This document shows, one piece after another, positions 1 through 64,000 of a stretch of 64,000 nt of DNA (within the stretch, counting starts at the first letter, position 1; each line of letters opens with the position of its first letter). This DNA is from Paraburkholderia ginsengiterrae (lineage in GTDB: Bacteria; Pseudomonadota; Gammaproteobacteria; Burkholderiales; Burkholderiaceae): positions 62,001-126,000 of the forward strand of contig NZ_LXKA01000055.1 in NCBI RefSeq assembly GCF_001645125.1, read 5' to 3'. Under the pieces are notes generated by a model, which saw nothing but the letters and a program-made list of their open reading frames with translations, was not told the DNA's origin and ran no database searches. The position numbers were made by a program, and so were the translations under genes.

Positions 1-1
1 G

Positions 2-295
2 GCAGTTTTCCAGGAGCAGGCCGGGCACCCGGTGGCTCACGTCGACATCCCTGTAGCAGACAATGCGACAGCGATCTACGGCGGTGCCATCGCCAAGGGT
101 GCATCGCATGTGCAGGCCGCGCGGCGCTGGCTCGCCTTTATCCGCTCCCCGGAAGCATTGTCGATTTTTGAACGTTACGGCTTCACACCGTTCCAGCCGG
201 ACACCACCGCGAGCACAGTCCGATTCCTTCGCCAGCAGCGTGGCCACCCGGAACAGGCCCCGGACGTCTCCAACTCAGTGCATACGAAGATTTGA
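2..295 (+). CDS. ModA-like extracellular solute-binding protein, C-terminal part only
   Basis: Open reading frame entering from the left edge and ending at a TGA at 293-295; only the last 97 or so residues are visible. The segment with GGAIAKGASH, then RRWLAFIRSPEAL and FERYGFTPF, is the usual last part of the ModA/PBP2 family of periplasmic binding proteins. These bind molybdate or related small anions for an ABC transporter. The N-terminal lobe and any signal peptide are outside the window. A molybdate link would fit the molybdoenzyme gene at 1943, but ligand identity cannot be read from this fragment. Confidence 0.65.
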   Translation, partial: AVFQEQAGHPVAHVDIPVADNATAIYGGAIAKGASHVQAARRWLAFIRSPEALSIFERYGFTPFQPDTTASTVRFLRQQRGHPEQAPDVSNSVHTKI

Positions 296-547
296 TTTTG
301 CCATCTCTTCACATCATCGAATTCGCGACTGGCATGAATACTCTCAACGCTTGTGCAATCGGCGAATCTTGCACGCTAGTTACGGCGCTTCAAGGTTTAT
401 TCGGAACATAACTTGGCGCGCCTTTGCCCGGATTTTTCATTTATATATTTAGGATATCAAATTTATTATCAATATTAAATAACGCATACCACGTCGCGCA
501 ATCTTTACGCGCTCTTTCTATGCCAATCCAAAAGTGGAGAAGTAAAA
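296..547. other. AT-rich intergenic leader
   Basis: 252 bp without a supported gene. The right half, about 430-490, is strikingly AT-rich compared with the GC-rich surroundings, with runs of TTTATATATTT and TATTAAATAA. It precedes the hydrolase gene at 548, whose ribosome site (GTGGAGAAG) lies just upstream of the ATG. It probably contains the promoter; no operator could be assigned. Confidence 0.45.
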
Positions 548-1600
548 ATGTCAGAAAATGTTGATTCCCGCCGTCGCGGCTTCCTAGGCACTGCGGTCAC
601 GGCTCTTGCAGCTGCACAGTTCGGAATGTCAGGTTCCGCAAGGGCACAATCCAGCAATGCAGAAGGCACTCGTTTTCCCGCCGTCAAGCCGGGGACACAC
701 ACATCATTCGGTCCACTCAAGCAGATCGACGCCGGCCTGCTGAACGTCGGCTACGCAGAGGCGGGTCCGGCCGACGGTCCCGTGGTGATTCTGTTACATG
801 GCTGGCCCTACGACATTTACAGCTTCGTCGATGTCGCGCCCCTGCTAGCGTCGGCTGGGTACCGGGTGATTGTTCCGTACATGCGCGGCCATGGCACGAC
901 GCGCTTTCTTTCAGACGCTACATTCCGGAATGGCCAGCAGGCCGCTGCCGCAGTGGACGTCATCGCGCTGATGGATGCCCTGAAGATCCCGAAGGCGACC
1001 ATTGCGGGCTTTGACCTGGGAGGGCGATCGGCCTGCATCATCGCAGCCCTCTGGCCCGAGCGCTGCAAGGCGCTCGTGGCAGTGAGTGGCTATCTGATCA
1101 ACAACCTTGATTTCAACACAATGCCGCTGCCACCCAAAGCCGAGTATGCATGGTGGTACCAATACTACTTCGCCACCGAGCGCGGCGTAGTGGGGTACGG
1201 GAAGTATCGGCGCGAATTCGGGAAGCTCATTTGGCAGATTGCATCGCCGAAGTGGGCATTCGACGACGCGACGTTCGATCGCACAGCAACAGCCTTCGAT
1301 CACCCGGACTATGTCAGTATTGTGATCCACAACTACCGGTGGAGGCAGAGCCTGGCCGCAGGCGAGCCGAAATACGACGATCTGGAAAAGCGGCTGGCGC
1401 AAGGTCCGCTCATCACCATACCCACGATCACTCTTGAAGGTGATGCCAATGGTGCACCGCACGCGGACGGCGCAGCCTATGCCGGGAAGTTTTCGGGCAA
1501 ATACACCCACCGGATCATCAAGGGCGGTATCGGGCACAACCTTCCTCAGGAAGCGCCACGGGAGTTCGCCGCGGCGGTAGTCGAAGTTGACTCCTACTGA
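548..1600 (+). CDS. Tat-exported alpha/beta hydrolase (haloalkane dehalogenase/epoxide hydrolase type)
   Basis: 350 aa. Residues 1-34 form a twin-arginine signal (SRRRGFLG, hydrophobic stretch, ARA cleavage region). The hydrolase fold follows: HGWP oxyanion-hole motif near residue 84, nucleophile elbow GFDLGG with Asp about 156, candidate acid Asp about 299 in EGD, and catalytic His about 330 in GIGHN. An Asp rather than Ser nucleophile places it with haloalkane dehalogenases and epoxide hydrolases rather than esterases. The product should be periplasmic. The substrate is unknown. A second Tat-exported hydrolase with an Asp nucleophile is at 8833. Confidence 0.85.
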   Translation: MSENVDSRRRGFLGTAVTALAAAQFGMSGSARAQSSNAEGTRFPAVKPGTHTSFGPLKQIDAGLLNVGYAEAGPADGPVVILLHGWPYDIYSFVDVAPLLASAGYRVIVPYMRGHGTTRFLSDATFRNGQQAAAAVDVIALMDALKIPKATIAGFDLGGRSACIIAALWPERCKALVAVSGYLINNLDFNTMPLPPKAEYAWWYQYYFATERGVVGYGKYRREFGKLIWQIASPKWAFDDATFDRTATAFDHPDYVSIVIHNYRWRQSLAAGEPKYDDLEKRLAQGPLITIPTITLEGDANGAPHADGAAYAGKFSGKYTHRIIKGGIGHNLPQEAPREFAAAVVEVDSY

Positions 1601-1942
1601 GGGGTGACGGGTCGACGGCACGTCGGGGCTTCAGTTTCCAGCCGTGTTTAGATCCTTCATCGTCCCCGCAATGCCGGGCCGTTAGCGCAGCGTCGCCGTC
1701 GCGCACTCGTTCGCGTTGCTCGCTTATCGACATGCCGGTACGAACGGTCCAGCTTGCGCGCGTCGCTCCAGAATTAGGGTGTAACCGTATTCAGGAAGGC
1801 GCGAATGGTGCCTAAACTCCACTTGGCTACCCATTGGATTCCGAACTATAAGGTCCACAGGTTCCGACTGTTCCATCCCGGGTAACCCGATCGGCCCTCC
1901 GGTCGACCAGGTCGGCGGTTTTCAGATGGTGGGAACACAATC
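1601..1942. other. Intergenic region, nothing recognised
   Basis: 342 bp between the hydrolase and sorA. No reading frame here has convincing composition or a ribosome site, and I saw no clear terminator or strong inverted repeat. It should hold the sorAB promoter. Confidence 0.4.
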
Positions 1943-3181
1943 ATGAAACTTCAGCCTGACACGATGGACGGGCGGCGCCGCATAATCCTGCGCGGCATCG
2001 CGGCGGGAGGTCTAGCGGGTACGTTCGGCTCCTGGAGCGGCGCGGCCCGGGCGGAAGGAACCATCAGCTTGCCCTTTGAAGGCGGCCAGCGCGATTTCAC
2101 ACGTGCATTCCCGCAAAAGGGCGAAATGATCCTGCTGCGGACGCGGCCACCCTTACTGGAAACGCCTTTTTCCGTCTTCAACCAGGGGGTCTTCACCCCC
2201 AATGATCAGTTTTATGTGCGCTGGCACCTGGCCAATGTTCCGACGCAGATCGATGGCGCCGCCTTCAGGTTGAATGTTCATGGCGCCGTGAAGCAGGAAC
2301 TTAGTTTGAGTCTGACCGAGCTGCTCACGAAGTTTCCCCGCGTGGAACTTGCCGCCGTCAATCAGTGTTCGGGCAACTCCAGAGGGTTCTTCGCACCACG
2401 TGTCCCCGGCGCTCAATGGGCGAACGGCGCGATGGGCAACGCGTTGTGGACCGGTGTGCGCCTGCGCGACGTTCTGGACCGGGCGGGTATCAATGCCGGT
2501 TCAGCCGCGGTTCGCTTTCATGGCCTCGACACGGGCGTCATACCCGCGACCCCGAATTTCATGAAGTCGCTGGATGTCGATCATGCCCGCGATGGCGAAG
2601 TGATGATCGCCTACGCGATGAATGGTCAGCCGCTCCCGCTCCTGAACGGATTTCCGACGCGCCTGATCGTCCCAGGCTGGTATTCGACTTACTGGGTCAA
2701 GATGCTCAGCGACATCGAAGTTCTGGCCCAACCGGACGACAACTTCTGGATGACGAAGGCTTATCTGATTCCGGATACGCCGCACGCTAGCATTGAGCCA
2801 GGGCAAACCGGCGTTCCGACGGTGCCGATCAATCGTTTGGTGCCGCGCTCCTTCATTACCAGCCTTGCGAATGATCAGCATGTTCCGGTGGGCAAGCCGC
2901 TTGCCGTCCGTGGCATCGCGTTCGGCGGCGATACCGGCGTGCGGGAGGTACATGTTTCCGCGGATGGCGGTTCAACGTGGCTGCCGGCACGCCTCGGTCA
3001 CGACCACGGCAAGTACAGTTTCATTCAATGGGACGTACGCATCACGCCCAAACGTGGCCCGATGGTCTTGCAGGTCAAAGCCACCAACGCGTCCGGCATC
3101 GTGCAGCCGGCCACGGCAAACTGGAACCCCGGCGGCTTCATGCGCAACGTCATCGAGTCGGTGACGGTGGTCGGAGTCTGA
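1943..3181 (+). CDS. sorA: Sulfite dehydrogenase molybdopterin subunit (SorA-like, sulfite oxidase family)
   Basis: 412 aa. A twin-arginine signal (GRRRIILRG, residues 10-18) ends at an ARA site near 37. The oxidoreductase molybdopterin domain follows, with the single molybdenum-ligating Cys about 142 in the VNQCSGNSR motif and the GWYSTYWVK segment typical of this family. The C-terminal part (about 290-412) is the immunoglobulin-like dimerisation domain. The family oxidises sulfite to sulfate in the periplasm and passes electrons to cytochrome c. The small c-type cytochrome gene begins 10 bp downstream, which supports a SorAB pair. Other YedY/SorA-type oxidoreductases are possible, but the partner cytochrome favours sulfite. 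Confidence 0.85.
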   Translation: MKLQPDTMDGRRRIILRGIAAGGLAGTFGSWSGAARAEGTISLPFEGGQRDFTRAFPQKGEMILLRTRPPLLETPFSVFNQGVFTPNDQFYVRWHLANVPTQIDGAAFRLNVHGAVKQELSLSLTELLTKFPRVELAAVNQCSGNSRGFFAPRVPGAQWANGAMGNALWTGVRLRDVLDRAGINAGSAAVRFHGLDTGVIPATPNFMKSLDVDHARDGEVMIAYAMNGQPLPLLNGFPTRLIVPGWYSTYWVKMLSDIEVLAQPDDNFWMTKAYLIPDTPHASIEPGQTGVPTVPINRLVPRSFITSLANDQHVPVGKPLAVRGIAFGGDTGVREVHVSADGGSTWLPARLGHDHGKYSFIQWDVRITPKRGPMVLQVKATNASGIVQPATANWNPGGFMRNVIESVTVVGV

Positions 3182-3191
3182 GGAGCAGACT

Positions 3192-3551
3192 ATGAGACAT
3201 TCGACACTCGCGTTGCTAACCGTCGTCATGGCCGTCGGCGGGTCGCACGGCTACGCCGGCTCCCCATCGGGCCAGCCGTTGGCAACTGCCCTCACCCGCA
3301 CTGTCAACGTGACGCTGCCCGATAGCCATAACGTGTTTCCGCCGGGCGAAGGCGCGGACCTTGCCAACTCCCAATGCATGATCTGCCACTCGGCGGGCAT
3401 GGTCACGCGACAGCCCCCGTTGACGTTTGACGTATGGAAGTCGGAAATCAACAAGATGCGCACGGCTTACGGTGCACCGCTTCCAGAGGACCAGGTCGAA
3501 AGTCTGGCAAAGTACCTGACTGCGATCAACGGCAAGCAGCAGGGGAAGTGA
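3192..3551 (+). CDS. sorB: Cytochrome c subunit of sulfite dehydrogenase (SorB-like)
   Basis: 119 aa with a Sec signal peptide (about residues 1-22). One CMICH haem-binding motif uses Cys62, Cys65 and His66, with Met residues downstream that could serve as the distal ligand. It starts 10 bp after sorA, so the two are probably co-transcribed. By family knowledge SorB takes electrons from the SorA molybdenum centre. Its exact acceptor is not shown; the HiPIP encoded 62 bp further on is a candidate carrier. Confidence 0.82.
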   Translation: MRHSTLALLTVVMAVGGSHGYAGSPSGQPLATALTRTVNVTLPDSHNVFPPGEGADLANSQCMICHSAGMVTRQPPLTFDVWKSEINKMRTAYGAPLPEDQVESLAKYLTAINGKQQGK

Positions 3552-3613
3552 TGATGTTCAGGCCGATATCGCTATCGAAACGCTCACCCGTTTGAATCAA
3601 GGAGGAATACATC

Positions 3614-3925
3614 GTGCAAGTCTCGCGTCGTCACTTCATGATTTTTGCCGCCTCGCTGGCGTCCACTGCGGTACTCACTGACGAGGCGCGGGCTGATGCG
3701 CCCATGCTCTCCGACAGCGACCCTACCGCCCAGTCGCTAGGGTATAAACCGGACGCGACCCAGGTCGACAAGGCCAAATATGCAAAGTACCAGGCCGGCC
3801 AGGTTTGTGGGAATTGCCAGCTCTATCAGGGCAAGCCAGGGGATGCCGCCGGACCGTGTCCGATCTTTGGCGGGAAGCAGGTCAATGCCAAGGGATGGTG
3901 CAGCGCGTACGTGAAGAAAGCCTGA
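3614..3925 (+). CDS. High-potential iron-sulfur protein (HiPIP), Tat-exported
   Basis: 103 aa, starting at GTG 3614 behind a strong GGAGG site. A Tat signal (SRRHFMIF) ends at ARA near residue 27. The mature part has the HiPIP pattern of four cluster cysteines: 65 and 68 (CGNC), 82 (GPCPIF) and 96 (GWCSAY). HiPIPs carry one electron in the periplasm through a [4Fe-4S]3+/2+ cluster and are folded before Tat export. Position after sorAB suggests a role accepting or delivering electrons in the same chain; that is inference. Confidence 0.92.
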   Translation: MQVSRRHFMIFAASLASTAVLTDEARADAPMLSDSDPTAQSLGYKPDATQVDKAKYAKYQAGQVCGNCQLYQGKPGDAAGPCPIFGGKQVNAKGWCSAYVKKA

Positions 3926-4071
3926 CCGTAGTTGCCTCTTTTGCGAACCTTCTTGGAGACACATTCGCGAGGGTCGTCACGTTGCCATCCAATGTGCTAC
4001 GTGAACATAGATGGGCAATTGAAAGGCATTCAACTTCCTCCTCGACGTATAACACGCTGTGAGCAGAAGGC

Positions 4072-4101
4072 GACCGCCGTCCACACTCCTCGGCGGCGGC
4101 C
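4072..4101 (-). terminator. GC-rich hairpin after the beta-propeller gene
   Basis: On the minus strand an 8-bp stem (GGCCGCCG pairing with CGGCGGTC, one G-U pair) begins 7 bp beyond the stop of the propeller gene. There is no T-run after it, so this is a weak intrinsic-terminator call. Confidence 0.35.
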
Positions 4102-4108
4102 GTTGTGC

Positions 4109-5587
4109 TTAGAGCGACTGCACCTGTACCGGCGCGCCCGGCTTACCGGACACTTGCGGTGCGATTACGAGGTAACGACTCTTGTCGCCGGCCGAGTTTG
4201 TGCCGGGTGTGACGAGTTGACGAATTTGACCGAGTGCATTCACTATCGCAGCGCCGGCGGGGTTGGTCATGAAGTTCGCGAGCGGCTCCACATTGCCGCT
4301 GCCGTCGGGATGGTCGGCGAGGCCCAGCGTATAAGCCTGCTTCGGTTGGAGGCCGGTGACGGCGGCCTGAAGGACCTGCACGAGCCCCTGGTCGAACAGT
4401 GTCACGGTGGTCGGCGCATTCGCGGCGTCGGCTGGCTTGCCCGATGCCACGGGCACCAGCGCAAGATGAACGCTCATCCCTGCCAGCCCGAGCGGCTGCG
4501 TGTTCTGCGTACCATCACCTTGCGGCACCGCATCGGGCACATAGGTGACGGCCTGGGGTGCCTGGCCGATCGGCACGGTCGCAATCACCTTGTTGGTTAG
4601 TGTGTCGATCGCGGCCATCGCGTCAGCGTTCTCAAGGCCCACATAGACGCGGCTGCCGTCGCCCGACGGCCAGATTCCGTGCGGCAGGTTGCCGACGGGA
4701 ATGGTCGCGACCTGCGAGAAGTCGTCGGTGCGGAACACCTTGATCTGATTCAGACCGCCGACCGTCACGTAGGCAAACATGCCCTTGGCGTTTTTCACGA
4801 TGTTCACGTGGTTCGTGATCGGGCCGGTGTCGAGCGTCCTGATCAGTGCAAAAGGCGGGTGAGCGTCGAATACCTGCGTCTTGCCGACATCCTTGAGCGT
4901 GAACCAGACTTGCTTGCCGTCCGGTGTAGCCGCAAGGTCGGGGCAGAACGGACTCGCCTGCGTGACCTTGCCGACGATCTTGTGATCGGAGACGGAGATC
5001 ACCTCCGTCTCCGGATTGAACGACGAGCACACGTAGCCGTACTTGCCGTCCGGCGAGAAGATCGTCATGCCAGGGCCGGCGGGGACAGTGATGCGCGTTT
5101 TCTCGTCATACGTCGCGCCGTCGAGCACCGCGACGTAGTTCTCGCCGCGCACTGTTACCCAGACCTCCTTGCCGTCGGGGCTAAAAAACGCCTCGTGAGG
5201 CGAGCGCCCCACGTACGTGACGTGCTTGACCGCATTCGTCTGCGTATCGATGAACGAGACCGAATTCGAACCGATCGAGACGACCGCGATCGTGCGGTGG
5301 TCCGGCGAGAAGCCCATCCCATGCACGAGCAACTGGCCTTTGTACAACGGGCTGAAATTGCCCGGCGATGGGTCGCCGAGGCGAATCAAGCCGATCAGCT
5401 TGTTGTCGGCCGGATCGATCACGGAGACGGTGTTCGAGAATTGCTCTGCCGCATAGACGCGGTCGTGATGGCTTACAGGGATGTCAGGATCGGACAACGA
5501 ACCCGGGGCCTGTCCGGCGGATGCGAGTTGCGCACTGGACAGTGCGGCTGCCGTCAGCGCGGAGGTAAGGATGGACGTGCGCTTCAT
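4109..5587 (-). CDS. Secreted YVTN/YncE-type beta-propeller protein with C-terminal extension
   Basis: 492 aa. The start at ATG 5587 has AGGAG five bases upstream; a GTG codon lies just before it. A Sec signal peptide (about 1-25, ending in ASAG) leads into repeated blades such as VYAAEQFSNTVSVIDPADNKLIG, NSVSFIDTQTN and MAAIDTLTNKVIATVPIG, covering roughly 40-350. This is the 40-residue YVTN repeat pattern. The last 140 or so residues are a separate, non-repetitive domain. Propellers of this type are extracytoplasmic scaffolds or surface proteins; no enzymatic residues are evident. It lies 84 bp downstream of the ECF sigma factor gene on the same strand and may be part of its operon. Confidence 0.78.
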   Translation of the reverse strand: MKRTSILTSALTAAALSSAQLASAGQAPGSLSDPDIPVSHHDRVYAAEQFSNTVSVIDPADNKLIGLIRLGDPSPGNFSPLYKGQLLVHGMGFSPDHRTIAVVSIGSNSVSFIDTQTNAVKHVTYVGRSPHEAFFSPDGKEVWVTVRGENYVAVLDGATYDEKTRITVPAGPGMTIFSPDGKYGYVCSSFNPETEVISVSDHKIVGKVTQASPFCPDLAATPDGKQVWFTLKDVGKTQVFDAHPPFALIRTLDTGPITNHVNIVKNAKGMFAYVTVGGLNQIKVFRTDDFSQVATIPVGNLPHGIWPSGDGSRVYVGLENADAMAAIDTLTNKVIATVPIGQAPQAVTYVPDAVPQGDGTQNTQPLGLAGMSVHLALVPVASGKPADAANAPTTVTLFDQGLVQVLQAAVTGLQPKQAYTLGLADHPDGSGNVEPLANFMTNPAGAAIVNALGQIRQLVTPGTNSAGDKSRYLVIAPQVSGKPGAPVQVQSL

Positions 5588-5671
5588 CACGGCTCCTGTG
5601 GTGTGTCGATCGGCATGTTCGACTGAATGCTGTGGGCCGGTTCGGGTGGCCGTTTGAAGTCTGTTGTTCGT

Positions 5672-6190
5672 TCATCGCACCACCTGTAGTTTTGCTCCAG
5701 GCTGAGTCCCTGCCATTAACGATCTCAGACGCTCGCGGCCGCGTGCAAGTCGCGACATCACCGTGCCAATGGGGATGTCCAGTGCGAGTGCCACATCTGC
5801 GTAGCTCATTTCCTCCAAACCCACCAACAGGACGACTTCTCGCTGCTCGGCAGGTAAGCGCTGCAGCGCATAGTCGAGATCGCGTATTTCCAGGCACCTC
5901 GCCTGATCCGCGTTCACGGCGAACTCGGCTTCCACGAAGCTTTCATCGTCCACCGAGACGTGTACGGCCCGCGCGGAACTCTTGCGAGCCTGATTGGCAA
6001 ACACGTTGTGCATGATCGTAAACAGCCAGGCGCGCAGATCCGTTCCCGCCTTGAACATCTCTGTCCGGCTCAACGCGCGCTCCAAAGTGTCCTGAACCAG
6101 ATCGTCGGCCAGATCGTTGTTATGTATCAACGCCCGAGCATAGCGACGCAGACGCGGCACATGCTCGATTAACTGGTCTCGGGTGTCCAT
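5672..6190 (-). CDS. ECF-type RNA polymerase sigma factor
   Basis: 172 aa from ATG 6190 (a TTG start at 6202 is possible but less likely). Region 2 spans about 8-75, with DDLVQDTLERAL and the RAWLFTIMHNVFANQ promoter-melting segment. Region 4 spans about 105-160, with the RLPAEQREVVLLVGLEEMSYADVA helix-turn-helix. Regions 1 and 3 are absent, as in ECF factors. No zinc-binding anti-sigma or membrane anti-sigma gene is adjacent: the next same-strand gene encodes the beta-propeller. Control of its activity is therefore unclear. Neighbouring secreted proteins are candidate targets, but I could not identify a shared promoter. Confidence 0.9.
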   Translation of the reverse strand: MDTRDQLIEHVPRLRRYARALIHNNDLADDLVQDTLERALSRTEMFKAGTDLRAWLFTIMHNVFANQARKSSARAVHVSVDDESFVEAEFAVNADQARCLEIRDLDYALQRLPAEQREVVLLVGLEEMSYADVALALDIPIGTVMSRLARGRERLRSLMAGTQPGAKLQVVR

Positions 6191-6593
6191 TTGACATACC
6201 AATCAGTTGCTTTGTACGGCAGGCACTTTGTCCGGAACGGCAGCACACCCGTGCGATATGTAACAGAATAGGCGATTCCGGCCCGCTTCGAACGAACGGA
6301 CTTCCCCTTTAAGTACCGGCTTTCAACGCTCAATCCAACATGTAACGGCCCGCGCCGGGATGCACATCTGCGCGTCGCTAACCGACCTGCCGTCAACTTC
6401 TAACGTGAACGGCATCGGTCGTACCAGCCATTCAAAGCAAATTTCCTTGCAAGACGATTACTGCCCGTAAACATGTCCCACGCTCGGAATATCCGTACTT
6501 GTGAGGTGTTTGCGTAGACATGGGCAGCATCCAAGATCGGCTTGATCATGCTGCACCGCTCACGTCGAATCGGGCTGAGTCAAGGAGAGTGAC
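6191..6593. other. Intergenic region between the sigma gene and a small ORF
   Basis: About 400 bp. It must contain the leftward sigma promoter and a rightward promoter for the small ORF at 6594. No reading frame, terminator or recognisable ECF promoter pair could be supported by eye. Confidence 0.4.
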
Positions 6594-6722
6594 ATGTCCA
6601 ACGATCTGTCCAACTGGATCCTGATCGGCAGCAACGCGTACTGGGAGTACACGTTCGTGCCGTGGCTAAACAAATACGTCTATCGGCGAACGGTCGATCT
6701 TAGCGGCGTATGCATTCAATAA
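6594..6722 (+). CDS. Unrecognised 42-aa small protein
   Basis: ATG at 6594 is preceded by CAAGGAGAGTGAC, a strong ribosome site with good spacing. The 42-residue product is rich in aromatic residues (four Trp, five Tyr or Phe), mostly in WILIGSNAYWEYTFVPW, followed by a short basic KYVYRR and a TAA at 6720-6722. There is no signal peptide. The aromatic pattern suggests membrane association. I recognise no family. It lies ahead of the DUF4148 array; the similarly small ORF at 7734 is not obviously homologous. Confidence 0.5.
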   Translation: MSNDLSNWILIGSNAYWEYTFVPWLNKYVYRRTVDLSGVCIQ

Positions 6723-6888
6723 ACCTATCGGGATGATAGGTGCCCGTCACGCAGCACCATCGCCAGTTTCCCTGCCTTGACGATGGAACCGCTAATAATC
6801 GATTCAATCCCGGAATAAGTTAAAGATGTCTGTGTTCACCCTGATACAACAACGTTGCTTTTCTTCATCATCTATTCAGGAGTTCGAA

Positions 6889-7236
6889 ATGAAAACGCGT
6901 TCTATCATCGCCCTTTCCATCGCCATTTTTGCCACAGCAGGCATTGTGACCAGCGCGTCGGCCCAGGAAAAAACCCGCGCCGAAGTCCGTCAGGAACTGA
7001 TCCAGGCAGAAAACAACGGCCTGAACTTCGTCACCGACACCTCCTACCCCGCGGTCAATCCGATCTTTGAACAACAGGTCGCCCGCCTTAAGTCGCAAGA
7101 CGCGAGCGGATCCGGCGCCCCCATGGGCGGTTCGATCGCATCCGGCAACACCGCCGTCGCGGCCACCGGCTCCCATAACGCCCCGTCGGCTTGTGTCGGC
7201 CCGGTCAGTTTCTGCTCGCCGTTTTTCGGCAGCTGA
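6889..7236 (+). CDS. DUF4148-family secreted small protein, copy 1
   Basis: 115 aa. I chose ATG 6889, which has CAGGAG 7 bases upstream and begins a clean Sec signal peptide (MKTRSIIALS, cleavage after ASA); the longer frame from 6826 adds no signal. The core matches DUF4148: TRAEVRQELIQAENNG then YPAVNP. The tail is SACVGPVSFCSPFFGS, a two-cysteine motif shared with the copy at 8221 and with the remnant ending at 8169. Family function is unknown; these proteins are abundant and exported in Burkholderia. Confidence 0.8.
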   Translation: MKTRSIIALSIAIFATAGIVTSASAQEKTRAEVRQELIQAENNGLNFVTDTSYPAVNPIFEQQVARLKSQDASGSGAPMGGSIASGNTAVAATGSHNAPSACVGPVSFCSPFFGS

Positions 7237-7297
7237 AATCCCTGTCAAGGCCTGCACCAGGTGCCCTGGCCCCCATCGCTCGAAGGAGAATCGGATC

Positions 7298-7609
7298 ATG
7301 AAGACGCTTGCTTGCCTCACACTCGCCGCCTGCGCATTCGCCGGCCCTATCACCGGTTTCGCGCAGACTGCCTCCACTCCCCTCACTCGTGCCCAGGTGC
7401 TCGCCGAACTGCTGCGACTGGAAGCGGCCGGCTACAACCCCTCCGCGGGCGACGAGGGAGACTACCCTGCAGATATCGAGGCGGCGCAAGCAAAAGTTGC
7501 CGCCGAGGACGCGCAACGATTGGCCGCCGCATCAACGGGCGGACGTGCTCAGATCGAGTCCTCGCAGGCCGGCGTGTCAACTGGTCCAGTGGCCAGTGTC
7601 GCCCCCTGA
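7298..7609 (+). CDS. DUF4148-family secreted small protein, copy 2 (no Cys tail)
   Basis: 103 aa from ATG 7298 with AAGGAG upstream. Signal peptide MKTLACLTLA to GFAQ, then the family core LTRAQVLAELLRLEAAGYNP and YPADIEAAQAKVAAED. Unlike its neighbours it ends in SVAP and lacks the CVGPVSxC tail, so the tail is a separable element. It lies 61 bp after copy 1, in line with a common transcript. Confidence 0.8.
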   Translation: MKTLACLTLAACAFAGPITGFAQTASTPLTRAQVLAELLRLEAAGYNPSAGDEGDYPADIEAAQAKVAAEDAQRLAAASTGGRAQIESSQAGVSTGPVASVAP

Positions 7610-7733
7610 CCGCACCGCTGCACGGCAAACCTGGGATTCGAACTCCGTAGTCATGCTAGATGGCTTGACCAGCATACCCAATCACGTCTCTATCGACCTC
7701 CGAGCGATGGCGACGCCATATCGAGAGAGACTC

Positions 7734-7904
7734 ATGGAAGACCTGATCAATGCGACGATCTACCATCCGCTCGTCGTGACAATAACGAAACCCCTGACGC
7801 ATCTGATGCTCAATGTCGATTTCAGTCTGGCAGGGGCATTTACCCTGGCGTGTACCTTGTCACTCCAGCTTTTCAAGGTACTGCGGGGCTATGCATACAA
7901 ATAG
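7734..7904 (+). CDS. Unrecognised 56-aa hydrophobic small protein
   Basis: The frame from ATG 7734 to the TAG at 7902-7904 follows a purine-rich GAGAGAG site. The middle and end of the product (AGAFTLACTLSLQLFKVL) could form one membrane helix, followed by a basic end (RGYAYK). The frame is open further upstream to 7308, but that part is a shadow of the DUF4148 gene. No homologue is recognised. The call rests on the ribosome site, length and composition. Confidence 0.4.
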   Translation: MEDLINATIYHPLVVTITKPLTHLMLNVDFSLAGAFTLACTLSLQLFKVLRGYAYK

Positions 7905-8100
7905 CGGGTGTCGGGCCGTCGCTATAGCGAAAACACCAACGGACTGCCATAAACACCCGATTGATGAGTCAATGCAGCCTCAGTCCAGAACGCAAAATTC
8001 TGTCGACACGTCGGAATAGTTTCTCCAACCCGCTGTTCGCCCTTATATAGAGCACGGGAAAACCGATACCGAAGTTCGATTTTGCAAATCATCATTTTAC

Positions 8101-8169
8101 TTAGGATTTCGAAATAAATATGGCTGTGTCGGGCCCGTCGGCTTCTGCACACCATATTTCGGCAGCTGA
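8101..8169 (+). pseudogene. Deletion remnant of a DUF4148 gene
   Basis: Bases 8122-8169 read GCVGPVGFCTPYFGS-stop, matching the tails of the copies at 6889 and 8221. Directly before it, TCATCATTTTACTTAGGATT then TCGAAAT resembles the ribosome-site leader of copy 1 (TCATCATCTATTCAGGAGTT then CGAAAT at about 6867-6890). Leader and tail are thus joined with the signal peptide and core missing, as expected from an internal deletion. No functional start codon is in frame with the tail. Confidence 0.72.
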
Positions 8170-8220
8170 ATACAACGCAACCGCTCACCCGCACATTCCA
8201 CTGATCCAAGGAGTTCGACC

Positions 8221-8574
8221 ATGAAAGCCTTTACTTGCCTTCTCATCGCCGCCGGTGCTCTTGCCAGCCCTGTAATCAGCTTCGCGCAAAGCAACGCCCC
8301 TCTTACCCGTGCCGAAGTCCGCGCGGATCTGATCCGCGTCGAGCAAGCGGGCTACAGACCGTCGAGTGCCGACGACGAGACCTATCCGGCGGACATTCAG
8401 GCTGCTGAAGCCAAGATTGCAGCTCAAGGCAACCAACAGATGGCAAATGATGCCGTTGGCGGCACAGCGATGTCCGGCACGTCATCCTCCGGTTCACATC
8501 TGCATCTGCCCAAGCCGACACCGTCATCGTGCGTTGGCCCGGTGAGCTACTGCAACATTTTCTTCGGCAGTTGA
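8221..8574 (+). CDS. DUF4148-family secreted small protein, copy 3
   Basis: 117 aa from ATG 8221 behind CAAGGAG. Signal peptide MKAFTCLLIA to SFAQ, core LTRAEVRADLIRVEQAGYRP and YPADIQAAEAKIAAQG, then a low-complexity Gly/Ser linker. The C-terminus is SSCVGPVSYCNIFFGS, the same tail as copy 1. It starts 51 bp after the remnant ending at 8169. Core similarity to copy 2 and tail similarity to copy 1 suggest tandem duplication with shuffling of the tail. Confidence 0.8.
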   Translation: MKAFTCLLIAAGALASPVISFAQSNAPLTRAEVRADLIRVEQAGYRPSSADDETYPADIQAAEAKIAAQGNQQMANDAVGGTAMSGTSSSGSHLHLPKPTPSSCVGPVSYCNIFFGS

Positions 8575-8832
8575 TCGCCCGTTTAACTCGCCCGATGTTG
8601 GGTTCACTCTCGGCGGTTTCCTCCGTACAGGCATCTCTCTCGAATCGTCCTGCATGCCAATTGCGCCGTATTCGCATCACCAGCCACCAATCGCCCGTCA
8701 CAGCCTGCCTTTTCGGTTGTCTGGCGATGCTCCACACCAGCTGGCACGCCAGATTGACCGGCAACGGAGCGTTCTTTTCGTGACCTCTCGGACGCAGTTT
8801 GAATAGCGCGCCGGCCACTTTCTAGCACCAGG

Positions 8833-10113
8833 ATGTCAAACATGTCTTCAACACCGTTTTCACTCCGTCGACGTCATATTCTCGCGGCTTCAGCCTCGGT
8901 AGCCGCCGCAGGCCTGATTCCCGGATCCCTGTTCGCCGCAACCGGCGACGACAGAATCCGCCCGTTCAAGGCCAGCGTGCCGGAAGCCAGTCTTGTCGAG
9001 CTGCGCCGACGGCTCGCCGCCACGCGCTGGCCGGGCAAGGAGACGGTCAAAGACGAGTCCCAGGGTGTGGAACTGAAGCGCATGCAAGCACTTGTCCAGT
9101 ACTGGGCCACCGAATATGACTGGCGCAAAGGCGAGGCAAAACTGAACGCATTGCCTATGTTCATGACCGAAATCGACGGCCTCGACATTCAGTTCATTCA
9201 CGTGCGATCCCGCCACGAACATGCAATGCCGATGATCATGACCCACGGGTGGCCAGGCTCGATCTTCGAAATGTTGAAAGTCATCGCTCCGCTGACCGAT
9301 CCCACCGCGCACGGAGGAAGCGCCGACGACGCATTCCACGTCGTGGTGCCGTCAATACCGGGCTTCGGCTTCTCCGGACGTCCGGAGACGACGGGCTGGG
9401 GTTCGGATCACATTGCGCGCGCCTGGGGCGAATTGATGGCCCGATTGGGCTACACCCGCTTCGTCTCGCAAGGCGGTGACTGTGGATCGGTGATTTCGCA
9501 CCGCATGGCCATGCAAAATGTGAAGGGTTTGATCGGCATACACGTCAACATGCCGGCAACGGTACCTCCCGATATCGCCACATTGCTTACCCTCGGTGAG
9601 CCTGCACCGAGCAGTCTGTCTCCAACGGAGAAGGCCGCATACGACGCGCTCAATGTCTTCTATCGCGACAATGGCGGTTATGCAGCCATGATGGTGACCA
9701 GGCCGCAGACCGTTGGTTATGCCCTGGCGGATTCACCCGTTGGACAGGCGGCCTGGATGTACGACAAGATCTCTCAATGGACCTATAGCGGCGGCGTACC
9801 GGAACGGGTACTCACCCGTGATGAAATACTCGACGATATATCGCTCTACTGGCTCACAGATAGTGCGACATCCGCAGCCCAGATCTATTGGGAAGACCAT
9901 TCCAACAACTTCAATGCGGTGAATATTTCCCTGCCTGCTGCGGTGTCGGTGTTCCCCGGCGAGATCTATCGCGCACCGCGAAGCTGGACGGAGCGCAGCT
10001 ATCACAACCTCATTTATTTCAACGAGGTCAACAACGGTGGTCACTTCGCGGCATGGGAGCAGCCCGAGCTCTTCAGTCGCGAGGTCCGGGCTGCGTTCAG
10101 ATCGCTGCGCTAA
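8833..10113 (+). CDS. Tat-exported epoxide hydrolase-like protein (EHN domain)
   Basis: 426 aa from ATG 8833 (ATG 8842 is an alternative). A twin-arginine signal (LRRRHILAA, then a hydrophobic run to LFAA near 36) precedes the epoxide-hydrolase N-terminal domain (about 41-150: RPFKASVPEASLVELRRRLA, TRWPG). The alpha/beta hydrolase fold follows with HGWPG near 139, nucleophile Asp about 216 in QGGDCGSV and catalytic His about 404 in NNGGHFAAWEQP. Related proteins open epoxides by an Asp ester intermediate. Export by Tat is unusual for the family and fits the tatABC genes 86 bp downstream. Substrate unknown. Confidence 0.85.
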   Translation: MSNMSSTPFSLRRRHILAASASVAAAGLIPGSLFAATGDDRIRPFKASVPEASLVELRRRLAATRWPGKETVKDESQGVELKRMQALVQYWATEYDWRKGEAKLNALPMFMTEIDGLDIQFIHVRSRHEHAMPMIMTHGWPGSIFEMLKVIAPLTDPTAHGGSADDAFHVVVPSIPGFGFSGRPETTGWGSDHIARAWGELMARLGYTRFVSQGGDCGSVISHRMAMQNVKGLIGIHVNMPATVPPDIATLLTLGEPAPSSLSPTEKAAYDALNVFYRDNGGYAAMMVTRPQTVGYALADSPVGQAAWMYDKISQWTYSGGVPERVLTRDEILDDISLYWLTDSATSAAQIYWEDHSNNFNAVNISLPAAVSVFPGEIYRAPRSWTERSYHNLIYFNEVNNGGHFAAWEQPELFSREVRAAFRSLR

Positions 10114-10199
10114 TTCGCTTCCATTTCAGAAGCCGCCTTGACAAGGCCAGTAGCAACATCTGAAACCTGGGGCGGCGCAATCAGAGAGAGTTTTCAAAC

Positions 10200-10427
10200 A
10201 TGGGGTCGTTGAGTATTTGGCATTGGATGATCGTTCTCCTTATCGTGGCGCTTGTCTTTGGCACGAAGAAGCTGCGCAACATCGGCGGCGATCTGGGTAG
10301 CGCAGTCAAGGGGTTCAAGGAAGGCCTGGCCGAAGGTGAAACTACAGAAAGGCAGCGAGGGTTGCCTCATAACGACGTCGTTGACATTGAAACAAAGAAC
10401 ATCACGCGTTCGGGCGAATACCGGTAG
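10200..10427 (+). CDS. tatA: Tat translocase subunit TatA
   Basis: 75 aa. One N-terminal membrane helix ([14 protein letters not shown]) followed by the FG hinge (FGTKKL) and an amphipathic helix ([17 protein letters not shown]), the standard TatA architecture. TatA multimers form the size-fitted passage for folded proteins. First gene of a tatA-tatB-tatC order on the plus strand, starting 86 bp after a gene encoding a Tat cargo. Confidence 0.92.
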
Positions 10428-10508
10428 GTAGCGGACCAGCTTCACGGTCCATTTCAGATCACTACGGTCCTGGCCGTACCTCTTGCCGATTTCTGGAGCT
10501 TTGATTCC

Positions 10509-11045
10509 ATGCTGGACCTCGGGTTGACCAAAATGGCACTGATCGGCGTCGTCGCCCTCGTAGTGCTTGGACCGAAGCGCTTGCCTGGCGTTGCGCGAAC
10601 GGCGGGCGCACTGTTCGGCCGCGCACAACGGTATATCGACGACGTCAAGGCGGAAATCGCCCGAGAGATTGAAGTCGACAGTGTGAGGGGGATGCTCGCC
10701 GGGATTGAGACAGCGGCGTTGGATGTCGAGAACAAGGTTCACGACGTCATGCGCCAGCAGGAAAGCGAGCTCAACGATGCATGGAAATCGGGCACGTCGA
10801 CGTCGGACAGTGTGGCATGCGTCAAAGATCCAGATCTGACGCCCGCCTATGGTGATACCTCAAGTGTCCTCACGGGCATCAGCAACGCGTCGCAAACGAA
10901 ACGCAGGAACTGGCGCGCCAGGCAGGCGGCTATTCCGAGCTGGTACAAGCACGCCAGAGTGCGCAAAACGAGCCTGACCTCGGGGGCGTCGCGAACGGCA
11001 TGGGGTATTCCTGGGACGATGCGCCGCCGTGCGTGGTTCTTCTAA
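10509..11045 (+). CDS. tatB: Tat translocase subunit TatB
   Basis: 178 aa with GGAG upstream of ATG 10509. N-terminal membrane helix (LTKMALIGVVALVVLGPKRLP) with the conserved GPKRLP turn and Glu/Lys-rich amphipathic helix (RYIDDVKAEIAREIEVD), as in TatB, which receives twin-arginine signals together with TatC. The C-terminal 90 residues are poorly conserved and rich in Ser, Thr and Arg. It sits between tatA (81 bp upstream) and tatC (70 bp downstream). Confidence 0.9.
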   Translation: MLDLGLTKMALIGVVALVVLGPKRLPGVARTAGALFGRAQRYIDDVKAEIAREIEVDSVRGMLAGIETAALDVENKVHDVMRQQESELNDAWKSGTSTSDSVACVKDPDLTPAYGDTSSVLTGISNASQTKRRNWRARQAAIPSWYKHARVRKTSLTSGASRTAWGIPGTMRRRAWFF

Positions 11046-11115
11046 TACCTTGCCACGCTTTCAGTTTGCATTGGCCCACTTTTCTTCCATCGATGATTCC
11101 TGGCGGAGGCCTGGC

Positions 11116-11862
11116 ATGAGTAACCTGCAACACATTGGAAGCGAGCCAGTCGAAGAGACGTTGATCTCACACCTGGTCGAACTACGTAACCGGATCATCC
11201 GCGCGGGCGCCTCAGTGGTCTTCGTGTTCATCGGACTGGTCTACTGGGCCCCCAATATCTTCCGGCTGCTGGCCCATCCGCTGATGCAAAACTTGCCGCC
11301 GGACGGCAAGCTGATTGTCACCGACGTCACCGGCTCGTTCTTCGTCCCGATGAAAGTCACCATGATGGTCGCGCTCGTCATCGCACTGCCCGTCGTGCTG
11401 TACCAAATCTGGGCGTTTATCGCTCCGGGGCTTTATCGACACGAGAGAAAGCTCGTCGTGCCGCTGGTCGGCAGCAGCTACGCGCTGTTTCTGTGCGGAA
11501 TGGCATTCGCGTATTTCGTTGTGTTTCCCACCATTTTTCGTGTGATGGCGCATTACAACGCCCCACTTGGGGTCGAAATGACGACGGATATCGATAAATA
11601 TGTGGGTCTCGTCCTCACCATGTTTCTGGCATTTGGCGTGACGTTCGAGGTGCCGATCATCGTGGTGATCCTCGCGCGAATGGGGATCGTGACGGTGAAG
11701 AAGTTGCGCCAGATCCGGCCGTATGTGTTTGTCGGTGCATTCGCAATTTCCGCGGTGATGACGCCGCCCGATGTGTTCTCCCAGCTGATTCTCGCCTTCC
11801 CGCTGGTCATTCTCTACGAGGTCGGCATCATTGCAGCCAGGATAGGCTCACACAAAGGATAG
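11116..11862 (+). CDS. tatC: Tat translocase subunit TatC
   Basis: 248 aa. ATG 11116 is chosen because GGCGGAGG lies upstream and the protein begins just ahead of the conserved LISHLVELRNRIIRA segment; the longer frame from 11029 overlaps tatB. Six membrane segments are visible, with the FxxP region (SFFVPMKV), FAYFVVFP and the late MTPPDVFSQ motif. TatC is the signal-recognition core of the translocon. The operon is not beside hisI/hisE-type genes, the usual housekeeping location in beta-proteobacteria, so it may be an additional copy. Confidence 0.93.
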   Translation: MSNLQHIGSEPVEETLISHLVELRNRIIRAGASVVFVFIGLVYWAPNIFRLLAHPLMQNLPPDGKLIVTDVTGSFFVPMKVTMMVALVIALPVVLYQIWAFIAPGLYRHERKLVVPLVGSSYALFLCGMAFAYFVVFPTIFRVMAHYNAPLGVEMTTDIDKYVGLVLTMFLAFGVTFEVPIIVVILARMGIVTVKKLRQIRPYVFVGAFAISAVMTPPDVFSQLILAFPLVILYEVGIIAARIGSHKG

Positions 11863-11990
11863 TTGACGGCCGGATCCAAATGGTCTATCAGCTAGTCTTG
11901 GTCGAAACAACGAGTTTCGAGTTTGGATTCAAAGAGGCCGTTCATACGTGGAAGCGGGTTGGCGACCCAGCCAGACAGAGGAGAGATTCA

Positions 11991-12347
11991 ATGCGAACCG
12001 TCTCGACATATGTCATGCAGGCACTCTTCGATCGCGGTGGCCTAAAGGCGGGATTCGAACACATCAGGAATCTGGTAATTGCCACCATCCTCATCGCGGC
12101 AGGCTTCGAAGCGGTAAAACGCTTCGATACGATCGACCTGCCTGGCTTGTCCGATCCCGTAATTGCGGGTTACGTGGTAGCTGGAACAGGATGCATACTC
12201 GTGGCGCTCAACTTTCTGGACGGGCTGCGCAAGCTATCGCGATTGCGATGGCACTATGCGCTACAGGCTGTACTGGGCATCGGCTATCTGTTCTTTTCAG
12301 TTCGAATCGTCCAGCTGATCATCTATTTCCGGTCTCACAGTTGTTAG
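11991..12347 (+). CDS. Small integral membrane protein, function unknown
   Basis: 118 aa from ATG 11991, which has AGAGGAGAG upstream; the frame is open further upstream but without a better start. About three hydrophobic segments: LVIATILIAAGFEAV, VIAGYVVAGTGCILVAL and LQAVLGIGYLFFSVRIVQLII. The N-terminal 25 residues are polar. I do not recognise the family; a PsiE-like membrane protein is one weak possibility. It lies 128 bp after tatC on the same strand. Confidence 0.6.
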   Translation: MRTVSTYVMQALFDRGGLKAGFEHIRNLVIATILIAAGFEAVKRFDTIDLPGLSDPVIAGYVVAGTGCILVALNFLDGLRKLSRLRWHYALQAVLGIGYLFFSVRIVQLIIYFRSHSC

Positions 12348-12422
12348 ATTTCGGCGCCCCGGCGAATGAGCATTGTGGGGTGCCCGCGGCAGGAGCGCAT
12401 CAGGCAAAATACCCGTGAAAGC

Positions 12423-12440
12423 ATCGGACCAAGGTCCTAT
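12423..12440. promoter_or_regulatory. Palindrome related to ATAGGAC-N4-GTCCTAT (site 1)
   Basis: ATCGGAC-CAAG-GTCCTAT: a 7-bp inverted repeat with one mismatch and a 4-base spacer, in the gap between the small membrane protein and gltS, 171 bp before the gltS start. The same pattern recurs at 24278, 24791 and 27488. The form resembles binding sites of NarL/FixJ-type response regulators, such as the DosR box. Confidence 0.55.
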
Positions 12441-12610
12441 TGCTTGTGCCAGGCCGCGTGACAAAATCGACCCAGGTCTATCGCCTGGCGTTGCGCCCTC
12501 GTCAGGTGCCGACTTTGTCACTCGTGACACCCGCGCATAGCAGATTGCGATTGACGGCAGAGTCGCTGCGTCCTGCCTAGTGCATTTTCCGGTGACCGGA
12601 GAAGAATATC

Positions 12611-13813
12611 GTGAACCTCGACACGCTGGAAACGCTGACGGCCGCATGCCTCGTGCTGCTGCTCGGGCGGCAAATACTGGCCCGAGCGCGAATTCTGCGC
12701 ACCTACAGCATTCCGGAACCAGTCGTTGGGGGACTGCTCGTCGCGTTGCTGATCTTCGCGCTGCGCAGCCTCTCGCACATCGAGGTGCGCTTTGACACCG
12801 CCCTTCAAACGCCGCTGATGTTCGCCTTCTTTGCCACTATCGGTCTGAACGCTGATCTGGCGGCGCTGAAATCCGGCGGGCGTGCAATGATCGTCTTTCT
12901 CGGCGTCGTGGTCGGCTTGCTTGTCATGCAGGACGCGCTCGGTATCGTCCTCGCCTGGGCATTGGGGCAAGAGCGCATTCTCGGTTTGCTCGGAGCGTCG
13001 GTGACGCTCTCGGGCGGCCATGGCACAGGCGCCGCGTGGGCCAAGGTGTTCGCCGAACGTCACGGTCTCGCGGCGGCGACGGAGATCGCCATTGCTTGCG
13101 CCACCTTCGGCCTGATACTCGGTGGCTTGATCGGCGGCCCGGTCGCGCGTTTCCTGATTACGCACTATCGTCTGGTCCCCAGCCAGCAATCCGGCGACGA
13201 CGCAAGCGCCGCCGGTTTCGAGCAGCCCAAGGCGGTTCGCCCGGTCACGGCGGACGCCGTCATCGAAACCATCGCGTTGATTGCGGTTTGCCTCGCCGTC
13301 GGCTCGGTGCTCGCGTCCTGGTCGAACGGCACGGCGATCGAGTTGCCCGCCTTCGTGTGGGTGCTGTTCGTAGGTGTCGTGTTGCGCAATGTGCTCGCCA
13401 TACGCGGCTGGTACGCGGTTTCCGAACTCGCCGTGTCGATGCTGGGCAACGTCAGCCTCAGTCTCTTTCTCGCGATGGCGCTGATGAGCCTGCGCTTATG
13501 GGACCTGGCCTCGCTTGCGCTGCCCCTGCTCGCGATCCTGGCCATACAGTCGATCGCGATGGCTGCCTATGCGATGTTCGTGACCTTTCGCGCCATGGGC
13601 CGCAACTATGACGCGGCGGTCCTGGCCGCCGGGCATTGCGGTTTCGGCCTCGGCGCCACGCCGACCGCAATCGCCAACATGCAAGCCATCACCGAGCGGT
13701 TTGGCCCGTCCCATCTGGCATTTCTGGTCGTGCCGATGGTAGGCGCGTTCTTCATCGATATCGCTAACGCGATCGTCATCAAACTGTTCCTGCTGCTGCC
13801 GATTTATGGATAG
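12611..13813 (+). CDS. gltS: Sodium/glutamate symporter GltS
   Basis: 400 aa, starting at GTG 12611 with GGAGAAG upstream. N-terminus MNLDTLETLTAACLVLLLGR, the IPEPVVGGL motif, the gas-rich SGGHGTGAAWAKVF segment and a second inverted-repeat counterpart near GHCGFGLGATPTAIANM are the hallmarks of the ESS/GltS family. It has ten or more membrane segments and normal family length. It imports glutamate with Na+ at the inner membrane. Convergent with pqiC, 36 bp apart. Confidence 0.92.
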   Translation: MNLDTLETLTAACLVLLLGRQILARARILRTYSIPEPVVGGLLVALLIFALRSLSHIEVRFDTALQTPLMFAFFATIGLNADLAALKSGGRAMIVFLGVVVGLLVMQDALGIVLAWALGQERILGLLGASVTLSGGHGTGAAWAKVFAERHGLAAATEIAIACATFGLILGGLIGGPVARFLITHYRLVPSQQSGDDASAAGFEQPKAVRPVTADAVIETIALIAVCLAVGSVLASWSNGTAIELPAFVWVLFVGVVLRNVLAIRGWYAVSELAVSMLGNVSLSLFLAMALMSLRLWDLASLALPLLAILAIQSIAMAAYAMFVTFRAMGRNYDAAVLAAGHCGFGLGATPTAIANMQAITERFGPSHLAFLVVPMVGAFFIDIANAIVIKLFLLLPIYG

Positions 13814-13849
13814 TTTCCTGCGCTGCACTCGTGGGACGAGAACCGCATT

Positions 13850-14440
13850 TCATTGAGCCAGGCTCGTGCGAATGGCCGACGCGATATCGCGGCTCACTGC
13901 CGCAAGCGCACGATCGTGAGCCGCGATGAGGCCGTCATAGCCCTGACCCTGCACGGGTTCGTGTTCGAGCGAGCGTCCCGTGACAGGCACGGACTTCTTC
14001 GGCGGCCACACCGTCCACTGCGCTTCGATGGTAACCGCGTCGCCCGGCATCGAGTCGAAACGTATGACATCGACGCGCACGCGCCATGCCGGCGGCACAT
14101 CGGAGCCGGTATCGAACACGCTCGTGCGTTCCGAGCCAAGCAATGCGCCCAGGTCCGCAGCGACTACGCGCGCGATATCGCCTTTCAACGGCTCGGCCCA
14201 GCGCGCGAATTCGTCGAGCGACACCTGGTTGCCGGCAACCCGCGTGACGATCTGCGGACGGTCGACCAGATCCGGAATCGTGACCGGATTGACGACGACA
14301 CGAAGCGGCATGGGGCCCCCGGCGTTCGTCAACGTCGCATCCGGTTTGAGCGTGTAGAAACGTGCGGTCGGCGAGCTGCCACAACCGCCGAGTAGCGAGG
14401 CCATCAGAACGACAGCCATGAGGGAGGGGATACGCGTCAC
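13850..14440 (-). CDS. pqiC: PqiC-type outer-membrane lipoprotein
   Basis: 196 aa from GTG 14440, whose GTGA overlaps the stop of pqiB by 4 bp, indicating translational coupling. A lipoprotein signal ends at LLGGC (Cys20). The PqiC/YmbA domain (ABC-type transport auxiliary, DUF330) follows: FYTLKPDA, then VNPVTIPDLVDRPQIVTR and FARWAEPLKGDIARVVAADL. In E. coli the homologue sits in the outer membrane and binds the PqiB needle. Last gene of the RND-pqi operon. Confidence 0.88.
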   Translation of the reverse strand: MTRIPSLMAVVLMASLLGGCGSSPTARFYTLKPDATLTNAGGPMPLRVVVNPVTIPDLVDRPQIVTRVAGNQVSLDEFARWAEPLKGDIARVVAADLGALLGSERTSVFDTGSDVPPAWRVRVDVIRFDSMPGDAVTIEAQWTVWPPKKSVPVTGRSLEHEPVQGQGYDGLIAAHDRALAAVSRDIASAIRTSLAQ

Positions 14441-16047
14441 GGCTGGGTCTCCTGCGACTTTCCGCGAAGCAACGCCTCCGGATGCCGCTCCAGATAGTCT
14501 GCAAGGGTGCGGAAGGCCGCAGCCGTGCGCGCCAGTTCCTGCATCGCGTCGCTGGTGTTCTGCTGCAGCGTCGAGCCCGGCTGCAGCGCGTTGTTGGCCG
14601 TATCGAGCGCCGCATGCGCCGCTGTCAAGGTGCCCTGTGCCTGCGGGACGATCTCGGTGTCGAGATGATTGAGCAGCGCGTTCGCGCTTGCCAGCGTTTG
14701 CTGCGTATTCTTGCCGATCGCCTCGAACGGGATCGAGTTCAGTTTCGCCACGAGTTGCGTGACGTTGTCCTGCAAGCGTTGCAAGTTGCCGGGAATCGTT
14801 GGCAGCTCCGGAGGCGACGAGTCCCAGTTGACCATGGCTTTCGGCGCATCCGGGAAGAAGTCCGCAGCCAGGTACAGTTGCCCGGTCAGCAGGTTGCCGG
14901 TTCTTAGCTGGAAGCGCAAGCCCTTCTCGACAAGGCGGTCGGCGAGCGCGTGAGGGTCATTGCTCAGGCGGCCACCTGCGTTGGCCCGGTAACGGGAGGT
15001 GAAGAGTTCAGGATACAGGTTGAATTCCACAGGTATGGAAAACTTTTCGGCCTTCGGATCGAAGCGCGTATAGATCGCCGTCACTTCGCCAATCACGATG
15101 CCGCGGAAATCGACGGGTGCACCTACCGTCAGGCCACGCACCGATTCGTTGAAGTTGGCCACATACCTCACCACGATGTGGTGGTGCACCTTCATCGCCT
15201 CGGTCCGGTCCTCAAACAGCGTGAAGGTCGAGCCGCCGATTGCGACGGTCGTATCGCGCGCATCGGGCGGCGACTCGAACGCGACACCGCCGATCATGAT
15301 CGATATCAGCGACTGCGTCTCGACACGCACGCCATTCGATCCCACCGTCACGTCTACGCCGCTCGCGTGCCAGAAGCGAGTGTCCCCGAGCACGAACCTG
15401 TCGTACGGCGCATTGATGAACACGCGCAGCGTTACGCCGCTGCCGTCCGGATCGAGCTTGTAGCCGGAGATCCGCCCGACCTGCAGCCGGCGGAAGAACA
15501 CGGGTGAGCCGATGTCGAGTGAGCCCATGTCCGAGCTCTTCAGGATGAATTCGCGGCCGGGCACGTCGCTCTCGATCACCGGCGGGACTTCGAGCCCGAT
15601 GTAGTCGCGCCGCTCGGCCTTCGAGTTTCCGAAGTCCATCCCGATGTACGAGCCGGACAGGAGCGTGCCGATCCCGGACACCGTCCCGCCCGAAATGCGC
15701 GGACGCACGACCCAGAAGCGCGTGTTCTCGACCAGCATGTCGCTCGCATCCTTATTGATGTCCGCGGTCGCGACGACACGCGTGTGGTCGGGCGTAAGCG
15801 TCACCCTCTTGATGAGGCCGATGTCGACGTTCTTGAACTTGATCTTCGTCTTGCCCGCCTCGAGCCCTTCGGCGGTTGCGAAGCTGATCGTGATCGTCGG
15901 CCCCTTGTCGATGACGGCCTTGACCGCGAGCCATCCGCCAATCAGGACCGCGAGGATCGGCACGAGCCACACGACCTGCAGGCGCCAGCGCGAGCGCGGC
16001 ACGGCACGGGCGTCGGGGAGGTCAGGCTTCTGCTCGGTTCCTGGCAT
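14437..16047 (-). CDS. pqiB: PqiB, MCE-domain intermembrane transport protein
   Basis: 536 aa, close to the usual PqiB length. One N-terminal membrane helix (LQVVWLVPILAVLIGGWLAV), then three MCE/MlaD domains. Each shows a TIxFxxAxGLxAGKTKIKFKNVDIG-type start: about 50-140, 165-260 and 290-400. A long alpha-helical C-terminus (about 430-530) can form the periplasm-spanning needle. MCE rings carry lipids between inner and outer membranes. The start overlaps pqiA by 26 bp. Confidence 0.92.
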   Translation of the reverse strand: MPGTEQKPDLPDARAVPRSRWRLQVVWLVPILAVLIGGWLAVKAVIDKGPTITISFATAEGLEAGKTKIKFKNVDIGLIKRVTLTPDHTRVVATADINKDASDMLVENTRFWVVRPRISGGTVSGIGTLLSGSYIGMDFGNSKAERRDYIGLEVPPVIESDVPGREFILKSSDMGSLDIGSPVFFRRLQVGRISGYKLDPDGSGVTLRVFINAPYDRFVLGDTRFWHASGVDVTVGSNGVRVETQSLISIMIGGVAFESPPDARDTTVAIGGSTFTLFEDRTEAMKVHHHIVVRYVANFNESVRGLTVGAPVDFRGIVIGEVTAIYTRFDPKAEKFSIPVEFNLYPELFTSRYRANAGGRLSNDPHALADRLVEKGLRFQLRTGNLLTGQLYLAADFFPDAPKAMVNWDSSPPELPTIPGNLQRLQDNVTQLVAKLNSIPFEAIGKNTQQTLASANALLNHLDTEIVPQAQGTLTAAHAALDTANNALQPGSTLQQNTSDAMQELARTAAAFRTLADYLERHPEALLRGKSQETQP

Positions 16048-17311
16048 CGTCTTGCTCCGCTTCGTCCCACATCAGGCGTGGGTCGAACGTCATTGCGGCG
16101 AACATCGTGAGCACCACGACCGCCCCAAACGCGATCGCCGCGTTGCCGGCCTGGATCGTCGCGAGCGCCTGGAACTGCACCAGTGCGACGAGCATCGTGA
16201 TCACGTAGATGTCGAGCATCGACCAGCGCCCGACAAATTCGACGATCCGGTAGATGCGCGTGCGCTCGGCGAGGTACCAGCGCGAGCGCCGCTGCGTGGA
16301 GAGCGTCAGATAGACGAGCGCCAGGATTTTCAGCATCGGCACGGCAATGCTCGCGACGAACACGACGATCGCGAGCGACCAGGAGCCCGAGGTCCACAGA
16401 TACACCACGCCGGAAAGTATCGTGTCGTTCTCGGCGCCGAAGAGCGAGTTCGTGTACATCACCGGCAGCACGTTTGCCGGGATGTACATCACCATCGCGG
16501 CAATCAGGAAGGCCCAGGTGCGCGAGAGGCTCGCGGGCTTGCGCAGGTGCATCGTCGCGCCGCAGCGCGGGCAGAAGGACGCGTGCGCGTGCGCCGGCAC
16601 CCTGGCGAGCAACCCGCAGTCGTGACACAGCGCGAGGCCGCATTGTGCGGCGGTGAGCGCGCCTTGCGGCAATGACTCATCAAGCGCCGGCTCCGCGTCC
16701 TTGTGCTCGACGGCGGCAACACGGGACCACAGAACGTGCGTATCGAACGCGGCACCCGCGGCCGCGAGTATCAGCATCAGCGCGCCGAACGACCACAGCG
16801 CCGGGCCCACCACCACGCTCGCGATCCGTGACAGCTTCACGAGCGCAACCAGCAAGCCGAGGATCAGCACTTCGGTCATACCCCACGGCTGGCACAGATG
16901 GCACAGCCGGAATACGAACGGCCCGCCCCAGGGCACGCGGTCGTACTTCAGCGGCACCAGCATCCACAGCATGCTCACGGTCTGCAGGATCGGCATCAGC
17001 ACCGTGGTCGCGAAGACGAGGCCGGCGATCGGCCACTTGCCGTCCTGGTAAAGCACATGCACCGCGCCGAGCAGCGTCGTTTCGACGATCGTCCCGTTGA
17101 CTGCCAGACCCACGATCGGATACACGTTCGAAATCGCGAATAGCACGACCGCCGCGAGCGAGAATGCGAGCGCGCGCTCGAGGCCGTTGGGGAGGTTCCG
17201 GTACAACTGCGCCCGGCAGCGCCGGCAACACAGCACGCCGCCCTCGGGCACGGGCACCTCGCGTTGCAGGAGGTCGCACTCGTGGCACGCGATGAGGTTT
17301 CCGCGGCTCAT
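16022..17311 (-). CDS. pqiA: Paraquat-inducible protein A (PqiA) family membrane protein
   Basis: 429 aa. ATG 17311 is chosen because it begins the first zinc-ribbon (ACHECDLLQ then CCRRC); the longer frame is a shadow of the upstream gene. Two repeated halves each carry a four-Cys ribbon (second: LCHDCGLLAR then CPRCGAT) and about four membrane helices with the conserved VYPIVGLAVNG/NVLPVMYTNS motif. PqiA is the inner-membrane partner of PqiB. It overlaps the outer-membrane efflux gene by 4 bp at its start. Confidence 0.92.
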   Translation of the reverse strand: MSRGNLIACHECDLLQREVPVPEGGVLCCRRCRAQLYRNLPNGLERALAFSLAAVVLFAISNVYPIVGLAVNGTIVETTLLGAVHVLYQDGKWPIAGLVFATTVLMPILQTVSMLWMLVPLKYDRVPWGGPFVFRLCHLCQPWGMTEVLILGLLVALVKLSRIASVVVGPALWSFGALMLILAAAGAAFDTHVLWSRVAAVEHKDAEPALDESLPQGALTAAQCGLALCHDCGLLARVPAHAHASFCPRCGATMHLRKPASLSRTWAFLIAAMVMYIPANVLPVMYTNSLFGAENDTILSGVVYLWTSGSWSLAIVVFVASIAVPMLKILALVYLTLSTQRRSRWYLAERTRIYRIVEFVGRWSMLDIYVITMLVALVQFQALATIQAGNAAIAFGAVVVLTMFAAMTFDPRLMWDEAEQDDARNRAEA

Positions 17312-18792
17312 TGCGGCACCTGTGCAACGGGTGGCGGCGCGGCCGGTTGCGCCTTGGGCGGCGGCACGCTCATCTGCTCCGCCTGTACGACCCAGCCGCC
17401 GCCCATCGCCATGTAGAGGCTCACGAGGTTCGTCAGGGTCGCGGCCTGTGTCTGTGTGTATTGCAGCTCCGAGCTGAACAGATTGCGCTCGGCGTCGAGC
17501 ACTTCCAGATAGCTGGTATAGCCGCCCTCGTAGCGCAGCCGCGCGAGGCGCAAATAGGTGCGCAGCGAGCCGACCTGGCGGCTCTGGATCTCCGCTTGCT
17601 GGCGCGACTTCTGCACCGCGACCAGCGCGTCGTCGACCTGCTGGAACGCCACCTGGATCGCGTTCTCGTAGGCGAACAGCGCCTCCTGCTGGCGCGCCTC
17701 GGCCTGCTTGTTCTGGCCGTAGATGTTCCCGCCGGTGAAGAGCGGCACCGTCACCGAGCCGGCGTACGACCATACCCGCGCGGGTCCGGTGAAGAGTTTC
17801 GAGAACTGCGTGCTGACGGAGCCGAAGAGCCCCGTCAGCGAGATCTGCGGAAAATACAACGCGCGCGCCGCGCCGATCAGCGCGTTTTGCGCGACCAGGT
17901 TCTGTTCGGCCTGCAGCACGTCGGGCCGGCGGTCGAGCAGGTCCGACGGCAAGCCCGCGGGCACGGACGGCGTGGTGAGATCCGCCAGTGCCCGGCCTCG
18001 CAGGATCGGCTCCGGATTGCTGCCGAGCAGCACCGAGAGCGCGTCTTCCTGCTGCGCAATCTGCTGCTCGAGCTGCGGGATGGTCGCCGCCGTGGACTCA
18101 TAGTCGGACTGGCTCTGGGCGAGCTCCATCTGCGAAGTCTGGCCGAACTGCTGGCGCAGCGTGAACACGTGCACGGAGTCGGCTCGGCTCGCGGTCGTGC
18201 TTTGCGCGATCTCGAGTTGCCTGTCGAGGCTGCGCAGCACGATATACGAGGACGCGACCGACGAGACGAGCGTCAGGATCGTCGCGCGGCGGCTCTGCTC
18301 GGCCGCGTTCACATTCGCGCGCGCCGCCTCGGTCTCGCGCCGCACCTGGCCGAACAGGTCGATGTTCCAGAAGCCCGATAGGCTCCCCTGATATTCGTTG
18401 AACACCGGCGAGACGCCGGCGGGTATCGGCGTGGGCCCGACCTGAGAAGCGCGCTGGCGCGACGCGTCGAAGCCGGCGCTCGCCTGTGGGAACAGCGCCG
18501 AACGCGTGCTCACGAACTGGCCCATGAACTCGTCGACGCGCGCTGCGGCCTGCTTCACGTTGAGGTTGTTCTCGAGCGCGGTCTTCACGAGGTCGTTGAG
18601 CACCGGGTCCTGGAACTGCTCCCACCACGCCGTGTTAGCGACGTCCGCCACGTCCGCCGCGTTCGGATAGGCGTTGCGGTATGTAGCGGGCACGGCCACC
18701 TTCGGCCGTTCGTAACTGGGACCGAGCAGGCAGCCGTACAGCAACCCGAGCATCAGAAGCGGCGCGGCAAGGCGTGCATAGGCGGCGCGCAT
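17308..18792 (-). CDS. RND efflux outer-membrane lipoprotein (NodT/OprM family)
   Basis: 494 aa from ATG 18792, with GAGG nine bases upstream; ATG 18801 and 18807 are alternatives. Lipoprotein signal ending at LLYGC. Two repeated OEP domains follow: NTAWWEQFQDPVLNDLVKTAL and LAQSQSDYESTAATIPQLEQQI in the first, VPAGLPSDLLDRRPDVLQAEQNL in the second, typical of NodT/OprM trimers. It forms the outer-membrane duct for the pump encoded immediately upstream. The C-terminus has a Pro/Ala/Gln-rich tail of about 30 residues. Confidence 0.92.
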   Translation of the reverse strand: MRAAYARLAAPLLMLGLLYGCLLGPSYERPKVAVPATYRNAYPNAADVADVANTAWWEQFQDPVLNDLVKTALENNLNVKQAAARVDEFMGQFVSTRSALFPQASAGFDASRQRASQVGPTPIPAGVSPVFNEYQGSLSGFWNIDLFGQVRRETEAARANVNAAEQSRRATILTLVSSVASSYIVLRSLDRQLEIAQSTTASRADSVHVFTLRQQFGQTSQMELAQSQSDYESTAATIPQLEQQIAQQEDALSVLLGSNPEPILRGRALADLTTPSVPAGLPSDLLDRRPDVLQAEQNLVAQNALIGAARALYFPQISLTGLFGSVSTQFSKLFTGPARVWSYAGSVTVPLFTGGNIYGQNKQAEARQQEALFAYENAIQVAFQQVDDALVAVQKSRQQAEIQSRQVGSLRTYLRLARLRYEGGYTSYLEVLDAERNLFSSELQYTQTQAATLTNLVSLYMAMGGGWVVQAEQMSVPPPKAQPAAPPPVAQVPQ

Positions 18793-18793
18793 G

Positions 18794-21700
18794 TCAGTCA
18801 TCCTCATGCCGCGCAGACGGCGTGACGTGCGGCGAGCCCGAGCCGCCCGCACCGCCCGGTGGCGGTGTGCCGCTGCCGGATTGGGGCGTTTCCTTGCCGC
18901 CGCCCTTGCGCGAACCGAGCGACTCGATACCCCAGTAGAACATCGGTATGAAGAACACGGCGATCGCGGTCGCACCCAGCATCCCGCCGATCACGCCCGT
19001 GCCGATCGAATGGCGGCTGTTCTGTGAGGCGCCCAGCGCGATGGCGAGCGGCACGCAGCCGAGGATGAACGCGAGCGAGGTCATCACGATCGGCCGCAGG
19101 CGCTCTTCGGCGGCGACGAGCGCGGCGTCATACGGCGACTTGCCCTCCTCCCGATTCAGCACCGCGAACTCGAAGATCAGGATCGCGTTCTTCGCGGCGA
19201 GCGCGATCAGCATCGTCAAGCCGATCTGGAAGTACACGTCGTTGTTCAGGCCGCGCAGCAAGATGGCGAGCAGTGCGCCGAAGAGGGCAAATGGCACCGC
19301 CATGAGTACGCCGAACGGCAGCGACCACTTCTCGTATTGCGCGGCGAGGATCAGGAACACCATGATGATCCCGAACACGAACACGAGGCCCCCGGTCGAG
19401 CCCGACTTGATCTCCTCGAACGCTTCCCCGCTCCAGCCAACGGCGTAGCCCGGCGGCATCTGCGCGGAGAGTTCCTGCAGCGTCGAGATCACCTGGCCCG
19501 TGCTGTAGCCCGGCGCCGCGTTCGCCGTAATCTTCACCGCCGGGAAGTTGTTGAAGCGCGTGATCAGATCGGGACCCGTGACGTACTTGTAGGTCATCAC
19601 CGCCTTGATCGGCACCATGTTGCTGGTCCGGCTGCGCACGTAGATCTGATTGAGGTCGGCCGGCGTGAGCCGGTAGCGCGGATCGGCCTGCACGATCACC
19701 TGCCAGAGCCGCGCATCCTTGTTGAACTGCGAGACGTAGAGCGAGCCGAACATCGTCTGCATCGCGCTGTAGACTTCTTCGACCGGCACGCCGAGCGTCT
19801 CCGCCTGGTCGCGGTCGACGTTCACGAGCAACTGCTGGGACGACGCGTTGAAGGTCGAGGTCACGCCGGAGAGCTCCGGCCGCGCCTTCGCCTTCACCAC
19901 GAAGTCCTGCACGACGCCCGCTAGCTGCTGGATGGAGCCGTCGCCCTGGCTTTCGATCCACATCTCGGTGCCGCCCGTCGTGCCGAGGCCTGGAATGGCC
20001 GGCGGATTGACCGGTACCACGATGCCCTCCTGCACCTTCGAGAGCGTCTCGTAGGCCCCGATCAGCACCGCGCGCGCGTTTTGCTCCTTGATGTTCGAGA
20101 ACTTGTAGCGCTCGTCGAAGCCCTTCAGGCCGATAAAGAATGTGCCGGCGTTGTTCTTGTTCTGGCTGTCGAGCAGGCTGAAGCCGTTCACGATCGTGAC
20201 GCTGCTGACCGCGGGCTGCTTCATGAAATACTGGGTGACCTTGTCGCCAACGTCCGCGGTCCGGTCGAGGCTCGCCGCGTCGGGCATGATGATCGCGCCA
20301 AGCAGGTAGCCCTGGTCCTCCGGCGGCAGGAATGCGCCTGGAATCGACTTGCCCATCAGGACCGCGAGCACGATTACGCCAGCGAACACGATGAGGCCGA
20401 TCACGTAGCGCTTGATGATGAACTGCACGGCGCGCCCGTAGCTGGCTGTCATGCGCGCGAACCGGGTGTCGAACCACAGGAAGAAGCCGCGCTTCTCGTG
20501 ATGCGTGGCCTTCAGCAGAATGGCGGCCAGCGCGGGCGAGAGCGTGAGCGCCACGACGCCCGAGAACACCACCGAGATCGCGATCGTAATCGCGAACTGC
20601 TTGTACAGCTGTCCGGTGATCCCGCCGAGAAAAGCGACCGGCACGAATACCGCGCACATGACGAGCACGATCGCGACGACCGGACCTGAGACTTCGTCCA
20701 TCGCGCGCTTGGCTGCGTCTTTCGGGCTGAGCTTGTGGACGGTCATGTTGCGCTCGACGTTCTCGATCACGACAATCGCGTCGTCCACGACGATACCGAT
20801 CGCGAGCACCATCCCGAACAAGGTCAGCATGTTGATCGAGAAGCCCAGCGCCGCCATCCCCATCGCCGTGCCGACGATCGACACCGGCACAGCCAGCACC
20901 GGGATGATCGTGGCGCGCAGGCTCTGCAGGAACACGAACACGACGATCACCACGAGCACCAGCGCCTCGAAGAACGTGTGAACCACATCGCTGATCGACG
21001 CACGCGTGAATTCCGTCGTGTCCAACGCGATCTGATAGTCGAGCCCTTGTGGGAACGCCTTCTTCAGATCCGCGAGCGTTGCGCGCACCTGCTTCGAGAC
21101 ATCGAGCGCGTTCGCGCCAGGCTGCTGATAGACCGCAATGATCGTCGCCGGCTTGCCCTGGAAGGTGGTGCGGTTCGCATAGCTCTTCTGGCCCAGCTCG
21201 GACCGGCCGATGTCTTTCAGACGGACGATCGCCGCGCCGTTGCTCGCCGCGCGGATGATGATGTTGTCGAACTCCTCAGGTGTCGCGAGCCGCCCGGTGG
21301 TCGTCACCGCGAACGACTGCTCGACCGGGTTGCCGGTCGGCGACTGCCCGACCGTCCCGACCGCGAATTGCTGGTTCTGCGCGCGCACCGCGTTCTGCAC
21401 GTCGCCGGCCGTGATGCCGAGCTGCGCCATGCGGTCCGGCTTCAACCAGATCCGCATCGCATAGTCTGGCGTGCCGAAGATCGACGACTGGTTAGCGCCC
21501 GAAACCCGCTTGATCGTATCGAGCACATAGACGTTCGCATAGTTTGCAATATAGGTCGGATCGAAGCGGTCGTCCGGCGAATAGATCGCGATCACCATCA
21601 TGAACGCGTTCGACTTCTTCTGGACCTGGACGCCCTGCGACTGCACCTGCTGCGGCAGTTGCGGCAGCGCGAGGTTCACGCGGTTCTGCACGTCGACCTG

Positions 21701-22015
21701 GGCGAGCTCCGGATTGGTGCCGATTTCGAAGAAGGCGTTGAGCGTCACGTTGCCGGTCGACGAGCTCGACGAATACATGTAGATCATGTTGTCCGCGCCG
21801 TTGACCTGCTCCTCGATCGGCGCGGCCACATTGTTCGCAACGACGTCGGCGCTCGCGCCCGGGTAGGTCGCGGAAACCGTGATCTGCGGCGGCGTGACGT
21901 CCGGGTACTGCGCGATGGGCAACGCGAACATCGTCAACGCGCCACCTAGCGTGATGACGATCGAGATGACGGACGCGAAGATGGGCCGGTCGATGCAGAA
22001 GTGCGAGATGTTCAT
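18794..22015 (-). CDS. RND multidrug efflux pump, HAE1 family (AcrB/MexB type)
   Basis: 1073 aa. Opens with ISHFCIDRPIFASVISIVI, carries the proton-relay Asp pair in GIVVDDAIVVIENVERNM, the family A motif GxxxxxxVLSPALAAILL and a late AKNAILIFEFA segment. Twelve membrane helices and two large periplasmic loops are expected from the length. It is a proton-driven inner-membrane transporter of hydrophobic compounds. It begins 12 bp after the adaptor gene and ends two bases before the NodT-type start. The C-terminal Gly/Pro/Ser tail is an extra 30 or so residues. Confidence 0.95.
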   Translation of the reverse strand: MNISHFCIDRPIFASVISIVITLGGALTMFALPIAQYPDVTPPQITVSATYPGASADVVANNVAAPIEEQVNGADNMIYMYSSSSSTGNVTLNAFFEIGTNPELAQVDVQNRVNLALPQLPQQVQSQGVQVQKKSNAFMMVIAIYSPDDRFDPTYIANYANVYVLDTIKRVSGANQSSIFGTPDYAMRIWLKPDRMAQLGITAGDVQNAVRAQNQQFAVGTVGQSPTGNPVEQSFAVTTTGRLATPEEFDNIIIRAASNGAAIVRLKDIGRSELGQKSYANRTTFQGKPATIIAVYQQPGANALDVSKQVRATLADLKKAFPQGLDYQIALDTTEFTRASISDVVHTFFEALVLVVIVVFVFLQSLRATIIPVLAVPVSIVGTAMGMAALGFSINMLTLFGMVLAIGIVVDDAIVVIENVERNMTVHKLSPKDAAKRAMDEVSGPVVAIVLVMCAVFVPVAFLGGITGQLYKQFAITIAISVVFSGVVALTLSPALAAILLKATHHEKRGFFLWFDTRFARMTASYGRAVQFIIKRYVIGLIVFAGVIVLAVLMGKSIPGAFLPPEDQGYLLGAIIMPDAASLDRTADVGDKVTQYFMKQPAVSSVTIVNGFSLLDSQNKNNAGTFFIGLKGFDERYKFSNIKEQNARAVLIGAYETLSKVQEGIVVPVNPPAIPGLGTTGGTEMWIESQGDGSIQQLAGVVQDFVVKAKARPELSGVTSTFNASSQQLLVNVDRDQAETLGVPVEEVYSAMQTMFGSLYVSQFNKDARLWQVIVQADPRYRLTPADLNQIYVRSRTSNMVPIKAVMTYKYVTGPDLITRFNNFPAVKITANAAPGYSTGQVISTLQELSAQMPPGYAVGWSGEAFEEIKSGSTGGLVFVFGIIMVFLILAAQYEKWSLPFGVLMAVPFALFGALLAILLRGLNNDVYFQIGLTMLIALAAKNAILIFEFAVLNREEGKSPYDAALVAAEERLRPIVMTSLAFILGCVPLAIALGASQNSRHSIGTGVIGGMLGATAIAVFFIPMFYWGIESLGSRKGGGKETPQSGSGTPPPGGAGGSGSPHVTPSARHEDD

Positions 22016-22027
22016 CGAGTCCGCCCC

Positions 22028-23314
22028 TTACTGCGACGCGCCGCTGGCGGCGCCAGGCGGCATCGGATGTGCGCCCTCGCTCAGTTGCGGGGCCGATGCG
22101 CCGCCCTTCTCGACGATCGTCGTGCCGCCGGTCTGCGTCGAGGCGACCGTGCCGGCGATCTTGAGCGGCACATCGGGCACGACCCGGATCGCGCCGTCCA
22201 CGACGATGCGCTCGCCCGCCTTCAAACCGTCGGTGATGAACCAGTTATCGCCGTTCCAGTCACCGACCTCGACCACGCGCTGATGAGCCTTCGACTGATC
22301 GTCGACGACCCACACGAAGTGGCTCTTCGCGCCCTGCAGCACCGCGCGCTGCGGCACGAGGACCGCGTTCGGCCGCATGGCGCCCTCCACCCGCGCGCGC
22401 ACGAACTGCCCCGGCCGCAACGTGCCCTTCGGGTTCGCGAGCACGGCCCGTACGAGGAAGGTCCCCGTGTCGGTGTTGAACGCCGGGTTAGCGAAGCTGA
22501 TGGTGCCGTGCTGCGGAAATTGTGTGCCGTCGGCAAGCTCGACTACCACGACGAACTCGCTGTGCGGCGGAAAGAGCAACTTGCCGGCCGAAATCTGGTC
22601 CTGAAAGTGGAGCATTTCGTTTTCGGAAATGCTGAAGTTCACCCAGATCGGATCGAGCTGATAGACATAGGTGAGGAGACCGGACGAATTTGCGATCAGA
22701 TAGCTGCCGTCCTGCTGGCGCGCATAGCTCGCAAGGCCGTTCAGCGGCGATTTGATCGTCGTGTAGCCAAGGTTGAGCTCCGCCGTCTGGACCTGCCCTT
22801 GCGCGGAAATCACCGCGGCTTGCGCCTGCTTCTCGTTGCCGATCGCGTCGTCGAGATCCTTCTGGCTCAATGCTTGCTGCGCGGCGAGCGGCTTGACCCG
22901 GCCGAGGTTCTGCTGCGCGACCGTGAGCCGCGCCTGCTCCGCTGCGAGCTGGCCGCGCGCCGTCTGCAGCGCGGCCTGGAACGGCTTCGGGTCCATCAGG
23001 AACATCGTCTGGCCGGTCTTCACCTCGTCGCCTTCGGCATACGTGCGCCGGTCGAGAAAGCCGTCCACGCGCGCGCGAATCTCGACCTCGCGCGAACTCT
23101 GCGTCTGCGCGGTGAATTCGAGGTCGACCGGTGTGTCGTGTGCGACGACCGTCATCACCGTGACCTCCGGCGCGCCGAGCGCCGGCGGCCCCGACGCCTT
23201 CTTGCAGCCGGCAAGGAGCATCAGTGCCGCGGCGACGAGGACTAGTGGCAGGCGGTTTCGACGCGCCGCAATCCCGGGTAACGGGCGATGGGTGATCAAG
23301 AACGGGCCGCTCAT
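22028..23314 (-). CDS. RND periplasmic adaptor (membrane fusion protein)
   Basis: 428 aa from ATG 23314 behind a strong GGAGG site. Lipoprotein-type N-terminus (LVAAALMLLAGC, acylated Cys). The biotinyl-lipoyl half motifs EIRARVDGFLDRRTYAEGD and LNLGYTTIKSPLNGL flank an alpha-hairpin (about 115-185, ARGQLAAEQARLTVAQQNL). Beta-barrel and membrane-proximal domains follow (RPGQFVRARVEG). It joins the pump to the outer-membrane duct. First gene of the six-gene operon; its promoter should be in 23315-23578. Confidence 0.93.
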   Translation of the reverse strand: MSGPFLITHRPLPGIAARRNRLPLVLVAAALMLLAGCKKASGPPALGAPEVTVMTVVAHDTPVDLEFTAQTQSSREVEIRARVDGFLDRRTYAEGDEVKTGQTMFLMDPKPFQAALQTARGQLAAEQARLTVAQQNLGRVKPLAAQQALSQKDLDDAIGNEKQAQAAVISAQGQVQTAELNLGYTTIKSPLNGLASYARQQDGSYLIANSSGLLTYVYQLDPIWVNFSISENEMLHFQDQISAGKLLFPPHSEFVVVVELADGTQFPQHGTISFANPAFNTDTGTFLVRAVLANPKGTLRPGQFVRARVEGAMRPNAVLVPQRAVLQGAKSHFVWVVDDQSKAHQRVVEVGDWNGDNWFITDGLKAGERIVVDGAIRVVPDVPLKIAGTVASTQTGGTTIVEKGGASAPQLSEGAHPMPPGAASGASQ

Positions 23315-23578
23315 GAGTGACCTCCCGCAACGCGCCGGCAGCGTGCGACGCATGCATCCTGCGACTGCGCGATACAATCGGCGAATGCCGCTGTGACCAG
23401 CCTCTTCATGGCCGCAATCCTCCACCCGCGTCAGCCGCGTACCGGTAGGGCCGCCGCGCACCGCTCGAACGCTTTGGCTCGCGTTCTATGGATAGCCTCT
23501 GCCAGCTAAACCACACTGTTTCGTCATCCAAACTAATGCCATTCTTTGCAGTGACTCGCAGGCATCCTGCCGACTCCG

Positions 23579-24181
23579 TCACGACGGTGCAAATTCCCTG
23601 ATCTTGGTGATCTTGTTTCCTGCCAGCCCCAATCCCGCCATCAGCCCCTTCTGGTCGAAGATGAACGCGTAAATTTCGGAACTCAGCGTCGTGGTGTTCA
23701 GGTTCTTCGCCGCACCCTGGTCCGCAATCACGATCGTCGGCGCAACACCCACGCTGAAACCCGAACTCGTTTTCAGATCGTTCAGCTCATGATCGGTCAT
23801 GAAAAACATCGCATACGCGTACGTTTGCACGCCCGCCTGCAACCCGAATGTGCCCGAAGTCGTCGCATACGAGCCGGTAGCCTTGCCGTTTTCGTACAGA
23901 ATGCCCGCGCCGTGTGCAGCTCCTCCGATGAATCCCGCCCTGATGACTTGCGGAAATACCAGGATACCCTTCGCCTGCTGGCCCAGTTCCTGCGCATGCG
24001 GCGTGCCCGCATAGAGAGACGCCAGCGCCGCCTTGCAATCCGCATCGAGCGTCGGATCGGCTTGTGCCACTGTCTGTGTCGGTCCACCCGAATCCATCAT
24101 GGCCGACTGCTGAGTGGCGCCACAGGCTGCGAGTATGGCGAGCAGTGCAAGCATTGCCAGGTTGCGAACGTGATGGATCAT
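23579..24181 (-). CDS. SYLF-domain lipoprotein (YSC84-like lipid-binding)
   Basis: 200 aa from ATG 24181, which has GGGAG eight bases upstream; ATG 24202 is a weaker alternative. Lipoprotein signal ending at ILAAC. The SYLF domain covers about 60-200, with the KGILVFPQVIRAGFIGGAAHG opening, GSYATTSGTFGLQAGVQTY and a Gly/Ala-rich close (GLMAGLGLAGNKITKI). SYLF domains bind phosphoinositides in eukaryotes and are exported lipoproteins in proteobacteria. A palindrome of the shared type lies 97 bp upstream of this start. Confidence 0.85.
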   Translation of the reverse strand: MIHHVRNLAMLALLAILAACGATQQSAMMDSGGPTQTVAQADPTLDADCKAALASLYAGTPHAQELGQQAKGILVFPQVIRAGFIGGAAHGAGILYENGKATGSYATTSGTFGLQAGVQTYAYAMFFMTDHELNDLKTSSGFSVGVAPTIVIADQGAAKNLNTTTLSSEIYAFIFDQKGLMAGLGLAGNKITKIREFAPS

Positions 24182-24277
24182 GATGCCGACTCCCGTTGCC
24201 ATGTCAGATAAATAGGACCTCGTATGGACGCCGCGGCCCCTCGTGGTGAAGTCTGCTCACCGTTCAGTGTAAAAACA

Positions 24278-24295
24278 ATGAGACTTTGGTCCGAT
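24278..24295. promoter_or_regulatory. Palindrome related to ATAGGAC-N4-GTCCTAT (site 2)
   Basis: ATGAGAC-TTTG-GTCCGAT, a degenerate copy of the shared 18-bp element. It lies 76-97 bp upstream of the two possible SYLF start codons, a promoter-proximal position. The core GAC-TTTG-GTCC matches site 3 exactly. Confidence 0.5.
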
Positions 24296-24322
24296 ATCCC
24301 GACGCCCATTCCTTCTTTCCGC

Positions 24323-24712
24323 TCACGGCGACGGCGCGATCCCGAGCGCGGCCTGCACTGTCCTGATCAGGAGCGAATCGTCAAAGGGTTTGCACAGGTA
24401 CCCGAACGCCCCCGATGCGAGCGCCTGTGAACGCACAGCTACGTCGTCGTGAGCGGTGATCACGATGACGGGTATGCCACTGCCTTTCAGGCGCTGCTGC
24501 ACATCCAGTCCATTCAGTCCCGGCATCTGGATGTCGAGGATCACGCAGTCCGGCCGGTATGACGGCATCGATGAAAGCGTGTCCAGAAACGCGTCGCCGC
24601 TCAGGTACGTGTCCGCACCGATCCCGGCGGATCGCAGCAGACGCCTGATCGCCCGGCCCACCGATTCGTCGTCGTCGACAATGGCCACGAATGGATCTGC
24701 ATTACCCATCAT
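24323..24712 (-). CDS. Receiver-only response regulator
   Basis: 129 aa consisting of a single REC domain: acidic pocket IVDDDESVG (about 11-19), phospho-acceptor Asp about 60 in DCVILDIQMPGLNG, Thr in VIVITAHDD and Lys in LCKPFDDSLL. There is no output domain; the product ends at residue 129. It is closest in style to FixJ receivers and lies two genes from the FixJ-type regulator and its kinase. It may act as a phosphate sink or a protein-interaction switch. Site 3 is 79 bp upstream of its start. Confidence 0.88.
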   Translation of the reverse strand: MMGNADPFVAIVDDDESVGRAIRRLLRSAGIGADTYLSGDAFLDTLSSMPSYRPDCVILDIQMPGLNGLDVQQRLKGSGIPVIVITAHDDVAVRSQALASGAFGYLCKPFDDSLLIRTVQAALGIAPSP

Positions 24713-24773
24713 GAGAAGTCCGGACGCAGCAGTTACCCGTGCAACTGCAATCCTGCCAATTCAGGCTACCCGG

Positions 24774-24987
24774 CCCGGCGCAAAACGGGTATAGGACTTT
24801 GGTCCAACAGAAACGAGAACTGACGCTCGGGCCCGGCACGGTGGTGCACGACTATCTCGCCACGTGACGGGCGCGGATGGCGAACTCAAGGAAAAAGTGC
24901 AGCCCCGTCACGGAGGCAGCGACGACGTTCTGGATTTTCGCGGGCCGCATGACGCCCGGCGCAAAACGGGTATGGGAATTTGCTCCG
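24774..24987. repeat. Imperfect 33-bp direct repeat (24774-24806 and 24955-24987)
   Basis: Both copies begin CCCGGCGCAAAACGGGTAT and match at 29 of 33 bases. The four differences fall in the palindromic half: GGACTTTGGTCC in the first copy, GGAATTTGCTCC in the second. Flanks are unrelated, so the duplication is restricted to the regulatory segment. Confidence 0.7.
24791..24808. promoter_or_regulatory. Palindrome related to ATAGGAC-N4-GTCCTAT (site 3)
   Basis: ATAGGAC-TTTG-GTCCAAC. The left arm is perfect and the right arm differs at two positions. It is 79 bp upstream of the receiver-only regulator gene, nearly the same distance as site 2 from the SYLF gene. Confidence 0.6.
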
Positions 24988-25021
24988 GCGTGGGCGAGCA
25001 AAGCCGCAATGCGCGGGGCGC

Positions 25022-25660
25022 TCAGTGCCGCACGTGCGGCGCGTATGCAGGCCGGCCGGCCCGCACCTTATCGGCGAAATGGATCAGGTCGGCGAGCGAG
25101 CGCGCCTTCATTTTCTTCATCACGCGTGCGCGGTGGATCTTGATCGTCTTCTCGGCGACACCGAGATCGAACGCGACCTGCTTGTTCAGGCGCCCCGTGA
25201 CGACCAGCGCCATCACTTCGCGCTCGCGCGGCGTCAGACTCGCGAGGCGCAGCTCGATCTCTACCAGCTCCTGCCGCTCTTCGTACATCTGCATCGCGCA
25301 CACGAGGGCGCGCTCCACCACGTCGAGCAATACGGTGTCGCTGATCGGTTTGGTCAAGAAATCAGTTGCGCCCGCCTTCATCGCGTCGACGGTGGTGGCG
25401 ATATCGCCATGTCCGGTCAGGAACACGATCGGCAGGCTCATATTCAGCTCGCGCTGCAACTCGAGGCCGCTCAGGTCCGGCAACTGCAGGTCCAGCACGA
25501 GACAGGCGGGTCCGCTCGACAGGTCCATGTCGGCGAGGAAAGAGCGTGCGGATTCGAAAACTTCGGTCTGATACCCGGCGCAGCGCAGCAGGCGCCCGAG
25601 GGCGCGGCGAACGCTGTCGTCGTCATCGACCACAAAAACGCGGGACGGGGAATGAGTCAT
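25022..25660 (-). CDS. FixJ/NarL-family response regulator
   Basis: 212 aa from ATG 25660. An upstream GTG at 25672 overlaps the kinase stop as GTGA and would add four residues. The receiver domain (about 7-120) has VFVVDDDDS, phospho-acceptor Asp57 in CLVLDLQLPDLSG and Lys in FLTKPI. The LuxR-type helix-turn-helix (about 140-200) has LTPREREVMALVVTGRLNKQ and VAEKTIKIHRARVMKKM. It pairs with the kinase gene ending 8 bp upstream. Among the genes here it is the best candidate to bind the repeated palindromes, since NarL/FixJ regulators bind such sites. Confidence 0.93.
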   Translation of the reverse strand: MTHSPSRVFVVDDDDSVRRALGRLLRCAGYQTEVFESARSFLADMDLSSGPACLVLDLQLPDLSGLELQRELNMSLPIVFLTGHGDIATTVDAMKAGATDFLTKPISDTVLLDVVERALVCAMQMYEERQELVEIELRLASLTPREREVMALVVTGRLNKQVAFDLGVAEKTIKIHRARVMKKMKARSLADLIHFADKVRAGRPAYAPHVRH

Positions 25661-25668
25661 GGCTGTGG

Positions 25669-26985
25669 TCACATGCGATTCGGTCCCGCTGCGTTCCCGG
25701 CCGGCAACGACACATAGAAGGAGGCGCCCCCCTCGGCATTGTTCTCCGCCCAGATGCGTCCACCGTGTGCGCCGACGATACTGCGACTGATCGACAGCCC
25801 GAGCCCAAGACCGTGCGGCTTCGAAGTGAAAAATGGCTGAAAGATCTTGTCCATCTGATCCACCGTCAGCCCACGGCCGTGGTCGCGCACGCAAAGGCAC
25901 ACTGCGCCGCCGGTGTCGACGCGCGCCTGCACTGCCACGAGACGGTCCGCGGCGGTGCGATCCTGCACGGCGTCGAGGGCGTTGAGCATCAGGTTGAGCA
26001 GCACTTGCTGCAATTGCACCTTGTCGCCACGCACGGAGGGCAAACCGGGTGCAACTTGGATCGTTATGCGGACTCCGCGCACGATCGCGTCGCTGTGCAC
26101 GAGTGAGGCCACGTCGTGCACGACGCCGCTAACGTCGACCCACTGCCATTCGATGTCGCACTTCCTGACGAGCGCCCGCATCTTCTGGATGATTTCTCCG
26201 GCCCGGCGGTTGTCCGCGACGATGTCCTTCAATGTCTCGCGCACTTCACGCAGGTTGATCGGGTCCGCTTCCATGAAACGCTGGGCAGCCTGCGAGTTGG
26301 ACAGGATCGCGGTGAGCGGCTGATTCAGCTCGTGCGCGAGCGATCCGGCAAGCTCCCCCAGCGCGGACACGCGCGCCAGATGTGCAAGTTCCTGCCGGTT
26401 GCGGTGCAATTCGTCGCGCTCGCTGCGCTCCACGACCACGGCAAGCAAGATCGGCACGCCATCAACACGACATTGGCTCGTCGTCACCTCTGCAGGAAAT
26501 TCAGCGCCGTCGTGGCAACGCGCGACAACGGTACGCAGCACGGAGGTGGCAAACGGCGGCTTCGGCGCAATCACGTGCACGCCATGCGTGGACCATGCCG
26601 GGATCAGGAGACTTGCGCAGGCGCCGTCCAATTCGTCGCTGCGATAGCCGAATAGCTCTCTCCCCCGCTCGTTGATGAACGTGATCCTACCGGCCTTGCT
26701 GATGCCGAGAATCGCAATCGGCACGACTTCCAGCACGTCACGCATTGGCACGCCGGCGAGGAGCGTTCCACCGACCACGGCGCGGTGCTTGTGTGCATGA
26801 CTACGCAACGCGAAGGCTGTCGACGCTTCGAGACCGAGATGCCCGCCGAAGCGACGAACGGATCGGGAAAAGACGGTCAGGGCGCGTCCCGCGCGAGGTC
26901 GCGGATGCCTGGGCACACGGCACCACACGATCATGGACGCGATGGCCGTCGGCACAACTCCACAATCTGGCACGCCGTTGTGCAT
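25669..26985 (-). CDS. PAS-domain sensor histidine kinase (FixL-like, HPK4 type)
   Basis: 438 aa from ATG 26985, chosen for its GGGAGG site eight bases upstream; a longer TTG start (27036) and a shorter ATG (26745) also exist. Residues 1-80 are basic with no recognised domain or clear membrane helix. A PAS domain follows (about 81-195: VVPIAILGISKAGRITFINERG). The H-box is LGELAGSLAHELNQPL with His about 218. The ATPase boxes are LMLNALDAVQ, DHGRGL, FQPFFTSKPHGLGLGLSI. A soluble sensor is likely. The FixL-like PAS could bind haem or flavin, but the ligand residue is not identifiable by eye. Confidence 0.9.
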   Translation of the reverse strand: MHNGVPDCGVVPTAIASMIVWCRVPRHPRPRAGRALTVFSRSVRRFGGHLGLEASTAFALRSHAHKHRAVVGGTLLAGVPMRDVLEVVPIAILGISKAGRITFINERGRELFGYRSDELDGACASLLIPAWSTHGVHVIAPKPPFATSVLRTVVARCHDGAEFPAEVTTSQCRVDGVPILLAVVVERSERDELHRNRQELAHLARVSALGELAGSLAHELNQPLTAILSNSQAAQRFMEADPINLREVRETLKDIVADNRRAGEIIQKMRALVRKCDIEWQWVDVSGVVHDVASLVHSDAIVRGVRITIQVAPGLPSVRGDKVQLQQVLLNLMLNALDAVQDRTAADRLVAVQARVDTGGAVCLCVRDHGRGLTVDQMDKIFQPFFTSKPHGLGLGLSISRSIVGAHGGRIWAENNAEGGASFYVSLPAGNAAGPNRM

Positions 26986-27799
26986 AGCGAATGCCTCCCT
27001 GCCCGCAAGCGCGCCAGGCGAATCCCGACCATTCAACGAGGTGCGATTGCGGCAGTTACGTTTGAAACAGGCTCAATGACGACCTTCACGGGAATCGTTC
27101 ACTCGCGTCATTTGTTAATTTTCCGTTTCTACTGCTGGTGAGCGAAATAATTGATCGAGACCATCCGCCTAAAGGCAACGGTGCGCGTTGCGTACGTCCT
27201 CACCGATGCGCTGCCAGGAAAGAATTGCTACTTGATCTTAGTCAGTTTTTACCGATCTGGAGAATTTATTTCGACGTCGTTTACGCCAATGGCCCGGACG
27301 ATTAAATCGGGCGATTGGTTTATATTCGCGTTTAACTAAGATTCGCGCCATGAACGACGATTGGGCCACTGGATTTCAAATGTCTTTCTCCCAGTCGCGT
27401 ATTCCGAAATAACATTCGCGACGGATGTCGTTAGATTTCTTTCATAGCCTTCAACGCCTGAGAATAGCGCAAGGGTGGCGCACCGGTATAGGACCAAAGT
27501 CCTATTGAACGCGTACTGCGTTCGATATGCGTCTTCGCTGCGCTCGTAGCCTGACCGATCCAGCTGCATGCTGGACGGTTGCACTCGGCAGTCCGACCTT
27601 CTATTCCTAGTCGGCAAACTACCAGATCGAACTGCCGGCAGGAATCATCGCGGACGTCGCGGCTGCACCTATGGCCGAATAGATGTTGGACCGCTCAATC
27701 GCGCGGGCGGCGGAGCGTCACGCTGATCGTCGGTTCGTCGGCCTTACGATACTCGCAGCGGGTCATCGAGGCGAATGCAACAGTGGGGGCGAAGGGTGG
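26986..27799. other. Long intergenic region with a perfect palindrome
   Basis: About 810 bp without a supported gene. 27090-27430 is markedly AT-richer than the flanks. The best copy of the shared palindrome is at 27488-27505. Short frames in this stretch, at 27151-27339 (plus) and 27336-27617 (minus), lack ribosome sites and family features. A 23-codon peptide-like stretch at about 27610-27681 is preceded in frame by a stop. Confidence 0.45.
27488..27505. promoter_or_regulatory. Perfect palindrome ATAGGAC-CAAA-GTCCTAT (site 4)
   Basis: Both 7-bp arms are perfect, making this the consensus copy. It has no obvious downstream gene at the 76-80 bp distance seen for sites 2 and 3; the nearest starts are the kinase (about 500 bp left) and nothing supported to the right. 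Confidence 0.65.
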
Positions 27800-28084
27800 T
27801 CATTTGCAACCGTGACTGTTCGCGGTCCGGTAACAGGTGGTTCCGCCCGGGCCGTGAACCACGCCTTTGCCGTTCATCGTCTTCGCTTCGCCGCCCCGGT
27901 TGGTCTGAGTCGTCCGCACTCCATTCTGGTTCGTCTGGGACGACCAGGCCGTACCCGTGTTCCGGTTATAGCCGCCGGCCGTCTGTCCGTTGCCACAGAC
28001 CGTCTCGCCACGGGCGTTCGTCGCACATTCTGCAAACGCGTTCGCGGACAGCATTACGCATGCCAGTACTATCAGAGTCTTCAT
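27800..28084 (-). CDS. Small secreted cysteine-containing protein, function unknown
   Basis: 94 aa from ATG 28084, with GGGGGAA upstream; ATG 28090 is an alternative. Sec signal peptide MKTLIVLACV to ANAFA. The mature chain is rich in Asn, Gly and Thr and has four cysteines (20, 30, 84, 93) placed as two pairs at its ends, which could form disulfides in the periplasm. The middle has repeated N-x-T/Q-N turns (GYNRNTGTAW, QTNQNGVRTTQTN). No family is recognised. It is separated from other genes on both sides by long gaps. Confidence 0.65.
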   Translation of the reverse strand: MKTLIVLACVMLSANAFAECATNARGETVCGNGQTAGGYNRNTGTAWSSQTNQNGVRTTQTNRGGEAKTMNGKGVVHGPGGTTCYRTANSHGCK

Positions 28085-28537
28085 GAACATTTCCCCCCGA
28101 GGGCTGCGGCAGCCGAGGTAATCTCCGCGTCAATTGAATCTTGGCCCAAGGTGCTGGCCAGCATCGCAAACTGGCTGCATTGGATATTAGTTTAGGTCTT
28201 ACGGGACCGTTTTCCTCCCTCAAAGTAGCGTTCACTCCGGCGAATTCGGGGCGAACGGCAGGCGATGCGATCGAAGCCTCCACGCGCAGGCGCTTTGCGG
28301 GTTCGTCAGCGGATTTGATCTCTTAATTTGGTGTCAAAGGAACACTTATATGCACAGACTATTGCACTGAAGTTGTTCCCGACTTCACGTCGAACCCATC
28401 TTTGAAGCCGAGCGTGTAGGAACAAGATCATGCAAACCAACGTCACCTGCTGCATTGCATAACATGCACCATCGGGACTGTCGCTACACTATGCCGACAA
28501 TGTGCCCGACACCACCGGTTACCTTAAGGAGACGCTC
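28085..28537. other. Intergenic region before the amidase gene
   Basis: About 450 bp. A 7-bp inverted repeat TTGTTCC/GGAACAA occurs at 28373-28379 and 28419-28425, with a long spacer. I see no gene, and no clear terminator for the small secreted protein. Confidence 0.4.
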
Positions 28538-30022
28538 ATGCCGCACGTCGCCACACCAGATCTTGCGTCCGCCGCGGTTCCTCTCGATCCGATCGTTCAA
28601 CTATCTGGCGACGAACTGGCATCGGCGATTCGCCGCAAGGAAGTGTCCTGTGTCGAGACGATGACCGCCTATCTGGATCACATCGACCGCGTCAACGGCA
28701 CAGTGAACGCAATCGTCGCATTGCGGGAACGCGACGCACTGCTTGCTGAGGCGGCCGAAAAGGATGCCGGACTCTCGCGCGGCGAGTACCAAGGCTGGCT
28801 GCACGGCATGCCAATGGCGCCGAAAGACCTCACGGCGACCCAAGGCCTGGTGACGACCTTCGGCTCGCCGATGTTCCGTAATTACGTGCCCGAAGCCGAT
28901 TCACTTGGCGTCGCGCGCATGCGAGCTGTAGGCGCCATCATTGTCGGCAAGACAAATACGCCTGAATTCGGGCTCGGTTCGCACACCTTCAACGAGGTCT
29001 ATGGTGTGACACGCAACCCATATGCGCCAACGAAAACGGCTGGTGGCAGCAGCGGCGGCTCGGCGGCCGCGCTTGCAGCGCGCATGCTGCCTGTCACGGA
29101 TGGAAGCGATTTCGGCGGCTCGCTGCGTAATCCCGCTGCGTTCTGCAACGTGTACGGATTCCGCCCTTCCAGGGGCCGCGTGCCGCGCTGGCCCCGCTCA
29201 GACGTTTTTGTCCAGCAGCTCGGCGTCGAGGGACCGATGGGCCGTACGGTCAAAGACGTTGCGCTGCTCTTGTCGATCCAGTCCGGGTACGATCCGGACG
29301 ACGCGCTGGCACTCGACGACGATCCCTCCGTGTTCACCCAGTCGCTCGACGCGGACCAGCGCGGCAAGCGCATAGCGTGGGTCGGTAACTGGAACGGATA
29401 CCTTGCCGTTGAGCCGGGGGTTCTGTCGATTTGCGAGTCAGGTCTTGAAGCACTGCGCGAGATCGGGTGCGACGTCGATGCCGCGCTACCGCCCTTCTCT
29501 CCAGCACGAATCTGGAAAATCTGGCTCGCCCACCGGCACTGGCTTGCTGGCGGCGAATTGCTCGCGCACTACCGCGATCCGGCGCATCGCGCTTTGCTAA
29601 AACCCGAAGCGATTTACGAGGTCGAGGGGTTGCTGGGCATGTCAGGCATAGACATCCTCGAGGCCAGCGCCGAGCGAACCGCGTGGTATCAGACAGTGCT
29701 GCGTTTCTTCGATCGCTACGATTTCATAGCGGCGCCGACAGCGCAGGTCTTTCCATTCGACGCGAATATGCGTTGGCCGGCAGAAATCGCCGGGCGCGCA
29801 ATGGACACCTATCACCGCTGGATGGAAACGGTCGTACCATGGACGCTCGCAGGCTGCCCGGTCATCAACGTACCCGTCGGTTTCAATGACGCCGGCTTGC
29901 CAATGGGGATGCAGCTGATTGGTCGTCCGCGCGCCGATCTGGCAGTTCTGCAACTTGCGCACACTTATGAACAGGCGCGTGATTGGGTCAATGCACGACC
30001 ACCGGGATGGATGATCGTCTAG
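28538..30022 (+). CDS. Amidase (amidase signature family)
   Basis: 494 aa from ATG 28538 behind TAAGGAG; 12 extra codons upstream are unlikely. The Ser-cisSer-Lys triad is visible: Lys in MAPKDLTA, cis-Ser in the signature GGSSGGSAAAL, and nucleophile Ser in GSDFGGSLRNPAAF. Length fits family members acting on small amides rather than GatA. The product should be cytoplasmic. The substrate is unknown. The next genes downstream encode D-amino acid dehydrogenase and alanine racemase, so an amino-acid-derived amide is possible. Confidence 0.9.
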   Translation: MPHVATPDLASAAVPLDPIVQLSGDELASAIRRKEVSCVETMTAYLDHIDRVNGTVNAIVALRERDALLAEAAEKDAGLSRGEYQGWLHGMPMAPKDLTATQGLVTTFGSPMFRNYVPEADSLGVARMRAVGAIIVGKTNTPEFGLGSHTFNEVYGVTRNPYAPTKTAGGSSGGSAAALAARMLPVTDGSDFGGSLRNPAAFCNVYGFRPSRGRVPRWPRSDVFVQQLGVEGPMGRTVKDVALLLSIQSGYDPDDALALDDDPSVFTQSLDADQRGKRIAWVGNWNGYLAVEPGVLSICESGLEALREIGCDVDAALPPFSPARIWKIWLAHRHWLAGGELLAHYRDPAHRALLKPEAIYEVEGLLGMSGIDILEASAERTAWYQTVLRFFDRYDFIAAPTAQVFPFDANMRWPAEIAGRAMDTYHRWMETVVPWTLAGCPVINVPVGFNDAGLPMGMQLIGRPRADLAVLQLAHTYEQARDWVNARPPGWMIV

Positions 30023-30197
30023 GCACCCGGGAAAGAGTCTCGCAGTTTTAACGGCAGTAACTTCAACCAAAAGCGACGTCAAATTCATTAACAAAACCTA
30101 CGAAAGTCTCGATAGCATCCAGCCTTCAACCGGAAACTGTTCTACGCGCAGCATTTAGAACTTTTCGACATCTTTCGGGGCAGCGGAGTAGACGCGT

Positions 30198-31490
30198 ATG
30201 CGAGTCATCGTGTTAGGCAGCGGAGTGATTGGGGTGACGAGCGCGTACTACCTCGCTCGTGCGGGTCACGAAGTCGTTGTTGTCGATCGTGAGCCAGGCC
30301 CTGCCCTCGAGACCAGTTTTGCCAATGCCGGCCAGATCTCGCCGGGCTATGCGTCGCCTTGGGCTGCGCCAGGCATACCACTGAAGGCCGTTAAATGGAT
30401 GTTTCAGAAGCATGCGCCGCTCGCCATCCGGCCTGACGACGAGTACACGCAGTTCCAGCTTCAGTGGATGTGGCAGATGCTGCAAAACTGCACGGCCGAA
30501 CGGTACGCCATCAACAAGAACCGGATGGTGAGACTGGCGGAATACAGTCGGGATTGCCTGAAGGCGTTGCGCGCGGACACGGGCATCCAGTATGAAGGGC
30601 GAACCGGCGGCACGCTGCAGGTCTTCCGTACCCAGCAACAGTTCGATGGCGCGGCCAAGGACATTGCGGTTCTCAAGGAAGCCAACGTCCCGTATGAGTT
30701 GCTGACCCGCGCGGAGTTGCCGGGCGCCGAGCCGGCGCTCGCCGAAACGTCGCATAAACTGACCGGCGGACTGCGGCTGCCAGGCGATGAAACTGGCGAC
30801 TGCCAGTTGTTCACCACACGTCTGGCCGCTTTGGCCGAACAGGCTGGCGTCACGTTCCGCTACAACACGCCGGTCGATGCCATTGTCGTCGAGGGTGGCA
30901 AGGCTGTCGGCGTGCGTCATGGCGCGAAGCTGATGCATGCGGATGCGTATGTCGTGGCGTTCGGATCGTATTCGACGAGCTTCCTTTCAGACGTAATCAA
31001 GATCCCCGTCTATCCCCTCAAGGGATATTCCATCACGGCACCTATCGTCGACGAATCGCGCGCTCCCGTTTCAACCGTACTCGACGAGACCTACAAGATC
31101 GCGATCACTCGCTTTGACAAGCGCATCCGCGTAGGCGGCATGGCCGAAATTGTCGGCTTCGACAAACGGCTTCGCGAAGCGCGGCGCGACACGCTCGAGA
31201 TGTGCGTGAACGACCTCTTCCCGGGCGGCGGCGACACGGCAAACGCATCGTTCTGGACCGGCCTGCGCCCCATGACTCCCGACGGCACACCGATTGTCGG
31301 CGCGACCGAGCTTCCCAACCTTTATCTGAACACCGGCCACGGCACACTGGGATGGACCATGTCGTGCGGTTCGGCGCGGCTTCTCGCGGACCTGATTTCC
31401 GGCAAGCAGCCGGATATACGCTACGACGATCTCAACGTATTCCGCTATACGAAGGAGCCACCTGTACCAGCGGATTTCAAGCTCACCTGA
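30198..31490 (+). CDS. dadA: D-amino acid dehydrogenase (DadA)
   Basis: 430 aa. N-terminal FAD dinucleotide fold [20 protein letters not shown] with the acidic VVVDRE end of strand 2, followed by the family motif [21 protein letters not shown]-terminal [16 protein letters not shown] and [18 protein letters not shown] are typical of DAO/DadA enzymes. It oxidises D-alanine and other D-amino acids to 2-oxo acids and ammonia at the inner-membrane face, feeding electrons to quinone. The alanine racemase gene follows 94 bp downstream, as in dad operons. Confidence 0.93.
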
Positions 31491-31544
31491 ACATCGCTCT
31501 GCAGCTGAACGCTGCCGATGGCTCGCCCATTCACAACGACAACC

Positions 31545-31562
31545 GCAGGCGGAAACGCCTGC
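31545..31562. terminator. Hairpin between dadA and alr
   Basis: GCAGGCG-GAAA-CGCCTGC: a perfect 7-bp stem with a GNRA-type tetraloop, 23 bp before the alr start. No T-run follows. It may protect or partly terminate the dadA message rather than end transcription. Confidence 0.4.
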
Positions 31563-31584
31563 TCACCTGTTTCTAGAGGTCTTC

Positions 31585-32697
31585 ATGCCGCGCCCCATCG
31601 TTGCTCACATCCATCCCGATGCCGTCAGGCATAACCTGGAGATCGTCCGGCAAAAGGCATCCGGCTCGCGTGTCTGGGCCGTTGTCAAAGCGAATGCCTA
31701 CGGGCACGGCATCGAACGGATCTATCCAGCCCTCGCGGCAGCCGATGGCATTGCCCTCCTCGATCTGGACGAAGCGGTACGGGTTCGCGAACTGGGTTGG
31801 AAAAAACCGGTTCTTCTGCTCGAGGGCGTTTTCAAGCCGGAAGATGTGAAAACCGCGGAGACGTTCGGCCTGACCGTCGCGGTGCATTGCGATGAACAAC
31901 TCGAACTCATCGCGGCGGCCAAGCCGGGTCGATCCATCGATATCAATCTCAAGATGAACTCCGGCATGAACCGCCTCGGCTTTACACCCGAAGGGTTCCG
32001 CGGCGCATGGGAGCGTGCAAGGGCGACGCAGGGCGTGGGTGCGATCACCCTCATGAGTCATTTCGCCAACGCCGACGCACACGACGTCGACTGGCAACTG
32101 GATCGCTTCGACGCGGCAACGGAGGGCATTCCCGGCGAACGCAGCCTGTCGAATTCTGCTGCCGTGCTGTGGCACGAGCGTGCGCATCGCGATTGGGTCA
32201 GGCCGGGCATCGTACTCTATGGCGGGTCGCCGTCAGGCGTCGCGCGCCATATCGCGGACGTCTCGTTGCGTGCATCGATGACGCTGTCCAGTGAAATCAT
32301 CGGAGTGCAAACGATGCGTATCGGCGACACGGTCGGCTATGCGCGCACTTACACTGCCGATCGCTCGATGCGTATCGGTGTCGTTGCCTGCGGATACGCC
32401 GATGGCTATCCGCGGCATGCGCCGAGCGGCACGCCCGTGGCCGTCGACGGCGTCATGACGAGGACCGTGGGGCGGGTCTCGATGGACATGCTGACGGTTG
32501 ACCTGACACCCTGTCCTTCGGCGGGCATTGGTTCAAAGGTCGAACTGTGGGGCGATCAGGTGAAAATCGACGATGTCGCGGAACCCGCCGGCACGATTGG
32601 ATACGAGCTCATGTGTGCCCTCGCCCGCCGGGTTCCGGTACGGGTGAGCGCTGCGCATGACGACACGCATGCCGGCGTCGCGGAGTTCGCTGTCTGA
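31585..32697 (+). CDS. dadX: Alanine racemase (catabolic DadX type)
   Basis: 370 aa. The PLP lysine is about residue 35 in [12 protein letters not shown]. The second-subunit tyrosine lies in [26 protein letters not shown] and the C-terminal beta-domain complete the fold. It interconverts L- and D-alanine. Placement after dadA argues for the catabolic role of supplying D-alanine to DadA, rather than cell-wall supply, though the enzyme can serve both. No Lrp/AsnC regulator is adjacent. Confidence 0.92.
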
Positions 32698-32715
32698 CAA
32701 AGACAAACGCTGCAT

Positions 32716-32970
32716 TCACCACGCCCAACGCACGCCGGCATCCCCTGTCACCGTGCGTTGATGTTCCCCGCCCAGATTGGTGACGTAGCTGACGGTCGCG
32801 AACGCACTGCCTTGCTTCGAGAGCTTCGCGACGACACCCGCGCCGATCTGGCCCGCCGTCTGGCCGATGTTCGTGCCGATCGACGTCACGCCACCGAAAG
32901 TCGTCTTGTCGTCCGAACCGAACGAGCGCAGCACATTCAGCCGCAGCTAAGGCAGCCACGCCGTGCCCAT
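32716..32970 (-). pseudogene. Autotransporter beta-barrel C-terminus, truncated and interrupted
   Basis: The frame reads GTAWLP, then a stop (32947-32949), then LRLNVLRSFGSDDKTTFGG and on to GDAGVRWAW at a normal stop. This matches the last strands of Burkholderia autotransporter barrels (usual form WLPY-LR-NVLRSFG, ending in RWxW), with Tyr replaced by TAG. Upstream of about 32970 the reading frame no longer looks like a barrel. Only about 80 codons survive, so the gene is a 3' remnant. Confidence 0.75.
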
Positions 32971-33100
32971 CCTGGTGCGGGCAATACGTGGAACACAAGA
33001 ATGGTCTGACTTATAACACCCATTGCGAACTATTTCCAAGCGCGCCCAGACAGGGTTGTCATTTAGCGGCAGCCCGGTTCGGCAAGGCGGCGCGCGTGCC

Positions 33101-34090
33101 TCACGCGTGCATCGCCGATGCAAATTGCGGCGCGAACTCAACAGCGGACCAGCGAAACGGCAACGCGCCCCGGCTGCGCCGGACTTCTTGAACATGAAAG
33201 CGCACGAGCCTTTGCGCGCCTTCGAATGCCGCCAGTTCAGCGCCCTCCCATACGATTTCCGCGCGAGCGGCGACATGCACGAGATCGCCGCTCGCAAAGT
33301 CGATAAACAGCAAGCCGGCGCGCGAATCGTGGATCAGGTTGCCGAGGGTGTTGAACAGGCGATTGCCGCTGTAATCCGGCGTGGTCAGCGTGAGTGCATC
33401 GTCGACGCGCACGAAACCCGGTACGCCGCCGCGATGCGAAACGTCGGCGCCACGTGCCAGCCCCGCCTCTTCCGACAGGTTCGCGCTTGCGATGAAAAAC
33501 GTGTCCGCTCCCGCGAGGAGCGCGCGGTCTGCTTCGCTGAGTTGCGCCGCTATCGTCAGTGAGTCGGACGAATCAGCCGCGCCCTGCTCCACCCGGCTCG
33601 GCGTACGGCCCTGAATGTATTTCGCGCAGTTGCCGAAGCTCTGACTGACTTCGAGCGTCACGACATCCCCATCCACGGACGTCACCACGCCGTTGATCCG
33701 GTTGCGCCGCCGGGTCGGCGGGTTCAGCCCAAGGCCGCCGATCATCGCGCCCTTCTGCCAATGGCCGGCCAGCGGATCTCCGGGCAACACCCCGCCTTCG
33801 ATTCGCAGCGTCCGCCCATCGGGCGACGACACGAATCCCGGCGTGCCCGCGCGTACCGTCGCCCACGGCTGACCTTGCGCGTCGACGGCGCCGAACAGCA
33901 TAAACGGCAGCTCGGCAAAGAACTGGCGATGCTGGTCCGGCATCGCGCGGCGAATCCCGCGGCGCCCAACCGATTCCGCCTGCGTCCTTACCCCCGCGCG
34001 CTGCTGGGCGGCGAGTTCGGCGGCATGAAACGGTGAGGCTTCAGCACCCCAGCCATCCAGCGGTGTAACCGTGGACAAAACAGTGGACAT
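33101..34090 (-). CDS. Pyridoxamine-phosphate-oxidase-family (PPOX) flavoprotein
   Basis: 329 aa. Two PPOX-type split-barrel halves: residues 55-150 (HRQFFAELPFMLFGAVDAQGQPWATVRAG) and about 200-310 (ADTFFIASANL, GVPGFVRV, GNRLFNTLGNLIHDSRAGLLFIDFASGD). The N-terminal segment SPFHAAELAAQQRAGV is common in this subgroup. These proteins bind FMN; many reduce or detoxify small molecules. It is divergent from nothing nearby and lies 33 bp downstream of the GST gene on the same strand, suggesting a two-gene unit under the LysR regulator at 34876. Substrate unknown. Confidence 0.8.
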   Translation of the reverse strand: MSTVLSTVTPLDGWGAEASPFHAAELAAQQRAGVRTQAESVGRRGIRRAMPDQHRQFFAELPFMLFGAVDAQGQPWATVRAGTPGFVSSPDGRTLRIEGGVLPGDPLAGHWQKGAMIGGLGLNPPTRRRNRINGVVTSVDGDVVTLEVSQSFGNCAKYIQGRTPSRVEQGAADSSDSLTIAAQLSEADRALLAGADTFFIASANLSEEAGLARGADVSHRGGVPGFVRVDDALTLTTPDYSGNRLFNTLGNLIHDSRAGLLFIDFASGDLVHVAARAEIVWEGAELAAFEGAQRLVRFHVQEVRRSRGALPFRWSAVEFAPQFASAMHA

Positions 34091-34123
34091 GATTGATCTC
34101 CGGCATGGTGAGGCATGTGCGCG

Positions 34124-34765
34124 TTACGCGGCGAGCAGACCCGCTTTGGTCGAAGCCATGGGGATGAACCGCGGCAACGCTTCGACGCGGCGCAGCCACG
34201 CACGAATGTTCGGATACGCGTCGAGGGACACCCCGCCTTCCGGCGCGTGTGCGATGTAGGTGTGCGCGGCGATGTCGGCAATCGTGACGTGCTCGCCCGC
34301 GGCGAACGGTTTGCCGGCCAGCTCGCGATCCAGCACGTCGAACAGCTTGATGGCGATGCGCTTTGCGGTTTCGTGATCGCACGGCGCGCCGAATACGGTA
34401 ACGAGCCGCGCGGCGCACGGCCCATAAGCGATCTGCCCGGCCGCAAGCGACAGCCAGCGCTGCACGGCCGCCGCGCCGAGCGGGTCCTGCGGCAGCCACG
34501 AGGCGTCTGCGTAGCGCTTCGCCAGATACACGAGAATCGCGCTCGAATCGAACAGGGTGATGTCGCCGTCCTGAATCGTCGGAACCTGGCCGAACGGGTT
34601 GAGCGCCAGATATTCGGGCGTGCGGTTACCGCCCGCTTTCATGTCCACCTCGACAATCTCGAACGGCAGATCGAGCAGGGTCAGAAAGAGCCTCACGCGA
34701 TGGCCGTGCCCGGATAGCAGGCTGGTGAACAGGCGGATCGGCTGGGTGGGTTTGGCGGCAGGCAT
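34124..34765 (-). CDS. Glutathione S-transferase
   Basis: 213 aa from ATG 34765. Thioredoxin-like N-domain (about 9-85) with RLFTSLLSGHGHRVRLFLTLL, the cis-Pro in NPFGQVPTIQDGD and the glutathione gamma-Glu contact DSSAILVYLAKRY. All-helical C-domain (about 95-205) with the GEHVTIADIAAHTYI N-capping box. Conjugates or reduces electrophiles with glutathione in the cytoplasm. Divergent from the LysR gene, from which it is separated by 110 bp. Confidence 0.92.
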   Translation of the reverse strand: MPAAKPTQPIRLFTSLLSGHGHRVRLFLTLLDLPFEIVEVDMKAGGNRTPEYLALNPFGQVPTIQDGDITLFDSSAILVYLAKRYADASWLPQDPLGAAAVQRWLSLAAGQIAYGPCAARLVTVFGAPCDHETAKRIAIKLFDVLDRELAGKPFAAGEHVTIADIAAHTYIAHAPEGGVSLDAYPNIRAWLRRVEALPRFIPMASTKAGLLAA

Positions 34766-34875
34766 GGCAGGGTCCAGAGAGCGGGAAGGAATGGGTCGAG
34801 CATAATGCGCACGGGCGCCCCCGCAGAAGCCTGATAATGCGGGAAACACAATCAATCGAAGATGGACAATCCACC

Positions 34876-35787
34876 ATGGCCGACGTGCGTGACGTAAACC
34901 TGAACCGTCTGGCGATCTTTGTCGCGGTCGTCGAGGCCGGCTCGCTGACCGCCGCGGCCACCCGCCTGGGCCTCGCCAAGACGATGGTCAGCACGCACAT
35001 GCAGCGACTCGAGGCCGAAGTGGGCGCGAGCCTGCTGGTGCGTACCACCCGGCGGCTCGGCGTGACCGAAGCGGGCCGCGCGTTCTACGACGCCAGCGTA
35101 AAAATTCTCCGCGCCACGGAAGAAGCGCTGACGGCGCTGGGCGGCGACACCGCGCCCGTGCGCGGCATGTTGCGCGTCAGCTCGCCGATCGACTACGGCT
35201 CGCTCGCGGTCGCGCCCGCGCTCGTGGCGCTGCGCCGCGCGCATCCTCAGCTCGACGTCGAATTGCTGTGCACCGATCAGTACGTGGACCTCATCGCCGA
35301 TGGAATCGACGTCGCGATTCGCCTCGGGCGTCTTGCCGATTCCAATTACCGGGCGGTCAAACTCGGCAGCTTCGTCAAATGGGTCGTCGCGAGCCCGGCG
35401 TTCATCGAACAGTGGGGCGAGCCGCACACACCCGCCGAACTGGCGGCGCTGCCCTTCTGCGCCTTGACGGTATTGCCGCATCCACTCACGCTCGCGCTGC
35501 GCCGCGGCAGCGGCAAAAACGCCGACGACAGCGCAACCGTGCGCTGCGAAAACGCATTCCTGGTCAATACCGCCGACGCTTGCCGCGCGGCGACGCTCGC
35601 CGGCGGCGGCTTTGGCCTGTTGACGGATTTTTCGATCGGCGGCGACGTGGCATCCGGCCGCCTGATCCGTCTGCTGCCTGAATGGACCAGCGAACCCGCG
35701 AGCATTCAGGCCGTGTTTCCGCCCACCAGCCATCCTCCGGCAAAGGTACGGGCGCTGATCGACACCTTCAAGAAACAGCTTGGGTGA
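34876..35787 (+). CDS. LysR-family transcriptional regulator
   Basis: 303 aa from ATG 34876; an upstream ATG at 34837 would add 13 residues. Winged-helix N-terminus (about 6-65: NRLAIFVAVVEAGSLTAAATRLGLAKTMVS, then the LVRTTRRLGVTEAG wing). Effector domain from about 90 (VRGMLRVSSPIDYG) in the DntR/CrgA-like class, with DGIDVAIRLG. Divergent to the GST gene; LysR regulators usually control the divergent neighbour. Confidence 0.9.
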   Translation: MADVRDVNLNRLAIFVAVVEAGSLTAAATRLGLAKTMVSTHMQRLEAEVGASLLVRTTRRLGVTEAGRAFYDASVKILRATEEALTALGGDTAPVRGMLRVSSPIDYGSLAVAPALVALRRAHPQLDVELLCTDQYVDLIADGIDVAIRLGRLADSNYRAVKLGSFVKWVVASPAFIEQWGEPHTPAELAALPFCALTVLPHPLTLALRRGSGKNADDSATVRCENAFLVNTADACRAATLAGGGFGLLTDFSIGGDVASGRLIRLLPEWTSEPASIQAVFPPTSHPPAKVRALIDTFKKQLG

Positions 35788-35800
35788 GTCGCGTGAGGGC

Positions 35801-35839
35801 ATGGGCGGTTATCAGCAACGCACGCCGAAAACCGCCCAT
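35801..35839. terminator. Bidirectional hairpin between lysR and the porin gene
   Basis: Perfect 10-bp arms ATGGGCGGTT (35801-35810) and AACCGCCCAT (35830-35839) with a 19-base loop. It lies in the 61-bp gap between two convergent stop codons, the usual place for a shared terminator. Confidence 0.6.
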
Positions 35840-35848
35840 CGTCACGCT

Positions 35849-36997
35849 TCAGAACGAATGCTTCATGCCGATCCGCACGTCCGTCTGCGTGTTCGAGGTG
35901 GACGGCGTGAAGCTGTAGCCGATCACCGCGTTCACGCCATCGGAAGCACGCAGGTAGTCGCCGGAGATATAGACATCCGTGCGCTTGGAGAGCAGGTAGT
36001 GCAGCCCGAGCGAACCCTGATTCCAATGGTTGCCTTCGAAGCGCGTGTGTTGATAACCGCCGTACAGCGCCAGGTCGGGCATAAAGTTGTACGAAGCACC
36101 TGCCTCGTAGACCTGCATATGCGAGGTCTGGCCGAGCCCCTTGATGGTCGTGTAGGTGAAGTCCCCGCTCAGCATCAGGTTGCCGATCGTGTAGGCCGCG
36201 CCGACCGCAAACGCCCCTTGTTTGTCCACCGGGAACGCCGACGAGCCATACAGATCCGTCACCGCGCCGGTTGCGGGATCGACTGACACGGTCGGCTGGC
36301 CGAGGAACGTGCGCGTGCCGATCATCGCATACGGATCGAACGCGTAAATGCCGTACGGGTTGTTCAACTGCGTATAGGCCGCGCCCATGTTGAATGGACC
36401 GTGCTCATAGCGCGCGCCCACGCTCCACGCGCTCTTGTTGTGGAAGTCGCCTGCGGTATTGCCGAACGAATACATGCCGCCAAACGAGAAGCCCGCGAAA
36501 TCGTTCGAGAGGAACTTGATCGAATTCGGCAGCCGGTCGCCATTCATGCGGTCGAAGTCGCCCTGATGGATCGCATAGCCGCTCGCCCATGCCGAGATGT
36601 TGTAGAGGTAGACAAACTCTTCGGTCATGTCGAGCTGATTACCCAGCGAGAGCGTGCCCCAGCTGTTCTTCAACCCGACATAAGCCTGGCGGCCGAACAA
36701 GGAGCCGCCGAATCCCAATTGCCCATTGCCTACGTGAAATCCGGACTCGAGAACGAATACGGCTTTCAGCCCGCCGCCGAGATCTTCCTCGCCTTTGAAG
36801 CCGATCCGGTTGCCGTAGGAAATGCCGTCGTCGAATTTGTACTGGTGCGCACCGCCGGCGTTGTTCACGTAGGTGATGCCGGCATCCAGAATGCCGTACA
36901 GCGTCACGCTGCTCTGCGCATGAGCAACCGTTGGCGCGCATACAGCGCTTGCCGCGAGTGCGAGTCCCGAAAGGCTGACGGCATTGCTCTTCTTCAT
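35849..36997 (-). CDS. Outer-membrane general porin (Burkholderia OmpC/Opc type)
   Basis: 382 aa from ATG 36997. Signal peptide MKKSNAVSLSGLALAASAVC to VAHAQ, then the family opening SSVTLYGILDAGITYV. Repeated amphipathic barrel strands (SRNRIGFKGEEDLGGGLKAVF-type, FGRQAYVGLKNSWGTLSLG) follow, ending with terminal Phe in RIGMKHSF, the outer-membrane insertion signal. It forms a trimeric diffusion pore. The large external loops determine selectivity and cannot be read here. Promoter region lies in 36998-37264. Confidence 0.92.
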   Translation of the reverse strand: MKKSNAVSLSGLALAASAVCAPTVAHAQSSVTLYGILDAGITYVNNAGGAHQYKFDDGISYGNRIGFKGEEDLGGGLKAVFVLESGFHVGNGQLGFGGSLFGRQAYVGLKNSWGTLSLGNQLDMTEEFVYLYNISAWASGYAIHQGDFDRMNGDRLPNSIKFLSNDFAGFSFGGMYSFGNTAGDFHNKSAWSVGARYEHGPFNMGAAYTQLNNPYGIYAFDPYAMIGTRTFLGQPTVSVDPATGAVTDLYGSSAFPVDKQGAFAVGAAYTIGNLMLSGDFTYTTIKGLGQTSHMQVYEAGASYNFMPDLALYGGYQHTRFEGNHWNQGSLGLHYLLSKRTDVYISGDYLRASDGVNAVIGYSFTPSTSNTQTDVRIGMKHSF

Positions 36998-37192
36998 CTG
37001 ATTATCCCCTGCTCTTGGGCTGCGTATTTCGTTGGATAAAGCGATCCCTGCCTCGCGTTGCAGTGCAACGCGAGGCGCTTCTCGCATGACGGGCAGTTCG
37101 AAACCGACTAGGACTGATTGAAACGTATGGAAGCTATCGGCGATGCCTGCATGATCTGCGAGGCGCGCATCGACGGCTCAAGAATACGAGTC

Positions 37193-37235
37193 CAGATTTA
37201 TGGGGATTCGACCGGATGCGACATAAATCTGTCGC
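37193..37235. promoter_or_regulatory. Long inverted repeat between choX and porin genes
   Basis: CAGATTTATG (37193-37202) and CATAAATCTG (37222-37231) are perfect 10-bp arms with a 19-base spacer. A second, overlapping palindrome GCGACA-TAAATC-TGTCGC occupies 37218-37235. It lies about 200 bp upstream of the porin start and 30 bp after the choX stop, so it could be an operator for the porin or a choX terminator; there is no T-run. Confidence 0.5.
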
Positions 37236-37264
37236 GTCGCGACCTGGCAACGGCTATGCGCTTG

Positions 37265-38218
37265 TTATTTCACGCCGAGTGCGTTTTGCACGGCTTGCAA
37301 GCCATTGCCGCCACTGGCCGTAGTCACGCCATCGAGCCATGTCTTCAACAATTCCGGGTGGCGCTTGAGTGCTTCCGTCGCGGCGGCATCGACACCGGTC
37401 TTCTTTTCGAGCACGTCGGTAATCACGCCGTTTTCCAGGTCGACGTTGAACGTGAGCTGCCTGAATAGCCGGCCGACATTCGGACACTGTTCTGCATACC
37501 CGCTGCGTGCAACCGTATTGACCGTGGCGCCGCCGTAGTTCGGCCCGAAGTACTTGTCGCCGCCGTCGAGGTAGGTCAGCCTGAACTTCGTGTTCATCAG
37601 ATGCGGCTCCCACCCGAGAAACACAATCCACTTCTTCTCGCGCACGGCGCGCTCCACCTGGGTGAGCATGCCGGTCTCGCTCGACTCGACCAGCTTCCAG
37701 TTGCCGAGCCCGAACGCCTTGTCATCGACCATCTTCTTGATGTTCTGATTGGCCGGCGCTCCGGGTTCAATGCCATAGATCTTGCTGTCGAACTGATCGG
37801 CATGCTTAGCCAGATCCGCGAATGAATGGATGCCGGCAGCGGCCACATAGTCCGGCACCGCGAGGGTGAATTTCGCGTTGCTCAGATTCGGATGCACGAC
37901 CTCGATCGACTTCTCCTCCTCGAACGGTTTGACGACCGGCGCCTGCGCCGGCATCCAGTTGCCGAGAAACACGTCGATCTGTCCTTTCTTCAGGCCTTGA
38001 TAGGTGATCGGCACCGACAGGTTCGCCACGTTCTGCTTGTAGCCGAGCGCCTTCAGCAGCACACCGGTCATCGCATTGGTGGCGTCGATGTCGGTCCATC
38101 CCGGCCCTGCCATGTTGACCTGCGTGCACGATGGCGCTTCGGCGCCCGACGCGAAAGCGGTTGCCGCGCAAAGCAGCGTGAGCCCGGATAGCGCCTGTTT
38201 GAAGAACGGTTTCATCAT
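37265..38218 (-). CDS. choX: Choline/betaine ABC-transporter substrate-binding protein (ChoX-like)
   Basis: 317 aa from ATG 38218. Signal peptide MMKPFFKQALSGLTLLCAAT to AEAP. Opening CTQVNMAGPGWTDIDATNAM and the aromatic ligand-box residues (FLGNWMPAQ, IVFLGWEPHLMN) fit ChoX, which binds choline and acetylcholine through an aromatic cage. Cluster type: starts 49 bp after betC on the same strand, so it probably takes up choline released in or near the cell, or choline-O-sulfate. No permease or ATPase gene is in the window. Confidence 0.88.
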   Translation of the reverse strand: MMKPFFKQALSGLTLLCAATAFASGAEAPSCTQVNMAGPGWTDIDATNAMTGVLLKALGYKQNVANLSVPITYQGLKKGQIDVFLGNWMPAQAPVVKPFEEEKSIEVVHPNLSNAKFTLAVPDYVAAAGIHSFADLAKHADQFDSKIYGIEPGAPANQNIKKMVDDKAFGLGNWKLVESSETGMLTQVERAVREKKWIVFLGWEPHLMNTKFRLTYLDGGDKYFGPNYGGATVNTVARSGYAEQCPNVGRLFRQLTFNVDLENGVITDVLEKKTGVDAAATEALKRHPELLKTWLDGVTTASGGNGLQAVQNALGVK

Positions 38219-38267
38219 GTCGGCTTCCTGTTCGTGGGTTGGATTGACTTGCTGGAGAACGTGGCGC

Positions 38268-39806
38268 TCAACGCGCAACGGCCGGAAAGCGCGCCATCGC
38301 TTCGAGCGTGTCGAGATCGATGTGGTTGCGCATATAGCGCTGGCTCGCGTCGACCCGAGGTTGCCAGTCCCATGACGCGACCGTGCCTTGCGTCGTGGCG
38401 TTGAAATGAAAATGCCGCCGCTGCTGGCTTTGCAGCACGGCCTTGTGCAGTGCGTCGAGATCCCAGCGCCGGGCAATCTCCTCGCGCCATGCCGCGACCT
38501 GTGCCGCGTATTCGCCGCGCGTGGCGAGGTTCTCACGCTCCAGGGGGTCCGCAGCCACGTCATAGAGTTGATCCGGATCGGCCGGCGTGTGGATGAACTT
38601 GAAGCGCCCGCGCCGCAGCATCACGATCGGCGCAATCGCGCCTTCAGCCAGATATTCGCCGATGGCTTCGTCGTGCCCGCCTTGCTTGCCCAGCAGATGC
38701 GGCACGAGACTTTGTCCGTCGATCGAATCGGGCCACGCGCGCGGCTGATCGCCGCGTGCGAGTTCGACCAGCGTGGGCAGCAGATCGAGATGCGATACCG
38801 ATGCCTGCACGCGATGCGCGTCGAATTGCTGCGGGGCATGCACGATCAGCGGCACACGGCAGCCGCCTTCAAAGAACGTCATCTTGTACCAGAGGCCGCG
38901 TTCGCCGAGCATCTCGCCATGGTCGGACGTCACGACGATGACCGTGTCTTTGGCGAGTCCGGCTTGTTCGAGCGCTTCGAGTATCGCGCCGAACTGATCG
39001 TCGACGTAGGAGATCGCGCCGTAATAGGCACGGCGCGCGTTACGGATCTGCTGCTCGGTCGGCGGTGTGCGGTCGGTCTCGCAGACATGACGCAAGCGCT
39101 TCGAGTGCGGGTCGGCGTCTTCGAGCGAATCGCGGAACACCGGCATGTCGATATCTTCGTCACGGTGCAGGTCCCAGTACTTCTGCGGAATCGCGTACGG
39201 ATCGTGCGGATGCGTTAGCGAGGCGACCATGCAGAACGGCCTGGCATCTTTGCCCGCGTGCCGTTCACGCGCGATATCGAAGAGCTTCTGGCGGGTGGTG
39301 AACGTCACTTCATCGTCGAAGTCGAGCTGATTGGTCCGCACGCATGGGCCCGCATCGATCACCGAACTCATGTTGTGATACCAGGTGGGGCGTGCGCCGG
39401 CGTTGTTCCAGTCGGGCGTCCAGCCGAAGTCGGCGGGATAGATGTCCGTGGTGAGCCGTTCTTCGAAACCGTGCAGTTGATCGGCGCCACAGAAATGCAT
39501 CTTCCCGGACAGAATGGTGCGATAGCCTTCGGCGCGCAGATAGTGGGCGAACGTCAGCGTTTGCGACGGAAATTCCGCTGCGTTGTCGTAAGCGCCGATG
39601 GCGGACGGCAGCTTGCCCGACAAAAAGGAGAACCGCGAAGGCGCACACAGCGGACTCGCGCAATAGGCCGATTCGAATACCACGCCATGCTTCGCGAGCC
39701 GGTCGAGATTGGGGGTTTTCGTCAGACGGTGTCCGTACGCCGCCAACGCGAACGGAGTCATCTGGTCGGCCATCAAGATAAGAATATTCTTTTTGGTGTC
39801 AAGCAT
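38268..39806 (-). CDS. betC: Choline-sulfatase (BetC)
   Basis: 512 aa, the usual length. Sulfatase fold with metal-site start NILILMADQMTPFALAAYG and the formylglycine signature CAPSR (Cys54 in SPLCAPSRFS). Further metal-site residues lie in VVTSDHGEMLGERGLWYK. BetC-specific C-terminus RNHIDLDTLEAMARFPAV. It hydrolyses choline-O-sulfate to choline and sulfate in the cytoplasm. It is divergent from a LysR gene at 39970, the arrangement of choline-sulfate regulators. Confidence 0.95.
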   Translation of the reverse strand: MLDTKKNILILMADQMTPFALAAYGHRLTKTPNLDRLAKHGVVFESAYCASPLCAPSRFSFLSGKLPSAIGAYDNAAEFPSQTLTFAHYLRAEGYRTILSGKMHFCGADQLHGFEERLTTDIYPADFGWTPDWNNAGARPTWYHNMSSVIDAGPCVRTNQLDFDDEVTFTTRQKLFDIARERHAGKDARPFCMVASLTHPHDPYAIPQKYWDLHRDEDIDMPVFRDSLEDADPHSKRLRHVCETDRTPPTEQQIRNARRAYYGAISYVDDQFGAILEALEQAGLAKDTVIVVTSDHGEMLGERGLWYKMTFFEGGCRVPLIVHAPQQFDAHRVQASVSHLDLLPTLVELARGDQPRAWPDSIDGQSLVPHLLGKQGGHDEAIGEYLAEGAIAPIVMLRRGRFKFIHTPADPDQLYDVAADPLERENLATRGEYAAQVAAWREEIARRWDLDALHKAVLQSQQRRHFHFNATTQGTVASWDWQPRVDASQRYMRNHIDLDTLEAMARFPAVAR

Positions 39807-39908
39807 GGGAGCGTGCCTCGAATAGAATCGCAGGTGTCGGTGCGGGTGTCGCTGATGTGGTCAGCGCGATCGGGCAGCCCGCGGGTCATGTCCGTCATGA
39901 GCACCACT

Positions 39909-39943
39909 ATTGCCGTCCAATTCGCGACTGTGAAGACGGCAAT
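39909..39943. promoter_or_regulatory. Putative operator between betC and its LysR regulator
   Basis: ATTGCCGTC (39909-39917) and GACGGCAAT (39935-39943): perfect 9-bp arms, 17-base spacer, centres 26 bp apart. It lies 27 bp upstream of the LysR start and about 100 bp upstream of betC, the expected place for a LysR regulator to bind its divergent promoters. Confidence 0.6.
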
Positions 39944-39969
39944 TCGTTATGTGCCTATAAGGGGGCGTT

Positions 39970-40884
39970 ATGCCGAGGCAGGATCGCTTGCCGCCAATGC
40001 AGGCATTGACCATGTTCGAATCCGCGGCACGGCTGGCGAGCTTCACGGCGGCCGCGCGCGAATTGGGATCCACGCAGCCGGCGGTCAGCCAGCGCGTAGT
40101 GCAGCTTGAAGAGGCGCTCGGCGCGCCGCTGTTCGAACGCGGCCATCGCGGCGTCACGCTCACGGAAGACGGCGCGCGCCTTTTCGAGGCAGTGCGCCAT
40201 GCGCTCGACACGATTCGCGTCGCCACCGCCGAGATCCGCGCGCGCCGCACGCCGCAAACCCTCACCCTGTCCACCGATTTCGGCTTCGCCACTTATTGGC
40301 TGATGCCACGTCTGTCGCAGTTCAAGGCGCTGATGCCGGACGTCGACGTGAAGATCGTCACGTCGCAGAACGTGTTCGATGCCTCGCACGATGAAGCGGA
40401 CATTGCCATTGCCTTCGGCGACGAACGCGCGGACTGGACCGCGCGCGGCGCGGTCAAACTCTTCCCGGAACGCGTCACGCCGGTGTGCAGTCCGGCATTT
40501 CTCGCCGCGCAGCCGTCGTTGTGCTCGCCCTCGGACTTGCTGAGCCTGCCGCTTCTGCATCTCGAACCGACTCATCCGGCGCGCTGGCTCTCATGGGCCG
40601 ACTGGTTCGCCGCGCACGGGCTTGACGCGCCCGCCGCGCATGGCGGCATCACGTTCAACAGCTTCACGCTGGTGGCGCACGCGGCCATCATGGGCCAGGG
40701 TGTCGCGCTGGGCTGGGCGCCGCTGGTCGACGAACTCCTTGCGACCGGCCAACTCGTCGAACTGTTCGAGCCGCCGGTCGTCACCGAGCGCGGCTATCTG
40801 CTCGTCACGCAGCGCGCGGCCACACCGGCGGTGCACGCCTTTCGCCAATGGCTGCTCGGTGAATGCGGACTCGACACCGAATGA
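39970..40884 (+). CDS. LysR-family regulator, likely of choline-sulfate use
   Basis: 304 aa. Winged helix about 5-62 (LPPMQALTMFESAARLASFT, ELGSTQPAVSQRV). Effector domain from about 92 (LTLSTDFGFATYWLMPRLSQF), of the GcvA-like class. Starts divergently 164 bp from betC, and an LysR gene in this spot is the known regulator arrangement for betC-choX units. Assignment by position and class. Confidence 0.88.
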   Translation: MPRQDRLPPMQALTMFESAARLASFTAAARELGSTQPAVSQRVVQLEEALGAPLFERGHRGVTLTEDGARLFEAVRHALDTIRVATAEIRARRTPQTLTLSTDFGFATYWLMPRLSQFKALMPDVDVKIVTSQNVFDASHDEADIAIAFGDERADWTARGAVKLFPERVTPVCSPAFLAAQPSLCSPSDLLSLPLLHLEPTHPARWLSWADWFAAHGLDAPAAHGGITFNSFTLVAHAAIMGQGVALGWAPLVDELLATGQLVELFEPPVVTERGYLLVTQRAATPAVHAFRQWLLGECGLDTE

Positions 40885-41022
40885 GCCACGGGCCGCACGT
40901 CTGACGCTCCCGTTCCAGCGCGACGGCGGTTAGCTTCTATCCGTGTGTCCCGCCGATTTGCTCTACTGCGAAGATGCATGCCGCGCCCCGTGGCATGGCC
41001 CTATCGTTTATGTGGAGAGTCC

Positions 41023-41898
41023 ATGTCCGCCGATTCCCGTCCCGATCAACTGGTTCTTACCGTTGCGTGCCCTAGCGCGGCGGGCCAGGTTGCCGCCGTT
41101 GTCGGCTTTCTCGACCGGCATCATTGCTATATCGACGAACTGACCGTATTCGACGATGACCTCAGCGAACGCTTCTTCGTGCGCTGCGTTTTTCACGGCG
41201 TGGACGGCAACGAGACGCTGCACAGTGCGGCGCTCAAGCGCGAATTCGAGCCGATTGCCGAGCGCTTTCGCATGACATGGGCGATGCACGATGTCGGCAC
41301 GCGCCCGAAAGTCCTGATCATGGTGTCGAAGCTCGAACACTGTCTCGCCGACCTGCTGTTCCGCTGGCGCATGGGCGAGCTGAAGATGGATATTGTCGGC
41401 ATCGGCTCGAATCATCGCGATCTCGAGCCGTTGGCTCAGCAGCACGGCCTGCCGTTTCATCATCTGCCGATCACAGCCGAGACGAAACCGCAGCAGGAAG
41501 CGCGTCTGCTCGATCTGTTCGAAACATCGGGGGCGGAGTTGATGATTCTCGCGCGCTACATGCAGATTCTGTCCGGTGCGACGAGCCGCTCGCTGGCGGC
41601 GCGCGCGATCAATATCCACCATTCGTTTCTGCCCGGCTTCAAGGGCGCCAAACCGTATCATCAGGCGCATGCGCGCGGCGTCAAACTGATCGGCGCCACG
41701 GCGCATTTCGTCACCGACGATCTAGATGAAGGGCCGATCATCGAGCAGGTTGTGGAGCGCGTCGATCATTCATATAGCCCGGAGAGGTTGCTTGCAACCG
41801 GGCGCGATGTCGAGTGCATCACGCTGGCGCGGGCGGTGAAGGCGTTTATTGAACGGCGGGTGTTTATTAATGGAGATCGGACTGTGGTGCTGCAGTAA
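41023..41898 (+). CDS. purU: Formyltetrahydrofolate deformylase (PurU)
   Basis: 291 aa from ATG 41023 (GGAGAG upstream); a longer frame begins at 40945. N-terminal ACT domain (about 9-85: LVLTVACPSAAGQVAAVVGF). Formyl-transferase domain (about 95-290) with VKLIGATAHFVTDDLDEGPII and the NIHHSFLPGFKGAKPYHQA active region. It hydrolyses 10-formyl-THF to THF and formate, relieving C1 load. Demethylation of betaine yields C1 units, so PurU fits this locus functionally. Confidence 0.93.
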   Translation: MSADSRPDQLVLTVACPSAAGQVAAVVGFLDRHHCYIDELTVFDDDLSERFFVRCVFHGVDGNETLHSAALKREFEPIAERFRMTWAMHDVGTRPKVLIMVSKLEHCLADLLFRWRMGELKMDIVGIGSNHRDLEPLAQQHGLPFHHLPITAETKPQQEARLLDLFETSGAELMILARYMQILSGATSRSLAARAINIHHSFLPGFKGAKPYHQAHARGVKLIGATAHFVTDDLDEGPIIEQVVERVDHSYSPERLLATGRDVECITLARAVKAFIERRVFINGDRTVVLQ

Positions 41899-41900
41899 AC

Positions 41901-41931
41901 GAAAACGCCGCTCGAAAGCGGCGTTTTCTTT
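41901..41931 (+). terminator. Intrinsic terminator after purU
   Basis: GAAAACGCCGCT, CGAA loop, AGCGGCGTTTTC: a 12-bp perfect stem starting 2 bp after the purU stop, followed by CTTTG. The A-tract before and T-tract after make it usable in both directions, also for the convergent caiX-like gene. Confidence 0.9.
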
Positions 41932-41989
41932 GAATGTTTGATCATTGCCGCTTCCTCAAAGCGGCAATGCCTTCACACGAACAGCAGCA

Positions 41990-42847
41990 TCACTTCACCC
42001 AGCTATCCACGCGATCCCCATGCGCGGTGATCCACGCATCGGCGGCGGCGGTCGGCTTTTCGCCGTTTTGCGTGGCCAGCATCACGCTGTCGATCTCACC
42101 CGGTTTCCACTGAAACTTCTTCAGAAACGCGACCACGGTCGGCGCCTTCTTTTCCAGCTCCGGATTCACGACGCTATCCACGTGCTCCGATTCGCCAAAA
42201 ACCTTCTTCGGATCGTCGAGGAATTTGAGCTTGTACTTCGCGAACATCCAGTGCGGCTTCCAGCCCGTCACGATGATCGGCTTGCTCGCAGCTTCCGAAC
42301 GCGCCAGTTCCGCGGTCATCGCGCTGCCTGAACTCGGCATCAACTGGTAGTCGAGTCCGTAAGCCTTGATCGCCTCGCTGGTTTTCTGCATCACGCCCGC
42401 ACCCGCGTCGATGCCGACAATGCGTGCGCCGAACTCCGCCTTCTTCGCTTGGAGATCGCCCACGCTCGTCACGTCGACGTTCTCCGGCACGATCAGGCCG
42501 ATCTTCGCATCATTGAAGTTCGGGCCAAGATCGACCACCTTGTCCTTGAAGTTGTTCCAGTAGGCCCCGTGCGTGACCGGCAGCCACGCGGACAGCGTCG
42601 CGTCGAGGTCGCCGCGCGCCACGCCCTGCCACATCACGCCGGCCGCGACCGGCACGAGTTGCACCTGATAGCCGAGGCGCTTTTCAATCACGCGCGCGGC
42701 CACGTTCGAAGTCGCCACGCTGTCGTCCCAGCCTTCCACGTAGCCGATCTTGATGGTCGGCTTGGTATCGGCCGACACACTCACGCTGCTGGCCGCAAGC
42801 GCCGCGCTCAAGGCGCTCAATACGAATATCTTCCTGATCAGTCTCAT
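41990..42847 (-). CDS. Quaternary-amine ABC substrate-binding protein (OpuAC/CaiX-like)
   Basis: 285 aa from ATG 42847, with GGGAGA six bases upstream; GTG at 42853 is unlikely. Signal peptide MRLIRKIFVLSALSAALAAS to SVSA. OpuAC domain with GYVEGWDDSVATSNVAARVI, SAWLPVTHGAYW, PIIVTGWKPHWMF; the Trp residues can form a cation-binding cage for betaine or carnitine. Gene order next to gbcB suggests betaine. It is a second orphan binding protein without transport partners here. Confidence 0.85.
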   Translation of the reverse strand: MRLIRKIFVLSALSAALAASSVSVSADTKPTIKIGYVEGWDDSVATSNVAARVIEKRLGYQVQLVPVAAGVMWQGVARGDLDATLSAWLPVTHGAYWNNFKDKVVDLGPNFNDAKIGLIVPENVDVTSVGDLQAKKAEFGARIVGIDAGAGVMQKTSEAIKAYGLDYQLMPSSGSAMTAELARSEAASKPIIVTGWKPHWMFAKYKLKFLDDPKKVFGESEHVDSVVNPELEKKAPTVVAFLKKFQWKPGEIDSVMLATQNGEKPTAAADAWITAHGDRVDSWVK

Positions 42848-43001
42848 CGCCACTCTCCCGTTTGCCCGCCTGCCTGTTTGCCGTCAAAAACAACCCATTG
42901 CGCATTTAGAATCGCCAGCCAGAATTGCCGGGTAACGTTGTTTTCCGACATCCAGTTGTCCGCGCGCGACCTTGCATGCCGGCACGGCCGCGCCTCTCGT
43001 C

Positions 43002-44270
43002 TTACTTATCGACGACGAGATCGGTCAACGGCTTGCTGCAGCACAGCAGCACCATGCCCTGATCAATCTCACGCTGGCGGATGCCGCCGGCGTGCTTCAT
43101 CGCGACTTCGCCCGACACCAGCTTGACCTTGCACGTGCCGCACATGCCTTGCGTGCACGACGCCGGAAGCCGTACGCCGGCTTTCTTCGCGGCGTCGAGC
43201 ACGTGCTGGCCACTGCCGCATTCGATCTCGCGGTTGCTTTTGGCGAAGCTCACCTTGAAGCGGGTTTCGGTTTCAACCGGCACAACAGAGGGCGCGAATC
43301 CGGGCGCTTCGGTTTCCCGAGCCTCACCGAAGCTGTCCGCTGTTGCCGGCGCGCTCGCATCAGCGCTAACGTTAGCGTTCGGCAACGCATCCGCCACGTG
43401 CGCAATGCTCAAGGGCGCAGCCACCTCACTGACGGATCCGAACGAGAAGCTTTCCTCGTGATAGTGACGGCGATCGAACCCGCCCTCATCCAGCAGATTG
43501 CGCACGGCTTGCATATACGGTGCCGGACCGCAGGTGAAAATCTCCCGCTCCAGAAAGTCCGGTGCGATCAGCTTGAGCAGAGGCAGCGTCAGAAACCCGG
43601 TCACGCCGGGCCAATTGGTGCGCGCTCCAAGCCGTTCACAAACGAACGCAGTACGGAAATGAGCCTGATTCGACGCAATCAGATCGAGCTCGCGCGCGAA
43701 GATGATGTCGTCCGGCGTGCGGGCACTGTGCACGAACACGATGTCGCTGTCTTCGCCGAGTTCGTGATGCGCGCGGCTCATCGACATCAGCGGCGTAATG
43801 CCAGAACCGGCCGACAGGAAAAGAAACTTGCGCGCCGGATGCCGCGCGCAGGTGAACTCGCCCGCAGGCCCAAGCACGCGCACCTCGGCACCGGCATGCA
43901 GATGGTCGTGCAGCCAGTTCGAGACCTTGCCGCCCGGCACGCGCTTCACCGTGATCGAGATCGTATGCGGACGCGTCGGCGGCGACGAGATCGTATAGCA
44001 GCGATTGACCGGCTCGCCGTCTATCTCGAGCTCCAGCGTAATGAACTGCCCCGGCTCGAACACGAACGCCCTTTCAGACGGCGCGCGAAAGAAAAAGCTC
44101 TTCACGTCGTGCGTTTCCTGCCGCACCTGGCAGCACACCAGCGTCTCGTCCGTATCGCTATTCCAGCGCGCCGGCAGCGCCTCCCAGAACTGTGGCCGCG
44201 TGACGCGGCTGGCAGCGTGGTCCGAAGCCAGCTCGGGGCTGAGATGAAGCGTCGCCTGATCGCGCATCAT
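43002..44270 (-). CDS. gbcB: Glycine betaine monooxygenase reductase subunit (GbcB)
   Basis: 422 aa. FAD-binding ferredoxin-reductase fold with VNRCYTISSPPTRP and NAD segment FLSAGSGITPLMSMSR. The C-terminal plant-type [2Fe-2S] domain has Cys in CTQGMCGTCKVKL and a fourth in VLLCCSKP. A linker of about 40 residues separates the domains. Passes NADH electrons to the GbcA Rieske oxygenase to demethylate glycine betaine to dimethylglycine, releasing formaldehyde. Begins 33 bp after gbcA. Confidence 0.9.
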   Translation of the reverse strand: MMRDQATLHLSPELASDHAASRVTRPQFWEALPARWNSDTDETLVCCQVRQETHDVKSFFFRAPSERAFVFEPGQFITLELEIDGEPVNRCYTISSPPTRPHTISITVKRVPGGKVSNWLHDHLHAGAEVRVLGPAGEFTCARHPARKFLFLSAGSGITPLMSMSRAHHELGEDSDIVFVHSARTPDDIIFARELDLIASNQAHFRTAFVCERLGARTNWPGVTGFLTLPLLKLIAPDFLEREIFTCGPAPYMQAVRNLLDEGGFDRRHYHEESFSFGSVSEVAAPLSIAHVADALPNANVSADASAPATADSFGEARETEAPGFAPSVVPVETETRFKVSFAKSNREIECGSGQHVLDAAKKAGVRLPASCTQGMCGTCKVKLVSGEVAMKHAGGIRQREIDQGMVLLCCSKPLTDLVVDK

Positions 44271-44303
44271 TGATTTCTCCCGCTCCTGATTGCGCTTGTG
44301 CGC

Positions 44304-45617
44304 TTAGCGCATGAAGGACACGACTTTTTCGCCGTGCGAAGCCGGCGCGGTGTCGCCGGCTTCCTCGTTTTGGGGGGCATTGCTGTAATCCGCCATGCGG
44401 CCGATGTACCACTCGCAGAACTTCTCCACGAGACCTTCCGTGAACGGCGAATACGGACCCGGCTCATAGGCGCTGCTGTTTGCGCCACGTTGCGAATACT
44501 CGACGAGTGCGCGGTCCTGGTCGTTCGTGGCGCGCCACACGGCCGTCAGATTGTTCACGTCGTAGTCGATGCCTTCACGCGCGTCCTTGTGCACGAGCCA
44601 TTTGGTGCGCACCAGCGTCTTGCCCGCCGACAGCGGGATGACGGAGAAGCTGACAATATGGTCGCTCATGAAGTGGTGCCACGAATTCGGCTGCGTCCAG
44701 AACGACAGGCCGCCGAGATCGGCCTGCTCGAAACCGCCGAGCAGCTTCTTAGATGCCACTTTCGCGTCGAGCGTCTGCGACTCGCCGTCGCGATCGAGCG
44801 GCAACCGTTGCGTGCGGAAACCCGTGACCAGATCGGCGAGCCGTTCGATTTCCGCCGATGGCAGGTTCATCGCCTCCCATTGCGCGGTGCGGCGCACCAC
44901 CGTCTCTTCGAAAGCCGCCATGCCTTCTTCGTTAGCAGGCGTGCGTTGATAGCCGAAGCCGTATTCGTAGAGCGAAATGGTCAGTTCGGGATGGTTCGCG
45001 ACGCAGTGATAGCACTCGCGATTGTTCTCCATCGTGAGCTTCCAGTTGCCTTCTTCGATAATGTCGATCGAAGCGGCGATCTTGCAGCCGGCCAGATCGT
45101 GCGGCAGCAGATACGGCTCCATCGCGGCGCGCATCACGCCGAAGTCGGTGGGCGGATGCTCCGCGAGGCAAATGAAAATGAGGCCCGCGAGATTCTCGAC
45201 GTGCACCGCCTTCAGGCTGTGCTTGCAACGGTCGAACTGATCGCCCATGTGCTCGGCGAACATCAGATCGCCGTTCAGGTTATAGGTCCAGCTATGGTAC
45301 GGACAGACGATATTGCCGAGCGAGCCTTTGTCGGTATTGCACAGGCGCGAGCCGCGATGGCGGCAGACGTTATGAAACGCCCTCACTTGCATGTCGTCGT
45401 CGCGCACGATCAGGATCGAGTCGTGGCCGAGTTCCACCGTGATGTAGTCGCCCGGTTCCGGCACGTCCGGCTCCACCGCGACCTGAATCCAGTGCTGCCG
45501 GAAGATCGCCTCCATGTCGAGCGCGAAAATGTCTTCGCTCGTATAGAACGGCGCTTCGAGGGTGTGATCCTTCTTACGGCGTTCGATCATTGCGCGAACG
45601 TCTGCCGAAACTTTCAT
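44304..45617 (-). CDS. gbcA: Glycine betaine monooxygenase Rieske subunit (GbcA)
   Basis: 437 aa. Rieske domain (about 40-150) with Cys85/His87 in CRHRGSR and Cys105/His108 in CPYHSW. The catalytic domain has the mononuclear iron ligand region (MENNRECYHCVANHPEL, His in YHCVANH). GbcA oxidises a methyl of glycine betaine, the committed step of betaine catabolism. Position between etfB and gbcB is as in Pseudomonas-type clusters, although the block order differs. Confidence 0.92.
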   Translation of the reverse strand: MKVSADVRAMIERRKKDHTLEAPFYTSEDIFALDMEAIFRQHWIQVAVEPDVPEPGDYITVELGHDSILIVRDDDMQVRAFHNVCRHRGSRLCNTDKGSLGNIVCPYHSWTYNLNGDLMFAEHMGDQFDRCKHSLKAVHVENLAGLIFICLAEHPPTDFGVMRAAMEPYLLPHDLAGCKIAASIDIIEEGNWKLTMENNRECYHCVANHPELTISLYEYGFGYQRTPANEEGMAAFEETVVRRTAQWEAMNLPSAEIERLADLVTGFRTQRLPLDRDGESQTLDAKVASKKLLGGFEQADLGGLSFWTQPNSWHHFMSDHIVSFSVIPLSAGKTLVRTKWLVHKDAREGIDYDVNNLTAVWRATNDQDRALVEYSQRGANSSAYEPGPYSPFTEGLVEKFCEWYIGRMADYSNAPQNEEAGDTAPASHGEKVVSFMR

Positions 45618-45690
45618 TGTGTGCTCCGTTGCATGTCACGTCTGGCGCCGCGCCAGGCCCTCCTGGTCGCATGCTGGCCCGAACCGGAAA

Positions 45691-46479
45691 TCAGTAATCC
45701 ACGAGTTGATGCTCGCGCAAATACGCGAGTATCACTTGTGCTTTTTCGACGGAACTCCCTTCAATTACGACGCTGCCGCCACGGCTTTCGGTGGTGGTGG
45801 CCGAGAGCATGCGGGCGTGGCCGGAGCGCTTTTCGGCGGCGGCGAGACGCACCGGTTTGGCGGTGACCGGACTGACTGTCCAGGCGAGGTCGTCGGGGCG
45901 GTTCGCGGTCTGTGTGGCTTGCGTGGCGACCGGGCGGATCGTGCCTTCGCGCAAGCGGGCATAGGCGTACGTCGGCGCGGCATTGGCCAGCGGATGCACG
46001 GCAATCAGCGCGGGCAACTGCACTTCCACGCGGCGGCGCAAGCCTTTTGGCATGAACTGGCGAACCTGTGCGCCGCCGTCGCTCAGCGTCACATCGACGG
46101 CGGCGCCGACCAGCGGCATATTCAACGCGTTGGCGACGCGATACGGCAGCATGCCGCTGTCGAACGCGCCTTCCGCACGGGTGCCCGTCAGAACGAGGTC
46201 GTAGCCGCGCAGGCGGGCGGCCAGCAGCGCTGCGGTGTCGGCTTGCAGGTCAGGCGTTGCGGCTGCGATCTCCAGGACTTCCACCGAGCCCGCGCCTAAC
46301 GCGAGGTAGTCCTTCAACGCGGGGTTGGAGGGATCGCCCGCGTGCAGCACGTCGAGCGTCGCGTGGTGGGTTCTGGCGAGCGAGAGCGCCATGGTCAGCG
46401 CGGCCGCGTCGTTGCGGCTGTAGCGCGCGGTGCCGCTCACCGGATGACGCCCCACGGAAACCAGCACGGCGATTTTCAT
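45691..46479 (-). CDS. etfB: Electron transfer flavoprotein beta subunit, catabolic paralogue
   Basis: 262 aa. ETF beta fold with MKIAVLVSVGRHPVSGTARY, nucleotide segment LVLTGTRAEGAFDSGMLPYRVANAL and LPALIAVHPLANAAPTYAYARL. The start ATGA overlaps the etfA stop. It is a dedicated electron acceptor for dimethylglycine demethylation, distinct from the housekeeping ETF pair. It lies 73 bp before gbcA. Confidence 0.88.
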   Translation of the reverse strand: MKIAVLVSVGRHPVSGTARYSRNDAAALTMALSLARTHHATLDVLHAGDPSNPALKDYLALGAGSVEVLEIAAATPDLQADTAALLAARLRGYDLVLTGTRAEGAFDSGMLPYRVANALNMPLVGAAVDVTLSDGGAQVRQFMPKGLRRRVEVQLPALIAVHPLANAAPTYAYARLREGTIRPVATQATQTANRPDDLAWTVSPVTAKPVRLAAAEKRSGHARMLSATTTESRGGSVVIEGSSVEKAQVILAYLREHQLVDY

Positions 46480-47645
46480 GCGAGCGCTCCTTCAGCAGCA
46501 ACCTTTGAATTCAATAACGCTGCGCCGGTGCCGCGCGCCGTGCGTGCCGCGGCCGCCGCTTCATTGAGCGCCGCAATGGTTTCCTGCGCGTCGGCGATCA
46601 CGGTCAGGTTGGCGCGTTTGGCGATCGGCGCGCTCGCGTCGAGGTTCACCGCGATCACGTGCCGGCAATCCTTGATGCCTTGCAGATGCTGCACCGCACC
46701 GGAGATGCCGAAAGCGATATAGACGCTCGCTTCGACAGTCTTGCCGGTCGCGCCGATCTGCTTGTCGCGCGTGAATTTGCCGTCATCCACGGCCACGCGG
46801 CTCGCGCCGATTGCCGCGCCCAAAGTGGCCGCGAGCCGCTCGAACGCCGGCACATCGCTCACGCCGTTGCCCGCCGAGACGATGAAATCCGCTTCTTCCA
46901 GCGCCAGTTGCGCGGCGTCGATTTCTTCGATACCCAGATCACGCACCTTGCCGACCGATGCGGCGGACTCGCCGTCGAAGCGCCACATGACCCGCTCGCC
47001 CGCACCGACAAACGGCAATTTCGGGTCGACGGCATTGGGCGCAAGCAGCACAACCTCCGGCAGCGCACGCGCGGCGAACGCGGTATTCGACTGAACATAG
47101 GCCGCCACGTGGGCACTGTCGATCTCGACGACATGCGTCGCGACGCTTGCATTCGCAGCGGCGGCGTAGCGGCGGCCAAGGTCGCCGTCGCCGGTTGCGT
47201 TATCCGGCATGAAAATATGCGCCGGTGCGTAGGCCGCGACGCACGCGGCCAGCGCGTTCAGTTCGCCCTCCGGTGCAAACGCGCGGCGGTCGAACATCGG
47301 CAATTCGATCAGCTTGTCGGCGCCGAGCGCGGCCGCATCGCCACCGAACTCGCCGAAGACGACGAGCACGACTTCCGTGGCGGCATCGGCAATCAAGGCG
47401 GCGCCGGCCAGCGTCTGGCGTGCGTGCTCGTCGAGCGCGCCGCGGTCCGCGTGGGCCGCCACCAGCATGACGCGCTGCGGCGCGCTCGTCGTGCGGCGCG
47501 GCTTGGCCTGCTCCCGATGCGTGGCGCTATGCGCCGCCATCTCTGGCGAGACCGCGACACCCATCTCACCGAGCGTAATGCGCCTGAGTCCTTGCGCCGT
47601 GATCGTGAACGGCCGGCGCGGTTCGATTCGTTTTAGCGTATTCAT
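46476..47645 (-). CDS. etfA: Electron transfer flavoprotein alpha subunit, catabolic paralogue
   Basis: 389 aa from ATG 47645, longer than the usual 310 or so. An extra N-terminal 60 residues (RRPFTITAQGLRRITLGEMG) fits the PA5400-type EtfA of dimethylglycine clusters. The FAD-binding C-domain has GKTVEASVYIAFGISGAVQHL and IKDCRHVIAVNLDASAPIA. Takes electrons from DgcAB through EtfB to the ETF-quinone pool. Begins 4 bp after dgcB ends. Confidence 0.9.
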   Translation of the reverse strand: MNTLKRIEPRRPFTITAQGLRRITLGEMGVAVSPEMAAHSATHREQAKPRRTTSAPQRVMLVAAHADRGALDEHARQTLAGAALIADAATEVVLVVFGEFGGDAAALGADKLIELPMFDRRAFAPEGELNALAACVAAYAPAHIFMPDNATGDGDLGRRYAAAANASVATHVVEIDSAHVAAYVQSNTAFAARALPEVVLLAPNAVDPKLPFVGAGERVMWRFDGESAASVGKVRDLGIEEIDAAQLALEEADFIVSAGNGVSDVPAFERLAATLGAAIGASRVAVDDGKFTRDKQIGATGKTVEASVYIAFGISGAVQHLQGIKDCRHVIAVNLDASAPIAKRANLTVIADAQETIAALNEAAAAARTARGTGAALLNSKVAAEGALA

Positions 47646-47649
47646 CGCG

Positions 47650-49563
47650 TCACTCCAGCGCCGCTGCAACCAGTTCGGCAACGTCCAGCACTTCCGGACG
47701 CGCGCCGACCACGCCTTCGAGCATCGCCGTGCAATTCGGGCAAGCCACGGCGACAATCTCCGCGCCAACCGCCTTCGCGTCGCCGATCCGGATGTCCGGG
47801 ATGCGCTGCTTGCCCGGAATATCGGTCAACGGCGCACCGCCGCCACCGCCGCAGCAGCGCCCACGCAGGCCGTTGCGCTCCATCTCCACGACCTTGATGC
47901 CGATGGTCTTGAGCAACCGTCGCGGCGCTTCCGTCTCTCCGTTATAGCGGCCCAGATAGCACGGGTCGTGATACGTGACCTTGCGCTCCGCGAAGGCGGC
48001 GACGGCGCGCGGCGTCAGTTTGCCGCTCGCGACCAGCTCCTCGATCAGCGCGGTGTGGTGCTGCACTTCGTAGAATCCGCCCAGCGCGCGATACTCGTTG
48101 CGCAGACTGTGCAGCACATGCGGGTCCGCGGTGACGATCTTGCGGAACGCGTACTGCGACAGCGTGCCCATCAGTTTGTGCGCAAGTTGTTGGAAGGTGG
48201 CTTCGTCGCCGAGACGCCGGGCCGTGTCGCCGGTATCGGTTTCGACGCCGCCCAGCACCGCATAGTCGACACCCGCGCGGTTCAGCACCTTGACCAGCGC
48301 GCGCAGCGTGCGCTGATAGCGCATGTCGAACGCGCCTTCGCCGGCGATCAGCAGGACGTCCACCGGGCGCCCCGGCTGCGCGACCTGCACCTGCAGATCG
48401 ACGGCCCAGTCATAACGCGCACCGATGTCGTAGCCGTTCGAACTGCCTGTCTCGCGCAGATTGGCGAGCGTGACCGGCCCCTTGCCCGGCACGACGCCTT
48501 CGACCAGCGTTTGATTTCGGCGCATGTCCACGATCGCGTCCACATGCTCGATCAGCATCGGGCACTCCTGCACGCATGCGCGGCAGGTCGTGCAGGACCA
48601 CAGCGTGTCCGCTTCGATCAGGCTGGAAATCAGCGGCTTGTCGGGCGCACCGCCATGCTTGCCAAGCGGAATGCCGGGCGTGGGGCTGCCCGCGTACTGC
48701 GCGTCGGTGCCGCCCACCATACCCGTCACCAGATCCTGAATCAGCTTCTTCGGATTGAGCGGCTGACCGGCGGCAAACGCGGGACAGGCCGCTTCGCATT
48801 TGCCGCACTGCACGCACGCATCGAAACTGAGCAGCTGGTTCCAGCGAAACTCGACCGGCTTGCCGACGCCGTATTCCTTCGCGTCGAGCAGCGGCGCTTT
48901 CAATGCGGTCGGCGGCACCACGTCGTGGTCATTGCGCTCGGCAAAGCGTTCCTGACGCGGATGAAACGCAAGGTGCAGCAAACCGGCGAGCGCATGCTTC
49001 ATCGGACCGCCACGCGCCGCGCCGAACGTCATCGCGAACGCGCCGGCCGCAATCAGCAGCGCAACCACGACGGCCAGCGCGCCGGACATCGCCGCGGCAG
49101 GCAGCGCGATAAACAATGCGAGTCCGAGCGCGAACGATCCGAGCAACAGCGACAGATGATCCCACGGCCCGCGCGAGAGCCGCGCCGGCACCGCTTTCGC
49201 GCCATGGCGGCGACGCCACACGAAAGCCGCGCCAGCCAGCATCACGAGCGCCGCCAGGAAGATCAGCTTGTCAAGCCAAGGCGAGTAAATCGCCAGACCG
49301 TAGTTGACGAACACCAGCGCCATCGCGAGGATCGCGCCGCCCGCCGTCGCCACGTGCGTTCTGGCGATATACGGATCGCGCGCCACCACATGATGCAAAT
49401 CGACGAAGTAACGCTTCGGAATCGTCAGCAGATTGGCCCAGCCGTAGGCGCCCGCCGCCGTGGCGCGGCCTTCGCGCCAGTAAGCCGCACGCCTGACGAG
49501 CGCGAACGCGAGACCCGCCATCGACAACCACAGCAGGACGGTGATGACAAACACGGGGCTCAT
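47650..49563 (-). CDS. dgcB: Dimethylglycine catabolism iron-sulfur protein (DgcB)
   Basis: 637 aa from ATG 49563. N-terminal membrane part with about four helices (to residue 225). Two [4Fe-4S] ferredoxin motifs follow: CVQCGKCEAACP (about 270) and CTTCRACVQECP (about 345). The C-terminal two CCG domains include CYLGRYNGE and GRCCGGGGG. Works with DgcA and EtfAB to remove a methyl from dimethylglycine, giving sarcosine. Starts 2 bp after dgcA ends. Confidence 0.92.
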   Translation of the reverse strand: MSPVFVITVLLWLSMAGLAFALVRRAAYWREGRATAAGAYGWANLLTIPKRYFVDLHHVVARDPYIARTHVATAGGAILAMALVFVNYGLAIYSPWLDKLIFLAALVMLAGAAFVWRRRHGAKAVPARLSRGPWDHLSLLLGSFALGLALFIALPAAAMSGALAVVVALLIAAGAFAMTFGAARGGPMKHALAGLLHLAFHPRQERFAERNDHDVVPPTALKAPLLDAKEYGVGKPVEFRWNQLLSFDACVQCGKCEAACPAFAAGQPLNPKKLIQDLVTGMVGGTDAQYAGSPTPGIPLGKHGGAPDKPLISSLIEADTLWSCTTCRACVQECPMLIEHVDAIVDMRRNQTLVEGVVPGKGPVTLANLRETGSSNGYDIGARYDWAVDLQVQVAQPGRPVDVLLIAGEGAFDMRYQRTLRALVKVLNRAGVDYAVLGGVETDTGDTARRLGDEATFQQLAHKLMGTLSQYAFRKIVTADPHVLHSLRNEYRALGGFYEVQHHTALIEELVASGKLTPRAVAAFAERKVTYHDPCYLGRYNGETEAPRRLLKTIGIKVVEMERNGLRGRCCGGGGGAPLTDIPGKQRIPDIRIGDAKAVGAEIVAVACPNCTAMLEGVVGARPEVLDVAELVAAALE

Positions 49564-49565
49564 CG

Positions 49566-51629
49566 TCAGAAATCCTTGCAAAGGCGCAGCGCGTCGTAGA
49601 TCGCGCCGTGAATGTTGTGCATGGAGATGCAATCGCCGACACGGAACAGCAGGAAGCGGCCGTTGCCGAGTTCCTCGGCCAGCGACGGCTGCGGTTCCGA
49701 GGCGAACAGCTTATGCACGTCGACCTGGCCGCGATTCACCGACTCCGGCTTGAGCTTCCAGTAGAGTTCGTCGTTCGGCGTGCTGCCGTTCTCGATCACC
49801 ACCTGATCGACCGCGCGCTCTTCCTGCTCCTCGGTGTACTCGTTGCGGATCACGGCAATCTTCTTGCCGTCTTCCTCGTAGACCTTGTCGAGCCAGTAAT
49901 TCGGCGTGTGAACCACGCCTTGCGCGTACAGGCGGCGGTAGAAGATCGGGAACGTGGTGCCGCCGACGTCGTCCGCCACTTTCACGTCCGGCGTCACGAT
50001 CTCGACGTTCGAGCCGCGGCTCGACATGAAATCGGCCACGCCGGCGCCGGCGTGCGTGCTCACGCCGTCATACACCAGCACGTTCTTGCCCGGTTCTACC
50101 TTACCCGACAGCACATCCCATGAACTCACGGCGAGGCCTTCCTCGACGCCCCACGCCGCCACCTGCGACGTGAACGACGATCCGCCCGTGGCCAGCACGA
50201 CGATGTCCGGCTTCTCGGCCATGATGGTCGCCTCGTCGGCGGCGACACCGAGGCGCCGGTCCACGCCGAGACGCTTCGTCTCCATGTCGAACCAGCGCAC
50301 GATGCCCGCCATCTGTTCGCGCTGCGGCGCTTTCGCCGCCAGCATGATCTGGCCGCCGACGTAGTCGTTCTTCTCGAACAGCACCACGTCATGGCCGCGC
50401 GACTTCGCGACACGCGCCGCTTCCAGACCCGCAGGCCCCGCGCCCACCACGACGACTTTGCGCTTCGGACCGCGCGTCTTCGCGATCACGTGCGGCATGG
50501 TGGCTTCGCGCGACGTCGCCGCGTTCTGCACGCACAGCACGTCGAGGCCGTTGTACTGGCGGTCGATGCAATAGTTCGCGCCGACGCATTGCTTGATTTC
50601 GTCCTCGCGGCCGTCGCGGATCTTGATGACCATATGGGGATCGGCGATCTGCGCGCGCGTCATGCCAACCAGGTCGACCATGCCGCTCGCCAGCAGCCGC
50701 TCGGCCTGGCCCGCGTCGCGAATGCTCTGCGCGTGCATGACCGGCAGCTTCACCACCGACTTGATGCCTGCCGCCAGATGCACGAACGGCTCCGGCGGCA
50801 AAGCCATCGGCGGCATGCAGTTGGCGAGCGTGTTGTGGGTGTCCGCGCCCGAGCCGATCACGCCGAGGTAATCGATCAGGCCGCTTTCGCTCATGGCCTG
50901 GGCGATCTCCTTGAGCTGCTCGTGATCGAGCCCGTCTTCGTGGAACTCGTCGCCGCACATCCGCAAGCCCACGCAGAAATCTGCGCCGACCGCTTCGCGA
51001 ACCGCCTTCAGCACTTCCGTGCCGAAACGCAGGCGGTTCTCGAGTGAGCCGCCCCATTCGTCGGTACGAAAGTTGGTGCGCGGGCTCCAGAACTGATCGA
51101 TCAGATGCTGGTGCGCCGCCGAGATTTCGATGCCATCCATGCCGGCATCTTTCACGCGCTTCGCGGCCGCCGCAAAGTCAGTGATGATGCGGCGAATCTC
51201 TTCCACTTCGATGATCTTCGCATTGCCGCGATGCACCGGCTCACGCACGCCGGAAGGCGACATCAGATGCGGCCAGTGCTCGCCATGAAACGCCGAACGG
51301 CGTCCCATATGCGTCGCCTGAATCATGATCTTCGCGCCATGCGTGTGCATTGCCTCGGCAAGCCGCGCCAGCGGATCGATGATCTTGTCGGTCGAGAGAT
51401 TCACCGACTTCCACCAGCCTTGCGGGCTGTCGATCGACACCGGGCTCGAACCGCCGCACACGGCCAGACCGACGCCGCCCTTGGCCTTCTCTTCGTAGTA
51501 GCGGATATAGCGGTCGCCAGGCAGGCCGCCCGGTTCCGCATAGACCTCCGCGTGCGCGGTGCTGACAATGCGGTTGCGCAGCGTCAGCTTGTTGAGCGTG
51601 AGAGGCTTGAAAAGGTTCGGGTAACGCAT
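49566..51629 (-). CDS. dgcA: Dimethylglycine demethylase flavoprotein (DgcA)
   Basis: 687 aa from ATG 51629 (a longer frame to 51767 is a shadow). OYE-type FMN barrel (about 1-380: MRYPNLFKPLTLNKLTLRNR, GGSLENRLRFGTEVL). A [4Fe-4S] Cys stretch follows (QCVGANYCIDRQYNGLDVLC). FAD/NAD domain (about 400-687: VVVVGAGPAGLEAARVAKSRG). Architecture of the trimethylamine-dehydrogenase-like family, here dimethylglycine by context. Cytoplasmic; partner DgcB. Confidence 0.92.
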   Translation of the reverse strand: MRYPNLFKPLTLNKLTLRNRIVSTAHAEVYAEPGGLPGDRYIRYYEEKAKGGVGLAVCGGSSPVSIDSPQGWWKSVNLSTDKIIDPLARLAEAMHTHGAKIMIQATHMGRRSAFHGEHWPHLMSPSGVREPVHRGNAKIIEVEEIRRIITDFAAAAKRVKDAGMDGIEISAAHQHLIDQFWSPRTNFRTDEWGGSLENRLRFGTEVLKAVREAVGADFCVGLRMCGDEFHEDGLDHEQLKEIAQAMSESGLIDYLGVIGSGADTHNTLANCMPPMALPPEPFVHLAAGIKSVVKLPVMHAQSIRDAGQAERLLASGMVDLVGMTRAQIADPHMVIKIRDGREDEIKQCVGANYCIDRQYNGLDVLCVQNAATSREATMPHVIAKTRGPKRKVVVVGAGPAGLEAARVAKSRGHDVVLFEKNDYVGGQIMLAAKAPQREQMAGIVRWFDMETKRLGVDRRLGVAADEATIMAEKPDIVVLATGGSSFTSQVAAWGVEEGLAVSSWDVLSGKVEPGKNVLVYDGVSTHAGAGVADFMSSRGSNVEIVTPDVKVADDVGGTTFPIFYRRLYAQGVVHTPNYWLDKVYEEDGKKIAVIRNEYTEEQEERAVDQVVIENGSTPNDELYWKLKPESVNRGQVDVHKLFASEPQPSLAEELGNGRFLLFRVGDCISMHNIHGAIYDALRLCKDF

Positions 51630-51666
51630 CGCGATCGACCTCGGAATGAATAGGCTATGTGCGTTG

Positions 51667-52203
51667 TTATGACGCGAGCGGCGACACTTCGAACACGCAA
51701 TATTCGTGGCCTTCGGCCGCGCAGCGCGCTTCTTTCGAATGGGACGGCGGGCCCTTACGCGCGCCATCCGGCGCGGTATCGTTGACCCAGTCCATCGCGC
51801 CCGCGAACCAGCCGGCGAACATGTAGCAAAGCTTGCCGGTCTTGCCCGGCTGCGCCAGCACGAACGACGAGTGGCGCAACTCGATGCGGGCGCGCGAGCT
51901 CGACGGATCGGCCTCGGTGATCTTGAAGAGACCCCAGCCGCGTTGCGACAGGCGATTCAGGTAGTGCTCGAACACCGCCATGCCGGCAATGCCGTGCTGC
52001 TTCGCTTCCTTGTCGCACCAGAAATACGCGGACTTGTAGCCGGCCTTGTAGAGAATCTCGGCATACGTTTCGAGTCCGAGCGCTTCCTCGACGGCGACGT
52101 GGTTGTTCGTGAAGAAATGACGCGGCACGTAGAGCATCGGCAGCGCGTCGGTGGTCCAGACGCCGGTGTTCGCGTCGACGTCGATAGGCAGTTGAGGTTG
52201 CAT
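51667..52203 (-). CDS. DUF5943 protein (V4R-like) of the dimethylglycine operon
   Basis: 178 aa. Opening LPIDVDANTGVWTTDALPML, then a V4R-like region (VAVEEALGLETYAEILYKAGY, GFVLAQPGKTGKLCYMFAGWF) with a C-terminal HEYCVFEVSPL. The Pseudomonas orthologue lies in the same place, between the dipeptidase gene and dgcA, and its function is not known to me. The pair of Cys residues (ARCAAEGHEYC) might bind metal or ligand. 37 bp precede dgcA. Confidence 0.8.
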   Translation of the reverse strand: MQPQLPIDVDANTGVWTTDALPMLYVPRHFFTNNHVAVEEALGLETYAEILYKAGYKSAYFWCDKEAKQHGIAGMAVFEHYLNRLSQRGWGLFKITEADPSSSRARIELRHSSFVLAQPGKTGKLCYMFAGWFAGAMDWVNDTAPDGARKGPPSHSKEARCAAEGHEYCVFEVSPLAS

Positions 52204-52251
52204 CGTGAGGCTCCGTTTGCAGGGATGGTTATGGGTTCGGGACGGCAGCGA

Positions 52252-53223
52252 TCAAACCTTCCAGACTTCGCCGAACACCCGTACCCAGTTTTCACCCATG
52301 ATCTTTCTGATGCGCGTCTCGCTCCATCCCGCGCGCTCCATGGCGGCCGTGAGGTTGGGAAACTCGCCGATCGTGCGAATGCCTTCCGGATTTACGACCT
52401 TGCCGAAGTTCGTCAACTGGCGATAACGGCCCTTGTCGTGCGTGATCCAGTCGAAGAACTCCGTGCTGTAGCCCTGTGTGAAGTCCGTGCCGATGCCGAC
52501 CTGGTCTTCGCCGATCAGATTCACCACGTAGTCGATCGCTTCGATATAGTCTTCGACGGTCGCGTCCGGGCCGCGCTTGAGGAACGGCGCGAACATCGTC
52601 ACGCCGACGAAACCGCCCGCGTCCGCAATCTCCTTGAGTTGCTCGTCGCTCTTGTTGCGCGGATGTTCTTTCAGGCCCGACGGGCAGCAGTGCGAGTAGC
52701 ACACGGGTTTCTTCGAGGCCGCGATCGCTTCCGAAGAGGTCTTGCCGCCCACGTGCGAGAGATCGACCATGATGCCGACGCGGTTCATCTCCTGAATCAC
52801 TTCGCGGCCATAGCCGGACAGGCCGCCGTCGCGCTCATAGCAACCGGTGCCCACGAGGTTCTGCGTGTTGTAGCAAAGCTGCACCACGTTCACGCCGAGG
52901 TCCTTGAAGGCTTCGATATAGCCGAGGTTGTCCTCGAAAGCATGGGCGTTCTGGAAGCCGAAGATGATGCCGGTCTTGTTCTCTTTCTTCGCGCGGAAAA
53001 TGTCGTCGGTGGTACGCACGAGCGTGAGGATCTCGCCGTACTCGCGGATCTGCTGCTTCATCTCGGCAATGTTGTCGACCGTCTTCTGGAAGCTCTCCCA
53101 GACCGACACCGTGCAGTTCACCGCGGTCACGCCGCCTTTGCGCATGTCCTCGAACACCGAACGCTCGAACTTCGAAATGTTCAGACCGTCGATGATGATG
53201 CTGTTCTCGTGCAGATTGCTCAT
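52252..53223 (-). CDS. Membrane dipeptidase family metallohydrolase
   Basis: 323 aa. Renal dipeptidase (M19) fold with IDGLNISKFERS near the N-terminus, FQNAHAFEDNLGYI, YNTQNLVGTGCYERDGGLSGYG and VDLSHVGGKTSSEA (His metal ligands), then CYSHCCPSG. No signal peptide is visible, so cytoplasmic. It is a stable member of dimethylglycine/betaine clusters; a role on a betaine- or sarcosine-derived substrate is inferred from position, not shown. Confidence 0.88.
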   Translation of the reverse strand: MSNLHENSIIIDGLNISKFERSVFEDMRKGGVTAVNCTVSVWESFQKTVDNIAEMKQQIREYGEILTLVRTTDDIFRAKKENKTGIIFGFQNAHAFEDNLGYIEAFKDLGVNVVQLCYNTQNLVGTGCYERDGGLSGYGREVIQEMNRVGIMVDLSHVGGKTSSEAIAASKKPVCYSHCCPSGLKEHPRNKSDEQLKEIADAGGFVGVTMFAPFLKRGPDATVEDYIEAIDYVVNLIGEDQVGIGTDFTQGYSTEFFDWITHDKGRYRQLTNFGKVVNPEGIRTIGEFPNLTAAMERAGWSETRIRKIMGENWVRVFGEVWKV

Positions 53224-53241
53224 CGTATGCTCCAGGCGTAC

Positions 53242-54516
53242 TCAGTAGATGGGAAAGCGTTCGCACAGCGCGAAAATCTCGCGGCGCACGCGTTGTTCGG
53301 TGGCGGCGTGGCCTTCGGGCGACTCGCGCAGCGCGTCGAGCACTTCGACGATCAATTGGCCGATGTCGCGGAACTCGCTCACGCCGAAGCCGCGCGTCGT
53401 GCCCGCCGGTGTGCCGAGGCGAATGCCGGAGGTGACCGTCGGCTTCTCGCTGTCGAACGGAATGCCATTCTTGTTGCAGGTGATCCCCGCGCGTTCCAGC
53501 GCCTGTTCGACCTGATTGCCCTTGAGGCCCTTCGGGCGCAGATCGACCAGCAGCAGATGGTTGTCGGTGCCGCCCGTCACGAGATCGACGCCGCCTGCCT
53601 TCAGCACGTCGCCGAGCGCTTGCGCGTTGGCGAGCACGCTGTCGATATAAGTCCTGAAGCCAGGTTGCAGCGCTTCACCGAACGCCACCGCCTTGCCGGC
53701 GATCACATGCATCAGCGGGCCGCCTTGCAGGCCGGGGAACACCGCCGAGTTGATTTTCTTGGCGATCTCTTCGTCGTTCGTCAGCACGAAGCCGCCGCGC
53801 GGACCGCGCAACGTCTTGTGCGTGGTCGACGTGACCACATGCGCATGCTCGACCGGATTCATGTGGCGCCCCGCCGCGATCACGCCGGCGATATGCGCCA
53901 TATCCACCATCAGCTTGGCGCCGACGCCGTCGGCAATCGCCCGCAGCCGCGCAAAATCCAGGGCACGGGGATAAGCCGAGAAGCCCGCGATCAGAAGCGC
54001 CGGTTTGTGCTGCTGCGCGAGTTCCTCGATCTGCTCGTAGTCGATCAGCATCGTGTCGCGCTTGACGCCGTACTGCACGGCGTTGAACCACTTGCCCGAC
54101 AGCGCCGGCTTCGCGCCGTGAGTCAGATGGCCGCCCGCGTCGAGCGACATGCCGAGCACGGTGTCGCCCGGCTTGACCAGCGCGAGCATCACCGCGCCGT
54201 TGGCCTGCGCGCCGGAATGCGGCTGCACGTTGGCGAACTTCGCGTTGAAGAGCTGCTTGATACGATCGAGCGCGAGCGTTTCGATTACGTCGACGTATTC
54301 GCAACCGCCGTAGTAACGCTTACCCGGATACCCTTCCGCATACTTGTTAGTCAGCACCGAGCCTTGCGCTTCGAGCACCGCGCGCGACACGATGTTTTCC
54401 GACGCGATCAGCTCGACTTGCGACTGCTGCCGCTCGAGCTCTTTCAGCATGGCGCCGCGCACCGCCGTATCGCGTGTGGCGAGCGAGTCTTCGAAGAAGG
54501 GATTCGGGTTCGACAT
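53242..54516 (-). CDS. glyA: Serine hydroxymethyltransferase (second GlyA)
   Basis: 424 aa. PLP lysine in [18 protein letters not shown], active-site [18 protein letters not shown] and [20 protein letters not shown]. Interconverts glycine and serine with THF/methylene-THF. At the head of the betaine operon it would turn sarcosine-derived glycine and C1 units into serine. The leader carries a hairpin with U-run 29 bp upstream of the start. The ribosome site is weak (GGACCTTCC). Confidence 0.93.
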
Positions 54517-54540
54517 GGAAGGTCCGTGAAGTCGTTGACG

Positions 54541-54568
54541 AAAAAGCCCGGAAGCGGCGGCCGGGGCT
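54541..54568 (-). terminator. Attenuator-like hairpin in the glyA leader
   Basis: On the minus strand AGCCCCGG pairs with CCGGGCT around a 9-base loop, with one bulge, followed directly by a run of five Ts. It sits just before the glyA start, so it would end transcription before the gene unless it is avoided. No riboswitch core of the glycine or ZTP class could be recognised upstream by eye. Confidence 0.45.
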
Positions 54569-54620
54569 GACTTGTGCCCCGCGTCGTGCCCCGCTGCTGC
54601 CGGTTTGCATGGTTCTATTC

Positions 54621-54796
54621 TTGACGCTCGCCCCGCGCGTCAATTTACGAATTCAGACGCGTTCTTTGCCTTTTCCGCCATACACGTCCTTTTTCGACAA
54701 GTCGGCGTTGGCGTGCAGCCCCTGCGAGGCGAACGAACGTTCGCTCCATGGTGTTCATGCTGCACCGCACCTGAACCTCGTGCGCGGTTCAGGTGC
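54621..54796. promoter_or_regulatory. Stack of inverted repeats between glyA and gbdR
   Basis: Three separate repeats: TTGACG...CGTCAA (54621-54626 and 54638-54643); GCGAAC-GAAC-GTTCGC (54729-54744); and GCACCTGAACC-N8-GGTTCAGGTGC (54767-54777 and 54786-54796). The last is a perfect 11-bp repeat 166 bp upstream of gbdR. In a divergent promoter region controlled by GbdR-type AraC regulators these are candidate binding sites. Confidence 0.55.
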
Positions 54797-54961
54797 GTGA
54801 GCGCGCCGCCGCAGCGCTGTTCTGGTGCCGGTTGTTTAGCTATCCAACGCGATCGGCGGGCAACCGAGGGTTTAGCCTGATGGCACGCTAGTTGCGCTCG
54901 TCCTCAAAATTGCATAAGTCGCCCAGCGCGACATTACAGATTCGAAGGAAGCATTCCCCAC

Positions 54962-55957
54962 ATGTCCACCGATCGCACGGCGTCGCTGTCGCATTTCGCA
55001 TTCATGCCGCTTCCCAACTTCACGATGATCGCGTTCACCAACGCGATCGAAGTGCTGCGCATGGCGAACTACCTGACGGGACAAACGCTTTACCGCTGGT
55101 CGATCGTGAGCCCCGAGGGCGGTCCGGTCATGGCGAGCAACGGTCTTTCCGTCGACACCGGCCCGGTCGAGTGCGTCGGCCAGCCCGATATCGTGTTCGT
55201 GGTCGGCGGCATCGACGTGCAGCACGCCACCACGCCCGTCCACCTTTCCGCGCTGCGCCGCTTTGCACGCATGGGCTGCGTGCTGGGCAGCCTGTGCACC
55301 GGCACCTATGCGCTGGCGCGTGCCGGTTTGCTGGCGGGCTACGCATGCGCGATTCACTGGGAGAACATGTCGGCGCTCAAGGAAGAGTTTCCCGACACGC
55401 GCTTTCTGAAAGAGCTGTTCGTGGTCGATCGTGATCGCGTCACGTGCACGGGGGGTGTCGCGCCGCTCGACATGATGCTCAACCTGATCGCGCCGCGCGT
55501 CGGCACCGCGCGTGTCACGCAGATCGCCGAGCAGTTCATCGTCGAACATGTGCGCGATACCAGTGCGCAGCAGAAGATGCCACTGGTGGCACGGCTGGGA
55601 TCGGCCAACAAGTCGCTCTTCGAAGTGATCGCGCTGATGGAGAACAACATTGAAGAGCCGCTCTCGCGCGAAGAACTCGCGCGGCTCGCCGGCATGTCGC
55701 AGCGGCAATTGCAGCGCATCTTCCGCGAACATCTGGGCATGACGCCCACGCATTACTATCTGACGCTGCGCTTGCGGCGCGCACGCGAACTTCTGCTGCA
55801 AACCGACATGTCGATCATGCACATCACGATGGCGTGCGGCTTCCAGTCGGCCTGCCACTTCTCGAAGAGCTATCGCGATGCGTTCGGCACGGCGCCCACG
55901 CGCGAGCGGCGCCGGCAGGCGCCGTCGCTGGCTGCGGCACCGGTCATGGCGGCCTGA
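54962..55957 (+). CDS. gbdR: GlxA-family AraC regulator of betaine catabolism (GbdR)
   Basis: 331 aa. N-terminal DJ-1/PfpI-like domain (about 10-200) with GSLCTGTYALARAGLLAG and TGGVAPLDMMLNLIA. C-terminal double helix-turn-helix (about 220-315) with LAGMSQRQLQRIFREHLG and ACGFQSACHFSKSYRDAFG. In Pseudomonas the orthologue activates gbc, dgc and glyA genes when betaine or dimethylglycine is bound. The divergent placement with the glyA-dgc block supports this role here. Confidence 0.92.
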   Translation: MSTDRTASLSHFAFMPLPNFTMIAFTNAIEVLRMANYLTGQTLYRWSIVSPEGGPVMASNGLSVDTGPVECVGQPDIVFVVGGIDVQHATTPVHLSALRRFARMGCVLGSLCTGTYALARAGLLAGYACAIHWENMSALKEEFPDTRFLKELFVVDRDRVTCTGGVAPLDMMLNLIAPRVGTARVTQIAEQFIVEHVRDTSAQQKMPLVARLGSANKSLFEVIALMENNIEEPLSREELARLAGMSQRQLQRIFREHLGMTPTHYYLTLRLRRARELLLQTDMSIMHITMACGFQSACHFSKSYRDAFGTAPTRERRRQAPSLAAAPVMAA

Positions 55958-56019
55958 TGTAATTTGCGGTCAAGCTGTTGCTTGAGGACCAACTGCAGAC
56001 CAGCCGTCGACATACCACG

Positions 56020-56043
56020 GCGGGACCGCTTGCGCGGTCCCGC
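56020..56043. terminator. Shared hairpin between gbdR and fdhA
   Basis: GCGGGACCGC-TTGC-GCGGTCCCGC: a perfect 10-bp stem in the 104-bp convergent gap. It probably terminates both genes, though no long T-run follows. Confidence 0.65.
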
Positions 56044-56061
56044 ACGTGCCTCACTTCCCCA

Positions 56062-57261
56062 TCAAGCCGCCTTCAGCAATCCATGCGGGTCGATCACAAA
56101 CTTCCTCGGCGCACCGCCGTCGAACTGGCGATAGCCGTCCGGCGCCTGATCTAGCGACACCACCGTCACGTTGACGATGTCGGCAATCGGCAAGCGGTCC
56201 CACAAGATCGCCTGCATCAGGTTGTGGTTGTACTTCATCACCGGTGTTTGCCCGGTATGGAACGAGTGCGACTTGGCCCAGCCCAGTCCGAAGCGGATGC
56301 TCAGGCTGCCTTTGCGGGCCGCGGCATCGACTGCGCCCGGGTCGTCCGTCACGTAGAGGCCGGGAATGCCGATCGCGCCCGCGGCCCGGGTGATTTCCAT
56401 CAGCGAATTGAGGACGGTGGCGGGCGCCTCCTCGTGCGAGCCGCTGCTGCCGTGGCCGTGCGCCTCGAAGCCAACGCAATCCACCGCGCAATCCACTTCC
56501 GGTGTGCCGAGAATCTGTTCGATCTGCTCGCCGAGCGTGGCGTCCTTCGAGAGGTCGATGGTCTCGAATCCCATCTTGCGCGCATGCGCAAGACGCGCCT
56601 CGTTCATGTCGCCGACTATCGTGCAGGCCGCGCCCAAGAGGCGCGCCGAAGCCGCCGCAGCCATGCCCACCGGCCCCGCGCCCGCGATATAGACCGTCGC
56701 CCCCGGCTTCACGCCCGCCATCACCGCGCCGTGATAGCCGGTCGGCAGAATGTCCGAGAGGCAGGTGAGGTCGCGGATTTTCGCCATCGCCTGATCACGG
56801 TCGGGGAATTTCAGCAGGTTGAAGTCGGCATACGGCACCATCACGTATTCGGCCTGGCCGCCAATCCAGCCGCCCATGTCCACATAGCCATACGCGCCGC
56901 CTGCACGTGACGGATTCACGTTCAGGCACACGCCGGTGTGCTGCGACTTGCAGGTCGGGCAGCGCCCGCAGGCGACGTTGAACGGCACCGAAACGAGATC
57001 GCCGATCCTCAGCGTTTCCACGTCGCGGCCCACCTCGATCACCTCGCCGGTAATCTCGTGGCCGAGCACGAGGCCGACCTCGGCGGTCGTGCGGCCGCGC
57101 ACCATGTGCTGATCGGAGCCGCAAATATTCGTGCTCACCACCTTCAGGATCACGCCGTGGCCGATCGCCCGGCCACGCGGATCGACCATCTTCGGATAGT
57201 CGATCGACTGCACTTCCACCTTGCCCTGCCCTAGATACACGACGCCGCGATTGCTGCTCAT
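56062..57261 (-). CDS. fdhA: Glutathione-independent formaldehyde dehydrogenase (FdhA)
   Basis: 399 aa from ATG 57261. Zinc alcohol dehydrogenase fold: catalytic zinc from Cys in NICGSDQH, GHEITGEV; structural zinc from CGRCPTCKSQHTGVC. The Rossmann motif is YIAGAGPVGMAAAASARLLG. The Phe/Gly-rich loop (GYVDMGGWIGGQAEYVMVP) is characteristic of the Pseudomonas putida type. Oxidises formaldehyde to formate with tightly bound NAD. Betaine demethylation releases formaldehyde, so this completes detoxification in the cluster. Confidence 0.92.
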   Translation of the reverse strand: MSSNRGVVYLGQGKVEVQSIDYPKMVDPRGRAIGHGVILKVVSTNICGSDQHMVRGRTTAEVGLVLGHEITGEVIEVGRDVETLRIGDLVSVPFNVACGRCPTCKSQHTGVCLNVNPSRAGGAYGYVDMGGWIGGQAEYVMVPYADFNLLKFPDRDQAMAKIRDLTCLSDILPTGYHGAVMAGVKPGATVYIAGAGPVGMAAAASARLLGAACTIVGDMNEARLAHARKMGFETIDLSKDATLGEQIEQILGTPEVDCAVDCVGFEAHGHGSSGSHEEAPATVLNSLMEITRAAGAIGIPGLYVTDDPGAVDAAARKGSLSIRFGLGWAKSHSFHTGQTPVMKYNHNLMQAILWDRLPIADIVNVTVVSLDQAPDGYRQFDGGAPRKFVIDPHGLLKAA

Positions 57262-57436
57262 TGTTCGTCTCCATGTCTCGTGAGCGGCGTGCCCAGCCTG
57301 CCTGATTGAAGGAGGCACACCGTCTAACGAGCGTAGCGCCCGCTGAACAAAGCACATGTATCGAACACGACATAGGTTTGGCCGGAACCGACACGAACGG
57401 TGCAACCCACATTCGCAGGGACGCAACCGCTTTTTT

Positions 57437-57458
57437 ATTGATTGACCGTTCAATATAA
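57437..57458. promoter_or_regulatory. BetI-type operator upstream of betI
   Basis: The stretch ATTGATTGACCGTTCAATATAA contains ATTGA-CCGT-TCAAT arms. It closely resembles the E. coli BetI operator pattern (dyad around TTGAT-N-TTCAATATAA) as I remember it. It lies 55-76 bp upstream of the betI start and ahead of the betIBA operon. Confidence 0.65.
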
Positions 57459-57512
57459 AAAAACTACGATGCCTCCATCGAACGACGCTGCCGGCCTCTG
57501 GCCCCTTGCATC

Positions 57513-58100
57513 ATGCCCAAACTTGGAATGCGCGAAATCCGCCGCGCGCAACTGATCGACGCCACCCTGCTCACCATCGACCAAACCGGTCTCGCGGGGG
57601 CCACTCTCGCGTCGGTCGCGCAGCGCGCGAGCATTTCCACCGGCATCGTCAGCCACTATTTCGGCGACAAGGACGGCCTGCTCGAAGCCACCATGCGCCA
57701 CGTGCTGCGCGATCTGTGGCAAGCCACCGCGCGCCGGCGCCGCGCCGCGAAAGCCGACCCGCGCTCGAAACTGCGCGCCGTGGTCGCCGCCAATTTCGAC
57801 ATCGGTCAAACCAGCGGCCCGGTCATGAAAACCTGGCTCGCGTTCTGGTCCGAGAGCATGCACAAGCCGCAATTGCGCCGGCTGCAATACGTCAACACGC
57901 GCCGTCTGCACTCGAACCTGTGCGCGGATTTTTCCAAAGCGATGCCACGGGCGGCGGCTCGCCGCGCGGCAAGCGGTCTGGCAGCGCTGATCGACGGACT
58001 GTGGCTGCGCGGCGCGCTGTCGGGCGAACCGTTCGACACCCGGGCGGCCATGCGGCTCGCCAACGACTATATCGATCTGGTCCTTGCTTCACGCGAGTAA
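57513..58100 (+). CDS. betI: TetR-family repressor BetI
   Basis: 195 aa. Helix-turn-helix (about 8-52): [41 protein letters not shown], the BetI consensus including [16 protein letters not shown]. The BetI C-terminal domain includes the AFWSESMH segment. It represses bet genes and releases DNA in the presence of choline. Leads betB and betA on the same strand. Confidence 0.93.
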
Positions 58101-58190
58101 TTGCGTGACTGAGCACGTAACTGAGCACGTGACTGAGCGCGCAACGCGGCGCGCCGCCGGACCGGCAATATCCACAGAAAGGAGCAAGTG

Positions 58191-59660
58191 ATGGCGGTAT
58201 TCGCAACGCAACGTCTCTACATCGGCGGCGCCTATGCCGACGCCACCAGCGGAGAAACCTTCGACACGCTCGACCCCGCCACCGGCGAAACGCTCGCGAG
58301 CGTGCAGCAAGCCACGGCCGCCGACGTCGATCGCGCGGTGCAATCCGCGCAGCAAGGCCAACGTGAGTGGGCCGCGCTCACCGCCATGCAGCGCTCGCGC
58401 ATTCTGCGCCGCGCGGTCGAGCTTCTGCGCGAGCGCAACGACGAGCTCGCCGCACTCGAAACGCGCGACACCGGCAAGCCGATCGCGGAAACCCGCGCGG
58501 TGGATATCGTCACCGGCGCCGACGTGATCGAGTACTACGCGGGCCTTGCCACCGCGATTGAAGGCCAGCAGATTCCGTTGCGGCCGAGTTCGTTCGTCTA
58601 TACGCGGCGCGAACCGCTCGGCGTCTGCGCGGGCATCGGCGCATGGAACTACCCGATCCAGATCGCCTGCTGGAAGTCGGCGCCCGCGTTGGCGGCGGGC
58701 AATGCGATGATTTTCAAGCCGAGCGAAATCACGCCGTTGTCGGCGTTGAAACTCGCGGAGATTTACACGGAAGCCGGCGTGCCGGCGGGCGTCTTCAACG
58801 TCGTGCAAGGCGATGGGCGGGTCGGCGCGATGCTCGCCTCGCATCCGGACATCGAGAAGGTGTCGTTCACGGGCGGCGTGGAAACCGGCAAGAAGGTCAT
58901 GTCTCTGGCGGGTGCTTCCTCGCTCAAGGAAGTGACGATGGAACTCGGCGGCAAGTCGCCCCTGCTCGTATTCGACGACGCCAACCTCGAACGCGCCGCC
59001 GACATCGCGATGAGCGCCAACTTCTTCAGCTCCGGCCAGGTCTGCACCAACGGCACGCGTGTGTTCGTGCAACGCGGCGTGCGCGAGCGCTTCGAGGCAC
59101 TGGTGCTGGAACGTGTGAAACGCATTCGCGTAGGTGCGCCCACGGACGCCGCCACCAATTTCGGCCCGCTGGTGAGCGCGGCGCAGTTGCAGAAAGTGCT
59201 CGGCTACATCGAAAGCGGGAAGCAGGAAGGCGCGCGCCTCGTCGCAGGCGGCAAGCGCCTCACCGAGGGTCATTTCGGCCAAGGCCAATACGTCGAGCCA
59301 ACGGTGTTCACGGATTGCCACGACGACATGCGGATCGTGCGCGAGGAAATCTTCGGGCCGGTCATGAGCATCCTCGTGTTCGACGACGAAGACGAAGCCA
59401 TCGCGCGAGCGAATCGCACGGCTTACGGCCTCGCCGCCGGTGTCGTGACGGAGAACCTCTCGCGCGCGCATCGCGTGATTCATCGCCTGGAAGCGGGCAT
59501 CTGCTGGATCAATACGTGGGGCGAATCGCCCGCCGAAATGCCGGTGGGCGGTTACAAGCAATCCGGCGTAGGGCGCGAGAACGGCATCACCACGCTCGAG
59601 CACTACACGCGCATCAAGTCCGTGCAGGTCGAACTCGGTCCGTATCAACCCGTGTTCTAA
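58191..59660 (+). CDS. betB: Betaine aldehyde dehydrogenase (BetB)
   Basis: 489 aa from ATG 58191 with AAAGGAG upstream. ALDH fold with [20 protein letters not shown], catalytic Glu251 in [11 protein letters not shown] and Cys285 in GQVCTNGTR, cofactor segment [13 protein letters not shown]. Oxidises betaine aldehyde to glycine betaine with NAD(P)+. Follows betI by 90 bp and precedes betA by 12 bp. Confidence 0.95.
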
Positions 59661-59672
59661 GGAGTGTTGACG

Positions 59673-61358
59673 ATGGCTGCGAACGAATACGACTACATCA
59701 TCGTGGGCGCGGGTTCGGCGGGCAACGTGCTCGCCTCGCGCCTGACCGAAGACGCGGACGTGACCGTGCTGCTGCTCGAAGCGGGCGGCCCCGACTACCG
59801 CTTCGACTTCCGCACGCAGATGCCGGCCGCGCTCGCGTATCCGCTGCAAGGGCGCCGCTACAACTGGGCTTACGAAACCGACCCCGAGCCGCATATGAAC
59901 AACCGCCGCATGGAATGCGGCCGCGGCAAGGGGCTCGGCGGATCGTCGCTGATCAACGGCATGTGCTATATCCGCGGCAATGCGCTCGATTACGACGGCT
60001 GGGCCGCGCAACCCGGTCTGGAAAACTGGACCTATCTGGACTGCCTGCCGTACTTCCGCAAAGCCGAAACGCGCGACGTCGGCCCGAACCCGTACCACGG
60101 CGGCGACGGCCCCGTGCATGTCACCACCAGCAAGCCCGGCAACAATCCGCTCTTTGCTGCCATGGTCGAAGCCGGCGTCCAGGCGGGCTTTCCGCGCACG
60201 GACGATCTGAACGGCTACCAGCAGGAAGGTTTCGGCCCGATGGATCGCACGGTCACCGCCAAGGGCCGGCGCGCCAGCACGGCGCGCGGCTATCTGGATC
60301 GCGCGAAATCGCGGGCCAATCTGACCATCGTCACGCACGCCGTCACCGACCGCGTGCTGTTCTCCGGCAAGCGCGCGGTCGGCGTCGCGTATCTGCATCA
60401 CGGCAATGCGATGAAGGCGCATGCGCGGCGCGAGGTGCTGGTGTGCAGCGGCGCGATTGCATCGCCGCAACTGCTGCAGCGTTCCGGCGTGGGCCGCGCC
60501 ACCTGGCTGCGCGAACTCGACGTGCCGCTCGTGCACGATCTGCCCGGCGTCGGTGAGAATCTTCAGGACCACCTGGAGATGTATATCCAGTACGAGTGCA
60601 AGGAGCCCGTGTCGCTCTACCCCGCGTTGCAGTGGTGGAACCAGCCGGCCATCGGACTCGAATGGATGCTGAACGGCACGGGTATCGGCGCGAGCAACCA
60701 GTTCGAAGCGGGTGGCTTTATCCGCACGCGCGACGACGACCTGTGGCCGAACATCCAGTATCACTTCCTGCCGGTCGCGATTAATTACAACGGCTCGAAT
60801 GCGATCAAGATGCATGGCTTCCAGGCACACGTCGGGTCGATGCGCTCGCCCAGCCGTGGCCGCGTGAAGCTCACGTCGCGCGATCCGAACGCGCACCCGA
60901 GCATCCTGTTCAACTACATGGCCGATCCGCTCGACTGGCGCGAGTTCCGCGACGGCATCCGCATCACGCGCGAGATCATGCGCCAGCCGGCACTTGACCG
61001 TTATCGTGGCCGCGAACTGAACCCCGGCGCCGAACTGACCACCGACGAGCAACTCGACGCCTTCGTGCGCATGCGCGCGGAGACGGCGTTTCATCCGTCG
61101 TGCTCGTGCAAGATGGGCTATGACGACATGGCGGTGGTGGATAGCGAGGGGCGCGTGCACGGCATGGAGGCGCTGCGCGTGGTCGATGCGTCGATCATGC
61201 CGCGCATCACGACCGGCAATCTGAACGCACCGACCATCATGCTGGCGGAGAAAATTGCCGACCGGATTCGCGGACGCGCGGCACTGGCGCGCGTGGCGAC
61301 GCCCTACTTCGTGGCGAACGGCATGCCGTCGAGGAAACGGGAGACCGCGGCCGTGTAA
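59673..61358 (+). CDS. betA: Choline dehydrogenase (BetA)
   Basis: 561 aa from ATG 59673 with AAGGAGTG upstream. GMC oxidoreductase: FAD motif [19 protein letters not shown], signature [20 protein letters not shown], and C-terminal active site with His in CSCKMGYDD and the [18 protein letters not shown] close. It oxidises choline to betaine aldehyde at the inner membrane, feeding the respiratory chain. Last gene of betIBA. Confidence 0.95.
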
Positions 61359-61403
61359 GCCAGCCGCGGTCAGCCGCGAACACACGTTAGAGACGAGACT
61401 GCC

Positions 61404-62162
61404 TCACCACGGAATCACTTCGTTTTCCCAGCGCGTGTATGTCCCGGTGGGGCCATCCGCGCCGAGCAGCGCGACGCGCACCGCCCCGCGAGCGCCTTGC
61501 TCGACCGTTTCGGGGCCGGAATAGCCGTTGAGGTTCGTGCGGGTATAGCCGGGCGAGACCGCATTGACCTTGATCCCCTCCGGCGCCAGCTCGATCGCCA
61601 TGGCTACGGTCAAAGCATTGAGCGCGGTCTTGGATGCCGGGTAGACGGGGCCAAAAATCGCACGGGGGGCGTAGCCGGGATCCGAGTTCGACGTGAGCGA
61701 CCCAACGCCGCTCGACACGTTGACGATGCTGGCGCCCGGCGTTTCGCGCAGCAGCGGCAGCATCGCCTGATACACGGTGATCACGCCGAACACGTTGGTT
61801 TCCCACACCGCGCGCATTTCGTCGAGTGAGACGTTGCTCGGGCGGGTCGTCTTCACGTACTCCTCGACGGTCTGGCCGGGCAGCCCCCTCGTATTCGAAA
61901 TCGCCGCGTTCTGGATCAGCACGTCGAGGCGGCCGAACTCATCGCGCACGCGCTTCGCGGCCGCGGTCACCGAAGCCTGATCTGTCACGTCGAGCTGGAG
62001 CGCGTGAGCGTTCGGCCCGACTTCGCTTGCCGCGGCCTGGCCGCGCTCGAAATTGCGCGATCCGACCAGCACCGTGAAATCATGCGCCGCGAGATCCTTG
62101 GCGATCTGAAGTCCGATTCCCTGATTCGCTCCGGTGACGAGAGCAACGCGTTTGTCCTGCAT
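61404..62162 (-). CDS. Short-chain dehydrogenase/reductase (SDR) family protein
   Basis: 252 aa from ATG 62162. N-terminal cofactor motif TGANQGIGLQIAKDLA, NAAIS after strand 4, Ser in IVNVSSGVGSL and the catalytic YPASKTALN motif. A basic residue after strand 2 (GSRNFERG) suggests NADPH. Related to plant-like carbonyl reductases with SDR fold. Converges on betA. Substrate unknown. Confidence 0.88.
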   Translation of the reverse strand: MQDKRVALVTGANQGIGLQIAKDLAAHDFTVLVGSRNFERGQAAASEVGPNAHALQLDVTDQASVTAAAKRVRDEFGRLDVLIQNAAISNTRGLPGQTVEEYVKTTRPSNVSLDEMRAVWETNVFGVITVYQAMLPLLRETPGASIVNVSSGVGSLTSNSDPGYAPRAIFGPVYPASKTALNALTVAMAIELAPEGIKVNAVSPGYTRTNLNGYSGPETVEQGARGAVRVALLGADGPTGTYTRWENEVIPW

Positions 62163-62224
62163 GGCAAGCTCCTTACTGTGTTGCGCTGTATTGCGCGGAA
62201 ATCCTTTGCCGCCCGATTGTTCGA

Positions 62225-62974
62225 TTAGCGGGCCTCCGCCGCCCATGCTTCAGCGTCGGCGCCGGCGGGGATGTGCAGGGGGGACGACGGATCGGTCGCC
62301 GCGCGCCACACGGCTTCGGCGACGTCCTGCGCCTGGGTGATCGGTGAAGACGTATCCTCGAAGCTCGCGAACAAGCTCTTGACGAGATCGGCATACGCCT
62401 CGTGGTCGAGACCGGCCGTCCATGCGCGCGCGTTGTCTCCGAAGCGGGTTGCGGGCGCACGCCCCGGCAGCACCAGGTGCGCCCGCACGCCGAACGGCTC
62501 GAGTTCCAGCGCCATCGCCTCGGTGAATGCGTTCACCGCCGCTTTGCTCGCGCGGTATGCGGCGATCAGCGGTAACGCCTTCAACGTGACGCTCGACGTG
62601 ACGTTCACGACGACGCCCGCCCTGCGCTGCCGGAACTGGGGCAGCACCGCTTGTGTCAACGCGATCGTGCCGATGGTGTTGGTCTCGAACAGCTCGCGCA
62701 CCGTCGCGATCGGGGTCGATTCGGCCGGTGCCGCCGCGCCGAAGCCCGCGTTGTTGACGAGGACGTCGATCGGCCCCGCGGCCTCGACCGCCTGGCGAAT
62801 GCTCTGCGGACTCGTGACGTCGAGCGCCAGCACGCGCAAACGTTCCGAAGGCGGCAGCACATCGGCACGCGGCGTGCGCATCGTTGCGACGACCTGCCAG
62901 TCGCGCGCGAGGAAGTGGCGGGCGATCTCGAGGCCGAATCCGGACGAGCAGCCAGTGATCAGCACGGTCTTCAT
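62225..62974 (-). CDS. SDR family oxidoreductase
   Basis: 249 aa. TGCSSGFGLEIARHFLA cofactor motif, NNAGFGA, catalytic Ser in VVNVTSSVTLKALP and Tyr-Lys in YRASKAAVNAFTEAMALEL. It is divergent from the AraC regulator at 63076 and lies 62 bp upstream of the other SDR gene on the same strand. The pair may be one transcriptional unit controlled by that regulator. Substrate unknown. Confidence 0.88.
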   Translation of the reverse strand: MKTVLITGCSSGFGLEIARHFLARDWQVVATMRTPRADVLPPSERLRVLALDVTSPQSIRQAVEAAGPIDVLVNNAGFGAAAPAESTPIATVRELFETNTIGTIALTQAVLPQFRQRRAGVVVNVTSSVTLKALPLIAAYRASKAAVNAFTEAMALELEPFGVRAHLVLPGRAPATRFGDNARAWTAGLDHEAYADLVKSLFASFEDTSSPITQAQDVAEAVWRAATDPSSPLHIPAGADAEAWAAEAR

Positions 62975-63075
62975 GGAAACTCCTGTGGGGTGGTTGACGT
63001 GTGCACATACGATAGATCGCTGAGACCGTACTTGCTACAATCAACAATCCGAATTTCATTTGCAGGAGTCCGGCG

Positions 63076-64000
63076 ATGATCGATCCCTTAGCCGAAGTCG
63101 TGACGCTGCTTCAGCCGGGCGTCCGGTACTCCAAACTCGTCGTCGGCGCCAGCCCGTGGCGCATCAGCCGCTCGGACGCCGGCCAGCCGTTTTATGGCGT
63201 GATTCTCGAAGGCGGATGCCGCCTCGCCATCGACGGACACGAACCCATCGAGCTCCGGGCGGGTGACTTCGTGCTGATTCCCGCGGCCTACGGCGTCGCG
63301 ATGTCCAGCCTCGAGCCGCCGCCGCCCGGTGTCGAGACGGCGGCGCCCGTCGCGCTCGGCAACGGCCTATTCAGAATCGGCGATCCGGGCAATCCGATCG
63401 ACACGCGAATGATGGCGGGCCACTGCACCTTCGGTTCACCGGATGCCGCCCTGCTGGTCTCGCTGCTGCCGCAGCTCGTACTGGTCCGCGGCGAGCAGCG
63501 GCTCGCCACGCTCATGGAGCTGGTGCGGGAAGAGTCGCGCGAACAGCGGCCCGCGCGTGAGATCGTGCTGTCGCGACTGGTGGAAGTGCTGCTGATCGAG
63601 GCGTTGCGTTCCATGGCGGACACGAACACGTCACCAGGCCTCGTGCGAGGATTGGCCGACCGCCGCCTCGCCGCCGCCATCCGCGGGATGCACGAACAGC
63701 CGACGCGCGCGTGGACGGTTGCCGCGCTCGCGAAGGAAGCCGCCCTCTCACGCTCGAGTTTCTTCGAGCACTTCAGCCGCGCGGTCGGGGTCGCGCCAAT
63801 GGAATATCTGCTCACCTGGCGCATGGCGCTTGCGAAGGATTTGCTGCGCCGGAATGTTGGGCGTGTCGCGGAGATTGCGCAGCGTGTGGGCTACAGTTCC
63901 GCCAGTACGTTCAGCGTGGCGTTCACGCGCCACGTTGGGCGGCCGCCTTCGCAATATGCGCGCGAAGAGCAGGCAAACCATCAGGTCGAACTTTCCATTG
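63076..64000 (+). CDS. AraC-family regulator with N-terminal cupin_6 domain, 3' end cut
   Basis: Starts at ATG 63076 behind CAGGAG and stays open to the window edge (308 codons shown). Cupin-type N-domain (about 10-180: LEGGCRLAIDGHEPIELRAGDFVLIP) with RMMAGHCTFGSPDAALL. Two helix-turn-helix units (about 200-298): WTVAALAKEAALSRSSFFEH and AEIAQRVGYSSASTFSVAFTR. Only the last residues are missing. Divergent to the SDR gene, a frequent arrangement for this regulator class. Confidence 0.88.
   Translation, partial: MIDPLAEVVTLLQPGVRYSKLVVGASPWRISRSDAGQPFYGVILEGGCRLAIDGHEPIELRAGDFVLIPAAYGVAMSSLEPPPPGVETAAPVALGNGLFRIGDPGNPIDTRMMAGHCTFGSPDAALLVSLLPQLVLVRGEQRLATLMELVREESREQRPAREIVLSRLVEVLLIEALRSMADTNTSPGLVRGLADRRLAAAIRGMHEQPTRAWTVAALAKEAALSRSSFFEHFSRAVGVAPMEYLLTWRMALAKDLLRRNVGRVAEIAQRVGYSSASTFSVAFTRHVGRPPSQYAREEQANHQVELSI

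Follow-up and report, generated by a model that had tools for sequence, protein, structure and literature searches.

A palindromic box predicted to be the operator of a FixJ-type response regulator in Paraburkholderia ginsengiterrae

A palindromic box (consensus wATTGGACCWWGGTCCAATw) recurs in a 64-kb stretch of Paraburkholderia ginsengiterrae DNA, the window analysed here, and is probably the operator of the response regulator encoded at 25022..25660 (minus strand), which would activate transcription from a class II position; judged from sequence, we give this reading a probability of about 0.85. A preliminary description of this DNA had interpreted the palindrome as the mark of a small regulon under the neighbouring FixJ-type two-component system, a proposal that gains support from the co-occurrence of box and regulator, the intergenic position of the sites, their recurrence in other phyla, and a signature in the recognition helix. 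In the mechanism that we infer from what was computed (the box, its position, co-occurrence, promoter spacing, and recurrence outside the genus), which runs from signal and phosphorylation to binding and activation, a PAS kinase would phosphorylate the regulator, a dimer of the phosphorylated regulator would bind the box, and the bound regulator would activate a sigma-70 promoter. The most constant targets would be a SYLF lipoprotein and a single-domain receiver protein, the latter of which could be a phosphate sink or a second output. In P. ginsengiterrae the predicted targets further include gltS and a transcript running leftward toward the kinase.

The predicted box-binding protein consists of a receiver domain (Pfam Response_reg, 8e-24) followed by a GerE/LuxR helix-turn-helix (GerE, 2e-20), with EKTIKxHRARVM in its recognition helix, and thus belongs to the NarL/FixJ class, as had been described. 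Its predicted partner is a PAS histidine kinase (25669..27036, minus strand; Pfam PAS_9, HisKA, HATPase_c) whose start is uncertain, 26985 also being possible. The receiver-only response regulator, the most constant predicted target, is encoded at 24323..24712 (minus strand; Response_reg), and the second constant predicted target, the SYLF/Ysc84 lipoprotein, at 23579..24181 (minus strand; Ysc84; alternative start 24202). The predicted target gltS, a sodium/glutamate symporter gene (Glt_symporter), lies at 12611..13813 on the plus strand.

A search with the pattern ATAGGACNNNNGTCCTAT, allowing up to three mismatches, finds exactly four places in the window, the same four at which copies of ATAGGAC-N4-GTCCTAT had been described. 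The exact form, however, is present only at 27488..27505 (minus strand), in the intergenic gap ahead of the kinase gene; the sites at 12423..12440 (plus strand), 24791..24808 and 24278..24295 (both minus strand) have one, two and three mismatches, respectively, so that there is one perfect copy rather than four. All four fall between genes called by our own gene finder, in agreement with the earlier placement. A weight matrix trained on 154 exact sites from other genomes (none from the window or elsewhere in the P. ginsengiterrae genome) gives 16-bp core scores of 28.3 at 27489, 26.5 at 24792, 23.3 at 12424, and 12.9 at 24279, while the best score per block-shuffled window (n = 60) has a mean of 2.2 and a maximum of 12.6. 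The training sites include some loci that were later scored; most receiver-gene boxes are imperfect and therefore lie outside the training set. The sites at 27488, 24791 and 12423 are strong, and that at 24278, in which one half-site has decayed, is weak.

The start of the receiver-only gene lies 79 bp from the core of the 24791 box, the same figure as before when counted from the 16-bp core, and gltS, ahead of which a box had also been placed, starts 171 bp after the core of the 12423 box; in L105 an exact box precedes a gltS homolog by 132 bp. The 76 bp reported for the SYLF gene holds for a start at 24202, but the gene finder prefers 24181, which gives 97 bp; the SYLF box also stands at 97 bp in L115, a relative with an 80%-identical regulator. 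The supposed fifth copy (24972..24989, no strand assigned) is indeed a decayed copy, part of an incomplete direct repeat of the receiver-gene promoter in which GCCCGGCGCAAAACGGGTAT precedes or overlaps both versions, but its matrix score of -11 led us to reject it as a functional site, and we regard it as a relic. We likewise rejected a box for the small secreted gene at 27800-28090, the best match here scoring 5.8 at 28134, about 43 bp from the start; relatives of this gene carry a box at 81-88 bp.

Chance would supply 0.64 matches to ATAGGACNNNNGTCCTAT per shuffled window, and four are reached in 1 of 100 shuffles. This, together with the duplicate at 24972 and the failure of short cores to be enriched in the P. 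ginsengiterrae genome (the 12-bp core GGACCAAAGTCC, one mismatch being allowed, has 19 places versus 32 for the control, and the extended box, two being allowed, has 56 per strand versus 100), is what might be seen if the sites were a mobile or structural repeat, or chance palindromes, serving no regulator. Such an origin is extremely unlikely: across 98 genomes of the genus the exact box TWGGACYNNRGTCCWA is found at 148 places versus 19 for the reversed control (4 versus 0 in the P. ginsengiterrae genome), promoter spacing is fixed ahead of unrelated genes both within the genus and beyond it, and little information is found in the columns beyond the box and the -10. Equal frequencies in coding and intergenic DNA had been named as a result that would refute the regulon proposal, and the frequencies are unequal: of the distinct exact sites examined in the genus, all 78 lie between genes, where 17.7% of the DNA is non-coding. 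Across the order, the box is found in 7 of 250 sampled genomes (P. ginsengiterrae included), no more commonly than the control.

The box is present in 46 of the 66 genomes with a close regulator homolog versus 0 of the 32 without one (Fisher p 2.3e-12), these being raw genome counts irrespective of species kinship, with many sites orthologous and not independent. Where the exact box is missing despite a close homolog (20/66), a degenerate receiver-gene box was found in 8 of the 9 such genomes checked, using 20-kb stretches. Among relatives, a box lies 20-320 bp upstream of every receiver-only gene (37/37, 32 of them at 79-89 bp), of 1 of 41 kinase genes, and of 0 of 38 regulator genes; 22 of 26 SYLF genes have a box ahead. 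A transporter gene (Phenol_MetA_deg) was set aside and is not claimed as a target because the -10 is rightly placed in 0 of 9 cases.

The promoter elements downstream of the box argue for a class II sigma-70 layout, in which the operator is near -40 and touches the -35 with a fixed spacing to the -10. Of 85 oriented site-gene pairs, among which a site shared by divergent genes counts twice, 53 have TTG directly after the box core, 22 have TAnnnT at column 39 versus a mean of 0.16 at other spacings, and 47 have nAnnnT there versus a mean of 2.4 (maximum 7). With one pair per gene family, TAnnnT is at column 39 in 11 of 38 pairs from Paraburkholderia and near kin (mean 0.15 elsewhere) and in 15 of 36 from other organisms (mean 0.34 elsewhere), the latter being a hand-made list that includes some other Burkholderiales. 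The predicted -10 elements in the window are TAGCCT for the receiver gene (24763..24768, minus strand; column 39), CAGACT for the SYLF gene (24250..24255, minus strand), also at the conserved spacing and with a -35-like TTGTTT directly after the core, and TATTCT at column 38 (27461-27466), leftward from the 27488 box; the side facing the kinase is the only one on which this last site has a -10 match. For gltS, TTGCTT directly follows the box and CAAAAT is at column 38 (12462-12467). Two other exact sites of the genome (C35, C167) are without a match to the conserved -10.

The centre of the box thus lies about 43 bp upstream of the predicted transcription start, and the box adjoins a -35-like TTG; for this reason we favour activation from a class II position. 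A site at the -35 region could also occlude the -35, so that the regulator might bind the box and repress by blocking RNA polymerase. We consider repression unlikely: a centre near -43 together with imperfect -35 and -10 elements better matches activator-dependent promoters, and StyR, the nearest homolog of solved structure (1yio, E 4.3e-52), activates from a site at about -40 (PMC2442086).

Recurrence outside the genus was sought by scanning named genomes for the palindrome alone, and 80 loci were among the matches listed. A regulator homolog (at least 43% identity over at least 170 residues) is present in 25 of these 80, 15 of them outside Paraburkholderia kin; in 12 of the 15 the box lies 24-176 bp past the 3' end of the regulator gene, and 91 of 93 sites in the named-record loci are intergenic, all counted among the matches listed. 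Records of other phyla, again among those listed, show the regulator locus beside the box with the same -10 spacing. These distant records are mostly metagenome bins, which may be mislabelled; the isolates in the set of 15 listed loci are Verrucomicrobium sp. (L213), with 578 bp between box and regulator, and Achromobacter sp. (L207). We lean toward the view that a PAS kinase, a FixJ-type regulator, a receiver-only protein and their own operator form a portable module, with an 18-20 bp box and a box-to--10 spacing almost unchanged across phyla (Pseudomonadota, Acidobacteriota, Desulfobacterota-type, Verrucomicrobiota, and others), which would govern production of its own receiver protein, as an inbuilt feedback or a phosphorelay branch, along with that of envelope proteins (SYLF, glycine-zipper-like, Bestrophin-like, RND adaptor).

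In 55 of the 80 listed box-bearing loci (stretches of up to 8 kb) there is no regulator homolog, as might occur if the box served some other DNA-binding protein found together with the locus as its operator, the neighbouring regulator being a bystander. This is very unlikely, given that the regulator recurs beside the box in the 15 listed loci outside the genus, that no other DNA-binding protein belongs to the recurrent kinase-regulator-receiver locus, and that the recognition helix of the regulator is unlike that of paralogs at positions 171, 178 and 179. Close homologs have R179 in 62 of 62 cases and K171 in 59 of 62, and the signature largely separates them from paralogs (12 of 14 paralogs count, L301 and L304 being left out); the 47 in-kin regulators compared were picked by identity rather than by box, and L138 and L140-L142 are without an adjacent receiver-gene box. 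A box scoring at least 6 accompanies 25 of 29 regulators with both K171 and R179 versus 6 of 28 without them (57 parsed of 59). The signature is not exclusive, and the regulators of L100, L102 and L104 carry it in full with no box within about 3.6 kb. On a tree, the labels change three times (shuffled mean 33.8; 0 of 500 shuffles as low); the labelled group does not form one clade on this tree and may have one origin.

If the regulator does act at this box, an operator, a promoter layout and a core regulon would be assigned at once to an unnamed branch of FixJ-type regulators, and the regulon could be read from sequence alone in unculturable organisms. One could then test why the regulator's most constant target is a receiver domain lacking an output, and whether this protein drains phosphate or redirects it. 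Uncharacterised envelope families (SYLF, DUF3313, Bestrophin-like, and one family, about 800-850 residues long, with no Pfam match) would gain a shared regulatory context.

In the literature searched, mostly by title and largely outside subscription papers, no report of the palindrome box was found; the exact string GGACCAAAGTCC gave an unrelated match only, and TTGGACC with GGTCCAA gave no such box by title among the matches listed. The low-oxygen (lxa) locus of Burkholderia cenocepacia was rejected as an explanation, the word motif being absent from those papers whose passages were searched. Among known systems, the best NCBIfam models are FixJ for the regulator and FixL for the kinase, with scores (201.3 and 218.9) below the curated cut-offs of 255 and 850. 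The haem ligand of FixL is the His of DPHIIG, and FixL-type haem sensing was rejected, since alignment to 2cmn places Phe at this position.

The box of DosR is TTSGGGACTWWAGTCCCSAA, which shares GGACYWWRGTCC with the box here, and DosR/DevR has the same NarL-type DNA-binding domain as the regulator (3c3w, E 1.8e-15; also 1zlj and 1zlk). The kinase of the DosR system is an oxygen/NO-sensing GAF haem kinase, whereas Pfam finds only PAS, HisKA and HATPase_c in the kinase here. Universal stress protein and nitroreductase were absent by Pfam from 30 representatives of neighbouring genes. Genes next to boxes include cytochrome bd (L160, and L179 of the same cluster), phosphoketolase (L194), and a DUF2383 protein with a sub-threshold rubrerythrin match (L180). 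The likeness to the DosR box noted in the preliminary description holds for the box core only; the sensor and the annotated targets give no ground for calling this a DosR system. The consensus of OsdR from Streptomyces, given as AGGGCCGATCGGCCCT (PMC5069765), differs from the box here.

StyR (of the StySR system) and TodT, FixJ-type activators of aromatic catabolism, use the box ATAAACCATGGTTTAT, which has the same 16-bp dyad with ACC-N2-GGT as the box described here; the outer half-site letters are TTGG here versus ATAA there. The kinase here has one PAS domain by Pfam, and, whereas StyR and TodT serve a catabolic operon, the annotated targets here are envelope, transport and signalling genes.

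The predicted two-component system lies at about 24-27 kb, where the genes for a PAS histidine kinase (25669-27036) and a response regulator of the FixJ/NarL class (25022-25660) run leftward, as do those for a receiver-only protein (24323-24712) and for a lipoprotein of the SYLF/Ysc84 type (23579-24181); a gene for an RND efflux adaptor (22028-23314) comes next after the SYLF gene. The preliminary description had reported four copies of the palindrome ATAGGAC-N4-GTCCTAT. With up to three mismatches allowed, four matches are indeed present in the window (12423, 24278, 24791, and 27488; 0.64 expected), but the copy is perfect only at 27488. The genome holding the window (8.53 Mb in 393 contigs) contains the exact box TWGGACYNNRGTCCWA four times and the control, a reversed pattern, not at all; neither the 12-bp core nor the extended box with two mismatches allowed is enriched in this genome. 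Between the regulator and receiver genes, part of the promoter of the latter is directly repeated at positions 24954-24989, with 20 identical bases and a decayed box.

Insight into the regulator of these sites comes from 98 genomes of the genus. The exact box has 148 matches in this set, versus 19 for the reversed pattern, and is found in 46 of the genomes; among the matches listed, many genomes have several copies, some of them near each other on one contig. A homolog of the regulator (E <= 1e-30) is present in all 98, and the best matches fall into two groups separated by a gap between E 2.4e-65 and 3.2e-55. Of the 66 genomes in the close-homolog group, 46 have the box, versus 0 of the 32 in the other group, counts that ignore species kinship; for the control pattern, the two groups have 12 and 7 matches, respectively. 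Twenty genomes have a close homolog yet no exact box; 20-kb stretches were read for nine of these, and in eight the receiver gene is preceded by a degenerate box. The distribution of the box thus supports the earlier proposal of a regulon governed by the neighbouring FixJ-type system.

The preliminary description had also suggested comparing coding with intergenic frequency, and this comparison does not count against its proposal: all 78 distinct exact sites examined with a gene caller are intergenic, where non-coding sequence makes up 17.7% of the DNA. (The survey comprised the window and the comparison loci L035, L036, L045-L074, and L105-L164, about half of the 148 sites.) Within 40 regulator neighbourhoods (L105-L144), a box scoring at least 6 was sought 20-320 bp before each gene. 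Such a box precedes 37/37 receiver genes (32 of them at 79-89 bp), 22/26 SYLF genes, 6/6 genes for a small secreted protein, and 89/480 other genes, further targets included, versus 1/41 kinase and 0/38 regulator genes. Consequently, the kinase-regulator pair is usually not a target over this range, while the receiver-only gene always is.

When 158 site-gene pairs are clustered by target, the largest groups are SYLF proteins (18 pairs), receiver-domain proteins (13, at least one being a full regulator), and a family of ~800-850 residues without a Pfam match (13). Glycine-zipper-like, Phenol_MetA_deg (no -10), and Bestrophin-like proteins account for 9 pairs each, RND adaptors and the small secreted protein for 6 each, proteins with a weak CusF match and AI-2E transporters for 5 each, and patatin for 3; many small clusters or single genes include cytochrome bd, gltS, DUF3313, phosphoketolase, and an Na/H exchanger. 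The ~800-850-residue family (L106:11759-14308), a frequent target, has no NCBIfam match either. RND adaptor genes of relatives bear the box, and in the window no well-scoring box precedes 22028-23314; between species, this gene has been gained or lost as a target. The SYLF protein BPSL1445 binds lipids according to a review (PMC10787603). We infer that the predicted regulon would respond to envelope or respiratory stress.

The layout of the promoters is seen in 85 oriented site-gene pairs, in which a site between divergent genes enters twice. TTG directly follows the 16-bp core in 53/85 pairs, and nAnnnT is present at column 39, counted relative to the box, in 47/85; other columns have 2.4 on average and at most 7. 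When each gene family contributes a single pair, TAnnnT is found at column 39 in 11/38 pairs from Paraburkholderia, Caballeronia, and near kin (mean elsewhere 0.15) and in 15/36 from other organisms (mean elsewhere 0.34); TTG is more frequent in the near-kin set (12/38) than in other organisms (5/36). If the predicted -10 is taken to end at -7, the box would be centred at about -43, the position of a class II activator. In the window, the receiver gene promoter has TAGCCT as its predicted -10, the SYLF promoter has TTGTTT and CAGACT, and the gltS promoter has TTGCTT and CAAAAT, the last lying one base nearer to the box, as does TATTCT in the predicted leftward promoter at 27488.

The -10 match of the 27488 site is directed toward the kinase, with an implied leader of >400 bases; a box close before the kinase is rare in relatives, which makes this site unusual. 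The leader (27040-27450) is AT-rich by eye, has no called gene, and could contain a small RNA. Loci L138, L140, L141, and L142 have a one-mismatch box ~1 kb before the kinase, and those of the first three are comparable to the 27488 site. The regulators of these three (L100, L102, L104) have the full regulator signature but lack a neighbouring receiver gene, and the surrounding 3.6 kb contains no good box.

Scanning named genomes with ATTGGACCWWGGTCCAAT (at least 120 stretches, 80 loci read among the matches listed) extends the box beyond Paraburkholderia and Caballeronia, to entries labelled Deltaproteobacteria, Desulfobacterales, Acidobacteria, Verrucomicrobium, Bacillota, Coatesbacteria, and others; metagenome bins make up the majority of these. 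Among these listed matches, 91/93 sites are intergenic and 25/80 loci have a regulator homolog, 15 of them outside Paraburkholderia kin; in 12 of the 15 (all except L190, L213, and L223) the 3' end of the regulator gene is followed at 24-176 bp by a box, and a receiver gene frequently comes next. Thirty genomes outside this kin contain 81 exact boxes versus 5 control matches; they were hand-picked among those holding a box, so that 30 of the 81 boxes reflect this choice. Across 250 genomes of the order, the box is present in only 7, own genome included, and is not above the control pattern. At E <= 1e-50, a regulator homolog occurs in 23/299 genomes of the phylum, and few of their readable loci score (L338, 10.4; L362, 9.3; L341, 8.8; L343, 6.6).

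Close homologs of the regulator have R179 in 62/62 and K171 in 59/62 (EKTIKxHRARVM); paralogs mostly have I171, and Q, H, N, or R at 179. A box is found in the locus read for 25/29 regulators with both K171 and R179 versus 6/28 without, making the pair an imperfect predictor. A tree parts close homologs from paralogs with 3 label changes (shuffled mean 33.8), its deep branches not being settled. Homologs with R171 (L343, L345, L355) have deviating best box matches nearby, with TTGTACC in L345 and L355; these might represent a variant box paired with a variant recognition helix.

Taken together, these comparisons support the box as the predicted operator of a two-component regulator, in itself an ordinary kind of element. 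What goes beyond the descriptions found in the literature searched is that the box recurs outside the genus, that its promoters follow this geometry, and that its most constant target is the receiver-only gene. The nearest solved structures of the regulator include StyR, FixJ, NarL, and DevR. The PAS domain of the kinase resembles that of FixL, but it has Phe at the position of the FixL haem ligand.
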